64,000 nt of DNA from NCBI RefSeq assembly GCF_028890485.2, contig NZ_JARCHV010000002.1, forward strand, positions 1,302,001 to 1,366,000. The letters run 5' to 3'. Each line of letters opens with the position of its first letter. Within the stretch, counting starts at the first letter, position 1. The notes beneath the pieces were generated by a model, which was given only the letters and a program-made list of their open reading frames with translations, was not told the DNA's origin and did no database searches. The DNA is from Planococcus sp. SK3692. GTDB taxonomy: Bacteria > Bacillota > Bacilli > Bacillales_A > Planococcaceae. Of the stretch, positions 1 through 64,000 are shown one piece after another. The position numbers and the translations under genes were made by a program.

Positions 1-736
1 TCGCACCCGGTGCAAAAGGGCAACCGCCTAAGCCGCCAGCGGAAGCATCGAACCGGTCGATTCCGGCTACAAGTGCTGCATAGGCATTAGCGAGCGCCAT
101 GCGTCTTGTGTCGTGGAAATGCGCTGCAATCAGCACATCCGGAAATTGCTCTTTCAATCGGCTGAACAGCTCATGACTTTCTTGCGGATTCGCCAGGCCA
201 ATCGTATCGGCGACGCTCAATTCATCGACTCCCCAATCGACGAATTGGCGGCATAAATCAATCGTTCGCTGCGGATCAACCTTTCCTTCAAACGGGCAGT
301 AGAACGCTGTTGAAATACAAGCGCGGACGAAGATGCCGTCCTGCTTTACTTTCTCGATCAATGGCTTTAAGGTTTCCATCGACTGAGCTGTCGTCTTGTT
401 GATGTTTTTTTCATTGAATGAATTTGAAACCCCTACAAAGACAGCGATCGAATCGACTCCTGCTTGCAAGGCGGATGTGATGCCGCGTTCATTCGGCGTC
501 AGCACCAGTTGGCGGCCGGTTTTTTTGGCACCGGCAACGATGTCCCGAGCATCGGCCATTTGCGGCACCCATTTCGGCGACACAAACGAGGTCAGCTCCA
601 TCTCACGTAACCCAGCCTCTTGCAAAGCTTTGATAAAATCCAATTTGTCTTCTGTGTTGACAGTCCTGGCTTCATTTTGCAAGCCGTCACGCGGGCCAAC
701 CTCGATAATCGTAGCGGTTTTTGGTAAACTAAACAT
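1..736 (-). CDS. Hydroxymethylglutaryl-CoA lyase, partial (C-terminus beyond left edge)
   Basis: Cleaves HMG-CoA to acetoacetate and acetyl-CoA, the last step of leucine breakdown, in the cytoplasm. The minus strand is open from an ATG at 734-736 to the window edge, giving 245 residues of a family of about 300. Residues about 13-22 read VGPRDGLQNE, the substrate/metal-binding Arg-Asp motif of the DRE-TIM barrel. A HFHDTR metal-binding strand follows, and at the window edge lies GLGGCPFAPGA, the lyase signature carrying the catalytic Cys. About 55 C-terminal residues are missing only because the window ends. The start is set by a strong GGGGGGA ribosome site just upstream. It is divergent from the thiolase gene, and the two shared acyl-CoA substrates suggest a catabolic cluster continuing to the left. 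The family call is firm; 2-isopropylmalate synthase relatives lack the GGCP signature. Confidence 0.95.
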   Translation of the reverse strand, partial: MFSLPKTATIIEVGPRDGLQNEARTVNTEDKLDFIKALQEAGLREMELTSFVSPKWVPQMADARDIVAGAKKTGRQLVLTPNERGITSALQAGVDSIAVFVGVSNSFNEKNINKTTAQSMETLKPLIEKVKQDGIFVRACISTAFYCPFEGKVDPQRTIDLCRQFVDWGVDELSVADTIGLANPQESHELFSRLKEQFPDVLIAAHFHDTRRMALANAYAALVAGIDRFDASAGGLGGCPFAPGA

Positions 737-738
737 AC

Positions 739-776
739 TATCCCCCCTTAGCTTTATTGTAGCGATAGGGGGGATA
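739..776. repeat. Inverted repeat between HMG-CoA lyase and thiolase
   Basis: TATCCCCCCT (739-748) and AGGGGGGATA (767-776) are exact reverse complements separated by 18 bases. One arm contains the lyase ribosome-binding site and the other lies between the lyase -35 and -10 elements. It could be an operator for a dimeric regulator or, if transcription starts further upstream, a hairpin hiding the ribosome site. Confidence 0.6.
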
Positions 777-785
777 AAAGAGCAA
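756..785 (-). promoter_or_regulatory. Candidate sigma-A promoter of HMG-CoA lyase
   Basis: On the minus strand, TTGCTC (780-785) and TACAAT (756-761) are separated by 18 bases, about 20 bases ahead of the lyase start codon. The spacing and -10 are good and the -35 is moderate. Seen in sequence; activity is inferred. Confidence 0.5.
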
Positions 786-810
786 GAAGCAGACAAGGGG
801 GAAAAAAGAA

Positions 811-1995
811 ATGTCACAAGAAATCGTAATTGCAAGCGCTGTCAGAACGGCGGTCGGTTCGTTCCAGGGAGCGCTGAAAGATGTGCCGGCGACTGAACTC
901 GGCGCTATCGTTATTAAAGAAGCTTTATCGCGCGCAGGGGTAGCGGGCGATCAAGTATCGGAAGTTATCATGGGCAATGTTCTGCAAGCAGGGCTCGGGC
1001 AAAACCCGGCGCGCCAAGCTTCCATTAAAGCAGGACTTCCCGAGACGGTGCCGGCGATGACCATCAATAAAGTATGTGGTTCCGGTTTAAAATCGATCCA
1101 CTTGGCCTACCAGGCGATTTTCGCGGGTGATGCCGATATCGTTGTCGCAGGCGGCATGGAAAATATGAGCCGTGCTCCGTATCTTTTAGAAGGCGCAAGA
1201 GACGGCTACCGCACGGGAGACCAGAAAGTGGTCGACAGCATGGTCCATGACGGCTTGACGTGTGCGTTCAATGATTACCATATGGGTGTAACAGCTGAGA
1301 ACCTGTGCGACCGTTATGAAATTTCACGCGAAGAGCAGGATCGTTTTGCGGCCCGTTCACAAGCCCGGGCTTCAGCAGCCATCGAAGGCGGACGTTTTGA
1401 CGAAGAAATCGTAGCTGTAGAAATTCCGCAGCGTAAAGGCGATCCTATCGTCTTCAAAACGGATGAGTACGTAAAAGCTTCTTCAACTGAAGAAAAACTG
1501 GCAAAATTGCGCCCGGCATTCAAGAAAGAAGGATCGGTCACAGCCGGCAACGCATCAGGCATCAATGACGGCGCGGCAGCAGTGATCGTTATGACGAAAG
1601 AAAAAGCCGATGAGCTTGGCATTACGCCACTTGCGGTCATCTCTGCCAATGGCAATGCAGGCGTCGACCCGGCAGTGATGGGCATCGGCCCTGTCCAAGC
1701 GGTGAAAAACGCCTTGAAGAAAGCCGATATGACACTTGGCGACATCGATTTGATTGAAGCGAACGAAGCGTTTGCTGCACAGTCGATCGCGGTTGACCGT
1801 GAATTGCAGTTTGATCATGAAAAATTGAATGTCAACGGCGGAGCCATCGCAATCGGGCACCCGATCGGCGCGAGTGGGACCCGGATTTTCGTGACGCTTC
1901 TCCATGAAATGATAAAGCGCGATGCCAAAACAGGCCTTGCGACACTTTGCATCGGCGGCGGGCAAGGCGTTGCAACAATCGTAAAACGCCCATAA
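811..1995 (+). CDS. Acetyl-CoA C-acetyltransferase (thiolase)
   Basis: Condenses two acetyl-CoA to acetoacetyl-CoA, or runs in reverse in degradation of acyl chains and ketogenic amino acids; cytoplasmic homotetramer of the thiolase family. The 394 residues match the family length. The nucleophile Cys89 lies in VCGSGLKS, His350 in [10 protein letters not shown], and the second catalytic Cys380 in LCIGGGQG near the C-terminus. The start is preceded by a purine-rich ribosome site (AAGGGGGAAAAAAG). The divergent HMG-CoA lyase supports a role in handling acetoacetate and acetyl-CoA. A small DUF3886-like gene follows 12 bases downstream, probably co-transcribed. Sequence alone does not settle whether the enzyme is mainly biosynthetic or degradative. 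Confidence 0.95.
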
Positions 1996-2007
1996 GGAGA
2001 GAATAGG

Positions 2008-2217
2008 ATGGCGAAAGATAAATTTAACGAAAACAGCCTTTTTTCGGAAGAACAGTTATCAAAGCTGAAAGCCACGAAAAAAGAATTGGTGAAAGATCAG
2101 CAAAAGCTTGAAGAAGAACAAGAAGCGCAGCGCCAGTTTGAACGAAAAGAGCGCGAGAAGAACTTGTCGTTTGCTGAATTGCTCGAACGTCATGGAGATT
2201 CAGGAACAAAATATTAA
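2008..2217 (+). CDS. Small charged protein, YqkE/DUF3886-like
   Basis: A 69-residue, highly charged, predicted mostly helical protein of unknown function. Residues about 10-55 are rich in Lys, Glu and Gln with a heptad-like pattern, and the C-terminal part KNLSFAELLE resembles the end of the B. subtilis YqkE (DUF3886) family. It has an AGGAGA ribosome site and lies 12 bases after the thiolase, ending in a strong shared terminator. There is no signal peptide or membrane segment. The YqkE link is from memory of the family; in B. subtilis yqkE neighbours yqkF, which here lies 3 kb downstream, so the local order is partly kept. Confidence 0.75.
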   Translation: MAKDKFNENSLFSEEQLSKLKATKKELVKDQQKLEEEQEAQRQFERKEREKNLSFAELLERHGDSGTKY

Positions 2218-2259
2218 CGAAGAAGCCCCTGTCACATTTGTGACAGGGGCTTCTTCGTT
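2216..2259. terminator. Bidirectional terminator hairpin
   Basis: A perfect stem of about 20 bp (arms starting AACGAAGAAG and GTGACAGGGG) with a 4-base loop lies between the converging genes ending at 2217 and 2259. The U-tracts are weak, so the stem itself must do most of the work. Confidence 0.75.
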
Positions 2260-2402
2260 CAGAGCAGCCACTCCAACAGAAAAGTAAGTAAGTATAAGGG
2301 AGTGCCTATAATGACCACTCCAGCAGCAAAATAAGAAAAACCCCATAAAATCCAATGCAAGACATCGTAAATCGTGCCAGCCAGATCGTCGATGAGTTTC
2401 AT
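2259..2402 (-). CDS. Small membrane protein, 47 residues, function unknown
   Basis: I do not recognise this protein. The start ATG at 2400-2402 is chosen because GGGAGG lies six bases upstream; an ATG 42 bases earlier has no such site. Residues 1-12 are polar (KLIDDLAGT) and residues about 15-45 are almost entirely hydrophobic and aromatic, long enough for one long or two short transmembrane helices. It ends against the shared hairpin with the DUF3886-like gene. Coding is supported by the ribosome site and composition only. Confidence 0.5.
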   Translation of the reverse strand: MKLIDDLAGTIYDVLHWILWGFSYFAAGVVIIGTPLYLLTFLLEWLL

Positions 2403-2546
2403 AGCATGCCTCCCAATTCTAAGGAAATAACCATCTTTTGCCATACGGCATTTTTTCTATCTTATCAAATCATCAAGCTATCGTCTCAATGATTTAAAAT
2501 TAGTTAGTAATTTCCAAAAAATTTTTATATTCCATTTACCGTCAAT

Positions 2547-2555
2547 TGATATAAT
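2547..2555 (+). promoter_or_regulatory. Candidate extended -10 promoter
   Basis: TGaTATAAT, an extended -10, lies about 85 bases ahead of the small ORF at 2642. No good -35 is seen, which extended -10 promoters can tolerate. Confidence 0.35.
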
Positions 2556-2641
2556 AAATAGAGTGTATTTGACTATCAAGATCAATCAACAAAGCTTTGA
2601 AGTTTAAATAGGGGAAGACTTAATCATAGGGGGATAAGAAG

Positions 2642-2812
2642 ATGAGGGATGAAAAGACCATGCCAAACACTGCGCTGGAAAATGATCATGAACAAAGGGA
2701 GCCAAGGCTGATTCAGACACATAGGAAACCATGGATCCATTTTGGGTATTTTGTATTTGTATTGATGGTATTATCCATTATGTTTTCATTGATTAAAGTG
2801 ATGGCAGACTAG
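2642..2812 (+). CDS. Small single-pass membrane protein, 56 residues
   Basis: I do not recognise this protein. It begins with ATG after AGGGGGAT, a strong ribosome site about seven bases away, and ends at TAG 2810-2812. Residues 1-30 are charged (MRDEKT ... HRKP) and residues about 31-52 form one hydrophobic helix ending in LIKVMAD. This suggests a protein with a cytoplasmic N-terminus and a single membrane anchor. It is followed by the sigma-W-type promoter of the flotillin gene, so it need not share that gene's control. Below the usual 60-residue cutoff, it is easily missed by gene callers. Confidence 0.55.
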   Translation: MRDEKTMPNTALENDHEQREPRLIQTHRKPWIHFGYFVFVLMVLSIMFSLIKVMAD

Positions 2813-2846
2813 TTTGTGAAAAGATTGGGTATTCTTTGCCTTTTTT

Positions 2847-2874
2847 TGAAACATCTTACTGATTCAATCGTATA
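2847..2874 (+). promoter_or_regulatory. Sigma-W-type ECF promoter of the flotillin gene
   Basis: TGAAAC (2847-2852) and CGTATA (2869-2874) are separated by exactly 16 bases, which matches the B. subtilis sigma-W consensus TGAAAC-N16-CGTA. It lies about 45 bases before the flotillin ATG. The B. subtilis floT operon is a known sigma-W target, so motif and gene agree. Confidence 0.85.
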
Positions 2875-2920
2875 AAATAGTGTAGGAAAAAAATCAGCTT
2901 ATTGAAAAGGATGGGATCAG

Positions 2921-4405
2921 ATGGAGTCAATCGGAATTATTTCAATTTTAATTGTCATTCTCATTTTGGCGGCAATTGCGGGCGTCGGCTATTTCTTTTG
3001 GATGAAGATCCGCTACCGCACAGCCAAATCGAACGAAGCATTAATTATTACGGGTCCAAAACTAGGGGATCCGAAAAAAGATACGAACATCTTTACGGAT
3101 GACGAAGGGCGTTCCATGAAGATTATCCGCGGCGGCGGGTATTTGCTGCGGCGCTTCCAGACTTCAACGCCAGTCAATTTGACATCGTTCCAGTTGAAGC
3201 TGTCGACGCCGCGCGTCTATACGAATGCTGGGGTGCCGATCGTGGCAGATGCTGTAGCGATGGTAAAAGTCGCAGATACCTTGAATGGCATAGCCAATTA
3301 CGCCGAGCAATTCCTCGGCAAAAAGCAAGAAGAAATTGAAATTGAAATCATCGAAGTACTCGGCAGTAATTTACGTGCCATTTTGTCGAAGATGACTGTT
3401 GAGGACATCAATAGCGACAGGGAGAAATTCAATACGGATGTCCAAGAAATCGCGCAAAAGCAACTTGATTTAATGGGCTTTAAAATCACTTCGCTCGGCT
3501 TGACTGATCTCCGCGACGCCGATGAGGATAATGGCTATCTCGAGAACCTCGGGCGGCCGCGCATCGCTGAAGTCCGCAAACAAGCGGAAATCGCGGAAGC
3601 GAATACAGAACGGGAAACGCGTATTCACCGTGCACAAACCGATCAGGAAGCGAAAGAAGAAGAATATATGCGTCAAATTGCCATTGCCGAATCGCGCAAA
3701 CAGAAAGACTTGAAAGATGCGGCGTTCATGGAAGAAACCGAACGGGCCCGCGCCAAGTCCGAGCAATCGTACGAGCTCGAAAAAGCGAAGCTTGCGATGG
3801 AAATCCAGGAAGAAGAATTGAATATGCAGTTCATGGAGCGCGAACGTGCGGTCCGCCTTGAAGAAGAAGAAAGCAAGGTACGAAAAACCAAAGCGGATGC
3901 CAGCTATTACGAAACAACACGTACCGCAGAAGCTGAAGCGAGACGTGCTGTGATCGACGGGGAAGCTAAAGCGAAGATCAAACGCGATGAAGGGGCTGCA
4001 GAAGCCGAAGTCATTCGTGAACGCGGTAAAGCAGAAGCAGAATCCCGCAAATTGCTCGCGGAAGCGATGGAAGAACATGGCGATGTCATCATTGCGGAGA
4101 AACTGATCGACATGCTGCCAGTCTTCGCCGAAAAAGTTGCACAACCGCTTAACAATATCGATTCCGTGAAAATTATCGATTCTGGAAACGGCCAAGGCGT
4201 TCCTTCATTCGGCCGAAGTGTTACACGCACGATGGTCGATATGCAGGAACCATTGAAAGAAATGACGGGCATTGATATCGCTGACATGCTGAAGACCTAC
4301 ACATCAAGAAACACACAAACACAACCGGCTATACAACCAGTCACTCAACCGGTGAGTGACCAACCTGTAGATGAGGCGGCAAAAGAAGACCCGGAACAAA
4401 TTTAA
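2921..4405 (+). CDS. floT: Flotillin-like membrane scaffold protein
   Basis: Organises functional membrane microdomains and affects membrane fluidity and cell-wall machinery. The 494 residues are close to B. subtilis FloT (about 509). Residues about 5-28 are an N-terminal membrane segment, followed by an SPFH/PHB domain (about 30-215) and a long Glu/Lys/Ala-rich coiled coil (about 215-390) typical of flotillins. The tail of about 60 residues is Thr/Pro/Gln-rich. The start has an AAAGGATG ribosome site. Transcription probably starts at the sigma-W-type promoter 45 bases upstream, tying it to envelope stress. It appears monocistronic, ending in a strong hairpin; no NfeD-like yuaF gene is adjacent, unlike the yuaF-floT operon of B. 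subtilis. Confidence 0.93.
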   Translation: MESIGIISILIVILILAAIAGVGYFFWMKIRYRTAKSNEALIITGPKLGDPKKDTNIFTDDEGRSMKIIRGGGYLLRRFQTSTPVNLTSFQLKLSTPRVYTNAGVPIVADAVAMVKVADTLNGIANYAEQFLGKKQEEIEIEIIEVLGSNLRAILSKMTVEDINSDREKFNTDVQEIAQKQLDLMGFKITSLGLTDLRDADEDNGYLENLGRPRIAEVRKQAEIAEANTERETRIHRAQTDQEAKEEEYMRQIAIAESRKQKDLKDAAFMEETERARAKSEQSYELEKAKLAMEIQEEELNMQFMERERAVRLEEEESKVRKTKADASYYETTRTAEAEARRAVIDGEAKAKIKRDEGAAEAEVIRERGKAEAESRKLLAEAMEEHGDVIIAEKLIDMLPVFAEKVAQPLNNIDSVKIIDSGNGQGVPSFGRSVTRTMVDMQEPLKEMTGIDIADMLKTYTSRNTQTQPAIQPVTQPVSDQPVDEAAKEDPEQI

Positions 4406-4418
4406 AACGAATGAAACA

Positions 4419-4458
4419 CAAAAAGCCGGAGAACAGTTTATGTTCTCCGGCTTTTTTT
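4419..4458. terminator. Bidirectional rho-independent terminator
   Basis: AAAGCCGGAGAACA and its reverse complement surround a 5-base loop, with A and T tracts on both flanks. It serves floT and the converging gene at 4472-4891. Confidence 0.9.
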
Positions 4459-4471
4459 ATATGCAGAGCTT

Positions 4472-4891
4472 CTAGACAGTCATGATGTCCTTGAACATCT
4501 GCTTTAAGCTCTTGGCCACGTCGTTGAGGTGAAACTCCCTCCGTGCCTCAGCTTGCTGTTGTTCGATGAATGTTTCGGAAGTGCGTTTTCTGGAAAAAGG
4601 CGTCAAGGTATGAAGCTCTTTTGGCTGCGTTTCAGCTAGTAAGCGCAAAGAAGCAAACACCGGCTCCGAGAGTTCAAAACGCTGATAGCCATTTGGCATA
4701 TGGATGATCTTCTCCGGGGCGTCTGCAAGCAGCCAGCGGTCTTCAGCTTCCCAAGCCAGCTTATGATTTTTAAACTCCTGTCCAAGGGATCTTGTCACAG
4801 ATTCAACAACGAGGTAGGAATGCATGGAAATGGCATCTCCGTCTGCTGACTGATAAGATTTTTTGGATTGGGTCAAATAAAAATTCATCAT
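4472..4891 (-). CDS. Hypothetical protein, 139 residues
   Basis: I do not recognise this protein. It is soluble, with no signal peptide or membrane helix. The N-terminal half has alternating hydrophobic residues as in beta strands (HSYLVVESV, RWLLADAPE), and the C-terminal third (about 95-139) is charged and likely helical (EQQQAEARREF ... SLKQMFKDIM). The start follows a GGGGGCG ribosome site and there is a good sigma-A promoter 60 bases further up. It is flanked by its own promoter and the floT-shared terminator, so it is a single-gene unit. Confidence 0.7.
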   Translation of the reverse strand: MMNFYLTQSKKSYQSADGDAISMHSYLVVESVTRSLGQEFKNHKLAWEAEDRWLLADAPEKIIHMPNGYQRFELSEPVFASLRLLAETQPKELHTLTPFSRKRTSETFIEQQQAEARREFHLNDVAKSLKQMFKDIMTV

Positions 4892-4920
4892 TTTGCACGC
4901 CCCCGATTTCTTGATAATTA

Positions 4921-4976
4921 GGTTTGAAAATTTCAGTCATAAACAGTATATTCACTTCTAAGTATTCTTTCAAACC
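4921..4976. repeat. Inverted repeat bracketing the promoter
   Basis: GGTTTGAAA (4921-4929) and TTTCAAACC (4968-4976) are exact reverse complements 38 bases apart. One arm covers the -35 of the minus-strand promoter and the other lies just past the expected start point, an operator-like arrangement. Confidence 0.45.
4945..4973 (-). promoter_or_regulatory. Sigma-A promoter of the hypothetical gene at 4472-4891
   Basis: On the minus strand, TTGAAA (4968-4973) and TATACT (4945-4950) are 17 bases apart. Both hexamers are near consensus and point at the gene starting at 4891. Confidence 0.7.
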
Positions 4977-5189
4977 TGCAAAAGTCCTTTTCGATAAATT
5001 AAATGTTCCGGTAAAAAACAAGGGGACTTCTTTAGAAAAAGAAGAGAAAATAGAGAAGAACCGCATCGTATAAGGACTTGCTAGGTGATGAAGCGGACAG
5101 CCAAATTCACTGTATAAAGTTTGCTGGCGAAAAAAGGTACAAAGGTCCTCAACGGAATTTCAAGTTCAGAAAAAATGCGTCAAAAGGCT
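4977..5189. other. Intergenic stretch with no recognised gene
   Basis: The roughly 350 bases between the hypothetical gene and yqkF hold the promoter and inverted repeat at their left end and the yqkF terminator at their right end. The middle is AT-rich, has only short frames without convincing ribosome sites, and shows nothing I can name. Confidence 0.6.
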
Positions 5190-5219
5190 AAAAAAAGTGC
5201 CCCGCATCAAGCAGGGCAC
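5190..5219 (-). terminator. Terminator of yqkF
   Basis: On the minus strand a 9-bp stem (GTGCCCTGC with one G-U pair, 5-base loop) is followed by seven T residues, shortly after the yqkF stop codon. Confidence 0.85.
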
Positions 5220-5241
5220 CGTTTGGAGAGCGATTGACGAG

Positions 5242-6147
5242 TTAATCGCGATGTTGTTCGTAGCGGTCGAGCCGTGTTGCATTTTTAGCTTCTTCGATCT
5301 GCTGCGGGCTGACAGGCTGTTGATAAGCCAGCAGCGTTTCGCGCAATTGCTCAGGGCTGCTCGCGCCGGTCACTGCCGCGGCGACGGTGCTGTCTGATAG
5401 CACCGAATGCAGAGCTAGCGCATGGATATTATCATGAATGGCTGTAAGCTTCTTCAAAGTATCCGTCAGCTGGTTCGAGCCGTATTGCAAGTATTCGCCC
5501 ATCTTTTCTGCACGTGTGAACCCTTCAGCCGTCAGCAAGCCTTTTGCCAGACTTCCGCGTACTACGACAGAGCGGCCGGATTGACCGATTTCCGGCAGGA
5601 ATTCTTCTGGACGCCGGTCAAGGAGGCTGTATTGCATCATGATGGAAGCCATCTCACTATCAGTCAAAAAACGGTGGATGACATTGGGGCGGATGGAAGA
5701 GATTCCATACGCGCGGATCAAGCCTTCTTTTTTCAATTCTTCGAACGCTTCGATCGTTTCTTCCGAGTCATCGGAAATCATTCCCCCGTGAAGCTGATAC
5801 AAATCCAAATAATCGGTTTTGAGACGCCGCAGCGAGTTATGGATTTGTTCTTTTATATAAGCTTTCGTCGGATTCCATTTTACCTCGTCCGATTCTTCTG
5901 ACCATTCATTGCCCACTTTGCTGGCAAGGATAATGTCTTTGCGCCGATTGCCTAGGGCGCCGCCAACGATTTCCTCATTTTTTCCTTTGCCGTAGAAATC
6001 GGCTGTGTCAAAATAAGTGACGCCATTGTCCATCGCTTCGTCGATAATGGCTCTTGCCTGTTTTGGGTCTTCCGGCAGCGACATGCAGCCGAGCGCGATT
6101 TCACTGACCTCAAATCGGCTAGTTCCCAGTGTGTTGTATTTCATCAT
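5242..6147 (-). CDS. yqkF: Aldo/keto reductase, YqkF-like
   Basis: Probable NADPH-dependent reductase of small carbonyl compounds; the physiological substrate is unknown. It has 301 residues with the full TIM-barrel family pattern: D47 and Y52 in YFDTADFYG, K77 in ASKVG and H120 in LYQLHG form the catalytic tetrad. It begins ATG-ATG after GAGGTG; the second ATG (start 6144) has better spacing. It is divergent from nudF, the same pairing as yqkF-nudF in B. subtilis, which supports the YqkF assignment. It is a single-gene unit with its own terminator. Confidence 0.9.
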   Translation of the reverse strand: MMKYNTLGTSRFEVSEIALGCMSLPEDPKQARAIIDEAMDNGVTYFDTADFYGKGKNEEIVGGALGNRRKDIILASKVGNEWSEESDEVKWNPTKAYIKEQIHNSLRRLKTDYLDLYQLHGGMISDDSEETIEAFEELKKEGLIRAYGISSIRPNVIHRFLTDSEMASIMMQYSLLDRRPEEFLPEIGQSGRSVVVRGSLAKGLLTAEGFTRAEKMGEYLQYGSNQLTDTLKKLTAIHDNIHALALHSVLSDSTVAAAVTGASSPEQLRETLLAYQQPVSPQQIEEAKNATRLDRYEQHRD

Positions 6148-6224
6148 TTCACCTCATTGTAAAAATTTATTTCCTCTATGGTATACTTTGCGGTATTGAA
6201 ACTACAAATGAAATGAGGGCCAGC

Positions 6225-6776
6225 ATGAAGAAATTTGAAGAAAAAACAATTCATAGTGAACGTTTATACGAAGGCAAGGTCATTAATTTGAAAGTTGACG
6301 ATGTGACGTTGCCGAATGGCAAACAGTCCAAGCGCGAATTGATCGAGCACCCTGGCGCAGTGGCGGTCATCGCATTGACAAGCGACAAAAAAATCATCAT
6401 GGTCGAACAATACCGCAAAGCACTTGAACGCTCGCTCGTTGAAATTCCAGCCGGAAAATTGGAACCTGGGGAAGCTCCGGAGTACACAGCCATGCGTGAA
6501 CTGGAAGAAGAGACAGGCTATTCAGCGGACAAGCTTGAAAAAGTCATCAGCTTCTCGACGTCTCCCGGATTTGCCGATGAAGTGGTGCATGTTTTCTTTG
6601 CGACTGGCTTGCACCGAGCGGTAAACGGCGCAGTGACGGATGATGACGAATTCGTGGAATTGCTTGAAGTAACGGTGGAGGAAGCGCAAGAATTGGTCGA
6701 TAACGAACAGATTTTTGACGCCAAAACCGCTTATGCAGTGCAATGGGTTAAAAACTACTTATCAGATAAGAATTAA
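6225..6776 (+). CDS. nudF: ADP-ribose pyrophosphatase (Nudix hydrolase)
   Basis: Hydrolyses ADP-ribose to AMP and ribose 5-phosphate, a housecleaning role in the cytoplasm. The start ATG at 6225 is chosen because GAGGG lies four to five bases upstream and because 183 residues match B. subtilis NudF (185); the frame stays open 96 bases further up without a ribosome site. The Nudix box spans residues about 77-99, with the REL-EEETG catalytic core intact. It is divergent from yqkF and followed by fur, as in B. subtilis. Confidence 0.93.
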   Translation: MKKFEEKTIHSERLYEGKVINLKVDDVTLPNGKQSKRELIEHPGAVAVIALTSDKKIIMVEQYRKALERSLVEIPAGKLEPGEAPEYTAMRELEEETGYSADKLEKVISFSTSPGFADEVVHVFFATGLHRAVNGAVTDDDEFVELLEVTVEEAQELVDNEQIFDAKTAYAVQWVKNYLSDKN

Positions 6777-6789
6777 TCCAATTACTAGT

Positions 6790-6804
6790 TAAGAATGATT
6801 CTAA
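6790..6804 (+). promoter_or_regulatory. Possible PerR/Fur-type box ahead of fur
   Basis: TAAGAATGATTCTAA is a 7-1-7 near-palindrome matching 11 of 14 fixed positions of the B. subtilis PerR box (TTATAAT-N-ATTATAA). In B. subtilis fur is a PerR target. Here the box lies about 20 bases upstream of the -35, so its role is uncertain. Confidence 0.4.
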
Positions 6805-6824
6805 ATAATAAACGGCATCGATTG

Positions 6825-6854
6825 TTGTAATCGAGAACGCCCTTTTGATATAAT
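6825..6854 (+). promoter_or_regulatory. Sigma-A promoter of fur
   Basis: TTGTAA and TATAAT are separated by 18 bases, placing the start point about 20 bases ahead of the fur ATG. Confidence 0.65.
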
Positions 6855-6880
6855 GAATACAGTTTGAGGGAGGGCGTCGC

Positions 6881-7348
6881 ATGGAAACAAGGATAGATCG
6901 TATAAAAAAGCAATTACACGCTGCGAGTTATAAGCTGACGCCACAGCGTGAAGCAACGGTACGAATTTTATTGGATCATGAAGAAGATCATCTAAGCGCT
7001 GAGGATGTCTATCTTTTGGTCAAGGACATCGCACCGGAAATCGGCTTGGCTACGGTATACCGTACATTGGAACTTCTGACCGAATTGAAAATTGTCGATA
7101 AAATAAATTTTGGGGATGGCGTTTCCCGTTATGATTTACGTCAAGAAGGCGCAGCACACTTTCATCATCACCTGGTCTGTCTAGAGTGCGGAGCAGTGGA
7201 TGAAATACAGGAAGATTTGCTCGAAGATGTCGAAGCAGTCGTGGAAAAGCGCTGGAACTTCCAGATCAAAGACCACCGTCTGACTTTTCATGGCATTTGC
7301 TGGCGCTGCCATGATTTAGGTGCTGATAAGCCGGAAAAAGACGCATAA
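6881..7348 (+). CDS. fur: Ferric uptake regulator family repressor (Fur)
   Basis: Iron-responsive DNA-binding repressor controlling siderophore and iron transport genes. It has 155 residues: an N-terminal winged helix (about 1-85, recognition helix near GLATVYRTLELL) and a metal-binding dimerisation domain with the HFHHH cluster (residues 93-97). The structural zinc site is C100/C103 and C140/C143. A GAGGGAGG ribosome site sets the start. Position between nudF and xerD is that of B. subtilis fur, which favours Fur over the paralogues PerR and Zur. The spoIIM and mciZ sporulation genes found nearby in B. subtilis are absent. Confidence 0.92.
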   Translation: METRIDRIKKQLHAASYKLTPQREATVRILLDHEEDHLSAEDVYLLVKDIAPEIGLATVYRTLELLTELKIVDKINFGDGVSRYDLRQEGAAHFHHHLVCLECGAVDEIQEDLLEDVEAVVEKRWNFQIKDHRLTFHGICWRCHDLGADKPEKDA

Positions 7349-7377
7349 AAGACGGCCTGTCGAAGGCCGTCTTTTTT
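7348..7377 (+). terminator. Terminator of fur
   Basis: AAAGACGGCCT, a 5-base loop and AGGCCGTCTTT are followed by a T run immediately after the fur stop codon. Confidence 0.9.
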
Positions 7378-7414
7378 CATCTTCAATTAATACAGCGCAA
7401 AAGGAGGAATCCCG

Positions 7415-8317
7415 ATGAACGACGCGAAAGATGCATTGGATGATTATTTGCATTTTCTCCGAGTGGAAAGGCAACTGGCTGATAATACGCTGACTTCATA
7501 TGAACGAGATTTGAAAAGCTACATACAATATATGAGTGAAGTCGAACAATTGGATCGGCTCGGGAACATTGAACGGGTCCATATTTTGAATCACTTGCGC
7601 TATCTGCAAGAAATGGCGAAAACTTCGCGCACAGTGGCAAGGCATATTTCCTCCATCCGTAGTTTTCACCAGTTCTTAATAAGGGAAAAACGCAGCGACT
7701 CGGACCCTACCGTTCATTTGGAAATGCCCCAAATGGATAAAAAGCTGCCAAATGTTTTATCCATAGAAGAAATCGATGCCTTATTGAATTCACCGGATAC
7801 GTCAAAAGCCAGCGGGCTGCGCGACCGGGCGATGCTCGAATTGCTCTATGCAAGCGGCATGCGTGTCAGTGAATGCATCAACTTGGATATGGAAGATGTC
7901 CATTTAACGATGGGATTCGTGCGCTGCACAGGAAAAGGCGGTAAAGAGCGAATCATCCCGCTTGGCAGGGCTGCGCTTGAAGCAAACCGCCAATACATCG
8001 AATCGGGGCGTCTTGCGTTAAGAAATCCGTCCGAGAAAACCGATGCGTTGTTCATCAACCAAAGAGGGAAACGCTTAACGAGACAAGGATTTTGGAAGTT
8101 GTTGAAACAGCATGCCCAAAAAGCAGGCATTCAAAAAGAATTAACGCCGCATACATTGCGTCATTCTTTTGCTACCCATTTGATTGAAAATGGCGCGGAT
8201 TTGCGCGCCGTTCAGGAAATGCTTGGACATGCCGATATTTCAACGACCCAAATCTATACCCATGTCAGCAAGACGCGTTTGAAAGATGTCTACTCGCAAT
8301 TTCATCCTCGTGCTTAA
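7415..8317 (+). CDS. xerD: Site-specific tyrosine recombinase XerD
   Basis: With XerC, resolves chromosome dimers at dif. It has 300 residues, the standard length: a SAM-like core-binding domain (about 5-90) and a catalytic domain (about 110-295). All active-site residues are present: R150, K174 or its neighbour in the GKGGKER loop, H246, R249, H272 and nucleophile Y281 (TTQIYTHV). An AAAGGAGGA ribosome site precedes the ATG. The fur-xerD-deoB order is that of B. subtilis ripX, which rules against an integrase of a mobile element; there is no att-like repeat or phage gene nearby. Confidence 0.95.
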
Positions 8318-8385
8318 CAGAGGTCTGACTTCCGACAAGGACTCATTATATGATAGAATAAAAGGGCAAATAAGGAGGAACTTAC

Positions 8386-9570
8386 ATGACAATGAAACCG
8401 TTTACTCGCATACATTTAATCGTTTTGGATTCTGTTGGCATTGGCGAAGCGCCGGATGCTGAAGCTTTTGGGGACAAAGGGGCGGATACGCTCGGCCACA
8501 TCGCGCAATCCGTGGGCGGGCTCTCGATGCCGAATATGGAGAAGCTGGGCCTAGCCAACATCGTGCCTGTCAAAGGACTCGAAGCACAACAAACACCAGC
8601 TGCCCATTTCGGGCGTCTCGAGGAGGCTTCTGTCGGAAAAGATACCATGACAGGCCATTGGGAGATCATGGGACTCAACATCGATACACCGTTTAAAGTT
8701 TATCCGGACGGATTTCCGCCGGAATTGATCGACAAGCTTGAACAAGCAACAGGCCGAAAAGTCATCGGCAATAAACCGGCTAGCGGAACGGAAATCCTGG
8801 ATGAACTCGGGCAACAACATATGGAGACAGGGGCATTGATCGTTTATACGTCTGCGGATCCCGTTCTGCAAATTGCCGCACACGAAGAAGTCATTCCGCT
8901 CGATGAGTTGTACCGGATTTGTGAGACAGCCCGTGAATTGACCTTGGACCCAGAATTTTTGGTCGGGCGCGTCATCGCGCGTCCGTTCCTTGGTGAACCA
9001 GGCGCATTTAAACGCACATCTAACCGCCACGATTATGCCTTAACGCCTTTTGACCGCACTGTCATGAATGAACTTCAGGATGCCGGAAAAGACGTTATCG
9101 CAATTGGCAAGATCAACGATATCTATAACGGCGCAGGCGTAACCGAATCTGTGAGAACGACAGATAACGCGGACGGCATGGATAAGCTCGTGCAAGTGGT
9201 CGGCAAGGATTTCAACGGCTTGAGCTTTTTGAACCTTGTTGATTTTGATGCGCTCTTTGGGCATCGCAGAGACCCAGAAGGCTATGCGAAAGCGCTTGAG
9301 GCATTTGATATACGCTTGCCGGAAGTGCTGGACGGCTTGAAAGAAAACGATCTGCTGCTAATTACAGCAGACCATGGAAACGACCCGACTTTCCCAGGAA
9401 CTGACCATACACGCGAATATGTTCCTCTTCTCGCATATTCTCCCCGTTTCAACGGCGGATCTGATCTTGGGACTGGATCGACATTTGCGGATATCGGTGC
9501 GACCATTGCCGAGAATTTCGCTTGTGAACTGCCGAAATTCGGCACAAGCTTTCTATCGAAACTAAACTAA
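8386..9570 (+). CDS. deoB: Phosphopentomutase
   Basis: Interconverts (deoxy)ribose 1-phosphate and 5-phosphate, linking nucleoside salvage to central metabolism. It has 394 residues, identical in length to the B. subtilis enzyme. Alkaline-phosphatase-fold metal ligands are visible: the N-terminal Asp in [12 protein letters not shown], the phosphorylated Thr region [10 protein letters not shown] (about residues 85-94), and the C-terminal ITADHGNDP and TDHTREY motifs. The start has a TAAGGAGGA ribosome site. It is 18 bases before pdp, forming a deoB-pdp operon in which the phosphorylase releases the sugar 1-phosphate that DeoB isomerises. Confidence 0.96.
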
Positions 9571-9588
9571 AAAAGGCGGTAATGATCA

Positions 9589-10893
9589 ATGAGAATGGTG
9601 GACTTGATTGAAAAGAAACGCGACGGCCACGAGCTGTCGACAGAAGAAATCCGTTTTATCGTCTCTGGCTACACAAATGGAGAAATCGCCGATTATCAAA
9701 TGAGTTCCTTTTTGATGGCGGTGTTTTTCCAGGATATGAGTGAGCGCGAGCGTGCAGATTTAACGATGGCGATGGCGGAGTCGGGCGATCAGATCGACTT
9801 ATCGGCTATCGAAGGCATCAAAGTGGACAAACATTCAACTGGTGGGGTTGGCGACACGACGACGCTAGTATTGGGCCCACTCGTCGCTGCCTGCGGAGTA
9901 CCGGTTGCGAAAATGAGCGGACGCGGACTTGGCCACACAGGTGGGACAATTGATAAACTCGAAGCGATCGATGGTTTCCATGTGGAATTGTCGACGGAAG
10001 ATTTCATCAGCCAAGTGAACGGACACAAATTGGCGGTCATCGGCCAGAGCGGCAATTTGACGCCAGCCGATAAGAAAATGTATTCCTTGCGAGATGTGAC
10101 GGCAACTGTCAACAGCATCCCATTGATCGCAAGTTCGATCATGAGCAAAAAAATCGCTGCCGGCGCCGATGCCATCGTCCTTGACGTAAAAACTGGCGAA
10201 GGCGCATTCATGAAAACCGAAGAAGACGCTAAAAAACTGGCGCACGCGATGGTCGGCATCGGTAATGCGACAGGGCGCAAAACGATGGCCATCATTTCCG
10301 ACATGAGCCAGCCTTTAGGATATGCGATCGGTAACGCGCTGGAAGTAAAAGAGGCCATCGAAACGCTGCAAGGCAAAGGCCCAGAAGACCTGACTGAACT
10401 GTGCCTCGTGCTCGGCAGCCAAATGGTCGTGGTCGGCGGCAAGGCGGACACTTTGGAAGAGGCGCGGACTATGCTAGAAGGCGTCATTAAAGACGGCTCA
10501 GCACTGCAAGCATTCCGTCAGTTGATCGAAGACCAAGGCGGCAACCCTGCTGTAGTGGACGATCTCAGCCTATTGCCGCAAGCGAAGTTCGTCACCGAGC
10601 TGCCAGCCAAGCAAGACGGCTATATTTCCTATATGGAAGCGGATGAAATCGGAACAGCGGCCATGGTGCTCGGCGCCGGCCGTGCGACAAAGGATTCGGT
10701 CATTGATCTATCGGTCGGTTTGGTGCTGCACAAGAAAGTCGGCGATTTCGTCAAACAAGGCGAGTCGCTCGCAACCATTTATTCCAACACACAAGACCTC
10801 GCGGAATGCCAGGAAATGTTATACAATAGTATCGAGTATTCAAACGAGCCAGTTGAAGCGATTCAACTTGTCTCGGCATTGATCACCGATTAA
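9589..10893 (+). CDS. pdp: Pyrimidine-nucleoside phosphorylase
   Basis: Phosphorolyses uridine, thymidine and deoxyuridine to base plus sugar 1-phosphate. It has 434 residues of the thymidine/pyrimidine phosphorylase family: phosphate-binding KHSTGG (81-86) and the family signature from S110 to E125 ([11 protein letters not shown] ...), then the alpha/beta domain and a small C-terminal domain from about 340. It is 18 bases downstream of deoB and ends in its own terminator. In B. subtilis the gene after deoB is the purine phosphorylase pupG and pdp lies elsewhere, so the salvage operon has been reshuffled here. An anthranilate phosphoribosyltransferase is excluded by the signature. Confidence 0.95.
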
Positions 10894-10896
10894 ACG

Positions 10897-10929
10897 AATC
10901 TTGCTGGGTCTAGGCTCAGCAAGATTTTT
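10897..10929 (+). terminator. Terminator of deoB-pdp
   Basis: AATCTTGCTG and CAGCAAGATT form a 10-bp stem with a 10-base loop, followed by a short T run, just after pdp. Confidence 0.8.
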
Positions 10930-10959
10930 ACTATACATAGCCATTCAGGAGGAGTCGAC

Positions 10960-12282
10960 ATGCATCTATACGGCACACAATCAATTAACGAAAAAGGCCA
11001 TTTGACGATTGGGGGAGTAGACACGGTAGATCTTGCAGCGCAATACGGCACACCGCTTTTCGTCTATGACATTGCACTTTTTCGCGAACGCGCTCAAGCA
11101 TTTCAAAAAACATTCGAAACTGAACAGGTAGGCTATCAAGTCGCGTATGCCAGTAAAGCTTTCTCCGGCATCGCCATCTACCAAGTTGCAGCACAAGAAG
11201 GGCTATCGCTTGATGTTGTATCCGGCGGCGAACTTTACACCGCTATACAAAGCGGATTCCCGAAAGACAAGATCCACTTCCATGGCAATAACAAAAGCCA
11301 AGCGGAAATCGATATGGCTTTTGATGAGCAAATCGGCTGCATCGTTGTCGATAATTTTCATGAGATCGAGCTGCTGAAAAAAACAGCGGAACGGCGCCAG
11401 CAGAAGATGAACATCTTGCTGCGTGTCACGCCAGGAATTGAAGCCCATACCCATGATTACATCACGACAGGGCAGGAAGACTCGAAATTCGGATTTGATT
11501 TGAACAATGGCCAGGCAGACCGTGCTTTCAAAGAAACTTACGCACACGAACAGCTCGAATTGATCGGCCTTCACTGCCATATCGGGTCTCAGATTTTCGA
11601 AACCGCGGCATTCCAGATGGCTTCTGAAAAATTGCTGTTGAAAATGGCGGGGTGGAAACAAGCCCATTCCTATACATGCAGCGTGTTGAATCTAGGCGGC
11701 GGCTTCGGCATTCGCTATACGGAAGAAGATGCACCGCTTGAGCCGGCCGTGTATGTAAAAGACATGATCCGCACAGTCAAAATCGCATCTGAAGAAGCAG
11801 GTTTCCCAGTGCCGGAAATTTGGATCGAGCCGGGTCGTTCATTGATCGGCGACGCTGGCACGACACTCTATACGATCGGGTCGACAAAAGATGTGCCTGA
11901 CACTCGCCGTTATGCAGCGGTCGACGGGGGCATGTCCGACAATATCCGCCCGGCACTTTACGGAGCGAAATACAGTTCCTTGCTGGCCAACCGTGCGCAA
12001 GATCAGGCGGGACAAGTGTATACGATCGCAGGGAAATGCTGTGAATCCGGTGATAAGCTCATCGAAGAAGCCCAATTGCCGGAAGTTTCCGCCGGGGATA
12101 TCCTGGCCGTTTTTTGCACCGGTGCATACGGCTATTCCATGGCGAGCAATTACAACCGCATCACCCGCCCCGCAGTCGTCTTTGCAGAAGGCGGCAAACA
12201 CCAGCTCGTTATCCGGCGTGAGAGCTTTGAAGATTTGGTTAAAAATGAAGTGGGCTATCTGCAAGAGGAGGCTAAACGTTGA
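10960..12282 (+). CDS. lysA: Diaminopimelate decarboxylase
   Basis: Last step of lysine synthesis, meso-diaminopimelate to lysine plus CO2, PLP-dependent. It has 440 residues, matching B. subtilis LysA (about 439). The PLP lysine is K66 in AYASKAFS; the glycine-rich phosphate loop reads GGGFGIRY (about residues 246-253), and CCESGD near residue 352 supplies the subunit-crossing Cys. An AGGAGGAG ribosome site precedes the ATG. dapB of the same pathway lies 46 kb downstream. In B. subtilis lysA follows spoVA genes, which are absent here. Its end overlaps a tiny ORF by four bases. Confidence 0.96.
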   Translation: MHLYGTQSINEKGHLTIGGVDTVDLAAQYGTPLFVYDIALFRERAQAFQKTFETEQVGYQVAYASKAFSGIAIYQVAAQEGLSLDVVSGGELYTAIQSGFPKDKIHFHGNNKSQAEIDMAFDEQIGCIVVDNFHEIELLKKTAERRQQKMNILLRVTPGIEAHTHDYITTGQEDSKFGFDLNNGQADRAFKETYAHEQLELIGLHCHIGSQIFETAAFQMASEKLLLKMAGWKQAHSYTCSVLNLGGGFGIRYTEEDAPLEPAVYVKDMIRTVKIASEEAGFPVPEIWIEPGRSLIGDAGTTLYTIGSTKDVPDTRRYAAVDGGMSDNIRPALYGAKYSSLLANRAQDQAGQVYTIAGKCCESGDKLIEEAQLPEVSAGDILAVFCTGAYGYSMASNYNRITRPAVVFAEGGKHQLVIRRESFEDLVKNEVGYLQEEAKR

Positions 12283-12383
12283 GAAAGCAGAACATCATGC
12301 TGTTCCTGTTCGTCCTGTTGATGGCGTTCGCCTGGGGCATTGCCTACTGGCTGTTCTTTGCAGACAACGTCACTGGCGGCTGA
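12279..12383 (+). CDS. Tiny membrane protein overlapping the lysA end, 34 residues
   Basis: I do not recognise this protein. It starts with TTG at 12279-12281, sharing bases with the lysA stop, and GAGGAGG lies seven bases upstream inside lysA, a near-perfect ribosome site with no other purpose. Residues 1-5 are basic (RKQN) and residues about 6-27 form one hydrophobic helix (LFLFVLLMAF ... YWLFF), followed by a short polar end ADNVTGG. The 4-base overlap implies translational coupling with lysA. It is too short for standard gene finding. Confidence 0.6.
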   Translation: MRKQNIMLFLFVLLMAFAWGIAYWLFFADNVTGG

Positions 12384-12463
12384 CCCTGTGTAAACTTGAG
12401 TTATTGAGGAGTTTATAGTAGTATGGGTAAAGCTGCTTTTAAGATGAAAATGAGGGATCAATT

Positions 12464-12823
12464 ATGTTATACAGATACAAAAAATCATTTGAAAAGATCG
12501 CCATGGGCTTATTGTCTTTCATGCCCAAAGAACGCGAACTGAAAAAGCTGCAGCAGACCATGCACATCTACGAAGAAAACCCGGAATGGCAATTGTTCCT
12601 ATGGAAAAAAGAGGACGATTTTGTCGGGCTGTTAGGTGTGGAAGTCGCAGATGATCATTACACCATCCATCATGTATCGGTGAATCCATCCCATCGGGGC
12701 GACGGGATTGGCCATCAGATGATCGATAAGATTCAAGACATGATGCAGCACCGGGAAATGCGCGCTACAGATGAAACAGAAGCTTTCCTGAATAAATGCC
12801 CAGTAAAAAAAGGCGGCCTTTAA
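12464..12823 (+). CDS. ribT: GNAT acetyltransferase RibT-like
   Basis: Probable acetyl-CoA-dependent N-acetyltransferase; B. subtilis RibT is the last gene of the riboflavin operon and its substrate is unknown. The 119 residues follow RibT closely (124 residues), starting with the same YKKSFEKIAMGLLSFMP pattern as I remember for RibT. The acetyl-CoA loop is seen as VSVNPSHRGDGIG (about residues 70-82). A GAGGGATCA site precedes the ATG. The riboflavin structural genes that precede ribT in B. subtilis are absent, leaving ribT alone between lysA and the DUF309 gene. Confidence 0.85.
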   Translation: MLYRYKKSFEKIAMGLLSFMPKERELKKLQQTMHIYEENPEWQLFLWKKEDDFVGLLGVEVADDHYTIHHVSVNPSHRGDGIGHQMIDKIQDMMQHREMRATDETEAFLNKCPVKKGGL

Positions 12824-12847
12824 TTCTTAAAGGTTCCGCCTTTTTTT
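12805..12847. terminator. Bidirectional terminator between ribT and the DUF309 gene
   Basis: AAAAAAAGGCGGCC and GGTTCCGCCTTTTTTT form an imperfect stem with A and T tracts on both sides, partly inside the end of ribT. Confidence 0.8.
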
Positions 12848-13327
12848 CTGTTGCCGGAGCGCAATGATTTCCGTACGGTCGCGCAGCCGGTGTTTGTGCA
12901 TCAAATAATACTCATCATGTGCAGGAGCCAAGTATTGCTGCTTTTGTTTTTCGATCGCTTGAACGAGTTCGCCTGGCACAAGCGGCAGGTTCCGATGCTC
13001 GAACGGCTCACGGTCAGTGACTCCTTGTATCGATTCAACAAGAAGCCGGTTTAATTGCTGCTGGTCAAAGCCTTCAGTCCAAATACCCGCTTCAGCAAGT
13101 TTCGGCTTGGCTCGTATGAGCGAACGGAGCGCGCCGGGATAATTGCTGCGGCGCCAATGGTACATGCCGACCGCTAGCTGAATCCATCCGGTCAGCGGAT
13201 GCGTCTTGTCTTTTGGCGCGATGAGCTTCCAGTACTCTTCGCCGACCTCATGGCATTCGAAATAATCTTTTTCATCATTGAAGTGGATAATATACTGAAG
13301 GAATAAGGGATGGTTAAGCGGATGCAT
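12827..13327 (-). CDS. ypuF: DUF309 family protein, YpuF-like
   Basis: Function unknown. It has 166 residues. The N-terminal part (about 5-70) carries the DUF309 signature: YFECHEVGEEYW followed by LTGWIQLAVGMYHWRRSNYPGA, with conserved His/Glu residues on two helices. The C-terminal 40 residues are basic. In B. subtilis ypuF (DUF309) lies between ribT and scpA, exactly the position here. It is on the minus strand, divergent from scpA with only 62 bases between, so the promoters probably overlap. It has an AAAGGAGATTG-type ribosome site before the ATG. Confidence 0.85.
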   Translation of the reverse strand: MHPLNHPLFLQYIIHFNDEKDYFECHEVGEEYWKLIAPKDKTHPLTGWIQLAVGMYHWRRSNYPGALRSLIRAKPKLAEAGIWTEGFDQQQLNRLLVESIQGVTDREPFEHRNLPLVPGELVQAIEKQKQQYLAPAHDEYYLMHKHRLRDRTEIIALRQQKKRRNL

Positions 13328-13389
13328 TTCAATCTCCTTTCTTTTATAATGAAGTATAGTAGGAATATGAACAGTCAGGTGGTAGACAC

Positions 13390-14163
13390 ATGTCTTATGA
13401 AGTAAAAGTGGACGCCTTTGAAGGCCCGCTTGATTTATTATTGCATTTAATTCATCGTTTGGAAATCGATATTTACGATATACCCGTTTCCCAAATCACT
13501 ACACAGTATATGGAGCATATCCGGGCAATGCAAGTGCTCGAACTCAACGAAGCAAGCGAGTACTTAGTGATGGCGGCGACTTTGCTAGCGATCAAGAGCA
13601 AGACGCTGCTGCCGGTGCACGAAGGGGAAATCGATGAACTCGATTACGAATTTGATGAGGAAGACCCCCGAGACGAACTGGTGTCGCGGCTGATCGAGTA
13701 CAAGAAATACAAAGAAGCAGCCAGCGAACTGAAGAAGCTGGAGAATGAACGGGCAGTGCTTTATTCGAAAGCGCCTGCTGATTTATCGGAACTTCAGCAG
13801 CAGCCCGATGCCATAGAGTATGATGCCAATGCCTACGACATGCTCGGGGCATTCCAGAAGATGCTGCGCCGAAAGCAATTGAGAGCGCCGCTTTCGACGC
13901 GTGTAGCGCGCCAGGAAGTATCCATCAAAGAACAGATGGGCTCGATGGTCGAGCGGTTAAAGTCATTTAAAGGGCGTGCTAATTTTTCTGAACTTTTCCC
14001 ATCTGATGACCATACGGTGCTTGTTGTTTCATTTTTGTCCTTGCTGGAATTGATGAAGCGGCAAGTGATTGCGGTCGAACAGCAAAAGAACTTCACCGAA
14101 TTGTCGGTGGAACTGAGAAAGGAAACGTGGCAAGATGAAGAAGAACCTTTTGGGCCAAATTGA
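13390..14163 (+). CDS. scpA: Segregation and condensation protein A (kleisin)
   Basis: Kleisin subunit that bridges the SMC heads in chromosome condensation. It has 257 residues, the usual length: an N-terminal helical domain binding the SMC neck (VDAFEGPLDLLLHLI, residues about 7-21), an acidic linker (about 80-95) and a C-terminal winged helix (about 170-250) for the cap of the partner head. The CAGGTGG ribosome site fits the ATG at 13390. It overlaps scpB by 29 bases, implying coupled synthesis of the complex partners. Confidence 0.95.
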   Translation: MSYEVKVDAFEGPLDLLLHLIHRLEIDIYDIPVSQITTQYMEHIRAMQVLELNEASEYLVMAATLLAIKSKTLLPVHEGEIDELDYEFDEEDPRDELVSRLIEYKKYKEAASELKKLENERAVLYSKAPADLSELQQQPDAIEYDANAYDMLGAFQKMLRRKQLRAPLSTRVARQEVSIKEQMGSMVERLKSFKGRANFSELFPSDDHTVLVVSFLSLLELMKRQVIAVEQQKNFTELSVELRKETWQDEEEPFGPN

Positions 14164-14725
14164 AGCATTGCTGTTTGTCACAGGAGACGATGGCTTGAGT
14201 TTTAGCCAATTGCAATTTTTGACAGAAGCTGATGCTGAACAAGTGGAGCAAGCACTCTCTGAGCTGAAAATTCGCTACAACGGGGAAACTTTTGGCGTGA
14301 CGCTGAAAGAGCTGGCAGGCGTTTATCAATTGGTGACCAAGCCGGAAATGGCGGAAACCATCCAAAAACTGGTGGAAAACCCGACCCCTCAATCGTTGTC
14401 ACAGGCTTCGCTTGAAGTGCTGGCTATCGTGGCATACAAGCAGCCAATCACACGAGTCGAACTAGAGGATTTGCGCGGCGTAAAAAGCGAAAAAGCGCTG
14501 GCGACTCTCGCTGCCAAGGGCTTGATACAGGAATGCGGGCGTGCGGAAGGGACAGGGCGTGCTATTTTGTACGGCACAACTGATGAATTCCTTAATTATT
14601 TTGGGTTGAAGAACTTGGAGGAATTGCCTCCGCTTCCTGAAGAAATGGCACAAGAGCCGGAAGAAGACAGCGATCTTTTCATGACGAAATTTCAAGAAGC
14701 ATTCAAAGAAGAAGTAAATGCATAG
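14135..14725 (+). CDS. scpB: Segregation and condensation protein B
   Basis: Dimeric winged-helix partner of ScpA in the SMC condensin. It has 196 residues in two winged helix domains: about 5-80 (GQIEALLFVTG ... FSQLQFL) and about 85-165 (LEVLAIVAYKQPITRVELEDLRGVKS), with the acidic tail EEDSDLF. The ATG at 14135 lies inside scpA after AAAGGAAAC. In B. subtilis ypuI, dacB and spmAB follow before rluB; all are missing here. Confidence 0.95.
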   Translation: MKKNLLGQIEALLFVTGDDGLSFSQLQFLTEADAEQVEQALSELKIRYNGETFGVTLKELAGVYQLVTKPEMAETIQKLVENPTPQSLSQASLEVLAIVAYKQPITRVELEDLRGVKSEKALATLAAKGLIQECGRAEGTGRAILYGTTDEFLNYFGLKNLEELPPLPEEMAQEPEEDSDLFMTKFQEAFKEEVNA

Positions 14726-14736
14726 GAGCTTACTGG

Positions 14737-14774
14737 GAAGACTGGGACGCATTAACAGTCTTCTTTTCTTTTGA
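14737..14774 (+). terminator. Terminator of scpAB
   Basis: GAAGACTG and CAGTCTTC form a stem with an 11-base loop, followed by a T-rich run, 12 bases after the scpB stop. Confidence 0.7.
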
Positions 14775-14783
14775 GCGATGCGC

Positions 14784-14817
14784 TTTCTCTTTGGCCGGAA
14801 TTATGCCATAATTCCGG
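14784..14817 (+). promoter_or_regulatory. rluB promoter overlaid by a perfect palindrome
   Basis: CCGGAATTATG (14795-14805) and CATAATTCCGG (14807-14817) form an 11-1-11 perfect palindrome. Its right half contains CATAAT preceded by TGc, an extended -10, with TTTCTC 17 bases upstream as a weak -35. A palindrome on top of a -10 is an operator-like layout. Confidence 0.45.
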
Positions 14818-14843
14818 TTAGAAAGACCGCGAAGAACGTGAAT

Positions 14844-14861
14844 CGGCTGCCTATGCAGCCG
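14844..14861 (+). other. Hairpin in the rluB leader
   Basis: CGGCTGC and GCAGCCG flank a 4-base loop about 30 bases before the rluB ATG. There is no T run, so it is not a simple terminator. It may be mRNA structure affecting stability or initiation. Confidence 0.5.
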
Positions 14862-14889
14862 GTATTTAATTAGATGGGGTGAACAGGAA

Positions 14890-15621
14890 ATGGAAAGATT
14901 ACAGAAAGTAATGGCGCATGCAGGAATTGCATCTAGGCGCAAAGCAGAACAAATGATTTTAGATGGGAAAGTGAAAGTGAACGGGAAAACCGTCAAAGAG
15001 TTGGGAGTCAAAGTGACACCGTCCGATAAGATCGAAGTAGAAGGCGTCCAAATGGAAAAAGAACGCAAAGTTTACTTTTTGCTATACAAGCCGCGCGGCG
15101 TTATTTCGGCAGTGTCAGATGACAAAAACCGTAAAGTTGTGACGGATTTCTTCCCGAACATCGAAGAGCGCATCTATCCTGTCGGTCGACTTGATTACGA
15201 TACTTCAGGATTGCTGCTGTTGACGAACGACGGTGAATTCGCCAATAGTTTGACACATCCGAAATTCGAGATCGACAAGACCTATGTCGCGCGTTTAAAA
15301 GGAATCCCAACTAGGGAAGATCTCCAGAAACTCGAACGCGGCATCAAATTGGAAGACGGCATGACAGCACCGGCAAAAGTGAAATTATTGTCAGCCGATA
15401 CGAAAATGGCAAAAGCGATTGTCCAGATCACTATCCACGAAGGACGCAACCGTCAAGTTCGCCGCATGTTCGAAGCGATTGGCTTCCCTGTGCAAAAACT
15501 GAGCCGTGAACAATTCGCCTTTTTGACCTTGCATAGTTTGAATGCTGGGGAATCGAGAGAGCTTAGCCCTCACGAAGTGAAACAGCTGCGAGTGCTTGCG
15601 GATACCGGCAAACGCCGCTAA
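14890..15621 (+). CDS. rluB: 23S rRNA pseudouridine synthase B
   Basis: Makes pseudouridine in 23S rRNA (the position in the family is 2605 or 2633 by source organism). It has 243 residues: an S4 RNA-binding domain (1-60), a RsuA/RluB catalytic domain with GRLDYDTSGLLLLTNDG, where D102 is the catalytic aspartate, and the conserved GRNRQVRRMFEA motif near residue 185. The GGGGTGAACAGG ribosome region sets the start. Its location just before resABC matches B. subtilis ypuL/rluB. The distinction from RsuA rests on synteny. Confidence 0.93.
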   Translation: MERLQKVMAHAGIASRRKAEQMILDGKVKVNGKTVKELGVKVTPSDKIEVEGVQMEKERKVYFLLYKPRGVISAVSDDKNRKVVTDFFPNIEERIYPVGRLDYDTSGLLLLTNDGEFANSLTHPKFEIDKTYVARLKGIPTREDLQKLERGIKLEDGMTAPAKVKLLSADTKMAKAIVQITIHEGRNRQVRRMFEAIGFPVQKLSREQFAFLTLHSLNAGESRELSPHEVKQLRVLADTGKRR

Positions 15622-15710
15622 CGTTCACAAACCCTTCAAAACTGCAGGCAGGCGCCTTATGAATCTTTGCTATAATTGATTTGCATCCAATCCTTCGAAG
15701 GAGGATCTTT

Positions 15711-16262
15711 ATGAGTACGGAGAAAAAAAGAAACAAAAAGAAAAACCGGACGATCATGCGGTCTGTTATTTTGCTGCTATTGGTCGCGGCCATAGGTTAT
15801 ACCATCTACAATAGTGTGACGGCCGATGAAGTGGAAGTACTGAGAGTGGGAGATGCAGCACCGGATTTTACGCTGACGGATCTCGACGGTGAAACCCATA
15901 AGCTGTCCGATTATAAAGGGCAAGGCGTGTTCCTGAATTTCTGGGGCACATGGTGTGAACCGTGCATCAAGGAAATGCCCGCGATGGCTAGCCAGTACGA
16001 TGTATATGAAGATCAAGGCGTCCAGATCCTTGCGGTAAATATTGCGCAATCGAATTTTGAAGTAGAGACATTCGCCCGTCAATACGGCCTCGATTTCCCG
16101 ATTGTCATCGACCGCGACAAAAGCGTCATGACTGCATATAATATCCGCCCGCTTCCAACGACCATGCTGGTGAATCCTCAAGGTGAAATCCAGCGCATCG
16201 TGACCGGTGAAATGACAGAGCAGGACATCGCAGGTTTTATGGAAGAAATCAAACCTGAATAA
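15711..16262 (+). CDS. resA: Thiol-disulfide oxidoreductase for cytochrome c maturation
   Basis: Membrane-anchored extracytoplasmic thioredoxin-like protein that reduces apocytochrome c cysteines before heme attachment. The start ATG at 15711 follows GGAGGATCTTT; an upstream in-frame ATG lacks a ribosome site. The 183 residues comprise a basic N-terminus (1-16), one membrane anchor (about 17-33), and a TlpA/AhpC-TSA domain with active site W-C82-E-P-C85 as in B. subtilis ResA, plus the cis-Pro region RPLPTT. First gene of resABC, with resB 13 bases downstream. Confidence 0.95.
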   Translation: MSTEKKRNKKKNRTIMRSVILLLLVAAIGYTIYNSVTADEVEVLRVGDAAPDFTLTDLDGETHKLSDYKGQGVFLNFWGTWCEPCIKEMPAMASQYDVYEDQGVQILAVNIAQSNFEVETFARQYGLDFPIVIDRDKSVMTAYNIRPLPTTMLVNPQGEIQRIVTGEMTEQDIAGFMEEIKPE

Positions 16263-16275
16263 GGAGATTTTTGGG

Positions 16276-17928
16276 ATGGACAAATTGATTTGCAAATGCG
16301 GCCATGAAAATCCGCCAGGTACGGTTCTTTGTGAATCGTGTGGCCGGCCGCTCAACGAACAGGAACAAAACAAGAAATTAGCGGATATGCGCTATGAAGG
16401 AACAGCTAGACGTTCCCAGACGTATAACAAGTCGATCATCGACAAAATTTGGAATTTCTTTTCCAGCGTTAAAGTTGGCGTTGGGATTATCATCGTTTTA
16501 CTAATCGCAGCTGCCCTCGGCACGATTCTGCCGCAAAAACAATACGTGCCGGCTACAACAGATGCAGCTATCGAAGCGTATTACACCGATATCTATGGAA
16601 GTGTCGGAACCGTTTACCATGCACTTGGCTTTCATGATCTATACAATTCCTTCTGGTTTATCGGACTGGTCGGGATGCTTGCAATCTCGTTGATTATTGC
16701 GAGCCTCGACCGTTTTGTGCCGCTTTATAAATCATTGAAAAACCAGCGTGTGTTGCGCCATTCCAGCTTTATGCGCAAGCAGCGCATTTTGGCAGAAGGG
16801 CCGGGAGATGCGGATACGCTGAAAAAAGCTGAAGAAAAACTCACCGATTTGAAATATAAGGTGTCGACCGATAAAAATGGCTTGCTTGCTGAAAAAGGCC
16901 GTTTTTCGCGGTGGGGCCCTTATGTCAACCATATCGGACTTATCATCTTCTTGTTCGGCGTTATGCTGCGCATGATGCCAGGTTTCTATGTAGACGAAAC
17001 ATTATGGATCCGTGAAGGCGAAACACGTGCAATACCGGATGCGCCGGGCTATGTGTTGGAAAGCAAAGGATTTACTTTGGAAACTTATACAGGCGAAGGT
17101 GAAGAAGAGAAATTTGGTGAAGCGATCGACCGTGTCGGAACGGTAGCGAAAAATTACCAAACGGATGTCGTTCTTTACAAAATTCCAGAAGGTGCATTGC
17201 CGGGTGATACAGCGGATATGGAAATGGTGGAAGAACACGCCATCCGCGTTAACCAGCCATTCAAATTCGATGGCTACGCCTTGTATCAGATGGATTTCCA
17301 ACAAGATGAGCTAAAAACGATGAGCTTCGCGCTGCAGAACAAGGAAACCGGTGAAAGCCGCGGAGATTTGACCATCGATTTAGTGAATCCGGAAACCAAT
17401 TACGAGCTTGAAGACGGTTCTGTTGTCGAGCTGCTTGGCTATTATCCGGACTTCTCCGGTTTTGAAAACGGCGAACCGCAAACAGCGACACCGCTGCCGA
17501 AAAATCCGGGATTCCTTGTGAAAATGACAACTCCCGATACACCGGACGGTGAGACGAGTTTCATCACCATTCAGAATACTGTTGAACCGCTAGGCGACAA
17601 CGATTACAAACTTGCCTTCCAGGGTGTCGAGACGCGGGATGCATCCGGTTTGACAGTGCGCAAAGACCGCACCTTGCCGATCCTGGGTCTCGGCGGTTTA
17701 ATCTTCATGATCGGCGTGGCGCAAGGAATGTATTTCAACCACCGCCGTTTCTGGATTCAGCAACAAGCGGATGGCAGCATTTTGCTTGCAGGCCACACGA
17801 ACAAAAACTGGTTTGGGCTGAAGAAAGATTTGGACCAGGTGACTGATCACGCTTCTCTTCCGGCATACCGCGACCAACAGGAAGACATGGAAGCACAGGA
17901 GAAAAGGGAAGGTGAACAATTGACATGA
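16276..17928 (+). CDS. resB: Cytochrome c biogenesis protein ResB
   Basis: With ResC forms the system II heme export and ligation complex. It has 550 residues (B. subtilis about 542). The N-terminus is a small zinc-ribbon-like module (C6, C8, C19, C22 in CKCGHE ... LCESCG), followed by membrane segments around 63-82, 125-145 and 215-235, a large external domain (about 240-460), and a final helix near 472-490. The AAGGAG site sits 7 bases before the ATG. It overlaps resC by four bases. The zinc-ribbon head is also known in Bacillus ResB, so it is not a new fusion. Confidence 0.93.
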
Positions 17929-19109
17929 CATTAGCCGACATCAGTTCTAATTTATTATACGTAGCCTTTATCGCCTATCTGATTGCAACATTCGTATTCG
18001 GGGGCGCTGTAAAAGGCAATAAAGAAGGTACCTACAGATCCGAACAGCGCTGGGGGAAAGTCGCCATCACCATTACGGTCATCGGCTTCCTTGCGCAATT
18101 AGGGTATTTTATTACACGGTGGATGGTTACTGGACACGCACCGATCAGTAATATGTTCGAATTCACGACCGCATTTGGAATGACGCTTGTTGGCGGATTT
18201 ATTATTCTTTATGCATTGTACAAAACCGCTGTGCTCGGTATGATCGTGTTACCGATTGCGCTACTGATCATCGCTTACGCAAGCATGTTCCCGAGCGAAG
18301 TAAGCCCGTTGATTCCGGCGCTTCAGACGAATTGGCTGGCAATCCACGTTATCACGGTTGTCATTGCAGAAGGTATTCTTGCGATCAGTGCAGCAGCTGG
18401 CTTGATTTATTTGCTCAAAGTCGTCGACCAAAAGAAAAAGTCGAAGCAGCGCTTTTGGCTTGAAGCCATCATGTATTCGCTCGTGTTGGTACTGGGCTTT
18501 GTCGTAACGAGCACATTCTTTACCTTGACGAATTACGAAGCCGATTTCACTTATGTTAATAAAGACGAACAACCATCGGAAATTACTTACAATATGCCAG
18601 CGATTTTCGGAATGAACGAATTCGAGCCAATGACAGACGGCGCATTTACGCCGCTAGTGGAAATGCCGCCGATCGTCCATGCCGGAAAACTGACGACCGT
18701 GTTTTGGTCAGTCATGGTGGGGACAGTGCTGTATGCATTGATTCGCCTGATCTTCCGCAAACGCATTTCCGCCATGCTGCAGCCGTTTACGAAAAACGTC
18801 AACTTGCAGCTGATGGATGAAATCAATTACCGTTCGATCATCATCGGGTTCCCGATCTTTTCACTCGGTGCATTGATCTTTGCCATGATCTGGGCGCAAA
18901 TCGCCTGGTCGCGCTTCTGGGGCTGGGACCCGAAAGAAGTGTGGGCACTCGTTACATTCTTGTTCTACGCAGCGTATTTGCACTTGCGGCTTGGCAGAGG
19001 CTGGGCAGGCGAAAAGTCTGCTTGGCTTGCGGTCATCGGTTTTGTCATCATCATGTTCAACTTGGTGGCAGTCAACTTGATTATTGCTGGACTGCATTCA
19101 TACGCTTGA
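17925..19109 (+). CDS. resC: Cytochrome c biogenesis protein ResC (CcsA type)
   Basis: Polytopic heme-handling and apocytochrome c ligation protein. It has 394 residues with about eight membrane helices. The tryptophan-rich heme motif [14 protein letters not shown] lies near residues 330-343, and conserved histidines are visible in the helices ([22 protein letters not shown]). The ATG overlaps the resB stop (ATGA), showing tight coupling. A strong terminator follows, so resDE probably has separate transcription in addition to any readthrough. Confidence 0.94.
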
Positions 19110-19113
19110 CGAC

Positions 19114-19150
19114 AAAAGCCTTTTCCTGCTATAGGAAAAGGCTTTTCGTT
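19114..19150 (+). terminator. Terminator of resABC
   Basis: AAAAGCCTTTTCCT pairs with AGGAAAAGGCTTTT around a 5-base loop, followed by a T-rich stretch. Confidence 0.9.
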
Positions 19151-19211
19151 TATTTTTGGAACCCTTATCGGTACAATGAAAGGTATAGAGATAAAAGTTG
19201 GAGGGATTAGG

Positions 19212-19928
19212 ATGTCCGAAGAAATTACAATTCTTGTAGTGGATGATGAAGAGAGGATCCGCCGCCTGTTGAAGATGTATCTCGAGCGTGAAGGATATAT
19301 GGTGGAAGAAGCGGAAAACGGCGTGGAAGCATTGGAAAAAGCGATGGAAAAGGATTACCATTGCATCCTGCTTGATTTGATGATGCCTGAAAAAGATGGC
19401 ATCGAAGTGGCAACTGAACTTCGGGAGACAAAGATGACGCCGATTATCATGCTGACAGCGAAAGGCGAAGAGGCAAATCGCGTGGAAGGATTTGAATCTG
19501 GAGCGGATGACTATATCGTTAAGCCGTTTAGCCCGCGTGAAGTTGTGCTGCGCGTGAAAGCGATTTTGCGCCGCTCGTCCGCGTATTCGCCTTCTACGAG
19601 TTCGACCGTCTCAAAAGATTTGGTCGTCTTTCCGCATTTGACGATCGACCACGACGCACACCGCGTTACAGCAGATGGTGTCGAAGTGAATTTGACGCCG
19701 AAAGAATATGAGCTTTTATATTTCCTGGCAAAATCACCGGATAAAGTATTTGACCGGGAGCATTTGCTCAAAGAAGTATGGCATTACGACTTTTTCGGTG
19801 ATTTGCGTACCGTGGATACCCACGTCAAACGCTTGCGGGAGAAATTGAACCGTGTCTCTGAATCCGCCGCTAAGATGATCGTCACCGTTTGGGGTGTCGG
19901 GTACAAATTCGAGGTCGGCAATGAATAG
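19212..19928 (+). CDS. resD: Response regulator ResD
   Basis: OmpR/PhoB-family regulator of aerobic and anaerobic respiration genes; in B. subtilis it controls resABC, ctaA and anaerobic genes. It has 238 residues from the ATG at 19212 (TTGGAGGGA upstream; the open frame extends 36 bases further without a site). The receiver domain has D11/D12 and phospho-acceptor D55 (LLDLMMPEKDG), with the switch Lys in YIVKPFSPRE. The C-terminal winged helix spans about 135-235 (VDTHVKRLREKL). It overlaps resE by eight bases. Confidence 0.95.
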   Translation: MSEEITILVVDDEERIRRLLKMYLEREGYMVEEAENGVEALEKAMEKDYHCILLDLMMPEKDGIEVATELRETKMTPIIMLTAKGEEANRVEGFESGADDYIVKPFSPREVVLRVKAILRRSSAYSPSTSSTVSKDLVVFPHLTIDHDAHRVTADGVEVNLTPKEYELLYFLAKSPDKVFDREHLLKEVWHYDFFGDLRTVDTHVKRLREKLNRVSESAAKMIVTVWGVGYKFEVGNE

Positions 19929-21699
19929 AATATGGAATAGCATCGTCGGGAAGCTGTGGGTAACCATTTTGCTTCTCGTTTCCTTTGTCTTGTTTATTGT
20001 GACGGTGCTGCTATTGGAGTTTCTCGGGAATTTCCATAGCGAGACGGTGGAAGAAGCGCTTCACAACGAGGCGAATATGATAGCCCGGATCTTTAATGAC
20101 CATTCTGGGGAAGGCAATTTATCAATCGTTGATGAAGTATTAGGGCCCGAAACCAATGCAGTCATCGCCGAAGAACCTGGGGAAATTTCCTACTATCTGC
20201 ATGATGGCTTAAACGGCGAGGAAATTAGGGAAAAGATTGTCAGTGAAAACGAATTTCAAAAAGTATTCGAAAGCGATGAAACGGTAACAAAAGAAATGCT
20301 ATTGCCGTCGTTGTCGGAAGCAGACCGGATGGAATCGTATATTGTCATGGCGTCGCCTCTGCAAACAAGTGATGAGCTTCACGGAACGGTTTTCATTTAC
20401 CAATCTTTGGAGGTAATGGACCGCACGGCTGAAAGAACGACAAATATTGTGTTTTTGTCTGCGTTTATCGCATTGTTATTGACGACATTTTTTGCGTTTT
20501 TCTTGTCCACTCGCATTACCTCCCCACTGCGTAATATGCGCGAAGGCGCGTTTGAACTGGCGAAAGGAAATTTTGATACGAAAGTGAAAGTTTCTTCTGG
20601 AGACGAAATCGGCCAGCTTGCGATTGCCTTCAATCAGATGGGACGCCAGTTAAAGCATCATCTTGAAGTGATCAACCAGGAAAAAGAGCAATTATCGAGT
20701 ATTTTGACTTCGATGGCAGATGTGGTCATCACGTTCAACCAGGACAAAACCATCCTATTGAGCAATCCGCCGGCAGAGAAGTTGCTCCAGCAATGGCTCT
20801 TTAAAGACGGCACGACCGATGCCAATGCGTTGCCATCAGAAATGCTTCATATGCTGGATCATGTATTAACGTTCCAAGAGGAGATCGAAGAAGAACTGGA
20901 AATTGAAGGCGCTTATTATGCGGTCAATTTCAGCCCGCTTTACAGCGGTGAAAGCGTACGCGGAGCGGTAGCGGTGCTCCACAATATGACAGAGCAGCAC
21001 CGCCTTGAAAAGCTGCGCGAAGATTTTATCGCCAATGTATCCCATGAATTGCGGACGCCAATCGCCATGCTTCAAGGCTATAGCGAGGCTTTGCTGGATG
21101 ATGTCGGTGCAAGCGAAGAAGAGCGCAACGAAATGACCAAGATCATCTATGAGGAGTCTCAGCGCATGGGCCGACTCGTCACGGACCTATTGAACTTGGC
21201 TCGTCTGGAATCAGGTCATATGCGCCTCTACAAAGAATTGGTGCAATTCAATAATGCTATTGAGCGAATGAGCTTGAAATTCAGCCAAGCCGCTAAAGAG
21301 AAAGGCATCGAACTGAGCTTCACGTCACAACTCGATGACTGGGCGGCAGCAGAACTCGATGAAGACCGCATCGAACAGGTCATGACGAATTTGATCGATA
21401 ATGCACTTCGCCACACACCGCAGGGAGGGCAAGTGCACGTGCACGTCGAAAACATGGGAGACTACGCAAAAGTTTCGATCAACGATACCGGGGCAGGAAT
21501 TACAGAGAAAGACCTGGAGTTCGTCTTTGAACGTTTTTATAAAGCCGATAAAGCAAGAACGCTCGGCAAAGGCGGCACAGGGCTTGGCCTCGCGATTGCC
21601 AGCAATATTATCAAAGCGCATTCGGGTGAAATCTACGCTGAAAGCAAATTCGGCGAAGGCACTTCATTCATCTTCACATTGCCGTTGAAGAAAATGTAA
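19921..21699 (+). CDS. resE: Sensor histidine kinase ResE
   Basis: Membrane sensor partner of ResD. The ATG at 19921 follows GAGGTCGGCA within resD and gives 592 residues, close to B. subtilis ResE (589), with the same GKLWVTILLLVSFVLF opening. Membrane helices lie at about 11-34 and 176-196 around an external domain. HAMP spans 197-250, a PAS-like domain about 255-355, HisKA has H375 in NVSHELRTP, and the ATPase has DTGAGI and GTGLGLAI boxes. The stop codon lies inside the sigma-X-type promoter of the next gene. Confidence 0.95.
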   Translation: MNRIWNSIVGKLWVTILLLVSFVLFIVTVLLLEFLGNFHSETVEEALHNEANMIARIFNDHSGEGNLSIVDEVLGPETNAVIAEEPGEISYYLHDGLNGEEIREKIVSENEFQKVFESDETVTKEMLLPSLSEADRMESYIVMASPLQTSDELHGTVFIYQSLEVMDRTAERTTNIVFLSAFIALLLTTFFAFFLSTRITSPLRNMREGAFELAKGNFDTKVKVSSGDEIGQLAIAFNQMGRQLKHHLEVINQEKEQLSSILTSMADVVITFNQDKTILLSNPPAEKLLQQWLFKDGTTDANALPSEMLHMLDHVLTFQEEIEEELEIEGAYYAVNFSPLYSGESVRGAVAVLHNMTEQHRLEKLREDFIANVSHELRTPIAMLQGYSEALLDDVGASEEERNEMTKIIYEESQRMGRLVTDLLNLARLESGHMRLYKELVQFNNAIERMSLKFSQAAKEKGIELSFTSQLDDWAAAELDEDRIEQVMTNLIDNALRHTPQGGQVHVHVENMGDYAKVSINDTGAGITEKDLEFVFERFYKADKARTLGKGGTGLGLAIASNIIKAHSGEIYAESKFGEGTSFIFTLPLKKM

Positions 21700-21721
21700 C
21701 TTTTGTTGTTGTCGTGACGAC
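21695..21721 (+). promoter_or_regulatory. Sigma-X-type autoregulatory ECF promoter
   Basis: TGTAAC (21695-21700), exactly 17 bases, then CGAC (21718-21721). This equals the B. subtilis sigma-X consensus TGTAAC-N17-CGAC. It overlaps the resE stop codon and lies 26 bases ahead of the sigX start, as expected for autoregulation. Confidence 0.88.
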
Positions 21722-21746
21722 TAATCCAAGGAACGGGGGGAGTTGC

Positions 21747-22280
21747 GTGAATGACTCCGTGTTTCATCGGCTGTACGATCAATACCATCAGGATGTCTTT
21801 CAGTTTCTGGTGTATTTAGTGAAGGACCGCCATGTGGCAGAAGATTTAATGCATGAAGTTTATGTAAGGGTGTTGCGTGCTTATGACCGGTTTCAAGGGA
21901 AGAGTTCGGAAAAGACTTGGCTGTTTTCAATCGCCAAAAATGTCGCCATTGATCATTTCCGCAAAACCTCAGTAAGGAAAAAGCATTCAATGGATTTCTT
22001 TGACTGGGAAACCCAGCAATTGGTTTCAGCTGAACGAATACCGGAAGAAGTTTCATTACTTAATGAAGACAAGGTCCGCTTGTATCAAATGCTCGATTTG
22101 TGTACAGGCGACCAGAAGCTCGTCATCATCATGCGTTATTTCCAAGATCTCTCCATTGCGGAAACGGCTGAAGTCCTGGAGTGGTCGGAAGGCAAAGTCA
22201 AAACGACACAACACCGGGCAATCCGGTCCCTCCGCCAGAAATTACTAGAAGCAGAAGGGGGAGAAGAATATGCCGAATGA
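21747..22280 (+). CDS. sigX: ECF sigma factor SigX
   Basis: Extracytoplasmic-function sigma factor; in B. subtilis it controls cell-envelope modification and cationic peptide resistance. The start is GTG at 21747, six bases after GGGGGGAG, giving 177 residues; an upstream in-frame ATG lies inside the promoter. Region 2 is about 8-75 (FQFLVYLVKDRHVAEDLMHEV, then KTWLFSIAKNVAIDHFRK) and region 4 about 110-170 (DQKLVIIMRYFQDLSIAETAEVL). It overlaps rsiX by 11 bases. Location after resDE matches B. subtilis. Confidence 0.93.
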   Translation: MNDSVFHRLYDQYHQDVFQFLVYLVKDRHVAEDLMHEVYVRVLRAYDRFQGKSSEKTWLFSIAKNVAIDHFRKTSVRKKHSMDFFDWETQQLVSAERIPEEVSLLNEDKVRLYQMLDLCTGDQKLVIIMRYFQDLSIAETAEVLEWSEGKVKTTQHRAIRSLRQKLLEAEGGEEYAE

Positions 22281-23448
22281 CAAATGGAACGATGAAAAAA
22301 TCGAAAATTTGTTGCGGGATTTCCCCAAAATACAAGACAATCGGCCCAAAGCCGAAGTGTATAAAAAGCTGTCCCATCAAGAGCAAACACCAAGACAGCC
22401 GAAACGCTGGCTGCCACTGTTGGTGGCAATCGTCGCATTTTTGAGCATTTCGGTGCTCGTGGTTTCCTTGCTGCAGCAAAACGGCACCGATTCTAGCAGC
22501 AGCGAAAATGACAGCAGCGACGCAGAGTCTACGATGGCGACGGACGAGGCACAAACGGATCCAGCTGAACAAGCCCAAGGATGCAGCAGTGAATCTGAAG
22601 GTGCTGCAAGTCTAGCCACAAAAGATCCGGAAGCCCAGCGAAGCGCAGTTTATGACAGCGAGCTCGGAGATGAGCACGTTTTGCGCATTGGGCTTGCTTA
22701 CAATGGCTATGTGGTGCCGGTAAGTTTTGTCATTCCAGAGGAACTGATCGATACGGCAGAACCGGATGCGATCGAATTATATGAAACATTCGCCAGTCAA
22801 ATCGATGAATCCGCATTGGGGTTTGATGAGTATCACCCTTATGAAGGCGAGCTCGAGCAAAACGGTTCGACCATCAGCCATTTCCTGCCGGACGGCCATT
22901 CCTACGATCAAGGTTCAGCTTCCACTTTGCTGTATTTATCCAGCTTGGAAGAAACATTTATGAATAAGCAAGAAATCCGTGTATTGGACGAAGACGGCGA
23001 GGCTGCGCAATTATCTCATGTAGGGACAGTGGAACCGCTCGTTCCCGGCGAGCAGGGCCAGAGTTTTTACTTGCTTGCTTCGTCAACGGGTGATTGGCAT
23101 TTGGCTCCTGCTTATGGCATGTCGTCGGAGAATGTGGAAGCTGCGCTGATGGCGCTGCAGCAATCGCCGAATGACGATTACCAATCGCCGGTTCTGGAAG
23201 AGATCAGTTACCGCGTTGAATTGAACGGGACCACCGCCGACGTGATTTTCGAAGAGCAGTTGGATCTGAACGCACTCGATGAAGTTGACGCGATGCAAAT
23301 GATTGAAAGTATGGCGCTCACGGCGCAATCCTACGGTTCATCGCTGACGCTATCCAATACGTCACAAGCGGAATGGGCAGGCTTCGATTTCTCTGGAACC
23401 TTGGAATTGCCGGCTTCACCTAACCGCATCGATTGGCCAGTGAAATAA
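22270..23448 (+). CDS. rsiX: Anti-sigma factor RsiX-like
   Basis: Membrane anti-sigma factor expected to hold SigX inactive. It has 392 residues (B. subtilis RsiX about 368): a cytoplasmic N-terminus (1-45) that would bind SigX, one transmembrane helix (about 47-68), then a Ser/Asp/Glu-rich low-complexity linker (about 75-105) and an external domain of about 280 residues. The ribosome site GGGGGAG lies within sigX and the genes overlap by 11 bases. No zinc anti-sigma HxxxCxxC motif is seen, consistent with RsiX. The external part is much less conserved, so the call rests on position and topology. Confidence 0.85.
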   Translation: MPNDKWNDEKIENLLRDFPKIQDNRPKAEVYKKLSHQEQTPRQPKRWLPLLVAIVAFLSISVLVVSLLQQNGTDSSSSENDSSDAESTMATDEAQTDPAEQAQGCSSESEGAASLATKDPEAQRSAVYDSELGDEHVLRIGLAYNGYVVPVSFVIPEELIDTAEPDAIELYETFASQIDESALGFDEYHPYEGELEQNGSTISHFLPDGHSYDQGSASTLLYLSSLEETFMNKQEIRVLDEDGEAAQLSHVGTVEPLVPGEQGQSFYLLASSTGDWHLAPAYGMSSENVEAALMALQQSPNDDYQSPVLEEISYRVELNGTTADVIFEEQLDLNALDEVDAMQMIESMALTAQSYGSSLTLSNTSQAEWAGFDFSGTLELPASPNRIDWPVK

Positions 23449-23451
23449 AAA

Positions 23452-23499
23452 AGGCAGTAATGTAAGCAGTAATGTTTACATTGCTGTCATTTTTTTATA
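23452..23499 (+). terminator. Terminator of sigX-rsiX
   Basis: GCAGTAATGTAA and TTACATTGCTGT form a stem with an 11-base loop, followed by seven T residues. Confidence 0.8.
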
Positions 23500-23530
23500 A
23501 GATTAACTTGTATAAAAAAATATCGATTCA

Positions 23531-23660
23531 TCTTCGGGGCAGGGTGCAATTCCCTACCGGCGGTAATTGGGCGTAATAGTCCATCAGCCCGCGAGCCGTA
23601 AAAGGCAGGATTTGGTGAAATTCCAAAGCCGACAGTATAGTCTGGATGGGAGAAGGTGAA
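23531..23660 (+). promoter_or_regulatory. FMN riboswitch (RFN element) ahead of ribU
   Basis: Conserved RFN blocks are visible in order: TCTTCGGGGCAGGGTG at the 5' arm, ATTCCCTACCGGCGGTAA, AGCCCGCGAGCC, and GATTTGGTGAAATTCC, then CCGACAGT and the closing GGATGGGAGAAGG. Binding of FMN should favour the terminator at 23717-23748 and shut off riboflavin uptake. Confidence 0.97.
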
Positions 23661-23716
23661 GGTACGGACGCATGCCGTTTTAATGGCGGACCGTTTATTT
23701 CAGTGTGCCTGACTCT

Positions 23717-23748
23717 CCCTTAAGTGAACTTTGCTTAAGGGATTTTTT
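23717..23748 (+). terminator. Riboswitch-controlled terminator of ribU
   Basis: CCCTTAAG (23717-23724) and CTTAAGGG (23734-23741) are followed by a T run, about 60 bases before the ribU start. Confidence 0.85.
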
Positions 23749-23803
23749 ATGGCAATGCGCTCCGAACCTTTCTTCTGGTGAATCACGACAAGGAGAGAGG
23801 AAC

Positions 23804-24385
23804 ATGAAGAACAAAAAATTGCAATCGATGATCGTCATCGGTATGCTGAGCAGCATCTCATTTGTGTTGATGCTATTCAATTTTCCGCTGCCGGCATTGC
23901 CAGCATTTTTGAAAGTGGATTTCAGCGATGTGCCGGCATTAATTGCGGCCATTACAATGGGGCCTGTAGCAGGGGTCTTGGTAGCATTCTTTAAAAACGT
24001 ATTGGACTGGATTTTTTCAGGAAGCCCGACTGGCGTTCCTGTAGGGCATATGGCAAATTTCGCGACGAGCCTATTGTTCATTTTGCCGGTCTACGCCATT
24101 TACCGTAAAGTCTCCACAAAAAAGGGAATCGCATTCGGTTTAGTCATTGGGACATTCTCGATGGCGATTGGCATGAGCTTGCTGAATTATTTCGTCTTTC
24201 TACCGATGTATACGTATTTCCTGAACATGCCTGAACAGACTGGGAACGCATTGTACACAACCATTGTTCTCGGGATTCTGCCTTTCAACTTGATCAAAGG
24301 CCTGGCGCTTACAACCGTCGTCTTATTGATCTTTGGCAGCATGCATACATGGATTGAAAAACAACGCTCCTATTATTTATCATAA
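23804..24385 (+). CDS. ribU: Riboflavin ECF transporter S component
   Basis: Membrane substrate-binding subunit of an energy-coupling-factor transporter for riboflavin. The ATG at 23804 follows AAGGAGAGAGG and gives 193 residues, near B. subtilis RibU/FmnP (190). Six hydrophobic segments are visible, with family motifs FPLPALPAFLKVDFSDVPAL near residues 23-42 and GPVAGVLVAFFKNVLDW near 50-66. The FMN riboswitch upstream fixes the substrate. The energising EcfA/A'/T subunits are not in the window. With no rib biosynthetic operon at its usual place, uptake may matter more here. Confidence 0.95.
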   Translation: MKNKKLQSMIVIGMLSSISFVLMLFNFPLPALPAFLKVDFSDVPALIAAITMGPVAGVLVAFFKNVLDWIFSGSPTGVPVGHMANFATSLLFILPVYAIYRKVSTKKGIAFGLVIGTFSMAIGMSLLNYFVFLPMYTYFLNMPEQTGNALYTTIVLGILPFNLIKGLALTTVVLLIFGSMHTWIEKQRSYYLS

Positions 24386-24386
24386 A

Positions 24387-24425
24387 AAGAAGCGGCTGGA
24401 AGATAATTCTTCCGGCCGCTTTTTC
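24387..24425. terminator. Bidirectional terminator between ribU and fer
   Basis: AAGCGGCTGGAAGA and TCTTCCGGCCGCTT form a nearly perfect stem with flanking A and T runs between converging genes. Confidence 0.9.
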
Positions 24426-24442
24426 TATTGACCACGTTTTGG

Positions 24443-24709
<267 letters not shown>

Positions 24710-24800
24710 TTATCTCCGAACAAGTTCAGTTATACTATCGTGTTTATTCTATAGATATTTCATGAGTTTTTCAACCCAAAACCGCCAGGAGGGCAATTCA

Positions 24801-25826
24801 GTGCGATTCGATGAAGTCGTTTTAGCAATCATGAGAGCGGTAGACGGTCAACGGACCGTTTCTTCCCCTTATCATTTAATTAAAGGAAAGAAATCAGGGC
24901 AAACGATTCAGGACATTGGCTATTTCGGTTTGCATCCTTATTTTGCCGTGCTTCCGAAACTGGACAAGCAAGAATACCTGGCGTCCATTGACAGACTGCA
25001 AACGCAAGGCTATTTGATTCCGGATGACAACAGCGTCCGGCTCCATCGCTCCGCATTCGACCTGGAAATCCCGTCTACGCCTTTAAACGGCTGGAAGTAC
25101 AGAGGCAATGAAAATCGCTTCTTTGCGCGCCTATCGCTAGTGGTCCAGACGATGTCCAATTTTATGCAAGGCCAAAAGCGCTTTGATCCAGTCGTCACCG
25201 ATGAAACGGTGCAGACGTGGGCAAAGGCTTATTTGAAACGCATCGATTTCCGCTCACCAGCTGTTCAAGAAGCTTTCAAAAACCAACTTGAATCCAGCTT
25301 GGCTTTAGCAAAAACAACCGAAGCGCACAAGGATATTTTGGTGGAGCGTTTGTCGGGCTATGGAGTCGGCGGGCTCACGTGGGATCAATTGGCCATGGAG
25401 CATAAGCTCTTGCCAATTGATGTGAAAATTGCAGTGGTTGAAGCAGTGCATGCTTGGCTCGATGTACTCGAAGAGATGAAACATCCAATGCTTGCGGGTC
25501 TGCTTGAAGGGATCGTGCAGACATCCGCCTTGACGGAATCGGCGAAGCGAACACAAAGTCTGGCCGAACGCGGATTTTCACTGAAACAGATTGCGGAACT
25601 CCGGCAGTTGAAAACGAGTACCATTGAAGATCATTTTGTGGAGATGGCCATGAACGATCCCGCGTTCAGTTTTGCGCCATTTATGGAGGAGCATTTATTC
25701 GAGTCAATTAAACGCATCAGTGTAGAGTTGAAATCGATGCGCCTGCGGGATATTAAAGAACGTTTGCCGGAAGCCAGTTACTTTCAGATTCGGTTGGCGC
25801 TGGCGATGAGAGGGGGCGTCACATGA
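24801..25826 (+). CDS. ypbB: Helix-turn-helix protein YpbB
   Basis: Function unclear; it always travels with the recS helicase and may be its partner or regulator. I choose GTG at 24801 because AGGAGGG lies eight bases upstream; the open frame runs 180 bases further into the fer region without a site. The product is 341 residues (B. subtilis YpbB about 352). The C-terminal part (about 255-335) contains a helix-turn-helix (GFSLKQIAELRQLKTSTIEDHF) of the HTH_40 type. It overlaps recS by four bases (ATGA), so the two are translationally coupled. Confidence 0.88.
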   Translation: MRFDEVVLAIMRAVDGQRTVSSPYHLIKGKKSGQTIQDIGYFGLHPYFAVLPKLDKQEYLASIDRLQTQGYLIPDDNSVRLHRSAFDLEIPSTPLNGWKYRGNENRFFARLSLVVQTMSNFMQGQKRFDPVVTDETVQTWAKAYLKRIDFRSPAVQEAFKNQLESSLALAKTTEAHKDILVERLSGYGVGGLTWDQLAMEHKLLPIDVKIAVVEAVHAWLDVLEEMKHPMLAGLLEGIVQTSALTESAKRTQSLAERGFSLKQIAELRQLKTSTIEDHFVEMAMNDPAFSFAPFMEEHLFESIKRISVELKSMRLRDIKERLPEASYFQIRLALAMRGGVT

Positions 25827-27250
25827 ATCTTGAAAAGCTATTATATGACGCTTACGGCTACACGGAATTTCGCCCCGGCCAAAAACAGGTTATTGAGCAA
25901 GTGTTGGCGGGACGCGACGTTTTGGCACTGCTGCCGACAGGAATGGGGAAATCACTGTGTTATCAGCTTCCTGGAAAGGTATTTCCAGGAGCTATTGTTA
26001 TCGTTTCGCCGCTTCTATCATTGATGCAAGACCAAGTTGCCCAATTAAAAAAAATGGGCGAAAAATCGGTCATTGCCATCAATTCCTTTATGAAACCGGA
26101 AGATCGCGAAAAAGCATGGAATACGCTTGGCACTTATAAATTTATCTTTGTGGCCCCTGAAATGCTTGTCCAGCCATATGTACTTGGCAAGTTGAATGCA
26201 CTTGGCATCTCGCTGCTAGTCGCTGATGAAGCGCATTGCATTTCTCAATGGGGCTTCGATTTCCGCCCTGACTATTTGCGCATTGCAGAGGTTTTGCCCA
26301 AGCTTGGCAATCCGCAAACTTTGGCACTGACCGCGACGGCGACCGATAAAGTAACAGATGAAATCAAGCATTATTTAAAATTGAGCGATCCATTCATCTA
26401 CTCACATCCGATGGACCGGGAAAATATCAGTTACGATATTCGAAAATTTGACAATGATCATGAAAAGCTGGAAGCATTGATGAACTTGGTCGCAGAATAT
26501 GGCGGGCCGGGAATCATTTATGCCGGAACGCGCCGGAAGTCGCAGGAATTGGCAGAGCGACTCCTCGCGCTTGGCATCCGTGCTGCATTCTACCATGGCG
26601 GAATGGAGCAGCAGGACCGCATTTTCGTCCAACAGCAATTTGCCAATAAAGAACTGGAATGGGTATGTGCGACCAATGCGTTTGGCATGGGGGTCCATAT
26701 TCCCGATATCCGCCACGTGATCCATTTCCAATTGCCTTCTTCAATAGAAGGATATGTTCAGGAAGTCGGACGTGCTGGCCGGGATTCTTTGCCTTCACTT
26801 GCAACTTTGTTATACGCAGCAGGCGACGAGCGGCTCGTGGAAAGTTTGATCATGGATGATTTACCCGAACGCCATGAAATCGAACTAATCTATGAGCGGG
26901 GCGAAGAAGCGAAGCAATTGATCGAGCAAGGAATGATGAGGGAAACTGCGTATCGCATCATTTCTTACTGGCGCGAGCGCCTACCCCTTCAAGGCACATT
27001 GAACCAGATTGAACGATTGAAAATAGAAAAACAACGACAAGCGGCATCTGTACGCGGGCTGGCCCATTCAAGCGGCTGCATCCGGCAATACATCAGCATG
27101 AGTTTCGATCAAAAAACCCCCGGCATACCGCCTAATTGCTGCAGTTTTCACGGCATTGACCATAGCTTGTTCAAAGGCAACCGGAAGGAATTGAAAGCGT
27201 CGCCGCACGGCTCCTGGAAAGAGCGTTTGAAGGTCCTTCTCCCTATATGA
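25823..27250 (+). CDS. recS: RecQ-family DNA helicase RecS
   Basis: ATP-dependent 3'-5' DNA helicase of the short RecQ class involved in recombinational repair. It has 475 residues, like B. subtilis RecS (about 496), lacking the HRDC domain of full RecQ. Walker A is LLPTGMGKS (about 36-44), Walker B DEAH at 135-138 followed by CISQWGFDFRPDY, motif III LTATAT, motif V ATNAFGMGVHIPDIR and motif VI QEVGRAGRD. The C-terminal region after about 390 is short and ends in basic residues. The ATGA overlap with ypbB supports a shared function. Confidence 0.93.
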   Translation: MNLEKLLYDAYGYTEFRPGQKQVIEQVLAGRDVLALLPTGMGKSLCYQLPGKVFPGAIVIVSPLLSLMQDQVAQLKKMGEKSVIAINSFMKPEDREKAWNTLGTYKFIFVAPEMLVQPYVLGKLNALGISLLVADEAHCISQWGFDFRPDYLRIAEVLPKLGNPQTLALTATATDKVTDEIKHYLKLSDPFIYSHPMDRENISYDIRKFDNDHEKLEALMNLVAEYGGPGIIYAGTRRKSQELAERLLALGIRAAFYHGGMEQQDRIFVQQQFANKELEWVCATNAFGMGVHIPDIRHVIHFQLPSSIEGYVQEVGRAGRDSLPSLATLLYAAGDERLVESLIMDDLPERHEIELIYERGEEAKQLIEQGMMRETAYRIISYWRERLPLQGTLNQIERLKIEKQRQAASVRGLAHSSGCIRQYISMSFDQKTPGIPPNCCSFHGIDHSLFKGNRKELKASPHGSWKERLKVLLPI

Positions 27251-27330
27251 AAATCTCTATTTCTATTATTTACAAATAAGTCTTTTTTCGTCATAATAGA
27301 TATATTAGTACAGATAGGGGTAGTCGTGAA

Positions 27331-28104
27331 ATGGGAAACGATAATTATCATGAATCAATGGAAAAGAATCGCCAGGAATTGTCACAGGAACGCATGGCAG
27401 AATTGACGAGGCGCGCACGCCAAATGCCCAAGCCGAAAAGCAGGGGCTTGTTATTGCCTTCCTTGTTTTTCATCTTTATCTTGATTCCGGTCACTTTGTT
27501 GATCTATGTTGCGTTTTACTATGAACCGGATGACACGCTAACTGCCAAAACAAACGAAAATGAAGTCAGCTTCGAACTAAACTCCCAGCCGCCTTCTGAC
27601 AGCACGGTGCTCGCCGCTGCAGACGACCAGGAGAAAGACGAAGAAGAAAAGAAAAGTGCCAAAGCGAAAGAAGCACAAGAACAAAAAGAATTGAAAGAAA
27701 AAGCGCGCGAACGTGAGGAAAAGGCAGCTGCGAAAGAGAAAGAGAAAGAGAAAGAGCAGGCAGCTGCAGAACAGCAAGCAGAGAAAAAAGCCCAGGAAAC
27801 AGCATTGGCAGAACAAAAAGCGCGTGAAGAAGCCGAAGCAAAAGCTGAAGCCGAAGCAAAAGCTGAAGCAAAAGCTGAAGCTGAACAACGTGCGCAAGCT
27901 GAAGAAAAAGAAAAAGAAGAGCAACAGGAAACGCCGACTGCAGGCGGCAAGACAGTGACCGTCCAGTCGAGTGAAACGCTTTACCGCATTGCCGTCAATA
28001 ATTACGGGGCAAGCGGTGCAGCCGCCGCTGTGGAGAAGATCAAACAGGCCAATGGATTGGCATCTAACGATATCAGCCCTGGACAAACATTGATTTTGCC
28101 CTAA
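27331..28104 (+). CDS. ypbE: LysM-domain membrane protein, YpbE-like
   Basis: Probable membrane-anchored peptidoglycan-binding protein. It has 257 residues: a cytoplasmic N-terminus (1-38), one membrane helix (about 39-60), a long Glu/Lys/Ala-rich linker (about 95-205) and a C-terminal LysM domain (about 209-257: VTVQSSETLYRIAVNNYG ... SPGQTLILP). The order helix, linker, LysM fits a protein reaching from membrane to wall. B. subtilis ypbE, near recS, has the same plan; ypbD is not present here. The linker is coded by near-identical short DNA repeats. It is monocistronic by appearance. Confidence 0.85.
   Translation: MGNDNYHESMEKNRQELSQERMAELTRRARQMPKPKSRGLLLPSLFFIFILIPVTLLIYVAFYYEPDDTLTAKTNENEVSFELNSQPPSDSTVLAAADDQEKDEEEKKSAKAKEAQEQKELKEKAREREEKAAAKEKEKEKEQAAAEQQAEKKAQETALAEQKAREEAEAKAEAEAKAEAKAEAEQRAQAEEKEKEEQQETPTAGGKTVTVQSSETLYRIAVNNYGASGAAAAVEKIKQANGLASNDISPGQTLILP
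27829..27876 (+). repeat. Tandem 18-base repeat coding the Glu-Ala-Lys linker
   Basis: Two exact copies of an 18-base unit (27829-27846 and 27847-27864, coding EAEAKA) are followed by a 12-base partial copy (27865-27876). In-frame repeats like these can expand and contract without breaking the protein. Confidence 0.85.
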
Positions 28105-28166
28105 AAGCGAGATTAAATACCTCCAGTAAGGGAAAAGATAGAAAGAATCTAAAAAGAGGTGAGCAA

Positions 28167-28796
28167 ATGTTTGTCAAAAGTGCATTAGTGAAAAAAGAAA
28201 GATGCTACACAGTAACACCAGAAGATACGATGGAAAAAGGGCTCGAGCTATTGGAGCAGCATTCCGTCGATGCATTGCCTGTCGTCGATGGCGACCAATT
28301 CAAAGGGATCTTCACGTGGTACCATGCATATCGTGCCTTTTTCTATTCGAACGCTGAAAAAGATGAATTTGTGCGTTCGACAAAAGTGAAAGATATCATG
28401 GTCAACCAAGATGTTTACTTGAATATTGATGACGTGTATGAGAAAGCTTTAGTTGAACTGCGTGATTTCCCAATCATCGCTGTTGTCGATGAAGGGAAAT
28501 TTCTTGGAATTGTCACTCGATTTGATGTCGTCAACCAATTGCAAAGTGCATTTGGCATGAAGAAATCAGGAGTTCGCATCACCGTTACTTCAGTCGAATC
28601 AGAAGGCCGCATCGGGCGGCTTGGTGAAATCATTGAAAGACATAAAGAATCCGTCATTTCACTCGTTACCTTTGATGAAACCGATAAAATGGTGCGCCGC
28701 ATCGTCCTGAAGGTCATGAAAAAGAACAATATTGAAAAATTCACAAAGGAACTGGAAAAATCCGGCTTCCGTATTCTAGATATCACTGAAGATTGA
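28167..28796 (+). CDS. CBS-domain pair protein
   Basis: Likely a cytoplasmic nucleotide-sensing protein; target unknown. It has 209 residues: CBS motif 1 (about 7-65, TPEDTMEKGLELLEQHSVDALPVVDGDQFKG), CBS motif 2 (about 73-130, VKDIMVNQDVYLNIDDVYEKAL ... IVTRFDVVNQL), then an ACT-like C-terminal domain (about 137-205) with alternating beta and helix. AAAGAGGTGA precedes the ATG. It is its own unit between the LysM gene and a terminator. No catalytic domain is fused, so it could regulate a partner in trans. Confidence 0.8.
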   Translation: MFVKSALVKKERCYTVTPEDTMEKGLELLEQHSVDALPVVDGDQFKGIFTWYHAYRAFFYSNAEKDEFVRSTKVKDIMVNQDVYLNIDDVYEKALVELRDFPIIAVVDEGKFLGIVTRFDVVNQLQSAFGMKKSGVRITVTSVESEGRIGRLGEIIERHKESVISLVTFDETDKMVRRIVLKVMKKNNIEKFTKELEKSGFRILDITED

Positions 28797-28813
28797 ATAG
28801 CGGCTTTAACAAG

Positions 28814-28841
28814 AAAACATAAGCGCAGCTTATGTTTTTTT
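28814..28841 (+). terminator. Terminator of the CBS gene
   Basis: AAAACATAAGC and GCTTATGTTTT surround a 3-base loop and run into a T tract. Confidence 0.88.
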
Positions 28842-28866
28842 GTTGCTTCGGAAAGGATGTACATTG

Positions 28867-29652
28867 ATGAAATGGATGTTACGTATTGCAATAGCAGGCT
28901 TGGCTTTACTGGCATGGATGTTCCGTTCAGCTCATAGCGAAAACAAGGAGACAGCCGCCATCCGCTTGTCAGGAGAGGCACAGTTTGCTCCTTTTAAATT
29001 GCTGTTTATCTCCGATGTTCACCGGCGCAAGCTTCGGCGCGATATGTTCAACGATCCAGTCGATCTCGTCGTCATCGGTGGGGATTTTGTCGAGCGGGGG
29101 GTGCCGGAACAACGCATCCGTGAAAACTTGCGGATTTTAAGTGAACTTGCCCCGGTGTATTATGTATTCGGAAACAACGACAGGGAAATTGGCGAAGAGC
29201 GATTAAGGGCATTGCTCGGAGAACAAAGTGCCACAATCCTGGACGATGAAGCGGTTGAATTGTTCGGCAATGCTCGGCTTAAATTAACAGGAATCGATTA
29301 TTTCGCTTTTCGGGATCATAGTGTGGAAGATGCTTTCCGTACTGTCGAAAAAGGCGATTCCATCATTTTCATCTCCCATACGCCATTTGTCTTTGAGCAT
29401 GTAAAACAACATTTTCCTGTCAGCCTGATGATCGCAGGCCATACCCACGGAGGCCAGATCAGGTTTGGGCCGTACGGAATATTCGACCGTGGCTCTTTGA
29501 CGGTTTCAGATGGCGTTACAGAACTTATCAGCAATGGCTTCGGCACGACGACTTTGCCGCTCCGGCTTGGCGCAAAAGCGCAATACCATGTACTTGAAAT
29601 TCAGCCCGCATCAGTCAGCAAGCATTTGGCACAAAGCTCTTCAATCGGCTAA
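28867..29652 (+). CDS. ypbG: Membrane-anchored metallophosphoesterase, YpbG-like
   Basis: Calcineurin-type phosphoesterase of unknown substrate, anchored outside or at the membrane by an N-terminal helix (residues about 5-20). I choose ATG 28867 (AAAGGAT upstream), giving 261 residues versus about 259 for B. subtilis YpbG. The metal-binding motifs are all present: FISDVHRRK, VVIGGDFVERG, FGNND, FISHTPFVFEH and AGHTHGGQIRFG. Close relatives act on phospholipid-type substrates (UDP-diacylglucosamine or similar), but nothing here proves that. ypdA follows 34 bases downstream. Confidence 0.87.
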   Translation: MKWMLRIAIAGLALLAWMFRSAHSENKETAAIRLSGEAQFAPFKLLFISDVHRRKLRRDMFNDPVDLVVIGGDFVERGVPEQRIRENLRILSELAPVYYVFGNNDREIGEERLRALLGEQSATILDDEAVELFGNARLKLTGIDYFAFRDHSVEDAFRTVEKGDSIIFISHTPFVFEHVKQHFPVSLMIAGHTHGGQIRFGPYGIFDRGSLTVSDGVTELISNGFGTTTLPLRLGAKAQYHVLEIQPASVSKHLAQSSSIG

Positions 29653-29686
29653 GATGAATATGGACATTATTACAGGAGTGGTTGAT

Positions 29687-30667
29687 ATGGAACATGCAGA
29701 TGTCATCATCGTAGGAGGCGGCCCGTGCGGTTTATCGGCTGCCATCGAAATACAGAGAATGGGCCTGCACCCCATCATTCTCGAAAAAGGCAATATCGTT
29801 AACGCCATCTATCATTACCCGACGCACCAGACGTTTTTCAGCAGCAGCGAAAAATTATCGATCGGGGATGTGCCTTTCATTACGGAAGACCGCAAGCCAA
29901 AGCGTAATCAAGCGCTTGTCTATTACCGTGAAGTGGTAAAGCGGCACGCATTGGATGTGCGGGCATTCGAGACAGCTTTATCGATTGAACAATCGGACGG
30001 TTTTTACATTAAAACGACCAAAAATGATTATAAGGCAAGGTATGTAGTAGTAGCGACAGGCTATTATGACCATCCGAACAAACTCGCAGTGCCAGGTGCT
30101 GATTTGCCGAAAGTGATGCATTATTTCAAGGAAGGACATCCTTATTTCGATCGAGACGTGCTGGTGATCGGCGGCAAAAATTCGGCAGTGGACGCAGCGT
30201 TGGAATTGCACAAAGCCGGTAGTCGGGTAACGGTGTCCTATCACGGCACGAGCTATTCGAAAAGTGTCAAGCCGTGGATTTTGCCGGAATTTGACGGGCT
30301 CGTTAGACAAGGTGAAATTACTATGCTATTTGATTCCATCGTCGACGAAATTCGCGAAGAAGAAGTGGAACTGACTGTAAACGATACGAAAGAAACCTTT
30401 GCGAATGATTTTGTCTTTGCCATGATCGGCTATCATCCGGACCACCAATTTCTCCGGCAGATGGGAATCGATATCGATGCAGCAAGCGGCAGGCCATCTT
30501 TTAATGAAGAAACGATGGAGACCAATGTCGAGGACTTGTTTATCGCTGGCGTCATCGCGGCCGGGAACAATGCCAATGAAATCTTTATCGAGAATGGCCG
30601 TTTTCATGGCCAGCAGATCGCAGCGGCGATAGCGAAAAAGCAAGCACTGAGAAATTCAAAAGACTAG
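29687..30667 (+). CDS. ypdA: Bacillithiol disulfide reductase (YpdA/Bdr)
   Basis: NADPH-dependent flavin enzyme that reduces oxidised bacillithiol. I choose ATG 29687 (ACAGGAG eight bases upstream), giving 326 residues like YpdA (324); the open frame extends 177 bases upstream over the phosphoesterase gene without a site. The FAD-binding G10-x-G12-x-x-G15 motif contains C14, the position of the redox cysteine known in Staphylococcus aureus YpdA. A second Rossmann motif (DVLVIGGKNSAVDAALEL, about residues 157-174) binds NADPH. bshA lies 28 kb downstream, so the bacillithiol cycle is represented twice in the window. Confidence 0.94.
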   Translation: MEHADVIIVGGGPCGLSAAIEIQRMGLHPIILEKGNIVNAIYHYPTHQTFFSSSEKLSIGDVPFITEDRKPKRNQALVYYREVVKRHALDVRAFETALSIEQSDGFYIKTTKNDYKARYVVVATGYYDHPNKLAVPGADLPKVMHYFKEGHPYFDRDVLVIGGKNSAVDAALELHKAGSRVTVSYHGTSYSKSVKPWILPEFDGLVRQGEITMLFDSIVDEIREEEVELTVNDTKETFANDFVFAMIGYHPDHQFLRQMGIDIDAASGRPSFNEETMETNVEDLFIAGVIAAGNNANEIFIENGRFHGQQIAAAIAKKQALRNSKD

Positions 30668-30688
30668 ATTATCCAAAAGAGGTGCATT

Positions 30689-31660
30689 ATGAAAAAGAAA
30701 GTATCGTTAATCACAACAGGCGGCACCATTGCCAGCAAAGCTATCTCAGATGATGGCTTGTTGAAATCCGGGGCCATTTCAGGTAAAGACCTGGCAGAAC
30801 TTTGCCAATTGCCGTCTGAAATCGAAGTGAAAGTAATTGATGTCTACCAATTGCCAAGCATGCATATTGGTTTCAATGAAATGAACATCGTCAAGGAAGC
30901 GATTTTGAAAGAATTGCAAGACCCAGAAGTGGAAGGCGTTGTGGTCACCCATGGCACCGACACATTGGAGGAAACCGCTTATTTCCTGGATTTGACTGTG
31001 GGCGATGAACGGACGGTCGTGGTGACTGGCAGCCAGCGAGCGCCCGAGGCAGTTGGGACAGATGTCTACTCCAATTTGCGCAACTCGATTTACGTTGCTG
31101 TGGACCCAGTGATTAAAGATGTTGGAACAGTCGTTGTTTTCAATGAGCGGATTTACAGCGCGAAATATGTCAAAAAAGTGCATGCCAGCAACTTGCAGGG
31201 CTTTGATTCATTCGGCCACGGTTATTTAGGCATTATTGATAATGATAAAGTCCGCATTTACCAAAAGCCGGTGCATCGTGAAGTGCATCGTGTGCCAGGC
31301 GGCATGCCGCGCGTCGATATCGTCAAATGCTATTCAGGCCAAGAAGGTTCGATTGTCGATATGCTGGCTGAAAACGGATCGAAAGGCATCGTCTTAGAAG
31401 CGGCTGGACGCGGCCAAATTTCGCCTCATATGGTGGAAGCGATCGAACGCGCCGTGGCATCCGGCATTCCGGTCGTATTGACGACAAGCGCGGAAGAAGG
31501 CAATGCCTATCCGGCTTACAGTTATCCCGGAAGCGCGCACGATTTGCTGATGCGCGGCGTCATTTTAGGAAGTGATTACGACAGCAAGAAAGCGCGCATC
31601 AAGTTAGCGATTCTGCTATCGGGCAATGAAGCGATCGATAAGGAAGCGTTCGAGATTTAA
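30689..31660 (+). CDS. ansA: L-asparaginase, type I
   Basis: Hydrolyses asparagine to aspartate and ammonia, in the cytoplasm (no signal peptide). It has 323 residues, close to B. subtilis AnsA (329). The first catalytic Thr lies in TTGGTIAS (9-16); the second motif VTHGTDTLEET (86-96) carries T90, D91 and the following conserved residues. The GAGGTGCA site precedes the ATG. It is inserted between ypdA and prsW, 22 bases after ypdA, so the three may be co-transcribed. There is no ansB or ansR beside it as in B. subtilis. Confidence 0.93.
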   Translation: MKKKVSLITTGGTIASKAISDDGLLKSGAISGKDLAELCQLPSEIEVKVIDVYQLPSMHIGFNEMNIVKEAILKELQDPEVEGVVVTHGTDTLEETAYFLDLTVGDERTVVVTGSQRAPEAVGTDVYSNLRNSIYVAVDPVIKDVGTVVVFNERIYSAKYVKKVHASNLQGFDSFGHGYLGIIDNDKVRIYQKPVHREVHRVPGGMPRVDIVKCYSGQEGSIVDMLAENGSKGIVLEAAGRGQISPHMVEAIERAVASGIPVVLTTSAEEGNAYPAYSYPGSAHDLLMRGVILGSDYDSKKARIKLAILLSGNEAIDKEAFEI

Positions 31661-31694
31661 CAGCACCGGATGAATGGAATGGAGGAGGGCGTCT

Positions 31695-32372
31695 ATGTTA
31701 GAGCTGTTGACGGTAGCGATTGCGCCTGGGCTCGCATTGTTCAGTTATTTTTATTTGCGTGACCAATTTGCAGGAGAGCCGTCGAAATTGATCTTTCACT
31801 GCTTTTTATATGGCGCTCTTCTGACATTCCCGATCCTTTTTATCCAATATGTGTTTGAAGCTGAGAGTGTATTCCAAAATACCTTTGTGAAATCCGTCTT
31901 GTTCTCAAGTTTATTGGAAGAATTCTTCAAGTGGATCGTTCTGTTGGCAGCAGTGTTCCGCCATATCGATTTCGAAGACCCGTATGATGGGATTTTATAT
32001 GGCGCGAGTTTGTCGCTCGGGTTCGCCACGGTCGAAAATATTCTGTACCTTCTTGAATTTGGTCTTGGCGCAGCTTTCCTGCGAGCGTTTCTTCCGGTTT
32101 CAAGCCATGCTTTATTCGGTGTGGTCATGGGTTTTTACTTTGGGAAAGCGAAATTCAGCAAGAAACGGGAAAGCAAGTGGTGGCTGTTGGCAGCTTTAGT
32201 TGCGGCGTCTATCTTACACATCGCCTACAATGCGTCTCTTTATGCCTACGATAATCTATTGTACGGCGCTGTACCATTCATGCTGTTTTTATGGTGGTTC
32301 GGTTTGCGGAAAGTTCGCCAGGCTCACCAATTATCGGTCAGCCATTACCATAAACATACTCCAATTGATTAG
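31695..32372 (+). CDS. prsW: Intramembrane protease PrsW
   Basis: In B. subtilis PrsW makes the first cut in the anti-sigma factor RsiW, releasing sigma-W. The ATG at 31695 follows GGAGGAGGGCG, giving 225 residues (B. subtilis 218). About eight membrane helices; the conserved acidic motif is EEFFKW (about 73-78), with FEDPYDGILYGASLSLGFATVEN and SHALFGVVMGFY as further family motifs containing the Glu and His candidates for metal or catalysis. sleB/ypeB, which follow in B. subtilis, are missing. With a sigma-W-type promoter on floT, sigW is expected elsewhere in this genome. Confidence 0.92.
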   Translation: MLELLTVAIAPGLALFSYFYLRDQFAGEPSKLIFHCFLYGALLTFPILFIQYVFEAESVFQNTFVKSVLFSSLLEEFFKWIVLLAAVFRHIDFEDPYDGILYGASLSLGFATVENILYLLEFGLGAAFLRAFLPVSSHALFGVVMGFYFGKAKFSKKRESKWWLLAALVAASILHIAYNASLYAYDNLLYGAVPFMLFLWWFGLRKVRQAHQLSVSHYHKHTPID

Positions 32373-32376
32373 TTCA

Positions 32377-32407
32377 AAAGCCTTTCGCGGAAGGGCTTTT
32401 TCTTTTT
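32377..32407 (+). terminator. Terminator after prsW
   Basis: AAAGCCTTTC and GAAGGGCTTT (one G-U pair) form a 10-bp stem with a 3-base loop, followed by a T-rich stretch. Confidence 0.82.
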
Positions 32408-32512
32408 GCGCAGCTTCGGGTACTGAACTATTCAGGGCGCGCTTCCATTTTGCCCAAAACCTTTAGCATATTGTGATAAAATAAAATCATTACATAAGAT
32501 GAGGTGACAGTT

Positions 32513-33193
32513 TTGACGAAAGTTATACAAATCGCAATCGACGGGCCGGCTGCTGCGGGCAAGAGTACGATCGCTAAAATAGTAGCAGAAAAATTAGGCT
32601 ATATTTATATCGACACTGGCGCGATGTATCGTGCCATCACATTGAAGGCGTTGAACGCAGGCATTAATCTGGCGAGCAATGAAGAAGCCGGGGCTTTGCT
32701 TGCGGAGACTGAAATCGACTTGATCCCGGTAGCAGGCGGGCAGAACGTGCTGCTCGACGGTGAAGACGTGTCGGAAGCGATCCGCTCCCAGTACGTGACG
32801 AAAGCTGTGTCGGAAATGTCTGCCCATGAATTGGTCAGAAAGCGCATGGTTGAGCTTCAGCAAAAGCTTGCGGAAGACCGCGGCGTCGTTATGGATGGCC
32901 GCGACATCGGCACGCATGTTTTGCCGGATGCCGCGCTCAAAGTATTTATGTCTGCTACAGTCGAAGAACGCGCTAGACGCCGTTTCGAGGAAAATAAAAA
33001 GCGCGATATCCTGACGCCGCTTATAGAACTTCAGGAGGAAATCGCCATGCGCGATAAGATGGATTCAGAACGCGAAGTGGCGCCTTTGAAGCAAGCAGAA
33101 GATGCTGTGTTTTTAGATACGACACCTTTAACGATCGAACAAGCGGCGCAAGCCATCTTGAAACTAGCGGAAGAGAGGCTGATGGCGTCATGA
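32513..33193 (+). CDS. cmk: Cytidylate kinase
   Basis: Phosphorylates CMP and dCMP in nucleotide recycling. I choose TTG at 32513: GAGGTG lies six bases upstream and the protein (226 residues) then matches B. subtilis Cmk (224); the GTG used for a three-residue longer form is part of the ribosome site itself. The P-loop GPAAAGKST is at 11-19, DTGAMYRA near 35-42 is the CMP site, and MDGRDIGTHVLPDA near 127-140 the NMP lid region. Overlaps plsC (ATGA). Confidence 0.94.
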   Translation: MTKVIQIAIDGPAAAGKSTIAKIVAEKLGYIYIDTGAMYRAITLKALNAGINLASNEEAGALLAETEIDLIPVAGGQNVLLDGEDVSEAIRSQYVTKAVSEMSAHELVRKRMVELQQKLAEDRGVVMDGRDIGTHVLPDAALKVFMSATVEERARRRFEENKKRDILTPLIELQEEIAMRDKMDSEREVAPLKQAEDAVFLDTTPLTIEQAAQAILKLAEERLMAS

Positions 33194-33780
33194 ATTTGTA
33201 TGCAGTAGGAAAAACGCTCGTGAAGACTGCGCTGAGCCCGCTATACCGCTTCCAAGTCAGCGGCACAGAGAAATTCCCGAAAACGGGCGGGGTGCTTCTT
33301 TGCAGCAACCACATTCACGCGCTCGATCCGCCAGTGGTCGGCATGACGGCGCCAAGAACTGTTCATTTCATGGCAAAAGAGGAATTGTTCAAAGCCCCGG
33401 TGCTCGGTTCGATCCTGCCGAAAGTTAACGCTTTTCCGGTAAAACGCGGTATGAGCGACAGAGAAGCGCTAAGGACGGCGTTAAAGCTGCTAAAAGGCGG
33501 CGAAGTTGTCGGGCTGTTCCCCGAAGGCACGCGTTCGACTGATGGCGTATTGAAAAAAGGCTTGAGCGGTGCTGGTTTTTTTGCCCTGCGCGGCAACGCA
33601 GATGTTATGCCGTGTGCCATCATCGGGCCGTATAAACCGTTTGGAAAAGTAAAAGTTGTCTACGGCGATCCCATTTTGATGGACCCTTATCGTGAACGCA
33701 AAGCTTCTGCAGAAGAAGTGACGGAAGCCATCATGGCTAGTATTCAAAAAATTCTGGATGAAAACCTTGAAAATAAGTGA
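33190..33780 (+). CDS. plsC: 1-acyl-sn-glycerol-3-phosphate acyltransferase
   Basis: Acylates lysophosphatidic acid in membrane phospholipid synthesis; peripheral membrane enzyme. It has 196 residues. The HX4D catalytic motif is H41 to D46 (HIHALD), the substrate motif FPEGTRS lies about 113-119, and KVNAFPVKRG and VMPCAIIG are the other blocks. It overlaps cmk by four bases, so the two are translationally coupled, and is followed by rpsA after a separate promoter. Confidence 0.92.
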   Translation: MNLYAVGKTLVKTALSPLYRFQVSGTEKFPKTGGVLLCSNHIHALDPPVVGMTAPRTVHFMAKEELFKAPVLGSILPKVNAFPVKRGMSDREALRTALKLLKGGEVVGLFPEGTRSTDGVLKKGLSGAGFFALRGNADVMPCAIIGPYKPFGKVKVVYGDPILMDPYRERKASAEEVTEAIMASIQKILDENLENK

Positions 33781-33786
33781 TTATTT

Positions 33787-33815
33787 TTGTTTTTATTAGA
33801 GAATTCGAATAAAAT
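33787..33815 (+). promoter_or_regulatory. Sigma-A promoter of rpsA-fni
   Basis: TTGTTT (33787-33792) and TAAAAT (33810-33815) are 17 bases apart and about 30 bases upstream of the rpsA start. Confidence 0.6.
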
Positions 33816-33848
33816 AGAAGATGGATAGTTTGTGAAGGAGGGCTACTT

Positions 33849-34994
33849 ATGTCAGAGGATATGAATTTGATGGAAAACCGTGACTTCCAAACAGGAGATC
33901 GCGTAAAAGGAATAGTCGCCAAAATCGAGGAAAAAGCGGTGACGGTGACAATTGATGGAGCGCCGTTCGACGGGATCATCCCGATCAGCGAATTATCGAG
34001 CCTCCATATCGAAAAAGCTTCAGACTCGGTCCAAGAAGGAGACGAGCTTGAATTGATCATCACGAAAGTGGAAGACGAGAACTTTGTGTTATCCAAACGC
34101 AAAGTCGATGCCGAATCCGCTTGGGATGATCTCGAGAAGAAATTCGAATCCGGTGAAATCATCGAAGCGGAAGTGAAAGATGTCGTTAAAGGCGGCTTGG
34201 TCATTGACCTTGGCGTGCGCGGTTTTGTGCCGGCTTCACTCGTGGAAGATTATTTTGTCGAATCTTTTGAGGATTATAAAGGCCGTGTCATGACCTTTAA
34301 GATTGTCGAAATGGAAAAAGAGAACAACCGCTTGATCCTTTCCCACCGTGCTGTCGTGGAAGGTGAAAAAGAATCCAAGAAAGAACAAGTGATGGATTCA
34401 ATCAATGCAGGGGATGTGCTTGACGGCAAAGTGCAGCGCATCGCATCATTTGGCGCATTCGTCGATATCGGTGGAGTGGACGGACTTGTCCATATTTCCC
34501 AATTATCGCATGAACATGTCGACAAAGTGTCGGATGTTGTAACGGAAGGCCAGGAAGTGAAAGTTAAAGTGCTTTCTGTTGACCGTGACTCTGAACGCAT
34601 CTCACTGTCGATCAAAGATACTTTGCCTGGGCCATGGGATGCCATTGATGAAAAGGCGCCAAAAGGCTCTGTCCATAAAGGAACAGTGAAGCGTCTTGTC
34701 AGCTACGGCGCATTTGTTGAAGTGCTTCCGGGAGTAGAAGGCCTTGTGCATATTTCGCAAATCGCGCATAAGCATATCGCTACGCCTCACGAAGTCCTGC
34801 AAGAAGGCCAGGAAGTTGAAGTGAAAGTGCTGGAAGTCAACAAAGAAGACAAGCGTTTGTCACTCAGCATCAAAGAGCTTCAAGAAAAAGAAGCGGAACA
34901 GGACTTCTCACAATACGATATGCCGGAAGAAGCATCCGGATTCTCGATTAGCGATGTCATTGGCGATAAATTAAAAGGGTTCAAATCCGAATAA
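33849..34994 (+). CDS. rpsA: 30S ribosomal protein S1 homolog (YpfD)
   Basis: RNA-binding protein with four S1 domains, at about residues 14-84, 100-167, 185-255 and 272-343; the latter two are typical full repeats ([48 protein letters not shown] ...). It has 381 residues, as in B. subtilis YpfD (382), shorter than the six-domain proteobacterial S1. In Bacillales it is not a tightly bound ribosomal protein and is dispensable, so its role in translation is unclear. AAGGAGGGC precedes the ATG. fni begins on the very next base after its stop. Confidence 0.94.
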
Positions 34995-36050
34995 ATGTCA
35001 CGGGCAAAAAGAAAGATGGATCATATCAATTATGCACTGTCCACCGGGCAATGCCGGGCTACTTGGCTCGATTGCGTCCGTTTTGTCCATCAGGCACTGC
35101 CGGGAATCGGCGTTGCTGATGTATCGTTGGAACCCAAAACAGGTGATTTGAACCTAAAATCACCTGTTTTTATTAATGCCATGACCGGAGGCGGCGGTTC
35201 TGAGACTTTGCAGCTGAATGCCATGCTTGCGAGGGCTGCAAAAGAAACAGGAATTGCCATGGCGGTCGGTTCACAAATGGCCGCGTTAAAAGACAGGCAG
35301 GAGCGTGACAGCTATCGTATCGTCCGGAAAGAAAATCCGGACGGAACGATCTTTGGGAATCTTGGCAGCGAAGCGACAGTTAAACAAGCGCTTGAAGCAG
35401 TTGAGATGATTGAAGCAGATGCACTGCAGGTTCATTTAAACGTCGTACAGGAATTGACGATGCCAGAAGGCGACCGGCAGTTCGGCGGGGCGCTTGATCG
35501 CATTGGCATGATCGCTGAAGCACTCGACGTGCCGGTCATTGTCAAAGAAACAGGCTTCGGGATATCATTGGAAACGGCGATGGCGCTCGAGAAGACTCAA
35601 GTAGCGGCAATCGATGCAAGCGGCTTTGGCGGCACCAATTTTGCCAGCATCGAAAACGAACGCAGGCAACGCAAATTAGCTTATTTCGAAGACTGGGGCA
35701 TCCCGACGGCTGCTGCGATCGTCGAATGCCGTCAAGGCTTCAGCCGCAGCGTATTGGCTTCAGGTGGTCTTCAGGACGCTGGAGACATAGTCCGTGCATT
35801 TCGGCTCGGTGCAGATGCTGCAGGCATTGCTGGTAGTTTCCTGAAGCATGCAGTTAGTCTCGGGGAAGTTGGCTTGATCGAAGAAATCAATGGGCTGCAC
35901 GAAGATGTGCGCATGTTGATGACTGCGCTCGGGGCACGTACAATTGAAGATATCCGCTCCGCCCCTGCTGTCATCAATGGAGAATTGCTAGCCCATTTGC
36001 AGCAAAGAGGCTTTGAGACGCAACATTTTGCAGTTCCTTTGAAAAACTGA
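34995..36050 (+). CDS. fni: Isopentenyl-diphosphate isomerase, type 2 (FMN)
   Basis: FMN- and NAD(P)H-dependent interconversion of IPP and DMAPP, feeding prenyl chains to menaquinone. It has 351 residues (B. subtilis 349), starting SRAKRK as in the family. FMN and substrate motifs: INAMTGGGG (about 56-64), VGSQMAAL, HLNVVQELTMPEGDR (about 149-163), VIVKETGFG and SGFGGTNF. The ATG directly follows the rpsA stop, so translation is probably coupled. There is no ribosome site of its own beyond AAAGGG 13 bases upstream. Confidence 0.94.
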   Translation: MSRAKRKMDHINYALSTGQCRATWLDCVRFVHQALPGIGVADVSLEPKTGDLNLKSPVFINAMTGGGGSETLQLNAMLARAAKETGIAMAVGSQMAALKDRQERDSYRIVRKENPDGTIFGNLGSEATVKQALEAVEMIEADALQVHLNVVQELTMPEGDRQFGGALDRIGMIAEALDVPVIVKETGFGISLETAMALEKTQVAAIDASGFGGTNFASIENERRQRKLAYFEDWGIPTAAAIVECRQGFSRSVLASGGLQDAGDIVRAFRLGADAAGIAGSFLKHAVSLGEVGLIEEINGLHEDVRMLMTALGARTIEDIRSAPAVINGELLAHLQQRGFETQHFAVPLKN

Positions 36051-36068
36051 ATATTGGACAATTTAAGG

Positions 36069-36102
36069 GGATGGACATTATTCAGATGCCATCCTCTTTT
36101 TC
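36069..36102 (+). terminator. Terminator of rpsA-fni
   Basis: GGATGG (36069-36074) and CCATCC (36089-36094) close a 14-base loop, followed by TCTTTTT. Confidence 0.7.
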
Positions 36103-36143
36103 GTGTATAATAGGCTTATCAGAAGTGGAAGGATGAATTAATT

Positions 36144-37454
36144 ATGTCAAAACCGGTAGTAGCAATTGTTGGCCGGCCGAATGTAGGGAAATCCACGATT
36201 TTTAATCGCGTGGTCGGAGAACGTGTCTCCATCGTGGAAGATATTCCAGGGGTTACACGTGACCGCATCTACAGTTCGGCAGATTGGCTGACGCACGAAT
36301 TCAACATCATCGATACAGGAGGCATCGACCTCAGCGACGAGCCATTCCTCGAACAGATCCGCAGCCAAGCAGAAGTGGCGATGGATGAAGCGGATGTCAT
36401 TATCTTTCTCGTCAACGGGCGGGACGGAGTGACGGAACAGGACGAGCAAGTCGCGAGAATTCTGTACCGTACGAAAAAACCAGTGGTGCTGGCTGTCAAT
36501 AAAATTGACAATCCCGATATGCGCCACATGATCTACGATTTCTATTCACTTGGAATCGGCGAACCTTATCCGGTCTCCGGATCGCACGGGCTTGGCCTTG
36601 GCGATCTATTGGATGAAGTGGCTAATCACTTCCCTAAAGAAGACGAGGAAGAATATCCGGACAACGTCATTAAGTTTTCGTTGATTGGACGCCCGAACGT
36701 TGGGAAATCCTCATTGGTTAACTCCTTCCTGGGTGAAGACCGAGTAATCGTCAGTGAAGTGGCTGGAACGACACGCGATGCCGTCGATACACAGTATGAA
36801 TACGACGAGCAGCCTTATGTCATCATTGATACCGCAGGCATGCGCAAAAAAGGGAAAGTATACGAAAGCACCGAAAAATACAGCGTGCTTCGTGCTTTGC
36901 GCGCGATTGAACGCTCCGACGTTGTGTTGGTTGTCTTGAATGCAGAAGAAGGCATTCAAGAACAAGATAAGAAGATTGCAGGATATGCCCACGAGGCAGG
37001 CAAAGCAATCGTCATCGTCGTCAATAAATGGGATGCCCTGAAAAAAGATGACAAGACTTTAAATAAATTCACGCAGCAAATCCGTGAGCATTTCCTGTTC
37101 TTGGATTATGCTCCGATCATTTTTGTTTCCGCACTCAGCGGTCAGCGTGTGCACAACATCCTTGACATCATCAACCGCGTCAATGACAACCATTCACGCC
37201 GCATCCAGTCAAGCATTCTCAATGAAGTAATCGAAGATGCCGTAGCGATGAACCCAGCACCGTCGGATAAAGGGCGCCGTCTGCGTCTTTATTACGTGAC
37301 GCAAGTGGCAGTCAAGCCGCCGACTTTCGTGGTGTTCGTCAACGAACCGGAAATGATGCATTTCAGTTATGAGCGCTTCTTGCAAAATCGCATCCGGGAG
37401 AGCTTTGATTTTGAAGGCACACCATTGCGGTTGATTACACGGGCACGTACTTAA
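36144..37454 (+). CDS. der: GTPase Der (EngA)
   Basis: Essential double GTPase for 50S subunit assembly. It has 436 residues: GTPase domain 1 with P-loop GRPNVGKS (10-17), DTGG and NKID; GTPase domain 2 with a second GRPNVGKS near 183-190, DTAGM and NKWD; and a KH-like C-terminal domain (about 355-436). Same length as B. subtilis EngA (436). AAGGATGAATTA precedes the ATG. The gpsA gene follows, as in B. subtilis. Confidence 0.97.
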
Positions 37455-37526
37455 ATTTAATCAGCGGGTGTTTTCACTTTCCTGCTGATAGTAATTGATC
37501 CAATCGGACTTTACGGAACACCACGG

Positions 37527-37560
37527 CTCCCACTTGAAGAGGTGGGAGTTTGGTTTTCTT
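37527..37560 (+). terminator. Probable terminator between der and gpsA
   Basis: CTCCCAC (37527-37533) and GTGGGAG (37542-37548) flank an 8-base loop followed by TTTGGTTTTCTT. An additional stem (37460-37489) lies just after der without a T run. Confidence 0.55.
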
Positions 37561-37585
37561 AAAGCAGGATAAAGGAGAGATAAAG

Positions 37586-38605
37586 ATGGAAAAAGTCACT
37601 GTATTTGGTGCGGGGAGTTGGGGAACGGCGCTCAGTTACGTATTGGCGCAAAATGGCCATGATCTTCTATTATGGACCCATCGCCAAGACCAAGCGGATG
37701 AGATCAATCAACACGCGAACGAACGCTATTTAAAAGGGGTGCGGTTGCCGGATTCATTGAAAGCGACAGCAAATCTTGATGAAGCGGTGGCGCACGCCGA
37801 TATTTTCGTATTGGCCGTTCCGACAAAAGCCATTCGAGAAGTTTCAAAAGATATTCGTGAGCGGATGACGAAGAAAGCCTTATTTGTCCATGTGTCAAAA
37901 GGCATCGAACCGGATTCGCTCAAGCGGATCAGCGAGATGATCCGTGAAGAAATCCCTGCTGACCTGATCGAGGAAGTCGTCATTTTGTCCGGGCCAAGCC
38001 ATGCGGAAGAAGTGGTGCAAGAACATCCGACAACCGTGACGGCCGCTTGCGAAAATACGCAAGCTGCGAACCGTGTCCAGGATTTGTTCATGAACTCCTA
38101 TTTCCGCGTCTACACAAATACGGACGTCATTGGTGTGGAAATTGGCGGGGCTTTGAAGAATATTATCGCTTTAGCGGTAGGCATCACAGATGGCCTCGGC
38201 TATGGCGATAACGCGAAAGCTGCGATTATGACGCGCGGCCTTGCTGAAATTGCACGTCTCGGCGTCAAGATGGGCGCGACGCCGCTCACCTTTTCAGGCT
38301 TATCAGGCGTCGGCGACTTGATCGTTACATGCACAAGCGTCCATTCGCGCAACTGGCGGGCTGGCAATATGCTTGGCAAAGGCAAAAATGTCGAAGAAGT
38401 ATTGGATGAGATGGGCATGGTCGTCGAAGGGATTCGGACCACAAAAGCTGCCCACCAATTGGCCGCTGAATACAAAGTGCCTATGCCGATAACCGAAGCA
38501 TTGTACGCGGTGTTGTTTGAAGGCGTCAAGCCGGAGAATGCCGTGGAAGAGCTGATGGGCCGCATGAAGAAAAATGAAATGGAAGATTTAATCGACTTGC
38601 TGTAA
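37586..38605 (+). CDS. gpsA: Glycerol-3-phosphate dehydrogenase (NAD(P)+)
   Basis: Makes sn-glycerol 3-phosphate for phospholipids and teichoic acids. I choose ATG 37586 after AAAGGAGAGA, giving 339 residues. The NAD(P) motif FGAGSWGTAL spans 7-16, the catalytic Lys lies in GGALKNIIALAVG (about residues 185-197), and GLSGVGDLIVTC and SRNWR are conserved substrate-site blocks. Upstream der and downstream yphE-yphF-like genes keep the B. subtilis order. Confidence 0.95.
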   Translation: MEKVTVFGAGSWGTALSYVLAQNGHDLLLWTHRQDQADEINQHANERYLKGVRLPDSLKATANLDEAVAHADIFVLAVPTKAIREVSKDIRERMTKKALFVHVSKGIEPDSLKRISEMIREEIPADLIEEVVILSGPSHAEEVVQEHPTTVTAACENTQAANRVQDLFMNSYFRVYTNTDVIGVEIGGALKNIIALAVGITDGLGYGDNAKAAIMTRGLAEIARLGVKMGATPLTFSGLSGVGDLIVTCTSVHSRNWRAGNMLGKGKNVEEVLDEMGMVVEGIRTTKAAHQLAAEYKVPMPITEALYAVLFEGVKPENAVEELMGRMKKNEMEDLIDLL

Positions 38606-38617
38606 TTGTCACAAACG

Positions 38618-38650
38618 GAGGGGCTGCTTGCTGCTGCCTCTTCTTTTTTT
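38618..38650 (+). terminator. Possible weak terminator after gpsA
   Basis: An imperfect GC-rich stem (GAGGGGCTGC against GCTGCCTC) is followed by TTCTTTTTTT. The T run is good, the stem is poor. Confidence 0.4.
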
Positions 38651-38693
38651 ATGCTATACTATGGACTGAAACTCCACGAAAGGCGGCTTATTC

Positions 38694-38897
38694 ATGAGTT
38701 CTTTGGATAAAATGTGGGTATCGTTTGCAGGCATCGCTTTCTTGATCATTTCCATGGGGATGATTTATTTAAGCCGGTACAAATTGCAAAACGGCATCCT
38801 GAAATTTCTATTTGCGCTGATCGCGTACGTTCTGCTGATCCTGGGCTTCTTTATTATGGTTTTCACTGTATTCAGCGGACCGACCGGTGGCGCCTGA
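38694..38897 (+). CDS. yphE: Small membrane protein, YphE/DUF2768-like
   Basis: Function unknown. It has 67 residues with two membrane helices (about 9-28 and 36-60) and a short tail GPTGGA. The position between gpsA and the yphF-like lipoprotein, and the length (about 65), match B. subtilis YphE, a DUF2768 protein. AAAGGCGGC lies ahead of the ATG. The next gene starts 13 bases downstream, so the two are likely co-transcribed. In B. subtilis this neighbourhood leads to spoIVA, which is missing here. Confidence 0.78.
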   Translation: MSSLDKMWVSFAGIAFLIISMGMIYLSRYKLQNGILKFLFALIAYVLLILGFFIMVFTVFSGPTGGA

Positions 38898-38910
38898 GGG
38901 GATGGACATA

Positions 38911-39630
38911 ATGAAAAAAACAACAGCGTTGCTGCTTGTCCTGCTGACAGCAAGCTTCCTTACGGCTTGTGGGTATCCCAGCAGCGAGCGGGCGGAAAAT
39001 CAGATTCCCTACGAAGATCAACTGGCTACTGCGCAACAGGCGGTTGAACGTTACCAGGAAGCCAATAGCGGCTTATTGCCAATTAAAACACGCGATATGG
39101 ACGTCGATCAATTCATCAAATATCCCGTCGATTTCGCGAAAATCGTGCCGGATTTCACTGCTGAAATTCCAAGCAATGCGTTTGAAGTCGGCGGGATTTA
39201 CCAGTACGTCTTGATGGATGTCGAGGAAAATCCGACCGTCAAGCTCGTCGACCTTCGGGTAGCAGAAGGCATTCGTTCTGTGAATGTTAGAAAAAGCGCG
39301 AATGGCGGCAGGGCACCAATCTCCGAAATCATTACCGATAATGTCTATAAGTTCAATCACGAAGCAATGGGCTTCAGTGAGGAGCCGATGGTTGAAAGCC
39401 CATACAGCGGCAAGATGCTGCCGATGGTCATTACTGGACAAGGCGACGTCTATATTGATTACTCCATTGATTTGTATGAAGCGATTCAAAATTATGAGGG
39501 CGAACTTGAACAAGGGCAGGATATCCGTTTTATCCTTTATGAAAACAGCCCCGTCGTGCCTGCATATTCACTTCCATACACCATCGATGAAAATGGCGAG
39601 CCAATTTTCCTGACGGATGAAAAAGCCTGA
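38911..39630 (+). CDS. yphF: Lipoprotein, YphF-like
   Basis: Extracytoplasmic lipoprotein of unknown function. I choose ATG 38911 (GAGGGGATGG upstream), giving 239 residues (B. subtilis YphF 244). The signal peptide is MKKTTALLLVLLTASFLTAC, with lipobox LTAC placing the lipidated Cys at residue 20. The mature part is soluble, mixed alpha/beta, without recognisable enzyme motifs. Downstream spoIVA of B. subtilis is absent and hbs follows directly. Confidence 0.85.
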   Translation: MKKTTALLLVLLTASFLTACGYPSSERAENQIPYEDQLATAQQAVERYQEANSGLLPIKTRDMDVDQFIKYPVDFAKIVPDFTAEIPSNAFEVGGIYQYVLMDVEENPTVKLVDLRVAEGIRSVNVRKSANGGRAPISEIITDNVYKFNHEAMGFSEEPMVESPYSGKMLPMVITGQGDVYIDYSIDLYEAIQNYEGELEQGQDIRFILYENSPVVPAYSLPYTIDENGEPIFLTDEKA

Positions 39631-39714
39631 TATAGCACGTATTTGGCCGAAATCCACATGTTTTTGAAAATATTGGGAGTATTTGGTGGTTTTCTTTGAA
39701 ATGCGGCCTATTAG

Positions 39715-39744
39715 TTGTTGCTATGCGATTTTCGTTGTGATACT
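39715..39744 (+). promoter_or_regulatory. Candidate sigma-A promoter of hbs
   Basis: TTGTTG and GATACT are 18 bases apart, about 50 bases ahead of the hbs start, leaving a leader ending in a perfect AGGAGGTGA ribosome site. Confidence 0.55.
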
Positions 39745-39794
39745 CTTTTTACAGGATTGATGGCAAGCATCCCCTTTGAGAGGAGGTGAATAGC

Positions 39795-40067
39795 ATGAAC
39801 AAAACAGAATTAGTGAACTCTGTTGCAGAAGCGGCTGAACTTTCTCGTAAAGATGCTGCGAAAGCAGTTGACGCTGCATTTGAAGCGATTCAAGATGCTC
39901 TAACTAAAGGTGACAAAGTACAATTGATCGGATTCGGTAACTTTGAAGTTCGTGAGCGCGCGGCCCGTAAAGGACGCAACCCACAAACAGGTGCTGAAAT
40001 CGAGATCGCCGCAAGCAAGGTTCCTGCCTTTAAGCCAGGTAAAGCACTTAAAGACGCAGTGAAATAA
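39795..40067 (+). CDS. hbs: DNA-binding protein HU
   Basis: Abundant nucleoid protein that bends DNA without strong sequence preference. It has 90 residues; the DNA-binding arm carries [30 protein letters not shown] (written here only as the family block near residues 54-84). I choose ATG 39795 right after AGGAGGTGAATAGC, an exceptionally strong site, over an ATG three codons up. In B. subtilis spoIVA precedes it. IHF is excluded by organism and residues. Confidence 0.96.
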
Positions 40068-40086
40068 GCTTCGGCTACTGTACATA

Positions 40087-40133
40087 GAATGGCTTTTGCG
40101 AGATCTAATCTTGCAAAAGCCATTCTTTTTTTC
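40087..40133 (+). terminator. Terminator of hbs
   Basis: GAATGGCTTTTGC and GCAAAAGCCATTC form a 13-bp perfect stem extended by AGAT/ATCT, followed by seven T residues. Confidence 0.92.
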
Positions 40134-40143
40134 GGCCCCGTTT

Positions 40144-40172
40144 TTGCCAATACCCCCCGTAAATGCTACAAT
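40144..40172 (+). promoter_or_regulatory. Sigma-A promoter of folE
   Basis: TTGCCA (40144-40149) and TACAAT (40167-40172) are 17 bases apart, with TGc just before the -10. It implies a leader of about 115 bases before folE. Confidence 0.7.
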
Positions 40173-40184
40173 TCAGGTGAGAAA

Positions 40185-40257
40185 AGCGGAGTTGTCTCTC
40201 GGCTCAGCAGAAATAGGCGCGTGAAACTGCAATGGACAATGGCTGTTTTCAACCGCT
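40185..40257 (+). other. Structured leader candidate ahead of folE
   Basis: AGCGG (40185-40189) can pair with CCGCT (40253-40257), enclosing GCAG (40207-40210) with CTGC (40227-40230). A closing stem around inner stems is riboswitch-like, but I cannot match it to a known family. Confidence 0.3.
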
Positions 40258-40296
40258 GCCCCAAATAGAGTGATTTTTTCTACAGGAGGAAACAAC

Positions 40297-40881
40297 GTGA
40301 TAGATATGAAAAGCCATAACGTAGATTTAAACAAAATAGAGCAAGCTGTCGAAATGATTTTGGAGGCAGTCGGTGAAGATGTGAGCCGTGAAGGGCTGCA
40401 GGATACCCCCAAACGCGTCGCGAAAATGTACGCGGAAGTTTTTGCGGGATTGAAAGAAGATCCAAAAGAATATTTCCGCACAGTGTTTCATGAAAATCAC
40501 GAGGAACTTGTATTGGTTAAGGACATTCCGTTTTATTCGATGTGTGAGCATCACCTAGTGCCATTCTTTGGGAAAGCGCATATTGCCTATATCCCGCGCG
40601 ACGGAGTGGTCACAGGGCTCAGTAAATTGGCGAGAGCGGTCGAAACCGTTGCAAAACGCCCTCAATTGCAGGAACGGATCACTTCCACCATTGCTGACTC
40701 GATGATGGAGACGCTGAATCCGCACGGCGTGTACGTCATGGTCGAAGCTGAGCATATGTGCATGACAATGCGCGGCATCAAGAAGCCAGGCTCGAAGACT
40801 GTCACGGCTGTGTCACGCGGAATATTAGAGACAGATGACATCAAACGTTCGGAAGTTATTACTTACATCAATATGAACTAA
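40297..40881 (+). CDS. folE: GTP cyclohydrolase I
   Basis: First step of tetrahydrofolate synthesis (GTP to dihydroneopterin triphosphate); B. subtilis name mtrA. I choose GTG at 40297, seven bases after GGAGG; an ATG three codons on is possible. The 194 residues contain the zinc and active-site motifs [18 protein letters not shown] (about 81-98), [13 protein letters not shown] and [20 protein letters not shown] (mtrB) follows 25 bases downstream, keeping the B. subtilis mtrAB operon. Confidence 0.96.
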
Positions 40882-40906
40882 AACTACGGAAAAGCAGGTG
40901 TAAACA

Positions 40907-41128
40907 ATGGCACAAACTGAATATGTGGTAATCCGTGCTCAAGAAGACGGGGTCAACGTTATTGGGTTGACGCGCGGCAATGATACAAAATTCCATCATA
41001 CGGAAAAACTCGATCGCGGCGAAGTGATGATCGCCCAATTTACCGAGCATACATCGGCGATGAAAATTCGCGGCAAAGCGGAAATCCATTCCGCACACGG
41101 CATCATTGAAAGCGACGCGAAAAAATAA
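40907..41128 (+). CDS. mtrB: Tryptophan RNA-binding attenuation protein (TRAP)
   Basis: Forms an 11-subunit ring that, with tryptophan bound, grips (G/U)AG repeats in RNA and shuts off trp genes. It has 73 residues (B. subtilis 75). [25 protein letters not shown], including the Trp- and RNA-contacting region, is almost the same as I remember for B. subtilis. AGGTGTAAACA precedes the ATG. It lies in the folE operon. The trp genes it regulates in B. subtilis, normally 5 kb downstream, are missing from that place. Confidence 0.95.
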
Positions 41129-41158
41129 GCGTTAATGGTGAAGGCCATACGGGCATTA

Positions 41159-41167
41159 TGCTATAAT
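41159..41167 (+). promoter_or_regulatory. Candidate extended -10 promoter of hepS
   Basis: TGcTATAAT lies about 37 bases ahead of the chosen hepS start. No clear -35 is seen. Confidence 0.45.
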
Positions 41168-41203
41168 ATGAGCTATGGCTAACCTATGAATGGAGCAGGC
41201 AGT

Positions 41204-41980
41204 ATGAACGGACAACAAATACAATCCAAAATCATCTCCATGGAAATCGACGTATTAAAAGCAGTTCGCCAACGAACATTAGACCAGTTGACGGAAGGGC
41301 CTTTTGTTAAAGAGGCACGCCTGTTTTTCTTGCTGCTGCCGTTTTTTAACGGAGAGCAATGGTCGGATAAAATGGAGACAAGCGCCCGGACGGTGGCGAT
41401 CGTCTACGCTGCGTTGCATGCACACGACCGGGTAAAAGAAGAAATGCCCATCAGCAAAGAACAGCAGCTGACAGTGCTCGCCGGAGATTTTTACAGCGGC
41501 ATTTATTATCAATTGCTGGCTGAAGGGAAGAATATTGAAATGGTTCAAAAGCTTGCGACGGCAATCATCCAGGTAAGCGAGAAGAAAGCCTCCTTCCACG
41601 AGCTGGCATTACAGCAGCCGGAGCAAGTGGAAGAAACGGCAACCGTAATCGAAACAGCTTTATTGAATGCTTTCTATGATGAGAATGGCTTTGGCCATTA
41701 CAGGCAGCTGATGGAACATTCTTTGCTGTATATCCGTTATGCAGAAGAGCTGGAAGCCCTGAAGAATGGGGAGTTCAGCCATCTTCTGAGATTGCTTAGC
41801 GGAACTCTGATTCACTCGACATTCATCGAGCGTTGGCTCAACGGCCGCCTGGAAGTTTTGGGCAACGACATACTGGAGTCCATCAATGATTGCGAACTGG
41901 ATTTTGATCTTAAAAATATATTGCTCCACCAAATTATTCCGCATCGGCATAGCGCTGAACCGCTGACGCGAGAAGGATGA
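41204..41980 (+). CDS. hepS: Heptaprenyl diphosphate synthase component I
   Basis: Non-catalytic helical subunit that joins HepT to make the C35 side chain of menaquinone-7. I choose ATG 41204 (GGAG eight bases upstream) over an ATG six codons earlier that lacks a site, giving 258 residues. The protein is all-helical without DDxxD motifs, as expected ([24 protein letters not shown] ... region near 18-45). The order mtrB-hepS-menG-hepT is that of B. subtilis. It overlaps the menG start region. Confidence 0.9.
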
Positions 41981-41985
41981 CGATG

Positions 41986-42684
41986 ATGCAGAAAACGAAA
42001 GAACAACGAGTTCACGAAGTGTTTGAAAAAATTTCCGAAAACTACGACCAAATGAATTCGGTCATCAGCTTTCAGCAACACAATAAATGGCGCAACGATA
42101 CGATGCATAAAATGCAAGTAGCAAAAGGCGCGTCCTGCATTGATGTCTGCTGTGGCACCGCAGACTGGACGATTGCACTCGGTGAAGCCGCAGGGCCTTC
42201 CGGTCGCGTAGTCGGATTGGACTTCAGCCAAAACATGCTGAATGTAGGCCACCAAAAAACAGCCGATATGCCTCAAGTCGAATTGGTGCAAGGAAATGCA
42301 ATGTCTTTGCCTTACCCGGACAATTCATTCGATTTCGCAACAATCGGCTTTGGGTTGCGCAATGTGCCGGATTATGAACAGGTTTTATCAGAAATGCACC
42401 GCGTGTTAAAACCCGGTGGCATGATCGCCTGCTTGGAAACATCTCAGCCTGAAAGCATTGTATTCAAGCCGTTTTTCCGGATGTATTTCCGTTTCATCAT
42501 GCCCGTATTCGGCAAGCTTTTTGCGAAAAGCTATAAAGAGTATTCGTGGCTTCAGGAATCGGCTAAAACATTCCCTGGCATGAAAGAGCTCGCCAAACTG
42601 TTCAGCAAGGTCGGATTCGACAAAGTGAAATACAAACCTTACTCAGGAGGGGCTGCTGCCCTTCACATGGGATTGAAAAAGTAA
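41986..42684 (+). CDS. menG: Demethylmenaquinone methyltransferase
   Basis: SAM-dependent last step of menaquinone synthesis (ubiE/menH family). Three near-start codons exist (41977, 41983, 41986); I choose 41986 because [16 protein letters not shown] lines up with B. subtilis MenH and AAGGA lies eight bases upstream. The 232 residues have the SAM motif [14 protein letters not shown] (about 45-58), [10 protein letters not shown] and [17 protein letters not shown]. The start lies just past the hepS stop; hepT follows 22 bases downstream. Confidence 0.94.
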
Positions 42685-42706
42685 ACAAGCGGGAGAAGGG
42701 TATTAA

Positions 42707-43681
42707 GTGGAAAAGATGAAGTTAAAATTGCTCTATTCCGACCTGAAACCGGAGCTGGAACTAATCGAAAAAGAATTGGAACAGGCAGTGGATTCCGAAT
42801 CCCTTCTATTAAATGATGCTTCTCTTCATTTATTGCAGGCCGGAGGAAAACGGATCCGCCCTGTTTTTGTTTTGCTCGCCGGAAAATTTGGGGATTATGA
42901 TATTGATTTGCTGAAACGTGTCGCGGTGCCTTTGGAACTTATACATATGGCGTCTTTGGTCCACGATGATGTCATAGATGATTCGGAGATTCGCCGGGGT
43001 CGGCCAACCGTTAAGTCGGAATGGAATAATAGTGTAGCGATGTATACAGGCGATTTCATTTTGGCCAGGGCGTTGGAGCGGATCACGGAAATCGAATCGC
43101 CAAGAATCCATGATATCTTGTCGAAGACATTGATCGAAGTGTGCCGCGGCGAAATTATTCAGATCGAAGACAAGTACAGGCTCGATCAAAGTTTGCGGGA
43201 TTATTTACGGCGCATCAAACGCAAAACCGCGTTATTGATTTCGTCGAGCTGTGAATTGGGAGCTTTGGTGGCTGGAACCGATGAAAAAACTGCAGCGCAT
43301 TTGCGCCGTTTCGGTTATTTCATCGGCATGTCGTTCCAGATCATCGACGATATCCTCGATTTTACAGCAAGCGACCAGGAGTTGGGCAAACCGGCCGGCA
43401 GCGATTTCATCCAAGGCAATATAACCTTGCCGATTTTGTACGCGCGCCGGAATCCAGAGATCTATCAGATGCTCCGTGAGAATTTGAACCAAGACATTTC
43501 CGATGAGAAACGCTTGGAAATTGTCCGCACGATTCGCACGAGCAGCGCGGTCGATGAAGCCAAGCGGGTAAGTGAACGTTATTTGGAAAAGGCGCTGAAG
43601 GAACTGGACTATTTGCCGAAAGGCTCTGCAATGAAGACGATGCGCAAAATTGCCTTTTTCATCGGCAAGCGAAAGTTTTAG
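42707..43681 (+). CDS. hepT: Heptaprenyl diphosphate synthase component II
   Basis: Catalytic trans-prenyltransferase subunit making heptaprenyl diphosphate with HepS. It has 324 residues starting with GTG at 42707 after GGGAGAAGGG. The first Asp-rich motif is LVHDDVIDDSEIRRGRPT (about 84-101), the second QIIDDILDF (near 210-218), and GGKRIRP lies at about 46-52. The 3' end carries KYIGKRKF-like IGKRKF as in B. subtilis HepT. The chain length (C35 versus C40) is inferred from synteny. Confidence 0.94.
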   Translation: MEKMKLKLLYSDLKPELELIEKELEQAVDSESLLLNDASLHLLQAGGKRIRPVFVLLAGKFGDYDIDLLKRVAVPLELIHMASLVHDDVIDDSEIRRGRPTVKSEWNNSVAMYTGDFILARALERITEIESPRIHDILSKTLIEVCRGEIIQIEDKYRLDQSLRDYLRRIKRKTALLISSSCELGALVAGTDEKTAAHLRRFGYFIGMSFQIIDDILDFTASDQELGKPAGSDFIQGNITLPILYARRNPEIYQMLRENLNQDISDEKRLEIVRTIRTSSAVDEAKRVSERYLEKALKELDYLPKGSAMKTMRKIAFFIGKRKF

Positions 43682-43688
43682 TTTCCAG

Positions 43689-43716
43689 TTGACAAATGTT
43701 CGGACAATGATAGTAT
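43689..43716 (+). promoter_or_regulatory. Sigma-A promoter of ndk
   Basis: TTGACA (43689-43694), 16 bases, TAGTAT (43711-43716). The -35 is perfect. Just downstream, GGGCA-AAG-TGCCC (43727-43739) forms a small hairpin in the predicted leader, which could also serve as a weak hepT terminator with the T run that follows. Confidence 0.65.
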
Positions 43717-43767
43717 TTTTTAAGGTGGGCAAAGTGCCCGAGCTTTTTAACAGAGGAGTGTTCTATA

Positions 43768-44214
43768 ATGGAAAAAACATTTTTGATGGTAAAACCTGAT
43801 GGTGTGCAACGCAATGTCATCGGTGAAATCGTTTCCCGTTTCGAGAAAAAAGGCTATCATTTGGCAGGCGCTAAATTGATGCAAATCCCGACTGAGCTGG
43901 CTGAACAGCATTATGGCGAGCACAAAGAGCGCCCATTCTTCGGCGAACTTGTAGACTTCATCACTTCAGGACCAGTTTTCGCAATGGTTTGGGAAGGCGA
44001 AAACGTCATCTTGACTGCACGTCAAATGATGGGAGCTACTAACCCGAAAGATGCAGCTCCAGGAACAATCCGCGGCGACTTCGCAGTCACTGTCGGCAAA
44101 AACATGATCCATGGTTCTGATTCAGCTGAAAGCGCTGAGCGTGAAATCGGCTTGTTCTTCAAAGAAGAAGAATTGGTATCATACGAAAAAACAATGAACA
44201 GCTGGGTCAACTGA
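43768..44214 (+). CDS. ndk: Nucleoside diphosphate kinase
   Basis: Balances NTP pools by phosphate transfer through a phospho-histidine. It has 148 residues, the family norm; the active His115 lies in [12 protein letters not shown], with K9 and the PFF motif near 57-59 also present. An AGAGGAGTG site precedes the ATG. It has its own promoter and terminator. cheR, which follows ndk in B. subtilis, is absent; aroC comes next. Confidence 0.97.
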
Positions 44215-44226
44215 TCCAACTATTGA

Positions 44227-44258
44227 AAATGCGGCCGCGCAATCGGCCGCATTTTTTT
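44227..44258 (+). terminator. Terminator of ndk
   Basis: AAATGCGGCCG and CGGCCGCATTT form an 11-bp perfect stem with a 6-base loop and a T run. Confidence 0.92.
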
Positions 44259-44448
44259 ATTTTAGGGAGCGATTAGGAAAACAGGAAGCGCACGAGTGAA
44301 CCGGAAAATGAAAGCGGTTTCTTTTATTGGCGCGGGTTTGTTGCTATTCGAATGTTTAGTTTTCTTCATATTTAGGATAGAATTGAACAAATGCCATATG
44401 GTATAGTGATAGATAAATACTTTAGCACGTTGAAGGGAGAAAGCGTAC

Positions 44449-45621
44449 ATGCGTTACTTAACAGCAGGAGAATCTCACGGTCCACAATTGACCGCCATTA
44501 TTGAAGGGTTGCCAGCGCAATTGCCTTTGACGGCGGAAATGATCAATAAAGAGTTAAAACGGCGCCAGGGAGGCCATGGCCGAGGCCGCCGCATGCAAAT
44601 CGAGACAGATACGGTGGAGATCGTTTCAGGTGTCCGCCACGGGAAGACTTTAGGCTCTCCTGTCGCATTGGTCGTCAAAAATGATGACTGGAAGCATTGG
44701 ACGAATGTTATGGGCATTGAGCCGATTGAAGAAACCGATGAAGTGAAACGCCAGTTGACGCGCCCACGCCCGGGCCATGCCGATTTGAATGGCGGCATGA
44801 AGTATGGCCATCGTGACCTCCGAAACGTCTTGGAACGTTCTTCTGCACGTGAAACGACCGTACGTGTGGCGGTAGGCGCAGTGGCCAAGCAGCTTCTTGC
44901 TGAACTTGGCGTTAAGATCGTGTCGCACGTCACAGAAATCGGCGGCATTAAAGTCGACCCGGCAAGCTATATCGGGAAATCTGCAGATGAAATCCGTGAC
45001 ATTGTCGAACAGGATGCTGTTTATTGCGCAGATTCATCCAAAACAAAAGAAATGACCGATTTGATCGACGCCACGAAGAAAAATGGCGACTCGATCGGCG
45101 GTACGGTAGAAGTCATCGTGGAAGGCATGCCAGCCGGAATCGGCAGCTATGTGCATTATGACCGCAAACTGGATGCGAAAATCGCAGCTTCTGTGATGAG
45201 CATCAATGCATTTAAGGGTGTAGAGTTCGGCCTCGGATTCGAAATGGCACGTCGTCCGGGCAGTGAAGTGCATGATGAAATCGTTTGGAGTGAAGAAGCG
45301 GGCTATACCCGCAGCACGAACAACCTTGGCGGCTTTGAAGGCGGAATGACGACGGGCATGCCAATTATCGTACGCGGCGTAATGAAGCCAATCCCAACGC
45401 TCTATAAGCCTTTGAAGAGCGTGGATATCGAAACAAAAGAGCCGTTTCAGGCAAGCATCGAGCGTTCAGATAGCTGTGCAGTCCCGGCAGCCTCGATCGT
45501 AGCGGAACACGTCGTTGCCTTTGAAGCGGCGAATGCATTGCTTGAACAATTCGATGCGGATCAATTGCCGCGCCTGAAAGAGAACATCGAAAGCTTTAAA
45601 GCTTATACAAAGGAGTTTTAA
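44449..45621 (+). CDS. aroC: Chorismate synthase
   Basis: Final shikimate step, EPSP to chorismate with reduced FMN; named aroF in B. subtilis. It has 390 residues. Signatures: [16 protein letters not shown] (7-22), [12 protein letters not shown] (about 39-50), [18 protein letters not shown] and the C-terminal [22 protein letters not shown] precedes the ATG. First gene of aroC-aroB-aroH-tyrA-aroA. The 190-base gap ahead has no T-box or other leader that I can identify. Confidence 0.97.
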
Positions 45622-45624
45622 TCC

Positions 45625-46698
45625 ATGAGGGAGTTGCGCGTCGAGACTGAACATCCATATACGGTGCACATCGGGCAAGGGGCGATTGAGCTGCTGGGGC
45701 AGCACTATCGTGATTTGCTCGCTGCAGCCGATCAAGTGGTCGTAATCGCTGACAGCCGGGTGGCTGAATTGCATTTGCCTCAGCTGCTCGAAGCGCTGGC
45801 GGATTTTCAGCCGAAAGTTTTCTGTGTACCGGCAGGCGAAGGGGCAAAATCCGCTGAAAGCTTTATGGACTGCCATAGCTTTTTACTTTCGGAGAATTGT
45901 TCGCGCAATACGGTCATACTCGCCTTCGGTGGAGGCGCAGTTGGGGATTTGGCAGGCTTTGTCGCATCAACATTCATGCGCGGAGTGCCTTTTATCCAAG
46001 TGCCGACAACGATCTTGGCGCATGACAGCGCGGTGGGCGGGAAAACCGCTATCAACCACCCGCTTGGCAAGAATATGATTGGGACCTTTTATCAGCCGCG
46101 TGCGGTTGTTTACGACGCCGATTTTCTTCAAACGCTGCCTGAAAACGAAATCCGTTCTGGAATGGCTGAAGTGATCAAGCATGCGTTCATTTCGAATAAA
46201 GGCTGGCTTGATGAACTAATGGCATATCAGGATTTCAGCGGGATGTCCGGACAGCAACTGGAAGCCCATCTTGAAAAAGGAATCGCCGTCAAATCGGCGA
46301 TTGTCGAAGAAGATGAGTTCGAAGGCGGTGTCCGCAAATTCCTCAATTTCGGCCATACATTGGCGCACGCCATCGAAGCGCATTTGGGCTACGGCAAATT
46401 GACGCATGGAGAAGCTGTCGTGCTTGGCATGGCCTATGCACTCGAATTGTCTGAAAGTCCTGAGCTTGCGCGATTCCTGGAGTGGGCAAAAGTGAATCAT
46501 TATCCGCTTGCGCTATTAATTGAAATGCCATTCCCTGAACTATTGCCTTATATGAAAAAAGACAAAAAAGCAACGGCCGCTGCACTGAACTTCGTTTTAC
46601 TTGGAGAAGTTGGACAGCCGTATATAGAAACAATTCCAGAGCAGCGAGCACAAGCGGCTTACGATAAGCTAAGAAAAACGATCAAGGAGATGATTTGA
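45625..46698 (+). CDS. aroB: 3-Dehydroquinate synthase
   Basis: Second shikimate step, DAHP to 3-dehydroquinate, NAD- and metal-dependent. It has 357 residues. The motifs GGGAVGDLAGFVASTFMRG (about 97-115), PTTILAHDSAVGGKTAINHP and FLNFGHTLAHAIEAHLGY with HGEAVVLGM (metal-binding His) are present. It begins three bases after aroC and its TGA overlaps the aroH start. Confidence 0.96.
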   Translation: MRELRVETEHPYTVHIGQGAIELLGQHYRDLLAAADQVVVIADSRVAELHLPQLLEALADFQPKVFCVPAGEGAKSAESFMDCHSFLLSENCSRNTVILAFGGGAVGDLAGFVASTFMRGVPFIQVPTTILAHDSAVGGKTAINHPLGKNMIGTFYQPRAVVYDADFLQTLPENEIRSGMAEVIKHAFISNKGWLDELMAYQDFSGMSGQQLEAHLEKGIAVKSAIVEEDEFEGGVRKFLNFGHTLAHAIEAHLGYGKLTHGEAVVLGMAYALELSESPELARFLEWAKVNHYPLALLIEMPFPELLPYMKKDKKATAAALNFVLLGEVGQPYIETIPEQRAQAAYDKLRKTIKEMI

Positions 46699-47081
46699 TG
46701 ATTCGAGGGGTCAGAGGCGCCATCACCATCACTAAAGATGAAGCGCCCGAAATTTTGGAGCAAACGCGCCGCTTGGTCTTGGAAATGGCCAAAGAAAACG
46801 GCATTGAACCGGATGAAGTAGCTTCGGTCATCGTATCGACAACGACGGATATTTCTGCAGCTTTTCCTGCAAAAGCCGTGCGCACTATCAAGGGCTGGAC
46901 GTATGTGCCGGTCATGTGCACCCATGAAATGGATGTGCCCGGCAGCATGCCGCTGTGCATTCGTGTAATGATGCATGTTAATACGAAGCTTGCACAAGAT
47001 AAAATCCAGCATATCTATATGAATGACGCTGTCAAACTGCGTCCCGATCTATCAAAGAAAAGCCAGGTGAGCCAAGCGTGA
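46698..47081 (+). CDS. aroH: Chorismate mutase, AroH type
   Basis: Converts chorismate to prephenate. It has 127 residues of the trimeric AroH class: RGVRGAITITKDE at the N-terminus, with R and E residues of the active site, KGWTYVPVMCTHEMDVPGSMP and CIRVMMHVNT. I choose ATG 46698, whose first base is the last base of the aroB stop (TGATG); a TTG one codon up is possible. AAGGAG is eight bases upstream. Directly coupled to aroB and tyrA. The trpEDCFBA and hisC genes lying between aroH and tyrA in B. subtilis are absent. Confidence 0.95.
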   Translation: MIRGVRGAITITKDEAPEILEQTRRLVLEMAKENGIEPDEVASVIVSTTTDISAAFPAKAVRTIKGWTYVPVMCTHEMDVPGSMPLCIRVMMHVNTKLAQDKIQHIYMNDAVKLRPDLSKKSQVSQA

Positions 47082-48166
47082 AAACAGAAGTCCTCATTAT
47101 CGGCCTCGGATTGATCGGCGGATCTTTAGCCAAAGCCTTTCAGCGCAATGAAGATGTTCATGTATCGGGCTATGATGCGGACGCATTGACTGCCAGAAAA
47201 GCTTTTAAAATGGGCATCATCCAAAGCTCGCCGCCTTCTCTCGAACAGGCAGCCGCTGCGGCTGATGTCATTGTATTTGCCACGCCGGTCGGGGCAACTG
47301 TAAAATTAATGGAACAGAGCAAATACTGGGATTTGAAAGAACATGTCATTCTCACAGATACAGGTAGTACCAAAGTCCAAATTATGGAAGCAGCAGCGAA
47401 ATTGACAAATACCTTTATCGGCGGGCACCCAATGGCCGGTTCCCATAAAAGCGGTGTCGAAGCTGCCAAAGAAGTGCTCTTTGAAAATGCCTTCTATATT
47501 TTGACACCCGGCAAGGAGACGGCTCAGGAAGACCTTGAGAAATTGGTCGGGCTTTTGTCGGTCACCAAAGCCAAGATTAAAGTGTTAGAAGCGAAAGAGC
47601 ACGATCATATGACGGCGATCGTCAGCCATTTCCCCCATTTGATTGCCGCAGCTTTGGTCCATCAGCTAGACCGTGAAGAGCAGTTTCCGTTTGCGCGTCA
47701 GCTCGCAGCAGGCGGTTTTCGCGACACGACGCGCATTGCTTCTGCAAATCCAGATATGTGGCGTGACATCACGACGCAAAACAATGAAATGATTGTCGAG
47801 CAGCTAGACCATTGGATGGACCAGATGACGCATTTGCGGGAGATCTTGCAAAACAACGAACCCGAGCCGATTCACCGCTTTTTCGCGAAAGCGAAGGAAA
47901 CACGTGATGAACTGCCGGTTGCGGGGCACGGTGCCATGTATTCTGTGTTTGATTTGTATATCGATATTCCCGATGTGCCGGGAATCATTTCGGAAATGAC
48001 AGGCTATCTAGCGGAAGCTGGCATCAGCATCGTCAATTTGAGGATTTTGGAGACACGTGAAGATGTCTTCGGGATTCTCGTCCTTAGTTTCCAGACAGCG
48101 GAAGACCGCGAAAAAGCGCAGCGCGTCTTTTCAAAACGGACCGCTTATGACACGTATATCTCCTGA
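47078..48166 (+). CDS. tyrA: Prephenate dehydrogenase
   Basis: NAD-dependent oxidative decarboxylation of prephenate to 4-hydroxyphenylpyruvate for tyrosine. It has 362 residues: a Rossmann domain with GLGLIGGSLAKAF (7-19), a helical dimer domain with GHPMAGSHKSGVEAA (about 110-124) and HFPHLIAAALV, and a C-terminal ACT domain (about 290-362: IDIPDVPGIISEMTGYLAEAGISI) for feedback control. It starts with GTG overlapping the aroH stop (GTGA) after AGGTGA. Confidence 0.95.
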   Translation: MKTEVLIIGLGLIGGSLAKAFQRNEDVHVSGYDADALTARKAFKMGIIQSSPPSLEQAAAAADVIVFATPVGATVKLMEQSKYWDLKEHVILTDTGSTKVQIMEAAAKLTNTFIGGHPMAGSHKSGVEAAKEVLFENAFYILTPGKETAQEDLEKLVGLLSVTKAKIKVLEAKEHDHMTAIVSHFPHLIAAALVHQLDREEQFPFARQLAAGGFRDTTRIASANPDMWRDITTQNNEMIVEQLDHWMDQMTHLREILQNNEPEPIHRFFAKAKETRDELPVAGHGAMYSVFDLYIDIPDVPGIISEMTGYLAEAGISIVNLRILETREDVFGILVLSFQTAEDREKAQRVFSKRTAYDTYIS

Positions 48167-48180
48167 AAGGAATGAAATTC

Positions 48181-49464
48181 ATGTCCAAAACAATCAGCTA
48201 CACAAAACCAGCGTTAACAGGCAGCGTTCAAGTGCCCGGGGATAAGTCCATCTCACACCGGGCCATTATGTTCGGTGCGCTGGCACAGGGAACGACGATC
48301 GTTGAAGGCTTCCTTATGGGAGATGACTGTCTGAGCACGATCAGCTGTTTTCGTTCACTCGGAATCGATATCCAAATAGATGGCGAGCATGTGACAGTGA
48401 AAAGCGGTGGACGTAAAGCCTGGAAAGAGCCGAATGTCGTATTGGATACCGGAAATTCCGGCACGACGACGCGCTTGATGCTCGGCTTGCTCGCGGGCAC
48501 TGATTTTCATTCGGTTATGGCAGGAGATGAATCTATCGCACGCCGGCCGATGAAGCGCATCGTTGAACCTTTGCGCTTGATGGGGGCGGATATCCGCGGG
48601 CGCGCTAGTGGGCATTTTACGCCGCTTGCCGTTCAAGGAACAGCGCTTCAGGCAATCGATTACACGATGCCTGTCGCAAGCGCACAGGTGAAGTCCGCGG
48701 TGCTGCTCGCGGGCTTATCGGCACAAGGAACCACGACTGTCCGCGAACCGGTACCGTCTCGCAACCATACAGAAATTATGCTGAAGCATTTTGGCGCAGA
48801 TATCTCGCGCACTGGCGATGTTATTTCATTGACCGGAGGACAGGAACTGCATGCTGCGCATGTTCAGGTGCCTGGGGATATTTCATCCGCTGCTTTTATG
48901 ATCGGCGCGGCGCTTATTGCTGAGGGCAGTGAAATCGAATTGAAAAACGTCGGCATTAACCCGACGCGTACTGGCTTGCTGGATGTGTTCGAAGCCATGG
49001 GCGCGGATATTCAAGCAAGTGGGCATACATCTGAAGGGGAAGAAGCCGCAGATTTGACGGTTCGCAGCACTTCTTTGACAGGCACGGACATCGGGGGCGA
49101 TGTCATTCCTAGATTGATCGACGAAATTCCATTGATTGCGCTTGTGGCGACGCAAGCGCAAGGGCAGACCGTCATCCGCGATGCAGAAGAATTGCGCGTC
49201 AAAGAAACCGACCGCATTCAAGCAGTCGTCACCGAGCTCAAAAAACTCGGCGCCGATATCGAAGCGACAGAAGACGGAATGGTCATACAAGGCCCCACTC
49301 CGTTGACTGGCGCAGCGATGAATAGCTACGGGGATCACCGCCTCGGCATGATGGCCGCAGTAGCTGCATTGATCGCAGACGGCCCTGTGACGATTGACGA
49401 CCCGGGCTGCATATCGATCTCTTACCCAAACTTTTTTGAACATCTGGATAAGCTGACACAATAA
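48181..49464 (+). CDS. aroA: EPSP synthase (3-phosphoshikimate 1-carboxyvinyltransferase)
   Basis: Sixth shikimate step; named aroE in B. subtilis. I choose ATG 48181, nine bases after AAGGA, giving 427 residues; an ATG three codons earlier is too close to the site. Conserved blocks: VPGDKSISHRA (about 18-28), the region around GNSGTTTRLMLGLLAG (about 88-103), RPMKRI and RIKETDRI-like RVKETDRI. The DKSISHRA and GNSGTT forms occur in many Bacillota EPSP synthases; sensitivity class cannot be read reliably. Last gene of the aro operon, with a terminator after it. Confidence 0.95.
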   Translation: MSKTISYTKPALTGSVQVPGDKSISHRAIMFGALAQGTTIVEGFLMGDDCLSTISCFRSLGIDIQIDGEHVTVKSGGRKAWKEPNVVLDTGNSGTTTRLMLGLLAGTDFHSVMAGDESIARRPMKRIVEPLRLMGADIRGRASGHFTPLAVQGTALQAIDYTMPVASAQVKSAVLLAGLSAQGTTTVREPVPSRNHTEIMLKHFGADISRTGDVISLTGGQELHAAHVQVPGDISSAAFMIGAALIAEGSEIELKNVGINPTRTGLLDVFEAMGADIQASGHTSEGEEAADLTVRSTSLTGTDIGGDVIPRLIDEIPLIALVATQAQGQTVIRDAEELRVKETDRIQAVVTELKKLGADIEATEDGMVIQGPTPLTGAAMNSYGDHRLGMMAAVAALIADGPVTIDDPGCISISYPNFFEHLDKLTQ

Positions 49465-49486
49465 CTCTCCTTCGGGGGAGTTTTTA
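49463..49486 (+). terminator. Terminator of the aro operon
   Basis: AACTCTCC and GGGGAGTT (one G-U pair) with a short loop are followed by TTTTT, overlapping the aroA stop. Confidence 0.8.
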
Positions 49487-49542
49487 TTATGCTAGCATGA
49501 TAGTTTCGTGTACGATAACTATATAACGGCAAGGAATAGGTG

Positions 49543-50802
49543 ATGCAAATGGCAACTTTACAAAATATACAAGAAGCGGTGCAGGCCGGAGACACGGCTG
49601 CGCTTGACACATTGCTCGAACAGTATTTATTGAAAGGCGATCCCGATGAACAATATGCTGTCATGGAATGGCTGCAGGAAATCGGCTTTATCGAAGAAGC
49701 GCTTCGTGTGGTGGAGCATCTTCAGTACATGTTTCCAGAAGAGGCGCAATTGCGCGTCGACCGTTCAAAGCTGTTGATCGATGCAGACCGTGAAGATGAG
49801 GCACTGAACGAGTTGATGGCGATTCCAAAAGACGATGAACTATATCCTCAAGCACTCGTTACATTAGCGGATCTGTTTCAGCTGCAGGGGCTTCTCGAGG
49901 CAGCGGAATTGCGTCTGGACGAAGCGATCGGGCTGATGCCAGACGAACCGCTCTTGCAGCAGGCAAAAGCGGAACTTTTACTCGACTCCGGGCGCTACTT
50001 AGAGTCTGCGCGGATTTATCAAGAATTGGAAAGCCGCAATGTCAAAATCGAGGGCGTCAACTTGAGCGAACGCTTGGCTGAAGTCTATAGCGCCGGCGCA
50101 GCCTACGAGGAAGCTTTGCCATATTATGAGCGTGCGCTGGAAGACGAAGCACAGCCCGATGTATTATTCGGCGCTGCTTTTGCTGCTTTCCAGGCGAAAC
50201 AATACGAATTGTCGGTGAAAAGGCTCGATGAGCTTTTGGATGCCGACCCGGATTACTTCTCTGCTTATTTATTGAAAGCGCAATGCTTCAATATGATGGA
50301 AGACTATAAACGTGCTTACGACGCCATCAAAGAAGGGCTTGCGCGTGATGAGTTCGACAAGGAATTGTATTTATTCGCTGGCAAACTCGCGTTGAAGCTG
50401 GGTAAAGGCGAAGAAGGCGTCGAAATGCTCCGTCAGGCGATCGCACTCGATCCCGAGTATATGGAGGCTCTTTATGCATTAATATCTTATTTCCACACAG
50501 AAGAGCGGGACGAAGAACTGCTTGAGCTTGCCTCAATGGCTGTCGAAAGCGGCAACGACTGGAATGCACTTTATCCGATGATCGCGAAAGCGTACGACCG
50601 GACAGAACAATTCAGCGAAGCTCTGGAGTATTACGAAAAAGCCTATCCGGCATTTTCCGATGATCCTGAATTCCTCGAATCCTATGCCTTATTTTTGGTA
50701 GAGGAAGGGAATCGCGACCGTGCTCTCGAAATAATTAAACAGCTTCAAGCGCTGGAGCCGGAAAACCCGCAATGGTTCGATTGGCTGCAATCGTTTGAAT
50801 GA
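49543..50802 (+). CDS. ypiA: Tetratricopeptide-repeat protein YpiA
   Basis: Probable protein-protein scaffold, cytoplasmic, function unknown. It has about 419 residues (start 49543 or 49549; both have acceptable spacing to the AAGGAATAGGTG region). It is a stack of roughly ten TPR helix pairs across the whole length, e.g. AEVYSAGAAYEEALPYYERALEDE, KAYDRTEQFSEALEYYEKAYPAF. It is acidic with no signal. The ypiA-ypiB-ypiF run just ahead of qcrABC is as in B. subtilis. ypiB follows 14 bases downstream. Confidence 0.9.
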   Translation: MQMATLQNIQEAVQAGDTAALDTLLEQYLLKGDPDEQYAVMEWLQEIGFIEEALRVVEHLQYMFPEEAQLRVDRSKLLIDADREDEALNELMAIPKDDELYPQALVTLADLFQLQGLLEAAELRLDEAIGLMPDEPLLQQAKAELLLDSGRYLESARIYQELESRNVKIEGVNLSERLAEVYSAGAAYEEALPYYERALEDEAQPDVLFGAAFAAFQAKQYELSVKRLDELLDADPDYFSAYLLKAQCFNMMEDYKRAYDAIKEGLARDEFDKELYLFAGKLALKLGKGEEGVEMLRQAIALDPEYMEALYALISYFHTEERDEELLELASMAVESGNDWNALYPMIAKAYDRTEQFSEALEYYEKAYPAFSDDPEFLESYALFLVEEGNRDRALEIIKQLQALEPENPQWFDWLQSFE

Positions 50803-50816
50803 AAGGGGGAGACGAT

Positions 50817-51380
50817 ATGACTGCATCCGTTTCTGTAGGCGAGAAAAAACAATTTGTCCGCTGGTTCCTCGGGTCTTATAAAATGAAAAGACGTGAATGC
50901 ATTTGGATCCTCAATTATCTGTTGAGCAACGATGAATTGCTGGAGAAAACACATTTTGTCGAAGAAGCGCATTATTGTCCCCGTGCCATGGTCATGTCGA
51001 CCACTGAATCGAAAGACATCCCATTCCAGTTTTATAAAGGCAAGCTGATGACTGCCGATGCTGAAAAGTCTTTCCATGACCTCAGGCTCCATCCCAATGA
51101 ACCGTTATTCGTGCAATTGAATTTTCCAAGCATTCCGCCCGCACCGCTTTATCTCGCGGTGTTGGAAGAAAACCCCCATATGCCAAAAGGGGCGGCAGTC
51201 AGCGAACAGGATCGCTTGATAGCAGAAAAGGTATTAAATGAAAGTTTGTCGTCTTATCAAGAAGAAACGATCCTCAAAAAAATTGACGAAGCACTGGACG
51301 CAGGAGATAAAGAGCAATTCTTTGAACTGTCTGCCTTGCTGTCCGTAGTGAAATCGGCCAAAAAAATGGAGAGTGACTGA
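50817..51380 (+). CDS. ypiB: UPF0302 / IDEAL-domain protein YpiB
   Basis: Function not firmly known; the family has been tied to stabilising or processing the qcr region transcripts or proteins, which I treat as inference from neighbourhood. I choose ATG 50817 after AAAGGGGGAG, giving 187 residues (B. subtilis 179). The N-terminal UPF0302 domain (about 8-125) includes WFLGSYKMKRRECIWILNYL and EAHYCPRAM; the C-terminal IDEAL motif lies near 148-178 (ILKKIDEALDAGDKEQFFEL). ypiF begins four bases past its stop. Confidence 0.92.
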   Translation: MTASVSVGEKKQFVRWFLGSYKMKRRECIWILNYLLSNDELLEKTHFVEEAHYCPRAMVMSTTESKDIPFQFYKGKLMTADAEKSFHDLRLHPNEPLFVQLNFPSIPPAPLYLAVLEENPHMPKGAAVSEQDRLIAEKVLNESLSSYQEETILKKIDEALDAGDKEQFFELSALLSVVKSAKKMESD

Positions 51381-51384
51381 ATAC

Positions 51385-51837
51385 ATGCATTTCAACAGCA
51401 AAGACATCGATTTATATGCAAGCCAAAAAGATTACGTCGATACCGCGGTCGTGCCACTGATCGAATTGGACTTGACCGTTTCGGGCATGAAGGCGAGCGC
51501 TGGGGCTTCTGAATACTTGCAATCCTTAACTGTTATTCTGGAAAAGCAATTTAAGGGGCGGATTCTTTTACTTCCGCCTATTTCTTATGTCCGGGCGGCA
51601 GACCGAACAGAGCTTGGCGAACAATTGAAAAAAGAGCTGTCGGAAACAGGGTTCAAGCACATTTTCTACTTGACGACTGACCCGAAATGGCGCTCTGTTG
51701 AAGAACTTGACAATGTTCTATGGCTGCCCGCCATTCCGACTGGCGACATGGACCAATCTTTCAAGAAATCGGTCATGGAAGACCAGCTGCGTCAAGTGCT
51801 GCCGCTGTTTACCAAAGAATGGACACATCATTCATGA
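51385..51837 (+). CDS. ypiF: DUF2487 protein YpiF
   Basis: Function unknown. I choose ATG 51385, giving 150 residues (B. subtilis YpiF about 148); a GTG four codons earlier sits almost on the GGAG site. No signal or membrane helix. The C-terminal half resembles an alpha/beta fold (GRILLLPPISYVR, KHIFYLTTDPKW, NVLWLPAIP). It is the last gene before the qcr promoter and nearly abuts ypiB, so ypiA-ypiB-ypiF is a unit. Confidence 0.87.
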   Translation: MHFNSKDIDLYASQKDYVDTAVVPLIELDLTVSGMKASAGASEYLQSLTVILEKQFKGRILLLPPISYVRAADRTELGEQLKKELSETGFKHIFYLTTDPKWRSVEELDNVLWLPAIPTGDMDQSFKKSVMEDQLRQVLPLFTKEWTHHS

Positions 51838-51874
51838 AATGTTCACAAACTGTTCCATTACACTGAATGCGATA

Positions 51875-51903
51875 TTGACCTTAAGTTTTGATTGATATAT
51901 CAT
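51875..51903 (+). promoter_or_regulatory. Candidate promoter of qcrABC
   Basis: TTGACC (51875-51880) and TATCAT (51898-51903) are 17 bases apart, leaving a leader of about 70 bases before qcrA. In B. subtilis qcr is controlled by ResD, AbrB and CcpA; I cannot point to a site here. Confidence 0.5.
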
Positions 51904-51978
51904 TAGGTTGTCCTAGTAATTATATTTGAATGAGTATGTCCATTTGGACTGACCTTGAATGTTAGAGGGGGGAAAAGA

Positions 51979-52482
51979 ATGAGTAATAATCGTGTATCAC
52001 GACGCCAATTTTTAGGCTACACACTGACTGGTGTAGGTGGTTTCATGGCAGCGGGAATGTTAATGCCGATGGTGCGTTTTGCAGTCGATCCAATTCTGCA
52101 GCAACACGACGCCGGAGATTATGTTTTGACTGACCAAGCTGCTGCCGATATCACAGAAGAGCCTGTACGTGTCGACTTTACGTTTGAACAAGTAGACGCA
52201 TGGTATACATCTGAAGTCACGAATTCTGCATGGGTTTACAAAGAAGGCGATAAACTAATCGCACTTTCACCTGTCTGCAAACACTTGGGATGCACAGTCA
52301 ACTGGGGCGGGGACCCAGAACAGCCAACACAGTTCTTCTGCCCGTGCCACGCTGGACGCTATGAGAAAAACGGCCAGAACATTCCAGGCACGCCGCCGCT
52401 CGGACCTCTTGATGAGTACGACGTTCAAGAGCAGGATGGTTTTGTAGCCATCGGACAAGTAAAACCAAATACTTTAGTTTAA
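51979..52482 (+). CDS. qcrA: Menaquinol:cytochrome c reductase Rieske subunit
   Basis: Iron-sulfur subunit of the b6c-type complex III. I choose ATG 51979 after AGGGGGGAAAAG, giving 167 residues. A twin-arginine motif SRRQFLG (7-13) precedes a membrane helix (about 13-33), fitting Tat export. The [2Fe-2S] ligands are C100-KH102 and C121-PC-H124, with C105 and C123 for the disulfide. First gene of qcrABC; depends on ResABC for the cytochrome c partner subunit. Confidence 0.96.
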   Translation: MSNNRVSRRQFLGYTLTGVGGFMAAGMLMPMVRFAVDPILQQHDAGDYVLTDQAAADITEEPVRVDFTFEQVDAWYTSEVTNSAWVYKEGDKLIALSPVCKHLGCTVNWGGDPEQPTQFFCPCHAGRYEKNGQNIPGTPPLGPLDEYDVQEQDGFVAIGQVKPNTLV

Positions 52483-52503
52483 TAGTTAGGGGGTACGACA
52501 CCA

Positions 52504-53178
52504 GTGCTAAACAAGTTATATGATTGGGTAGACGAGCGATTGGACATCACGCCGATCTGGCGCGATATTGCAGACCATGAAGTACCGGAACACGTTAACC
52601 CCGCACACCACTTTTCAGCATTTGTCTATTGTTTCGGAGGACTGACGTTCTTTATCACAGTTATCCAAATTTTATCTGGTATGTTCCTTACGATGTATTA
52701 CGTGCCGGATATTGAAAATGCTTGGCAGTCGGTTTATTATCTCCAGAATGAAGTCGCTTTTGGGGAAATCGTGCGTGGGATGCACCACTGGGGAGCTTCT
52801 TTAGTAGTTGTTATGATTTTCCTTCATACACTGCGTGTATTCTTCACAGGGTCTTATAAGAAACCTCGTGAGCTCAACTGGGTAGTCGGCGTTATGCTAT
52901 TTGGCGTAATCCTCGGCCTATCTTTCACAGGTTACTTGCTTCCATGGGATATGAAAGCATTGTTTGCAACAAAAGTTGGGATTGAAATTGCAGCTTCTGT
53001 ACCGGTGATCGGCGAAACGATCAAAATTTTGCTTGCAGGGGATTCAACGATTCTCGGGGCACAAACTTTGACACGCTTCTTCGCGATCCACGTCTTCTTC
53101 CTGCCTGCTGCTTTGCTTGGGTTGCTCGCAGCACACTTTATCATGATCAGAAGACAAGGTATTTCAGGACCATTGTAA
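52504..53178 (+). CDS. qcrB: Menaquinol:cytochrome c reductase cytochrome b subunit
   Basis: Short (b6-like) cytochrome b with four membrane helices. It has 224 residues, as in B. subtilis QcrB, nearly identical in its opening (LNKLYDWVDERLDITP). Heme-binding His pairs lie in GMHHWGASL/HTLRVFF and in FAIHVFFLPAALLGLLAAHF. It starts with GTG at 52504, with AGGGGGT about ten bases upstream, a rather long spacing. The rest of a full-length cytochrome b is supplied by the N-terminal half of QcrC. Confidence 0.96.
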   Translation: MLNKLYDWVDERLDITPIWRDIADHEVPEHVNPAHHFSAFVYCFGGLTFFITVIQILSGMFLTMYYVPDIENAWQSVYYLQNEVAFGEIVRGMHHWGASLVVVMIFLHTLRVFFTGSYKKPRELNWVVGVMLFGVILGLSFTGYLLPWDMKALFATKVGIEIAASVPVIGETIKILLAGDSTILGAQTLTRFFAIHVFFLPAALLGLLAAHFIMIRRQGISGPL

Positions 53179-53214
53179 TTCATCCTTGACCAAGGATTTT
53201 AAGGAGGGGACACT

Positions 53215-53997
53215 ATGCACCGCGGAAAAGGGATGAAATTTGTAGGGGATTCACGTGTTCCGAGCATGGAGTTTCGGAAACCGAATATCCCGAAAGATTA
53301 CTCCGAATATCCTGGCAAAACAGAAGCCTTCTGGCCGAACTTCCTTCTAAAAGAATGGATGATCGGTTCTGTCTTCCTAATTGGGTATTTGCTTTTAACT
53401 GTCGCCCATCCTTCGCCTCTTGAAGGCCAGGCTGATCCGACAGACACGGCATATATTCCATTGCCAGACTGGTATTTCTTGTTCTTATACCAATTATTGA
53501 AATATGAATTTGCTTCCGGACCGTTCAACGTGGTCGGCGCAATCATCATCCCGGGCCTTGCGTTCGGTGCCTTGATGCTTGCACCGTTCCTTGACCGTGG
53601 ACCGGAACGCCGCCCGTCAAAACGCCCATTGCCGACAGGCTTTATGCTTTTGGCGATCGCGTCCATCGTCTTCTTGACTTGGGAATCCGTAGCTAACCAT
53701 GACTGGGAAGCAGCGGCTCGCCAAGGGGAAATCACAGAAGAAGTCGAAATCGATACAGCAGATCCTGGATATGAAATCTATTCTGCTTCTGCATGTATCA
53801 GCTGTCACGGCGATAATTTGGAAGGAGCAGTCGGACCGACATTGGTTGGAACGGGCCTAACTCCTGAAGAAATTGCTGAAATTGCTGTAAATGGTATCGA
53901 AGATGGAGGCACTCAATTGATGCCGCCATCATGGGATGGAACTGATGAAGACCTTCAAGTCATGACAGAGTTCATCTCTGGACTTGAAGCTGAATAA
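53215..53997 (+). CDS. qcrC: Menaquinol:cytochrome c reductase cytochrome b/c fusion subunit
   Basis: Fusion of a subunit IV-like membrane part (helices near 47-65, 103-123 and 142-158, with PDWYFLFLYQLLKY at about 84-97) and a C-terminal cytochrome c domain (about 180-260) whose heme attaches at C194-IS-C197-H198; the axial Met is probably in GTQLMPPSW. It has 260 residues (B. subtilis 255). AAGGAGGGG precedes the ATG. It completes the qcrABC operon and is a client of the resABC heme ligation system 35 kb upstream. Confidence 0.96.
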   Translation: MHRGKGMKFVGDSRVPSMEFRKPNIPKDYSEYPGKTEAFWPNFLLKEWMIGSVFLIGYLLLTVAHPSPLEGQADPTDTAYIPLPDWYFLFLYQLLKYEFASGPFNVVGAIIIPGLAFGALMLAPFLDRGPERRPSKRPLPTGFMLLAIASIVFLTWESVANHDWEAAARQGEITEEVEIDTADPGYEIYSASACISCHGDNLEGAVGPTLVGTGLTPEEIAEIAVNGIEDGGTQLMPPSWDGTDEDLQVMTEFISGLEAE

Positions 53998-54005
53998 ACT
54001 TACAG

Positions 54006-54036
54006 AAAAAGAGCCGGGAAACCGGCTCTTTTTTTC
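54006..54036 (+). terminator. Terminator of qcrABC
   Basis: AAAGAGCCGG, GAAA loop, CCGGCTCTTT followed by a T run. Confidence 0.92.
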
Positions 54037-54057
54037 TGCACAGGAAAGGGTGAAAGG

Positions 54058-54666
54058 ATGGTAGAATTCACAGCGAAAGTTTCTGCTTGGCTGATGTTTC
54101 GTCCATTTTTGATATTGCTATTCTTTATCAATTTAGGGGGCACGATTTACGGATACATTTGGTATGGCTGGCAATTGCGCATCACCGAACCGATATTTCT
54201 CATATTCGTGCCGGATAGCCCCACCGCAAGCCTGTTTTTCACAATCGTGCTCGGCTTGTGGATTATCGGTAAGCAAAGCCCGCTGATCGAAGCGCTCGCT
54301 TTTGTCACGTTGATCAAATACGGATTATGGGCAGTCGTCATGAATTTATTGACGCTGCTGCAAACAGGCTCGATCGGCTGGCTTGGCTGGATGCTCGTCG
54401 TTTCCCATTTTGCCATGGCGCTGCAAGCGGTGCTGTACTTTGAGCATTACCGCTTCGGGTATCTGTCTGTGGCACTCGCCGCGATCTGGACTTTACATAA
54501 TGACGTCATCGATTATGTGTTTGGGCAAATGCCCATCTACTCGAGCTTGAGCGAATTTAGCGCACAAATCGGCTATTTCACCTTCTGGCTATCGATCGCT
54601 TGCATTGCATTCGCATGGTATACGGCGTCACAGAACCGCCACTTGGAAACGCGGCGTATTAGTTGA
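54058..54666 (+). CDS. ypjA: DUF1405 membrane protein YpjA
   Basis: Function unknown. It has 202 residues with about six membrane helices (near 8-30, 45-65, 72-92, 105-125, 135-150 and 165-190) and conserved aromatic-rich loops of the DUF1405 family. AGGGTGAAAGG precedes the ATG. In B. subtilis ypjA follows qcrABC, as here. The sporulation gene ypjB, its usual follower, has been replaced by a Zn-peptidase gene. Confidence 0.87.
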   Translation: MVEFTAKVSAWLMFRPFLILLFFINLGGTIYGYIWYGWQLRITEPIFLIFVPDSPTASLFFTIVLGLWIIGKQSPLIEALAFVTLIKYGLWAVVMNLLTLLQTGSIGWLGWMLVVSHFAMALQAVLYFEHYRFGYLSVALAAIWTLHNDVIDYVFGQMPIYSSLSEFSAQIGYFTFWLSIACIAFAWYTASQNRHLETRRIS

Positions 54667-54728
54667 CCGAAAGTCAGAAAAAAAAGTAAACTAGACATAT
54701 AGAAACAAAAAGAGAGGTTGATCGAGAA

Positions 54729-55412
54729 ATGGGATTGGGCGGCTATTTGATTTATTTTATCGTCTTGTTGATTGTGCCGATTTGGGCTCAAATGAAACTG
54801 AAAAGTACGTACAAGAAATATTCCAAAGTCCGGTCGACTTCCGGGCATACAGGAGCCGAAGTGGCTCGCATTATTCTTGACCAAAATGGCTTGAGTAATG
54901 TCAAAGTCGTTGAAAGCCGTGGCATGCTTAGTGACCATTACAACCCGATGACTAAAACGGTCGCGCTCAGCAGCCATAACTACCATGAGCCATCCGTAGC
55001 CGGTACTGCTGTCGCAGCGCACGAAGTAGGGCATGCAATCCAGGACGCGACGGATTATTCGTTCCTGCGCTTCCGCCACCGCCTTGTGCCGATGGTCAAT
55101 ATTTCATCGAATATGTCGTGGGTATTCATCATGATCGGTATTTTTGCTCAAATGAGCGGCGCATTGTTGATCGGTATCGCGCTTCTAGCAGTCGGTGTGT
55201 TGTTCCAATTGGTTACTTTGCCAGTAGAGTTTAACGCTTCGAACCGTGCAATGGATCAATTGTTGTCGCATAACATCATTCGCAACGAAGAAGAAAGACA
55301 TGCGAAAAAAGTATTGAACGCTGCAGCAATGACGTATGTAGCAGCTACTGCAGTTGCAGTGATCGAGCTTGCTCGTCTAATCTTGATCTACACAAGCATG
55401 AATCGTTCATAA
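54729..55412 (+). CDS. Zn-dependent membrane peptidase, YugP-like
   Basis: Probable membrane zinc protease of the Zn_peptidase_2 family, substrate unknown. It has 227 residues: an N-terminal helix (about 5-24), then the zinc-binding motif H98-E-V-G-H102 with the downstream Glu/His region, and further membrane segments (about 120-160 and 195-222). B. subtilis yugP lies elsewhere on the chromosome; here the gene occupies the slot of ypjB. AGAGAGGTTGATCGAG precedes the ATG. Not part of an obvious operon; a strong terminator follows. Confidence 0.85.
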   Translation: MGLGGYLIYFIVLLIVPIWAQMKLKSTYKKYSKVRSTSGHTGAEVARIILDQNGLSNVKVVESRGMLSDHYNPMTKTVALSSHNYHEPSVAGTAVAAHEVGHAIQDATDYSFLRFRHRLVPMVNISSNMSWVFIMIGIFAQMSGALLIGIALLAVGVLFQLVTLPVEFNASNRAMDQLLSHNIIRNEEERHAKKVLNAAAMTYVAATAVAVIELARLILIYTSMNRS

Positions 55413-55418
55413 TAAGAT

Positions 55419-55460
55419 AAAACGGGCGGGAAAAGCATTTGCTTTTCCCGCCCGTTTTTT
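55419..55460. terminator. Bidirectional terminator between the Zn-peptidase and yitT-family genes
   Basis: AAACGGGCGGGAAAAGC and GCTTTTCCCGCCCGTTT form a 17-bp perfect stem with a 4-base loop and T runs. Confidence 0.93.
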
Positions 55461-55477
55461 TATTTGGCATGATTGCT

Positions 55478-56341
55478 TTATAAAGGCTGTTTCTGTTCAT
55501 CGAGCGTAAACCCTTCGCCCATGACGTCGTGCACTTCGATCAGCGAGACGAATGCGTGGGGATCGACGGAATTGACGATGTTTTTCAGGCGCACTAGCTC
55601 ATTGCGGGCAACGACGCAGTAAAGGACTTCGCGCTCTTCTTTCGTGAAATGGCCATAGCCGCGAAGAATGGTGATGCCCCGGTCCATTTCGATGGCAATG
55701 CGGCTTGCGATCTCCTCTTGTGAATTGGAGATGATCAACGCGCCGCGTCCGGAGTATGCCCCTTCCTGCACAAAATCTATCACGCGTGCTCCGACGAAAA
55801 CGGCAACAAGCGTATACATCATCGAGCGGTAGTCGAGAAATGTCAGCCACGACAGCATGATGACCAAAGCATCGAATAAAAACATCGTCTTGCCCATGCT
55901 CCAGCCAAGGTATTTCTGAACGAGCCTAGCGATGATATCAACTCCGCCGGTCGTTCCCCCGTAGCGGAAGATGATGCCAAGCCCAATGCCGACAAAGACG
56001 CCTGCAAACAGAGCCGCCAGAAATAAGTCATCACGCAAAGGAATTTGAACTTCGTAGACAAGGAAGATCTTTAAAAAGACGGAAACTGCGACCGTGCCGA
56101 TAATTGTATAAAGAAAGACTTTTCGCCCAAGCAGCTTCCATCCGATAAAGAATAAGGGGATGTTCAATACTAAGTTCATCAAAGCGGGATCCCAGTTCCA
56201 GAGGAAATAAAGGATCAGTGTAATCCCTGCGAAGCCGCCTTCCCCCAACTCGTTTTGAATATTAAAATGAACAAAGCCGAAACTATAGATAGCTGAGCCG
56301 AGAAGGATGAAAAAGATGTTTTTCAATTGAAGATCTTTCAT
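55478..56341 (-). CDS. ypjC: YitT-family membrane protein, YpjC-like
   Basis: Function unknown; family members have been suggested as transporters. I choose ATG 56341, ten bases after GGGAGG, giving 287 residues; the frame stays open 48 bases further. Five or six membrane helices occupy about 8-175 (with the family block RYGGTTGGVDIIARL near 124-138), and a soluble DUF2179 domain spans about 200-280 (GRGALIISNSQ ... DRGITILRGYGHF). Divergent from ypjD. Confidence 0.87.
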   Translation of the reverse strand: MKDLQLKNIFFILLGSAIYSFGFVHFNIQNELGEGGFAGITLILYFLWNWDPALMNLVLNIPLFFIGWKLLGRKVFLYTIIGTVAVSVFLKIFLVYEVQIPLRDDLFLAALFAGVFVGIGLGIIFRYGGTTGGVDIIARLVQKYLGWSMGKTMFLFDALVIMLSWLTFLDYRSMMYTLVAVFVGARVIDFVQEGAYSGRGALIISNSQEEIASRIAIEMDRGITILRGYGHFTKEEREVLYCVVARNELVRLKNIVNSVDPHAFVSLIEVHDVMGEGFTLDEQKQPL

Positions 56342-56442
56342 AAAAAAGCAGCCTCCCTTTTTGTCATTAACTTCTGTATTATCTGCCATGAAGCCGTTTT
56401 TGACAACACCTCCTGTTTTCTTTACGATTGAATGGGAGTGTG

Positions 56443-56784
56443 ATGACAGTGAATGCAGATAAAACCATGAAGCAATTGCAGCAAGAAGTAGACCGCCACA
56501 TCGGGCAATTCAAGGAAGGGTATTTTGCACCGATGGAGATGCTTGCGCGGATGACCGAAGAACTCGGTGAATTGGCGCGTGAAGTCAATCATGTGTACGG
56601 GCCGAAAAAGAAAAAAGAGTCGGAAGCCGAAAAATTGATCGAAGAGGAAATGGGTGATGTGCTATTCGTCTTAATTTGCATGGCCAACTCCATGGACATT
56701 GATTTGCAAAAAGCACATGATGGAGTCATGGAAAAATTCCAGACCCGTGATAAAGACCGCTGGACAAGAAAGGAAGAATATTAA
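56443..56784 (+). CDS. ypjD: MazG-like nucleotide pyrophosphohydrolase YpjD
   Basis: Likely hydrolyses non-canonical or excess nucleoside triphosphates. I choose ATG 56443 after TGGGAGTG, giving 113 residues (B. subtilis YpjD 111). The MazG metal motif is seen as E-E-L-G-E-L (about 36-41, with AREV) and EEEMGDVLFVLICMAN (about 70-85). Its stop codon overlaps the dapB ATG by one base, so they are coupled. Confidence 0.9.
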   Translation: MTVNADKTMKQLQQEVDRHIGQFKEGYFAPMEMLARMTEELGELAREVNHVYGPKKKKESEAEKLIEEEMGDVLFVLICMANSMDIDLQKAHDGVMEKFQTRDKDRWTRKEEY

Positions 56785-57584
56785 TGACGATAAAAGTAGC
56801 GATTGCCGGAGCCCGCGGAAAAATGGGCAAAGAAGCTGTACATACTGTAATGGAAAATGCCGATATGGAATTGGTGGCGGCACTGGATTACAAAGACATT
56901 GGAGCTACCTTAGCGGCGACAGGCTTGTTCCCTGAAAGTTTTCAAGTACCGGTCTTTACCGACCTTAAAGAGCTTCACAGCCAGCATGCCCCTGATGTCC
57001 TTGTCGACTTGACAACGCCTGAGCATGTCTATGCCCACACAAAACAAGCCCTCGAGCTCGGCATTCGCCCGGTTGTCGGAACGACTGGATTTTCAACTGA
57101 GGAATTGAACGAACTAACGGAACTCGCGAAAAACTCAGAGCTCGGTTGCATCATCGCGCCAAACTTTGCGGTGGGAGCTGTATTGATGATGAAATTTGCA
57201 GAACAGGCGGCGAAGTATTTACCGGATGTGGAAATCATCGAGATGCACCATGATCAAAAATTGGATGCCCCATCAGGCACCGCTATGAAAACAGCCCATA
57301 TGATGAGTGAAATGCGGCCTGTGCACCAGCAAGGCCACATAGATGAAAAGGAAACCTTGCAAGGCGCTCGCGGTGCAGACTATGAAGGCATGCGCATCCA
57401 CAGTGTCCGGCTGCCAGGCTTGGTTGCCCATCAACAAGTGCTGCTAGGCGGGGAAGGACAGCTTTTAACATTGCGCCACGATTCGTTTAACCGCGGGTCA
57501 TTTATGTCGGGAGTTAGTTTGTCGATTCGAGAAGTAGTAGAGCGTAAAGAATTAATATATGGTTTGGAGCATATCATCGACTAG
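56784..57584 (+). CDS. dapB: 4-Hydroxy-tetrahydrodipicolinate reductase
   Basis: Diaminopimelate/lysine pathway enzyme. It has 266 residues (B. subtilis 267). NAD(P) motif [10 protein letters not shown] (7-16), the catalytic block [15 protein letters not shown] (about 153-167), and the C-terminal domain ending HIID. The ATG shares its first base with the ypjD stop. lysA of the same pathway is at 10.9 kb. Confidence 0.95.
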
Positions 57585-57597
57585 AGGAGGCGATTGG

Positions 57598-58002
57598 ATG
57601 AATATCGCATTGGTTGCACACGACCGGAAAAAAGATGACTTGATACAGTTTGCATTAGCTTATAAGCCAATTTTGGCAAAGCATCATTTATACGCAACAG
57701 GAACGACCGGTTCCCGTTTAGTCGAAGGTACTGGCCTATCGGTCCACCGTTTTCAATCAGGACCGCTTGGCGGCGACCAGCAGATTGGGGCGATGATTGC
57801 CCAAAATGAAATGGACATGATCATTTTTTTCCGCGATCCGTTAACGGCACAGCCCCACGAGCCGGATGTCACGGCTTTGATCCGTCTTTGTGATGTTTAT
57901 CAAATCCCACTTGCGACCAATATGGGAACAGCTGAAGTCCTCCTGAAAGGATTGGAAAATGGCTTGGTCGATTGGCGGCTCTTAAGCGACCGCCGGAAAT
58001 AG
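57598..58002 (+). CDS. mgsA: Methylglyoxal synthase
   Basis: Converts dihydroxyacetone phosphate to methylglyoxal, an overflow route from glycolysis. I choose ATG 57598 after AGAGGAGGCG, giving 134 residues (B. subtilis 137). Active-site features visible: [12 protein letters not shown] (5-16), ATGTTGSR (33-40), [11 protein letters not shown] with the catalytic Asp, and [12 protein letters not shown]. Methylglyoxal is detoxified with bacillithiol, whose bshA follows 11 bases downstream. Confidence 0.95.
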
Positions 58003-58013
58003 GAGGAGAGATT

Positions 58014-59156
58014 TTGCGAAAAATGAAGATCGGAATTACATGTTACCCGACAGTCGGCGGGTCTGGCGTAGTGGCAACAGAACTGGGAAAAATGCTGGCT
58101 GAAAAAGGCCATGAAATCCATTTCATCACTTCAAGTACGCCGTTTCGGCTAAACCGCCTATACGCGAATATTTTTAGCCACCAAGTCGATGTCAATAGCT
58201 ATTCCGTGTTCCAATACGCGCCGTATGACATCGCGCTGGCAACCAAGATTGCCGAAGTCATCAAAAATGAAGAGCTTGACCTGTTGCATGTGCATTACGC
58301 CATCCCGCATGCTGTTTGCGCGATATTAGGACGCGATATGGCGGGGTCCGATATTGGCATCGTTACGACTTTGCACGGAACCGATATTACTGTTCTCGGT
58401 ACGGATAGCTCATTAAAAGACGCCATTCGTTACGGAATCGAAAAATCCGATATCGTGACGGCGGTGTCGGATTCATTGAAACAGCAAACCTATGACATGA
58501 TTGCGCCGGATAAGCATATCGAAACTGTCCATAACTTTGTTGACGAACGGGAATATCATCAGCATGATTCAGCCAAATTGAAAGAAGAGTTGGGCATCGA
58601 ATCGCATGAAAAAGTATTGATCCATGTGTCGAATTTCCGCAAAGTGAAACGCGTGGAAGACGTTGTCTCTACTTTTGCCAAAGTGCAAAACAGTGTCGGA
58701 GCTAAATTATTGCTGGTCGGCGATGGCCCCGAAATGAGCCGTATCCACCAACAAGTGAAAGATCTACACATTGAGCAGGAAGTCTTGTTTCTCGGCAAGC
58801 GCGACAATCTATCAGAACTTTATAGCATGAGCGATGTAAAGTTGCTAATGTCGGAAAAAGAGGCGTTTGGCCTCGTTTTGCTGGAAGCAATGGCTTGCGG
58901 CGTTCCGGCAATCGGGACACAAATCGGGGGCATCCCGGAAATCATCGAACCAGGCGAAAATGGTTTTTTGGTGGAACTTGGCGACATCGACGCTGCAGCT
59001 GATGCGGCAATCCGCATTTTGAGCGACGCAAAGCTTCATGAGAAAATGTCGGCGACAGCTTTGAAAACCGCGACCAACCGCTTCAGCTCAGAGAAGATTC
59101 TTGCCGAATACGAAACGCTGTATGCGCGTTTGCTGAAAAAGGCCGACAAGCAATGA
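58014..59156 (+). CDS. bshA: Bacillithiol glycosyltransferase BshA
   Basis: First step of bacillithiol synthesis: N-acetylglucosamine plus L-malate, a GT4 transferase. I choose TTG 58014, five bases after GGAGGAG, because [12 protein letters not shown] aligns with B. subtilis [12 protein letters not shown]; an ATG three codons on is the alternative. It has 380 residues with [11 protein letters not shown] (about 13-23), [10 protein letters not shown] (about 118-127), VSNFRKVKR, and [18 protein letters not shown] (about 282-299). In B. subtilis bshB1 lies between mgsA and bshA; it is missing here. Overlaps cca by four bases. Confidence 0.95.
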
Positions 59157-60286
59157 AACGGGCCAAGCATATCATCGCGCGCTTAAAGGAAGCGGGTTTT
59201 GAAGCTTATATGGTTGGCGGCGCGGTACGCGATTATTTGCGTGGAGCCGTGCCTCATGATATCGATGTGGCGACTTCCGCTTCGCCCGAGCAGGTAAAAG
59301 CCCTTTTCGAACGAACGATCGACACAGGGATCGAACATGGAACCGTTATGATTCTCATAGATGGGGAAGGAACCGAAGTGACGACCTTCCGCACAGAAAG
59401 CGGTTATTCGGATAATAGAAGGCCGGATAAAGTAGAATTCGTCAATTCCTTGCACGAAGATTTAAAGCGACGCGATTTTACCATCAATGCGATGGCGATG
59501 ACCGAAGAAATGGACATTATCGATCCTTTCGGCGGCAGGGATGATTTAAGGGCAGGCATTATTCGGGCGGTCGGAGCTCCAAAAGAGCGATTCTCAGAAG
59601 ATGCTTTGCGCATGTTGAGGGCGATCCGATTTTCAGGCCAGCTGAATTTCAAAATCGATCCCGTGACGAAACAAGCCATCATCGAACATGCCAAAAGGAT
59701 ACAGTCTGTTGCTATGGAACGCATCAAAGCGGAATTGGACAAAGTCATGTTGTCCCATTCCGCGCACATCAGCATGTGGTATTTGACTGAAACAGGCCTG
59801 AACCGGTTTTTGCCCTCAGGCGGTTTATTCGAGATGGATTGGTCTGGATACAAAGCAGGCAAAGATGCACTGGCGGGTTGGTTTTATTTATTGCATTATA
59901 CCGGCGAGAGTTTTGCAGCGATCCAGGAATACCGTTTTTCCAATCAGGATAAAAAAGACCTTCAGCAGGCATTGGAAGCGAGCCAATTGCCGCTTTGGGA
60001 TGACTGGGCGTATTACAGCTTCACTGAACGCCAATTAATGATCGCGCAATCGGCGACGCATAAAACAGAAGCGGTGAAAGAGCGACAACAGGCGCTGCCG
60101 ATCCACTCGAAATCAGAGCTTGCGGCAAATGGACGCGATTTAATGGAGTGGACCGGAAAAAAAGCAGGACCATGGCTGAAAGAGTGGACTTTGCATATCG
60201 AAAAAGCAGTGGTCGAACGCCGCTTGGCCAATGATAAAGAACGGATAAAGGACTGGTTTAGAGATGAATATCACCGTCACACATGA
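59153..60286 (+). CDS. cca: CCA tRNA nucleotidyltransferase
   Basis: Adds or repairs the 3' CCA of tRNAs. It has 377 residues (B. subtilis 397). Head motif [10 protein letters not shown] (about 22-31) with DIDVATSA carrying the metal-binding Asp residues, [11 protein letters not shown] (about 112-122), and [20 protein letters not shown] (about 148-167). ATG overlaps the bshA stop; no separate ribosome site is needed. It overlaps birA by 23 bases. Confidence 0.95.
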
Positions 60287-61244
60287 ATTGGCGACACGGC
60301 TATTAGAAGCCGGGACGGAACCGGTATCCGGCCAGCAATTGGCGGACGAGTTCGGGGTTTCAAGAACGGCGATTTGGAAACATATGAAAGAACTTGAGGA
60401 AATGGGCTATGAGATCGAATCGGTGCGTAAAAAAGGCTATCGTATCCAAAAAAGTCCGGACAGCCTGGAAGCTTTTCTTATCCAAGCCAGTCTCAAGACG
60501 AAAAAAATCGGCAAACGGATTGAATATTTGGAGCAATGCGCGTCGACCCAAATCGTTGCGCATCAGTTGGCGCAAGAAGGCGCACCTGATGGAACAGTAG
60601 TCATTGCGGAGCTTCAAACAGAAGGCAGAGGCCGCTTGATGAGAAAATGGGATTCGGCAAAAGGCCAAGGAATCTGGATGAGCATCATCTTACGTCCGGA
60701 CGTCCCACCTCATAAAGCCCCCCAGTTCACATTGGTTGCTGCAGTGGCAATTGTCAGGGCGATTCAATCGGTGACGGGTTTACAAGCATCGATCAAATGG
60801 CCGAACGATATCTTGTTTGGCGCAAAAAAAGCCACGGGTATCCTAACAGAGCTGCAATCGGATGCTGACGGTATCCAAGCTTTAATCATCGGCATCGGTG
60901 TCAACGTCAATCAAGAGCGGAATGATTTCGACCCTGCTGTTCAGGATATTGCCACTTCCTTACGCCTTGAGTCCGGCCAGCCGGTCAACCGCAGAGAGTT
61001 GGTGCAGGAAATCCTGCACTGTCTTGAGATCTATACAGAGCTATATATTGAAAAAGGGTTTGCTCCGTTAAAATTATTATGGGAAGGTCATTCTGCGACA
61101 ATCGGCAAAGCTGTCCGCGCACGCATGTCGCGTGAAACTTTAGAAGGTGTGGCAGAAGGCATTACTGAAGACGGCGTTTTGCAGCTGCGTACGGCTGACG
61201 GCCAGCTTCACGGCATTTATTCTGCAGATATTGAGCTGAAGTAA
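60264..61244 (+). CDS. birA: Bifunctional biotin-protein ligase / biotin operon repressor
   Basis: Attaches biotin to carboxylases and represses biotin genes. It has 326 residues (B. subtilis 325): N-terminal helix-turn-helix (about 8-65: SGQQLADEFGVSRTAIWKHMKEL), so the repressor class; the catalytic domain has STQ, the biotinyl-AMP loop GRGRLMRKWDSAKGQGIWMS (about 114-133), and KWPNDI, and an SH3-like C-terminal part. Starts inside cca. panB, which follows in B. subtilis, is absent. Confidence 0.95.
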   Translation: MNITVTHELATRLLEAGTEPVSGQQLADEFGVSRTAIWKHMKELEEMGYEIESVRKKGYRIQKSPDSLEAFLIQASLKTKKIGKRIEYLEQCASTQIVAHQLAQEGAPDGTVVIAELQTEGRGRLMRKWDSAKGQGIWMSIILRPDVPPHKAPQFTLVAAVAIVRAIQSVTGLQASIKWPNDILFGAKKATGILTELQSDADGIQALIIGIGVNVNQERNDFDPAVQDIATSLRLESGQPVNRRELVQEILHCLEIYTELYIEKGFAPLKLLWEGHSATIGKAVRARMSRETLEGVAEGITEDGVLQLRTADGQLHGIYSADIELK

Positions 61245-61250
61245 AGGATA

Positions 61251-61279
61251 TAGGCATTTTCTAGAAATTCTGCTATAGT
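61251..61279 (+). promoter_or_regulatory. Promoter of panC-panD
   Basis: TAGGCA (61251-61256), 17 bases, TATAGT (61274-61279), with TGc ahead of the -10 (extended). It implies a leader of about 175 bases before panC. Confidence 0.6.
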
Positions 61280-61285
61280 GAAAAT

Positions 61286-61431
61286 ACGGGCAGTATCCGA
61301 TGTGAACTGCACCGTGGCACGTAACAGCAAACAATAAATGAATATGATTCTGCCTTGATCATTACGTGACAGGGACGGAGGAAACCGAATTGGAATTTTC
61401 TGTCCTTCTGTCTTCTGACAGAAGGATTTTT
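61286..61431 (+). promoter_or_regulatory. panC leader RNA, candidate pan-motif attenuator
   Basis: Between the promoter and panC lies a leader with a long-range pair CACGTAA/TTACGTG (about 61318-61324 with 61364-61370), then GACGGAGGAAACCG, then a rho-independent terminator. A leader of this kind upstream of pantothenate genes recalls the 'pan' RNA motif described in Bacillota. The family match is inference and was not computed. Confidence 0.5.
61403..61431 (+). terminator. Leader terminator ahead of panC
   Basis: TCCTTCTGTC, TTCT loop, GACAGAAGGA, then TTTTT, ending 31 bases before the panC ATG. It is placed to attenuate panCD rather than to end birA alone. Confidence 0.85.
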
Positions 61432-61462
61432 ATATGGTTTTCTCTTAAAAGGAGAGGGAAAT

Positions 61463-62299
61463 ATGCAAGTTTTAGACACAGTGAAGGACTTGAGAAACTG
61501 GGTCCTGAGCACAAAAGAAAGCGGACAGTCGATTGGGTTGGTGCCGACGATGGGTTTTTTGCACGACGGGCACTTAGCACTTGTTGAATCCGCGAAATCG
61601 GAAAACGATCTGGTGGTCATGAGCATCTTCGTTAATCCGGCACAATTCGGCCCGAATGAGGATTTTGACCGTTATCCACGCGATTTTGACCGCGACCGCC
61701 TGCTCGCTCAACAAGCCGGCGTCGACATAATCTTCGCTCCATCTGTTGAAGAGATGTACCCGCGTAATTCGCAAATCACAATGGGAGCTGGAACGCTTGC
61801 GGATGTCTTATGCGGAAAAAGCCGTCCGGGACATTTTGATGGCGTGCTGAAAGTGGTGACGAAATTATTCCACCTCGTTCAACCCAACATAGCTTATTTC
61901 GGGCAGAAAGATGCACAGCAGCTGGCGATCATTGAATCGCTCGTGCGGGATTTCGATTTCCCGTTGCACATCCGCCGCATCGAAACGATCCGTGAACCGG
62001 ATGGGCTTGCCAAAAGCTCGCGCAATGTCTATTTAAGTGAAACGGAGCGAGCTGAAGCACCGAAACTTTATCAAGCCTTGCAACAGGGAGTCGCGGCCGC
62101 TCGCGACGGAAAAGATCCGATACCGGAGATGACCCGGTTCATCGAGTCGGAAACATCCGGCAAAATCGATTACATCAAATTGCTGTCTTATCCGGACTTA
62201 ACCGATTCACCGAACGGACAGGCAATACTTGCGCTCGCAGTCCAATTCCAAAAAGCGCGGCTCATCGACAATATCATTTTCAATTCAAAGGAGAACTGA
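61463..62299 (+). CDS. panC: Pantothenate synthetase
   Basis: Joins pantoate and beta-alanine using ATP. It has 278 residues. ATP motif TMGFLHDGHLAL (about 30-41), FVNPAQFGPNEDFDRYPR (about 54-71), the KDAQQLAIIESLVRDF region near 151-166 and the SSRNVYLS block. AAAGGAGAGGG precedes the ATG. panB, which makes ketopantoate and heads this operon in B. subtilis, is missing, so pantoate must come from elsewhere. panD follows after three bases. Confidence 0.96.
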   Translation: MQVLDTVKDLRNWVLSTKESGQSIGLVPTMGFLHDGHLALVESAKSENDLVVMSIFVNPAQFGPNEDFDRYPRDFDRDRLLAQQAGVDIIFAPSVEEMYPRNSQITMGAGTLADVLCGKSRPGHFDGVLKVVTKLFHLVQPNIAYFGQKDAQQLAIIESLVRDFDFPLHIRRIETIREPDGLAKSSRNVYLSETERAEAPKLYQALQQGVAAARDGKDPIPEMTRFIESETSGKIDYIKLLSYPDLTDSPNGQAILALAVQFQKARLIDNIIFNSKEN

Positions 62300-62302
62300 C
62301 CT

Positions 62303-62686
62303 ATGCTTAGAATGATGCTCAATTCCAAAATTCACCGTGCGACGGTAACTGAAGCCGATTTGAATTATGTCGGCAGCATTACAATCGACCAGGATTTATT
62401 GGATGCAGTCGGCATGCTGTCGAATGAGAAAGTCCATATCGTTAATAATAATAACGGCGCCCGTTTCGAAACGTATATCATCGCCGGCGAACGCGGCAGC
62501 GGCGTTATTTGTGTCAACGGCGCAGCAGCGCGCCTCGTACAACGCGGAGACATCGTCATCATCTTGTCTTACGGCTACGTCATGGACAAAGATGCGCGCA
62601 ACCATAAGCCGACTGTGGCGATCATGGACGCGGACAACTCCATCAAAGAAATCATCCACTACGAACCGGAAGCGACGGTCATGTAG
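62303..62686 (+). CDS. panD: Aspartate 1-decarboxylase
   Basis: Makes beta-alanine for pantothenate; a pyruvoyl enzyme formed by self-cleavage. It has 127 residues, same as B. subtilis. The cleavage site G24-S25 (NYVGSITID) is intact, and the conserved [21 protein letters not shown] block (about 58-78) forms the active-site wall. AAAGGAGAACTG lies ahead. It ends the panCD operon. Confidence 0.96.
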
Positions 62687-62699
62687 GGATTGATCCTTG

Positions 62700-62747
62700 A
62701 ACACTCCAAAAGGGGAAAGCTCCCTTGATTGGAGTGTTTCTTTTTTT
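62700..62747 (+). terminator. Terminator of panCD
   Basis: AACACTCC and GGAGTGTT enclose a second inner stem (AAGGG/CCCTT), followed by a T run. Confidence 0.88.
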
Positions 62748-62826
62748 GGCGTGCTCCCACCGGCGAACAGCGGGCGAATATGTTACAATTTTTCCTGAGA
62801 GAATCACCTGAGAAAGAGGGGTTATC

Positions 62827-64000
62827 ATGAATTCCCAAAAATATATCGTTGTCGATATCGAAACAACGGGCCATTCCCCTGCAAAAGGTGACCGGATCAT
62901 CCAACTGGCGATGGTGGCGATCGAACAAGGTGAAATTGTTAGTACATATACGAAATTCATCAATCCGCAGCGGAAAATTCCGGCGTTCATACAGGATTTG
63001 ACCAATATTACAGAGCGTGACGTAGAAGGTGCGGAGCCTTTTGAAGCGTATGCTGAGGAAATCTACAGGCAATTGGAAGGCGCTATTTTCATTGCCCATA
63101 ATATCCATTTTGATTTGCCATTTTTGCAAGCAGAACTGAGCCGTGCCGGTATGCCGAAATGGCAAGGGCTGGCCATGGATACAGTGGAGCTTTCACGTCT
63201 CGTCTATCCGACGGCCTTCAGTTATAAATTGCAGGACATTGCGGCAGAACAAGGCATCAGCTTGACCAATGCGCACCGTGCCGACGACGATGCCTTGGCG
63301 ACGGCAGAATTGTTTTTACGTGCGAAACAGGAATTGTCTGAACTTCCGTACGATACACTTGTCCTGTTGCATAAACGGTCTTTCCAATTAAAATCAGACT
63401 TGTCGCGCTTGCTGTTTGAAATTACGCAGCAAAAACGCAATGGCCAAGCTGATCGATATGGCCGATTCCGAGGTATTCCGATCGTTCCTAAATCGGAGCG
63501 TGTGCAAACCTTGACTGATTCACAGCAGCAGTCCACTTGGCGAAAAGGGCTGGAAACGGTTAAGCCGGAATACGAACAGCGGCCGAGCCAAGTCGCGATG
63601 ATGCGGGCGGTGGAGCAGGCGATCCACGAACGCAGTGAGCTGGTAATTGAAGCGTCGACTGGCATGGGTAAGACACTCGGCTATTTGTTGCCAGCAGCGG
63701 CTTATGCCAGAGATTCCGGCAAACAAGTGGTCATCAGTACGTATACGACCCATCTGCAGGATCAACTCGTCTCCAAGGAAGTCAAGCTGGCGGAAGAGTT
63801 TCTTGGCGCCAAGATTCACGTAGCACTCATCAAAGGGCTGTCGCATTATATCGATTTGGGACGCTTTTTCGAACTGCTCCACGGAGAAGATGAGTCATAT
63901 GACGAAACCTTCACAATCATGCAGATCATGGTCTGGCTGACTTCAACACGGACCGGCGATTTGAATGAATTGAACGTGTCAAGCGGCGGCCAATTGCTGG
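62827..64000 (+). CDS. dinG: DinG-like 3'-5' exonuclease/helicase, partial (C-terminus beyond right edge)
   Basis: N-terminal DEDD exonuclease fused to an XPD/DinG-type superfamily 2 helicase, as in Gram-positive DinG. 391 residues are visible. The exonuclease motifs are VVDIETTG (8-15), HNIHFDLPFL (about 92-101) and HRADDDALATAELF (about 137-150). Helicase Walker A is EASTGMGKTLG (about 278-288) and VISTYTTHLQDQL follows. Where relatives often have KGRxxYxC with an iron-sulfur cysteine, this protein has KGLSHYIDLGRFF. No cysteine occurs anywhere in the visible part, so it is unlikely to carry the Fe-S cluster. GAGGGGTT precedes the ATG. Confidence 0.93.
   Translation, partial: MNSQKYIVVDIETTGHSPAKGDRIIQLAMVAIEQGEIVSTYTKFINPQRKIPAFIQDLTNITERDVEGAEPFEAYAEEIYRQLEGAIFIAHNIHFDLPFLQAELSRAGMPKWQGLAMDTVELSRLVYPTAFSYKLQDIAAEQGISLTNAHRADDDALATAELFLRAKQELSELPYDTLVLLHKRSFQLKSDLSRLLFEITQQKRNGQADRYGRFRGIPIVPKSERVQTLTDSQQQSTWRKGLETVKPEYEQRPSQVAMMRAVEQAIHERSELVIEASTGMGKTLGYLLPAAAYARDSGKQVVISTYTTHLQDQLVSKEVKLAEEFLGAKIHVALIKGLSHYIDLGRFFELLHGEDESYDETFTIMQIMVWLTSTRTGDLNELNVSSGGQLL

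Follow-up and report, generated by a model that had tools for sequence, protein, structure and literature searches.

A pan RNA occupies the intergenic region between birA and panC in this Planococcus genome, and, as predicted here, it is probably a transcription attenuator that places panC-panD under end-product feedback. The RNA is conserved, is followed by a terminator, and in computed folds its second hairpin and an antiterminator exclude each other. All 46 genomes examined from the genus contain two copies, and elsewhere in the phylum pan RNAs also stand before uptake and kinase genes. Positions refer to the window, which is the whole 64-kb stretch of DNA that was analysed.

Identification of the pan RNA

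The Rfam covariance model of the pan motif (RF01749) matches the panC leader over its full length (model positions 1-92 of 92) with a score of 64.5 bits (cut-off 36.2, E-value 3.3e-11 in a 401-base stretch). The original prediction proposed a pan RNA candidate at this place, and the match lies far above the curated cut-off. RF01749 is the sole Rfam family over its gathering score in the leader; RsaF, L10_leader, preQ1-II, MIR5998 and RAGATH-12 scored under their gathering cut-offs there and were rejected. The other hit of the window is an FMN riboswitch (23526-23661, 122.1 bits).

Pan RNAs have been described as tandem hairpins with two bulged A's, for which a dimeric protein was suspected, located before panB, panC or aspartate decarboxylase operons (Weinberg 2010, PMC2864571). 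The high-scoring leader RNA, with its bulged-A tandem hairpins upstream of panC-panD, shows no structural difference from this motif; what differs is that in the Planococcus genome another copy stands ahead of a separately located panB. The placement at panC, which the original prediction considered informative, is real at this locus but not new, having been in print since Weinberg 2010 (PMC2864571). In the open-access literature searched, that paper is the sole discussion of the pan RNA, and a few transcriptome papers list it. Pan RNAs are listed in PMC4342826, PMC4634765 and PMC5670726, in the first and last of these before panB. The main text of PMC3766115 contains none of the terms pan, pantothenate, panB and RF01749. 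The control genome, B. subtilis, carries a pan RNA.

Structure parsing covered 256 pan RNAs, of which 92 belong to the genus, 30 to the rest of the family and 134 to genomes outside the family. Within the genus, 46/46 panC and 46/46 panB leaders have both hairpins and all four bulged A's. The counts of bulged A's outside the family are 131/134 and 133/134 for hairpin 1 and 114/134 and 134/134 for hairpin 2; the parser preferred A at two of these positions, the 3' bulge in hairpin 1 and the 5' bulge in hairpin 2. All ten pairs of hairpin 1 show several pair types outside the family. The genus stems hardly vary, so that pairing within the genus is conserved rather than demonstrated by covariation. 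Across the 46 genomes the hairpins are about 95% identical in the panC copies and 93-95% in the panB copies, and the linkers 37-39% (gap-free comparison). Linker length across loci ranges from 4 to 75 nt.

Table 1. Predicted features of the panC leader and its flanking genes (window positions)
Feature	Position	Strand	Basis
birA-type biotin protein ligase, upstream neighbour	60264-61244	+	
Promoter TAGGCA (61251-61256), 17-nt spacer, extended -10 TATAGT (61274-61279)	61251-61279	+	promoter scan; TG ahead of second hexamer
Pan RNA (RF01749), full length	61287-61382	+	covariance model
Hairpin 1, 10 pairs, one bulged A per strand	61287-61314	+	
Linker, A+U-rich, length and sequence differ between relatives	61315-61349	+	
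Hairpin 2, 11 pairs, one bulged A per strand; 3' arm 61367-61378	61350-61378	+	
Antiterminator strand A: hairpin 2 3' arm, tail AGGA (61379-61382) and 2 bases	61367-61384	+	predicted
Long-range pairing, tail-side strand; partner 61436-61445 across terminator	61377-61386	+	pairing test; fold in part
Antiterminator strand B, takes in terminator 5' arm; predicted duplex with strand A -17.8 kcal/mol	61398-61414	+	
Intrinsic terminator: stem-loop 61402-61427 (11 pairs) and T-rich tract	61402-61432	+	
Long-range pairing, distal strand	61436-61445	+	pairing test
panC ribosome-binding site AGGAGAGG	61450-61457	+	sequence
panC, pantoate-beta-alanine ligase; ATG at 61463	61463-62299	+	PF02569, 344 bits
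panD, aspartate decarboxylase, 3' of panC	62303-62686	+	PF02261, 175 bits

Architecture of the panC leader

The individual elements named in the original prediction were all recovered (Table 1). The promoter ahead of the leader is an extended -10 site whose -10 element is kept across the genus: a -10-like hexamer (at least 5/6) lies no more than 18 nt from hairpin 1 in 44/46 panC leaders (controls 9/230) and in 46/46 panB leaders (controls 12/230). Between 61150 and 61480 the promoter scan returned two promoter-like sites (0.6 expected), and the terminator scan found one terminator at the leader (0.2 expected). About 31 bases separate the end of the terminator T run from the panC ATG, as proposed. 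The segment GACGGAGGAAACCG, which had been pointed out, is located at 61374-61387 and consists of the end of the hairpin 2 3' arm, the tail and the next bases. The claimed long-range pairing was traced to the tail-side and distal strands listed in Table 1, and the fold of 61285-61442 is better than that of 200/200 shuffles (z = -4.65). Within the stretches examined, birA is found upstream in 45/46 panC loci of the genus and in 25/30 loci of other genera.

Two pan RNAs in each of 46 genomes of the genus

The second pan RNA of the Planococcus genome (52.7 bits) is found on another contig (C6), before panB. Exactly two pan matches are present in 46/46 genomes of the genus, and the resulting 92 loci divide evenly into 46 that lead to panB and 46 that lead to panC-panD. 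A search of the whole family detected pan matches in 240/250 genomes, two in each of the 46 genus genomes and one in each of the other 194. In other genera, all 30 loci read (the best-scoring of the family search) lead to panB followed by panC. In this genus panB has left the operon, and both halves carry their own pan RNA. The presence of a pan RNA before each half means that the regulon was split, not that the motif shifted from panB to panC. The original prediction described the leader as standing ahead of panC rather than panB; the genome also has a pan RNA before the relocated panB.

A horizontal origin of the separate panB was rejected: the PanB proteins of the genus form one clade inside the family (support 100/99) in a tree that includes 12 of the 46 genus copies and whose bootstrap had yet to settle completely. 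Nor is there support for one conserved new location of panB, since the panB neighbours of this genome are found near panB in only 13, 14 and 4 of the 46 loci.

A different pattern is seen in a distant family (f10). The PanB proteins of five loci (L155, L157, L167, L168, L243) group with those of a class Bacilli family (f7; support 100/99) and have their own pan RNA, which suggests transfer of a pan-panB unit. Three f10 genomes have a second pan RNA (L264, L274, L302), located before DUF2520-panC.

Terminator and antiterminator

A promoter, a terminator before the gene and an alternative antiterminator pairing are all predicted at the panC leader. The attenuation layout of the original prediction is supported by relatives, where the terminator is kept and its 5' arm is complementary to the 3' arm of hairpin 2. 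A terminator lies between the pan RNA and the gene in 90/92 loci of the genus, in 30/30 loci of other genera in the family and in 95/108 loci outside the family; with one shuffle per locus, the corresponding control counts are 13, 2 and 23.

The predicted duplex between the hairpin 2 3' arm with its tail and the terminator 5' arm has a mean of -15.0 kcal/mol in the genus (n=90) versus -6.2 for unrelated terminators, which were taken from elsewhere in the same loci. The corresponding means are -14.5 versus -5.9 kcal/mol in the family (n=30) and -10.3 versus -7.5 kcal/mol outside it (n=95). Values of -10 kcal/mol or better are reached in 100, 100 and 58% of the loci (genus, family, outside), compared with 7, 5 and 20% of the controls. 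When arms were permuted between loci, the means were -15.3, -14.2 and -9.2 kcal/mol, respectively. Own pairs in the genus are no better than permuted ones, so the antiterminator there reflects conservation and not covariation; locus-specific matching of the arms is visible only outside the family.

In predicted folds of transcripts cut at the terminator loop, the antiterminator replaces hairpin 2 in 90/90 genus and 29/30 family loci, and full leaders retain hairpin 2 in 88/90 and 30/30. Outside the family the switch in cut transcripts occurs in only 37/95 loci. A control with shuffled downstream sequence is permissive, giving antiterminator-like pairing in 231/450 (genus), 29/150 (family) and 85/475 (outside) cases.

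The leader would then probably work as follows. During transcription, hairpin 2 would form in the nascent leader. An effector, or a protein loaded with it, would hold the pan hairpins, and hairpin 2 would thus retain its 3' arm, so that the terminator folds and transcription ends before panC. With effector scarce, the growing 5' arm of the terminator would invade hairpin 2 via the tail AGGA, and the resulting antiterminator would allow panC-panD to be transcribed. We infer that the effector-bound state is the off state and that the tail is where strand invasion begins to drive the switch. In the Rfam pan model, the conserved tail is best read as the landing site for the terminator arm. In the clade with PanT-like genes (described below) the tail sits at the ribosome-binding site, and a loose pattern finds a purine-rich site in 23/24 loci in which an ECF S component comes first. 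The terminator and the ribosome-binding-site arrangements both fit a bound state that is off.

The T-box and PyrR-type attenuators of Bacillota are leaders in which terminator and antiterminator are mutually exclusive. The panC leader shares this arrangement but is without a specifier or a PyrR-type site (RF01749 is its sole Rfam family).

The tail can also pair with a strand beyond the terminator. At -8 kcal/mol or better, this third pairing is found in 45/46 panC leaders (shuffles 155/460), in 46/46 panB leaders (239/460) and in 22/25 family loci (81/250), counting only loci with enough room. It is also present in 11/11 further loci (six from Bacilli, five from f10; shuffles 71/110), and other phylum loci show no signal (34/75 versus 290/750 shuffles). 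The pairing around the terminator is kept across Bacilli, and the attenuation scheme offers it no clear role. As read from the sequence, the CTCT within 61436-61445 could alternatively pair with the panC ribosome-binding site.

Genes behind pan RNAs across the phylum

In a phylum sample, pan matches were detected in 152/398 genomes; searches of more than 40 genomes used stricter filters and lost weak matches. Outside the family, 108 loci were analysed, 29 as returned by the phylum search and 79 chosen among the matches listed. In 90 of them the pan RNA leads to panB, panC or panD and in 18 it does not, a proportion that says nothing of prevalence as the 79 loci were hand-chosen with second copies first.

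Thirteen of the 18 loci are operons with ECF S components, BioY, birA or CoaX, including L317, whose S component and CoaX came into view only with a longer stretch (L363), and L269, for which only CoaX was seen, on the same contig. Three contain an OPT transporter and a type II kinase, one contains DUF997 and PanF, and one is without assignment. Pfam assigns BioY, ECF_trnsprt, Pan_kinase, OPT, DUF997, SSF and Fumble behind pan RNAs. The PanF piece, which ends at a contig end, scores 275 bits with TIGR02119, below the cut-off of 328. The type II pantothenate kinase matches structure 4nb4 (2.1e-15). S components match 4rfs_S (1.3e-4 and 4.6e-8) and 6zg3_C (5.7e-5), both of which we take to be PanT complexes; a third S component has a structure match of only 0.094. 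The remaining loci were assigned by tblastn to identified proteins. Another 26 new loci came from two additional order searches; ECF S components are present in 19 of them, OPT in 2 and pan genes in 3, and 2 are without assignment.

In the 18 genomes with these loci, profile searches found PanC missing in 10 and PanB in 6. Six of the 18 (G611, G475, G595, G552, G560, G283) have no match to PanB, PanC or PanD in profile searches of drafts, which leaves room for replacements or imported pantoate.

The location of pan RNAs before PanT-like ECF components, PanF, OPT transporters and type II/III pantothenate kinases is new here. The wider regulon of uptake and kinase genes was not found in print in the open-access literature searched; the description of the motif in Weinberg 2010 (PMC2864571) is limited to operons of panB, panC and aspartate decarboxylase, to which these genes are additional.

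Several loci have further peculiarities. An OPT-family transporter is directly behind the pan RNA in L261, L282, L283, L353 and L354, followed by a type II pantothenate kinase in 3/5, and may serve to import pantothenate or one of its derivatives. PanT-like genes directly behind the pan RNA in L292, L295, L296, L314, L329 and L338 have no in-frame ATG, GTG or TTG near the ribosome-binding site in the 60 bases that follow the RNA; comparison with aligned relatives suggests that they may start at AUA or AUU about 8 nt past GGGAGG. In L269 and L317, an amidohydrolase-family protein with a twin-arginine-like N-terminus lies between the pan RNA and birA and, speculatively, could release pantothenate from a derivative. 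In 55/134 loci outside the family, the gene that comes first after the pan RNA, ahead of panB/panC, encodes a DUF2520/Rossmann protein (PF10728, PF10727), perhaps a PanG-type ketopantoate reductase. A conserved protein without a Pfam match (L367:999-1754 and relatives) follows the PanT-like gene in 14 loci.

Candidate sensors

Hairpins 1 and 2 share one plan, with two bulged A's each and a variable linker. This favours a putative dimeric protein that would respond to the CoA pathway, bind both hairpins and control the terminator, a reading we are about equally inclined to accept and to doubt. Autoregulation by the biosynthetic enzymes is not general: the six pan-bearing genomes without PanB, PanC and PanD exclude these proteins as general RNA binders.

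The A-bulged hairpins might instead bind CoA, pantothenate or 4'-phosphopantothenate directly, which we regard as a tentative possibility; if true, the pan RNA would be the missing CoA riboswitch. The end-product logic of a regulon with uptake, synthesis and kinase genes is consistent with this. A 2022 review states that no CoA riboswitch is known and that one may hide among the orphans (PMC9971707). However, two simple hairpins with a linker of such variable length are unlike most metabolite aptamers, and a dimeric protein was preferred by Weinberg 2010 (PMC2864571).

As a special case of the dimeric protein, CoaX (type III pantothenate kinase) could be the RNA-binding feedback sensor, which appears improbable. 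CoaX is present in 19/19 pan-bearing genomes examined. In the phylum sample it is found in 148/152 pan-bearing versus 210/246 pan-less genomes (Fisher p 5e-5, not corrected for relatedness). In 9 of the 18 genomes with loci that lack panB, panC and panD it follows a pan RNA on the same strand at a distance of 0.6-3.1 kb, and by eye at 3.8-8.4 kb in 12 more genomes. Genus g9 has a pan match in 0/8 genomes and CoaX in 0/8, although PanC is retained in 6/8 and PanD in 4/8. A diverged pan RNA in this genus was rejected: six upstream stretches (L145-L148, L150, L151) are without the hairpin 2 pattern by pattern search and reading.

Against this, CoaX occurs in 358/398 sampled genomes, so that its presence says little and CoaX as the sole explanation is weakened. 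Four pan-bearing genomes (G266, G345, G411, G508), with stated completeness of 82, 97, 99 and 63%, have no CoaX match; these may be gaps, although G345 and G411 are nearly complete by these figures. Genus g9 is one lineage. Type II and III pantothenate kinases are reported to be without CoA feedback (PMC12570885). A simpler reading is that genomes using these kinases need feedback on expression, and joint loss of CoaX and pan RNA may then mean only that feedback moved. The link between CoaX and the pan RNA is thus only suggestive.

The signal

Pan RNAs before uptake and kinase genes, together with the six genomes without PanB, PanC and PanD, argue against pantoate as a general signal. We infer a signal at or beyond pantothenate in the CoA pathway, with a compound formed downstream of pantothenate kinase as the likelier choice: kinases are found in the same operons, so that a post-kinase product is the more economical assumption, as for other cofactor switches. 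In the FMN and TPP riboswitch regulons one leader class precedes the synthesis, uptake and kinase genes of one cofactor and acts by attenuation or at the ribosome-binding site, depending on the clade. The pan RNA likewise spans synthesis, uptake and kinase genes with a control mode that differs by clade; it differs in consisting of two simple hairpins, with candidates only for ligand and sensor.

That a precursor (pantoate, ketopantoate or beta-alanine) is the signal is very unlikely. It would suit the majority of pan RNAs, which stand before panB, panC or panD (90/108 outside the family), but not those that precede uptake and kinase genes where the genome gave no PanB, PanC or PanD match. Pantoate, one of the ligands suggested in the original prediction, is thereby disfavoured by the phylum survey. 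Least credible of all is a terminator with constant read-through at which both hairpins are idle, given hairpins far better conserved than their linkers at both panC and panB and a terminator arm matched to hairpin 2.

Implications

Since 2010 the pan RNA has counted as an orphan, and the absence of a known CoA riboswitch was called puzzling by a 2022 review (PMC9971707). It is conceivable, and is put forward with reserve, that in the pan RNA Bacillota have their long-missing feedback RNA for coenzyme A. It would gauge CoA or a near precursor, directly or via a dimeric protein such as CoaX, and control pantothenate synthesis, uptake and phosphorylation; most clades would use termination for this, and one or more the ribosome-binding site. 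The pan RNA is a concrete candidate for RNA-based CoA sensing, direct or protein-assisted. The phylum survey directs the search for the signal to pantothenate or beyond and names candidate genes. The genus provides a natural test: panB and panC-panD have been split apart, each with a pan RNA in 46/46 genomes, and since both separated parts keep it, a signal common to both branches would be the one acted on.
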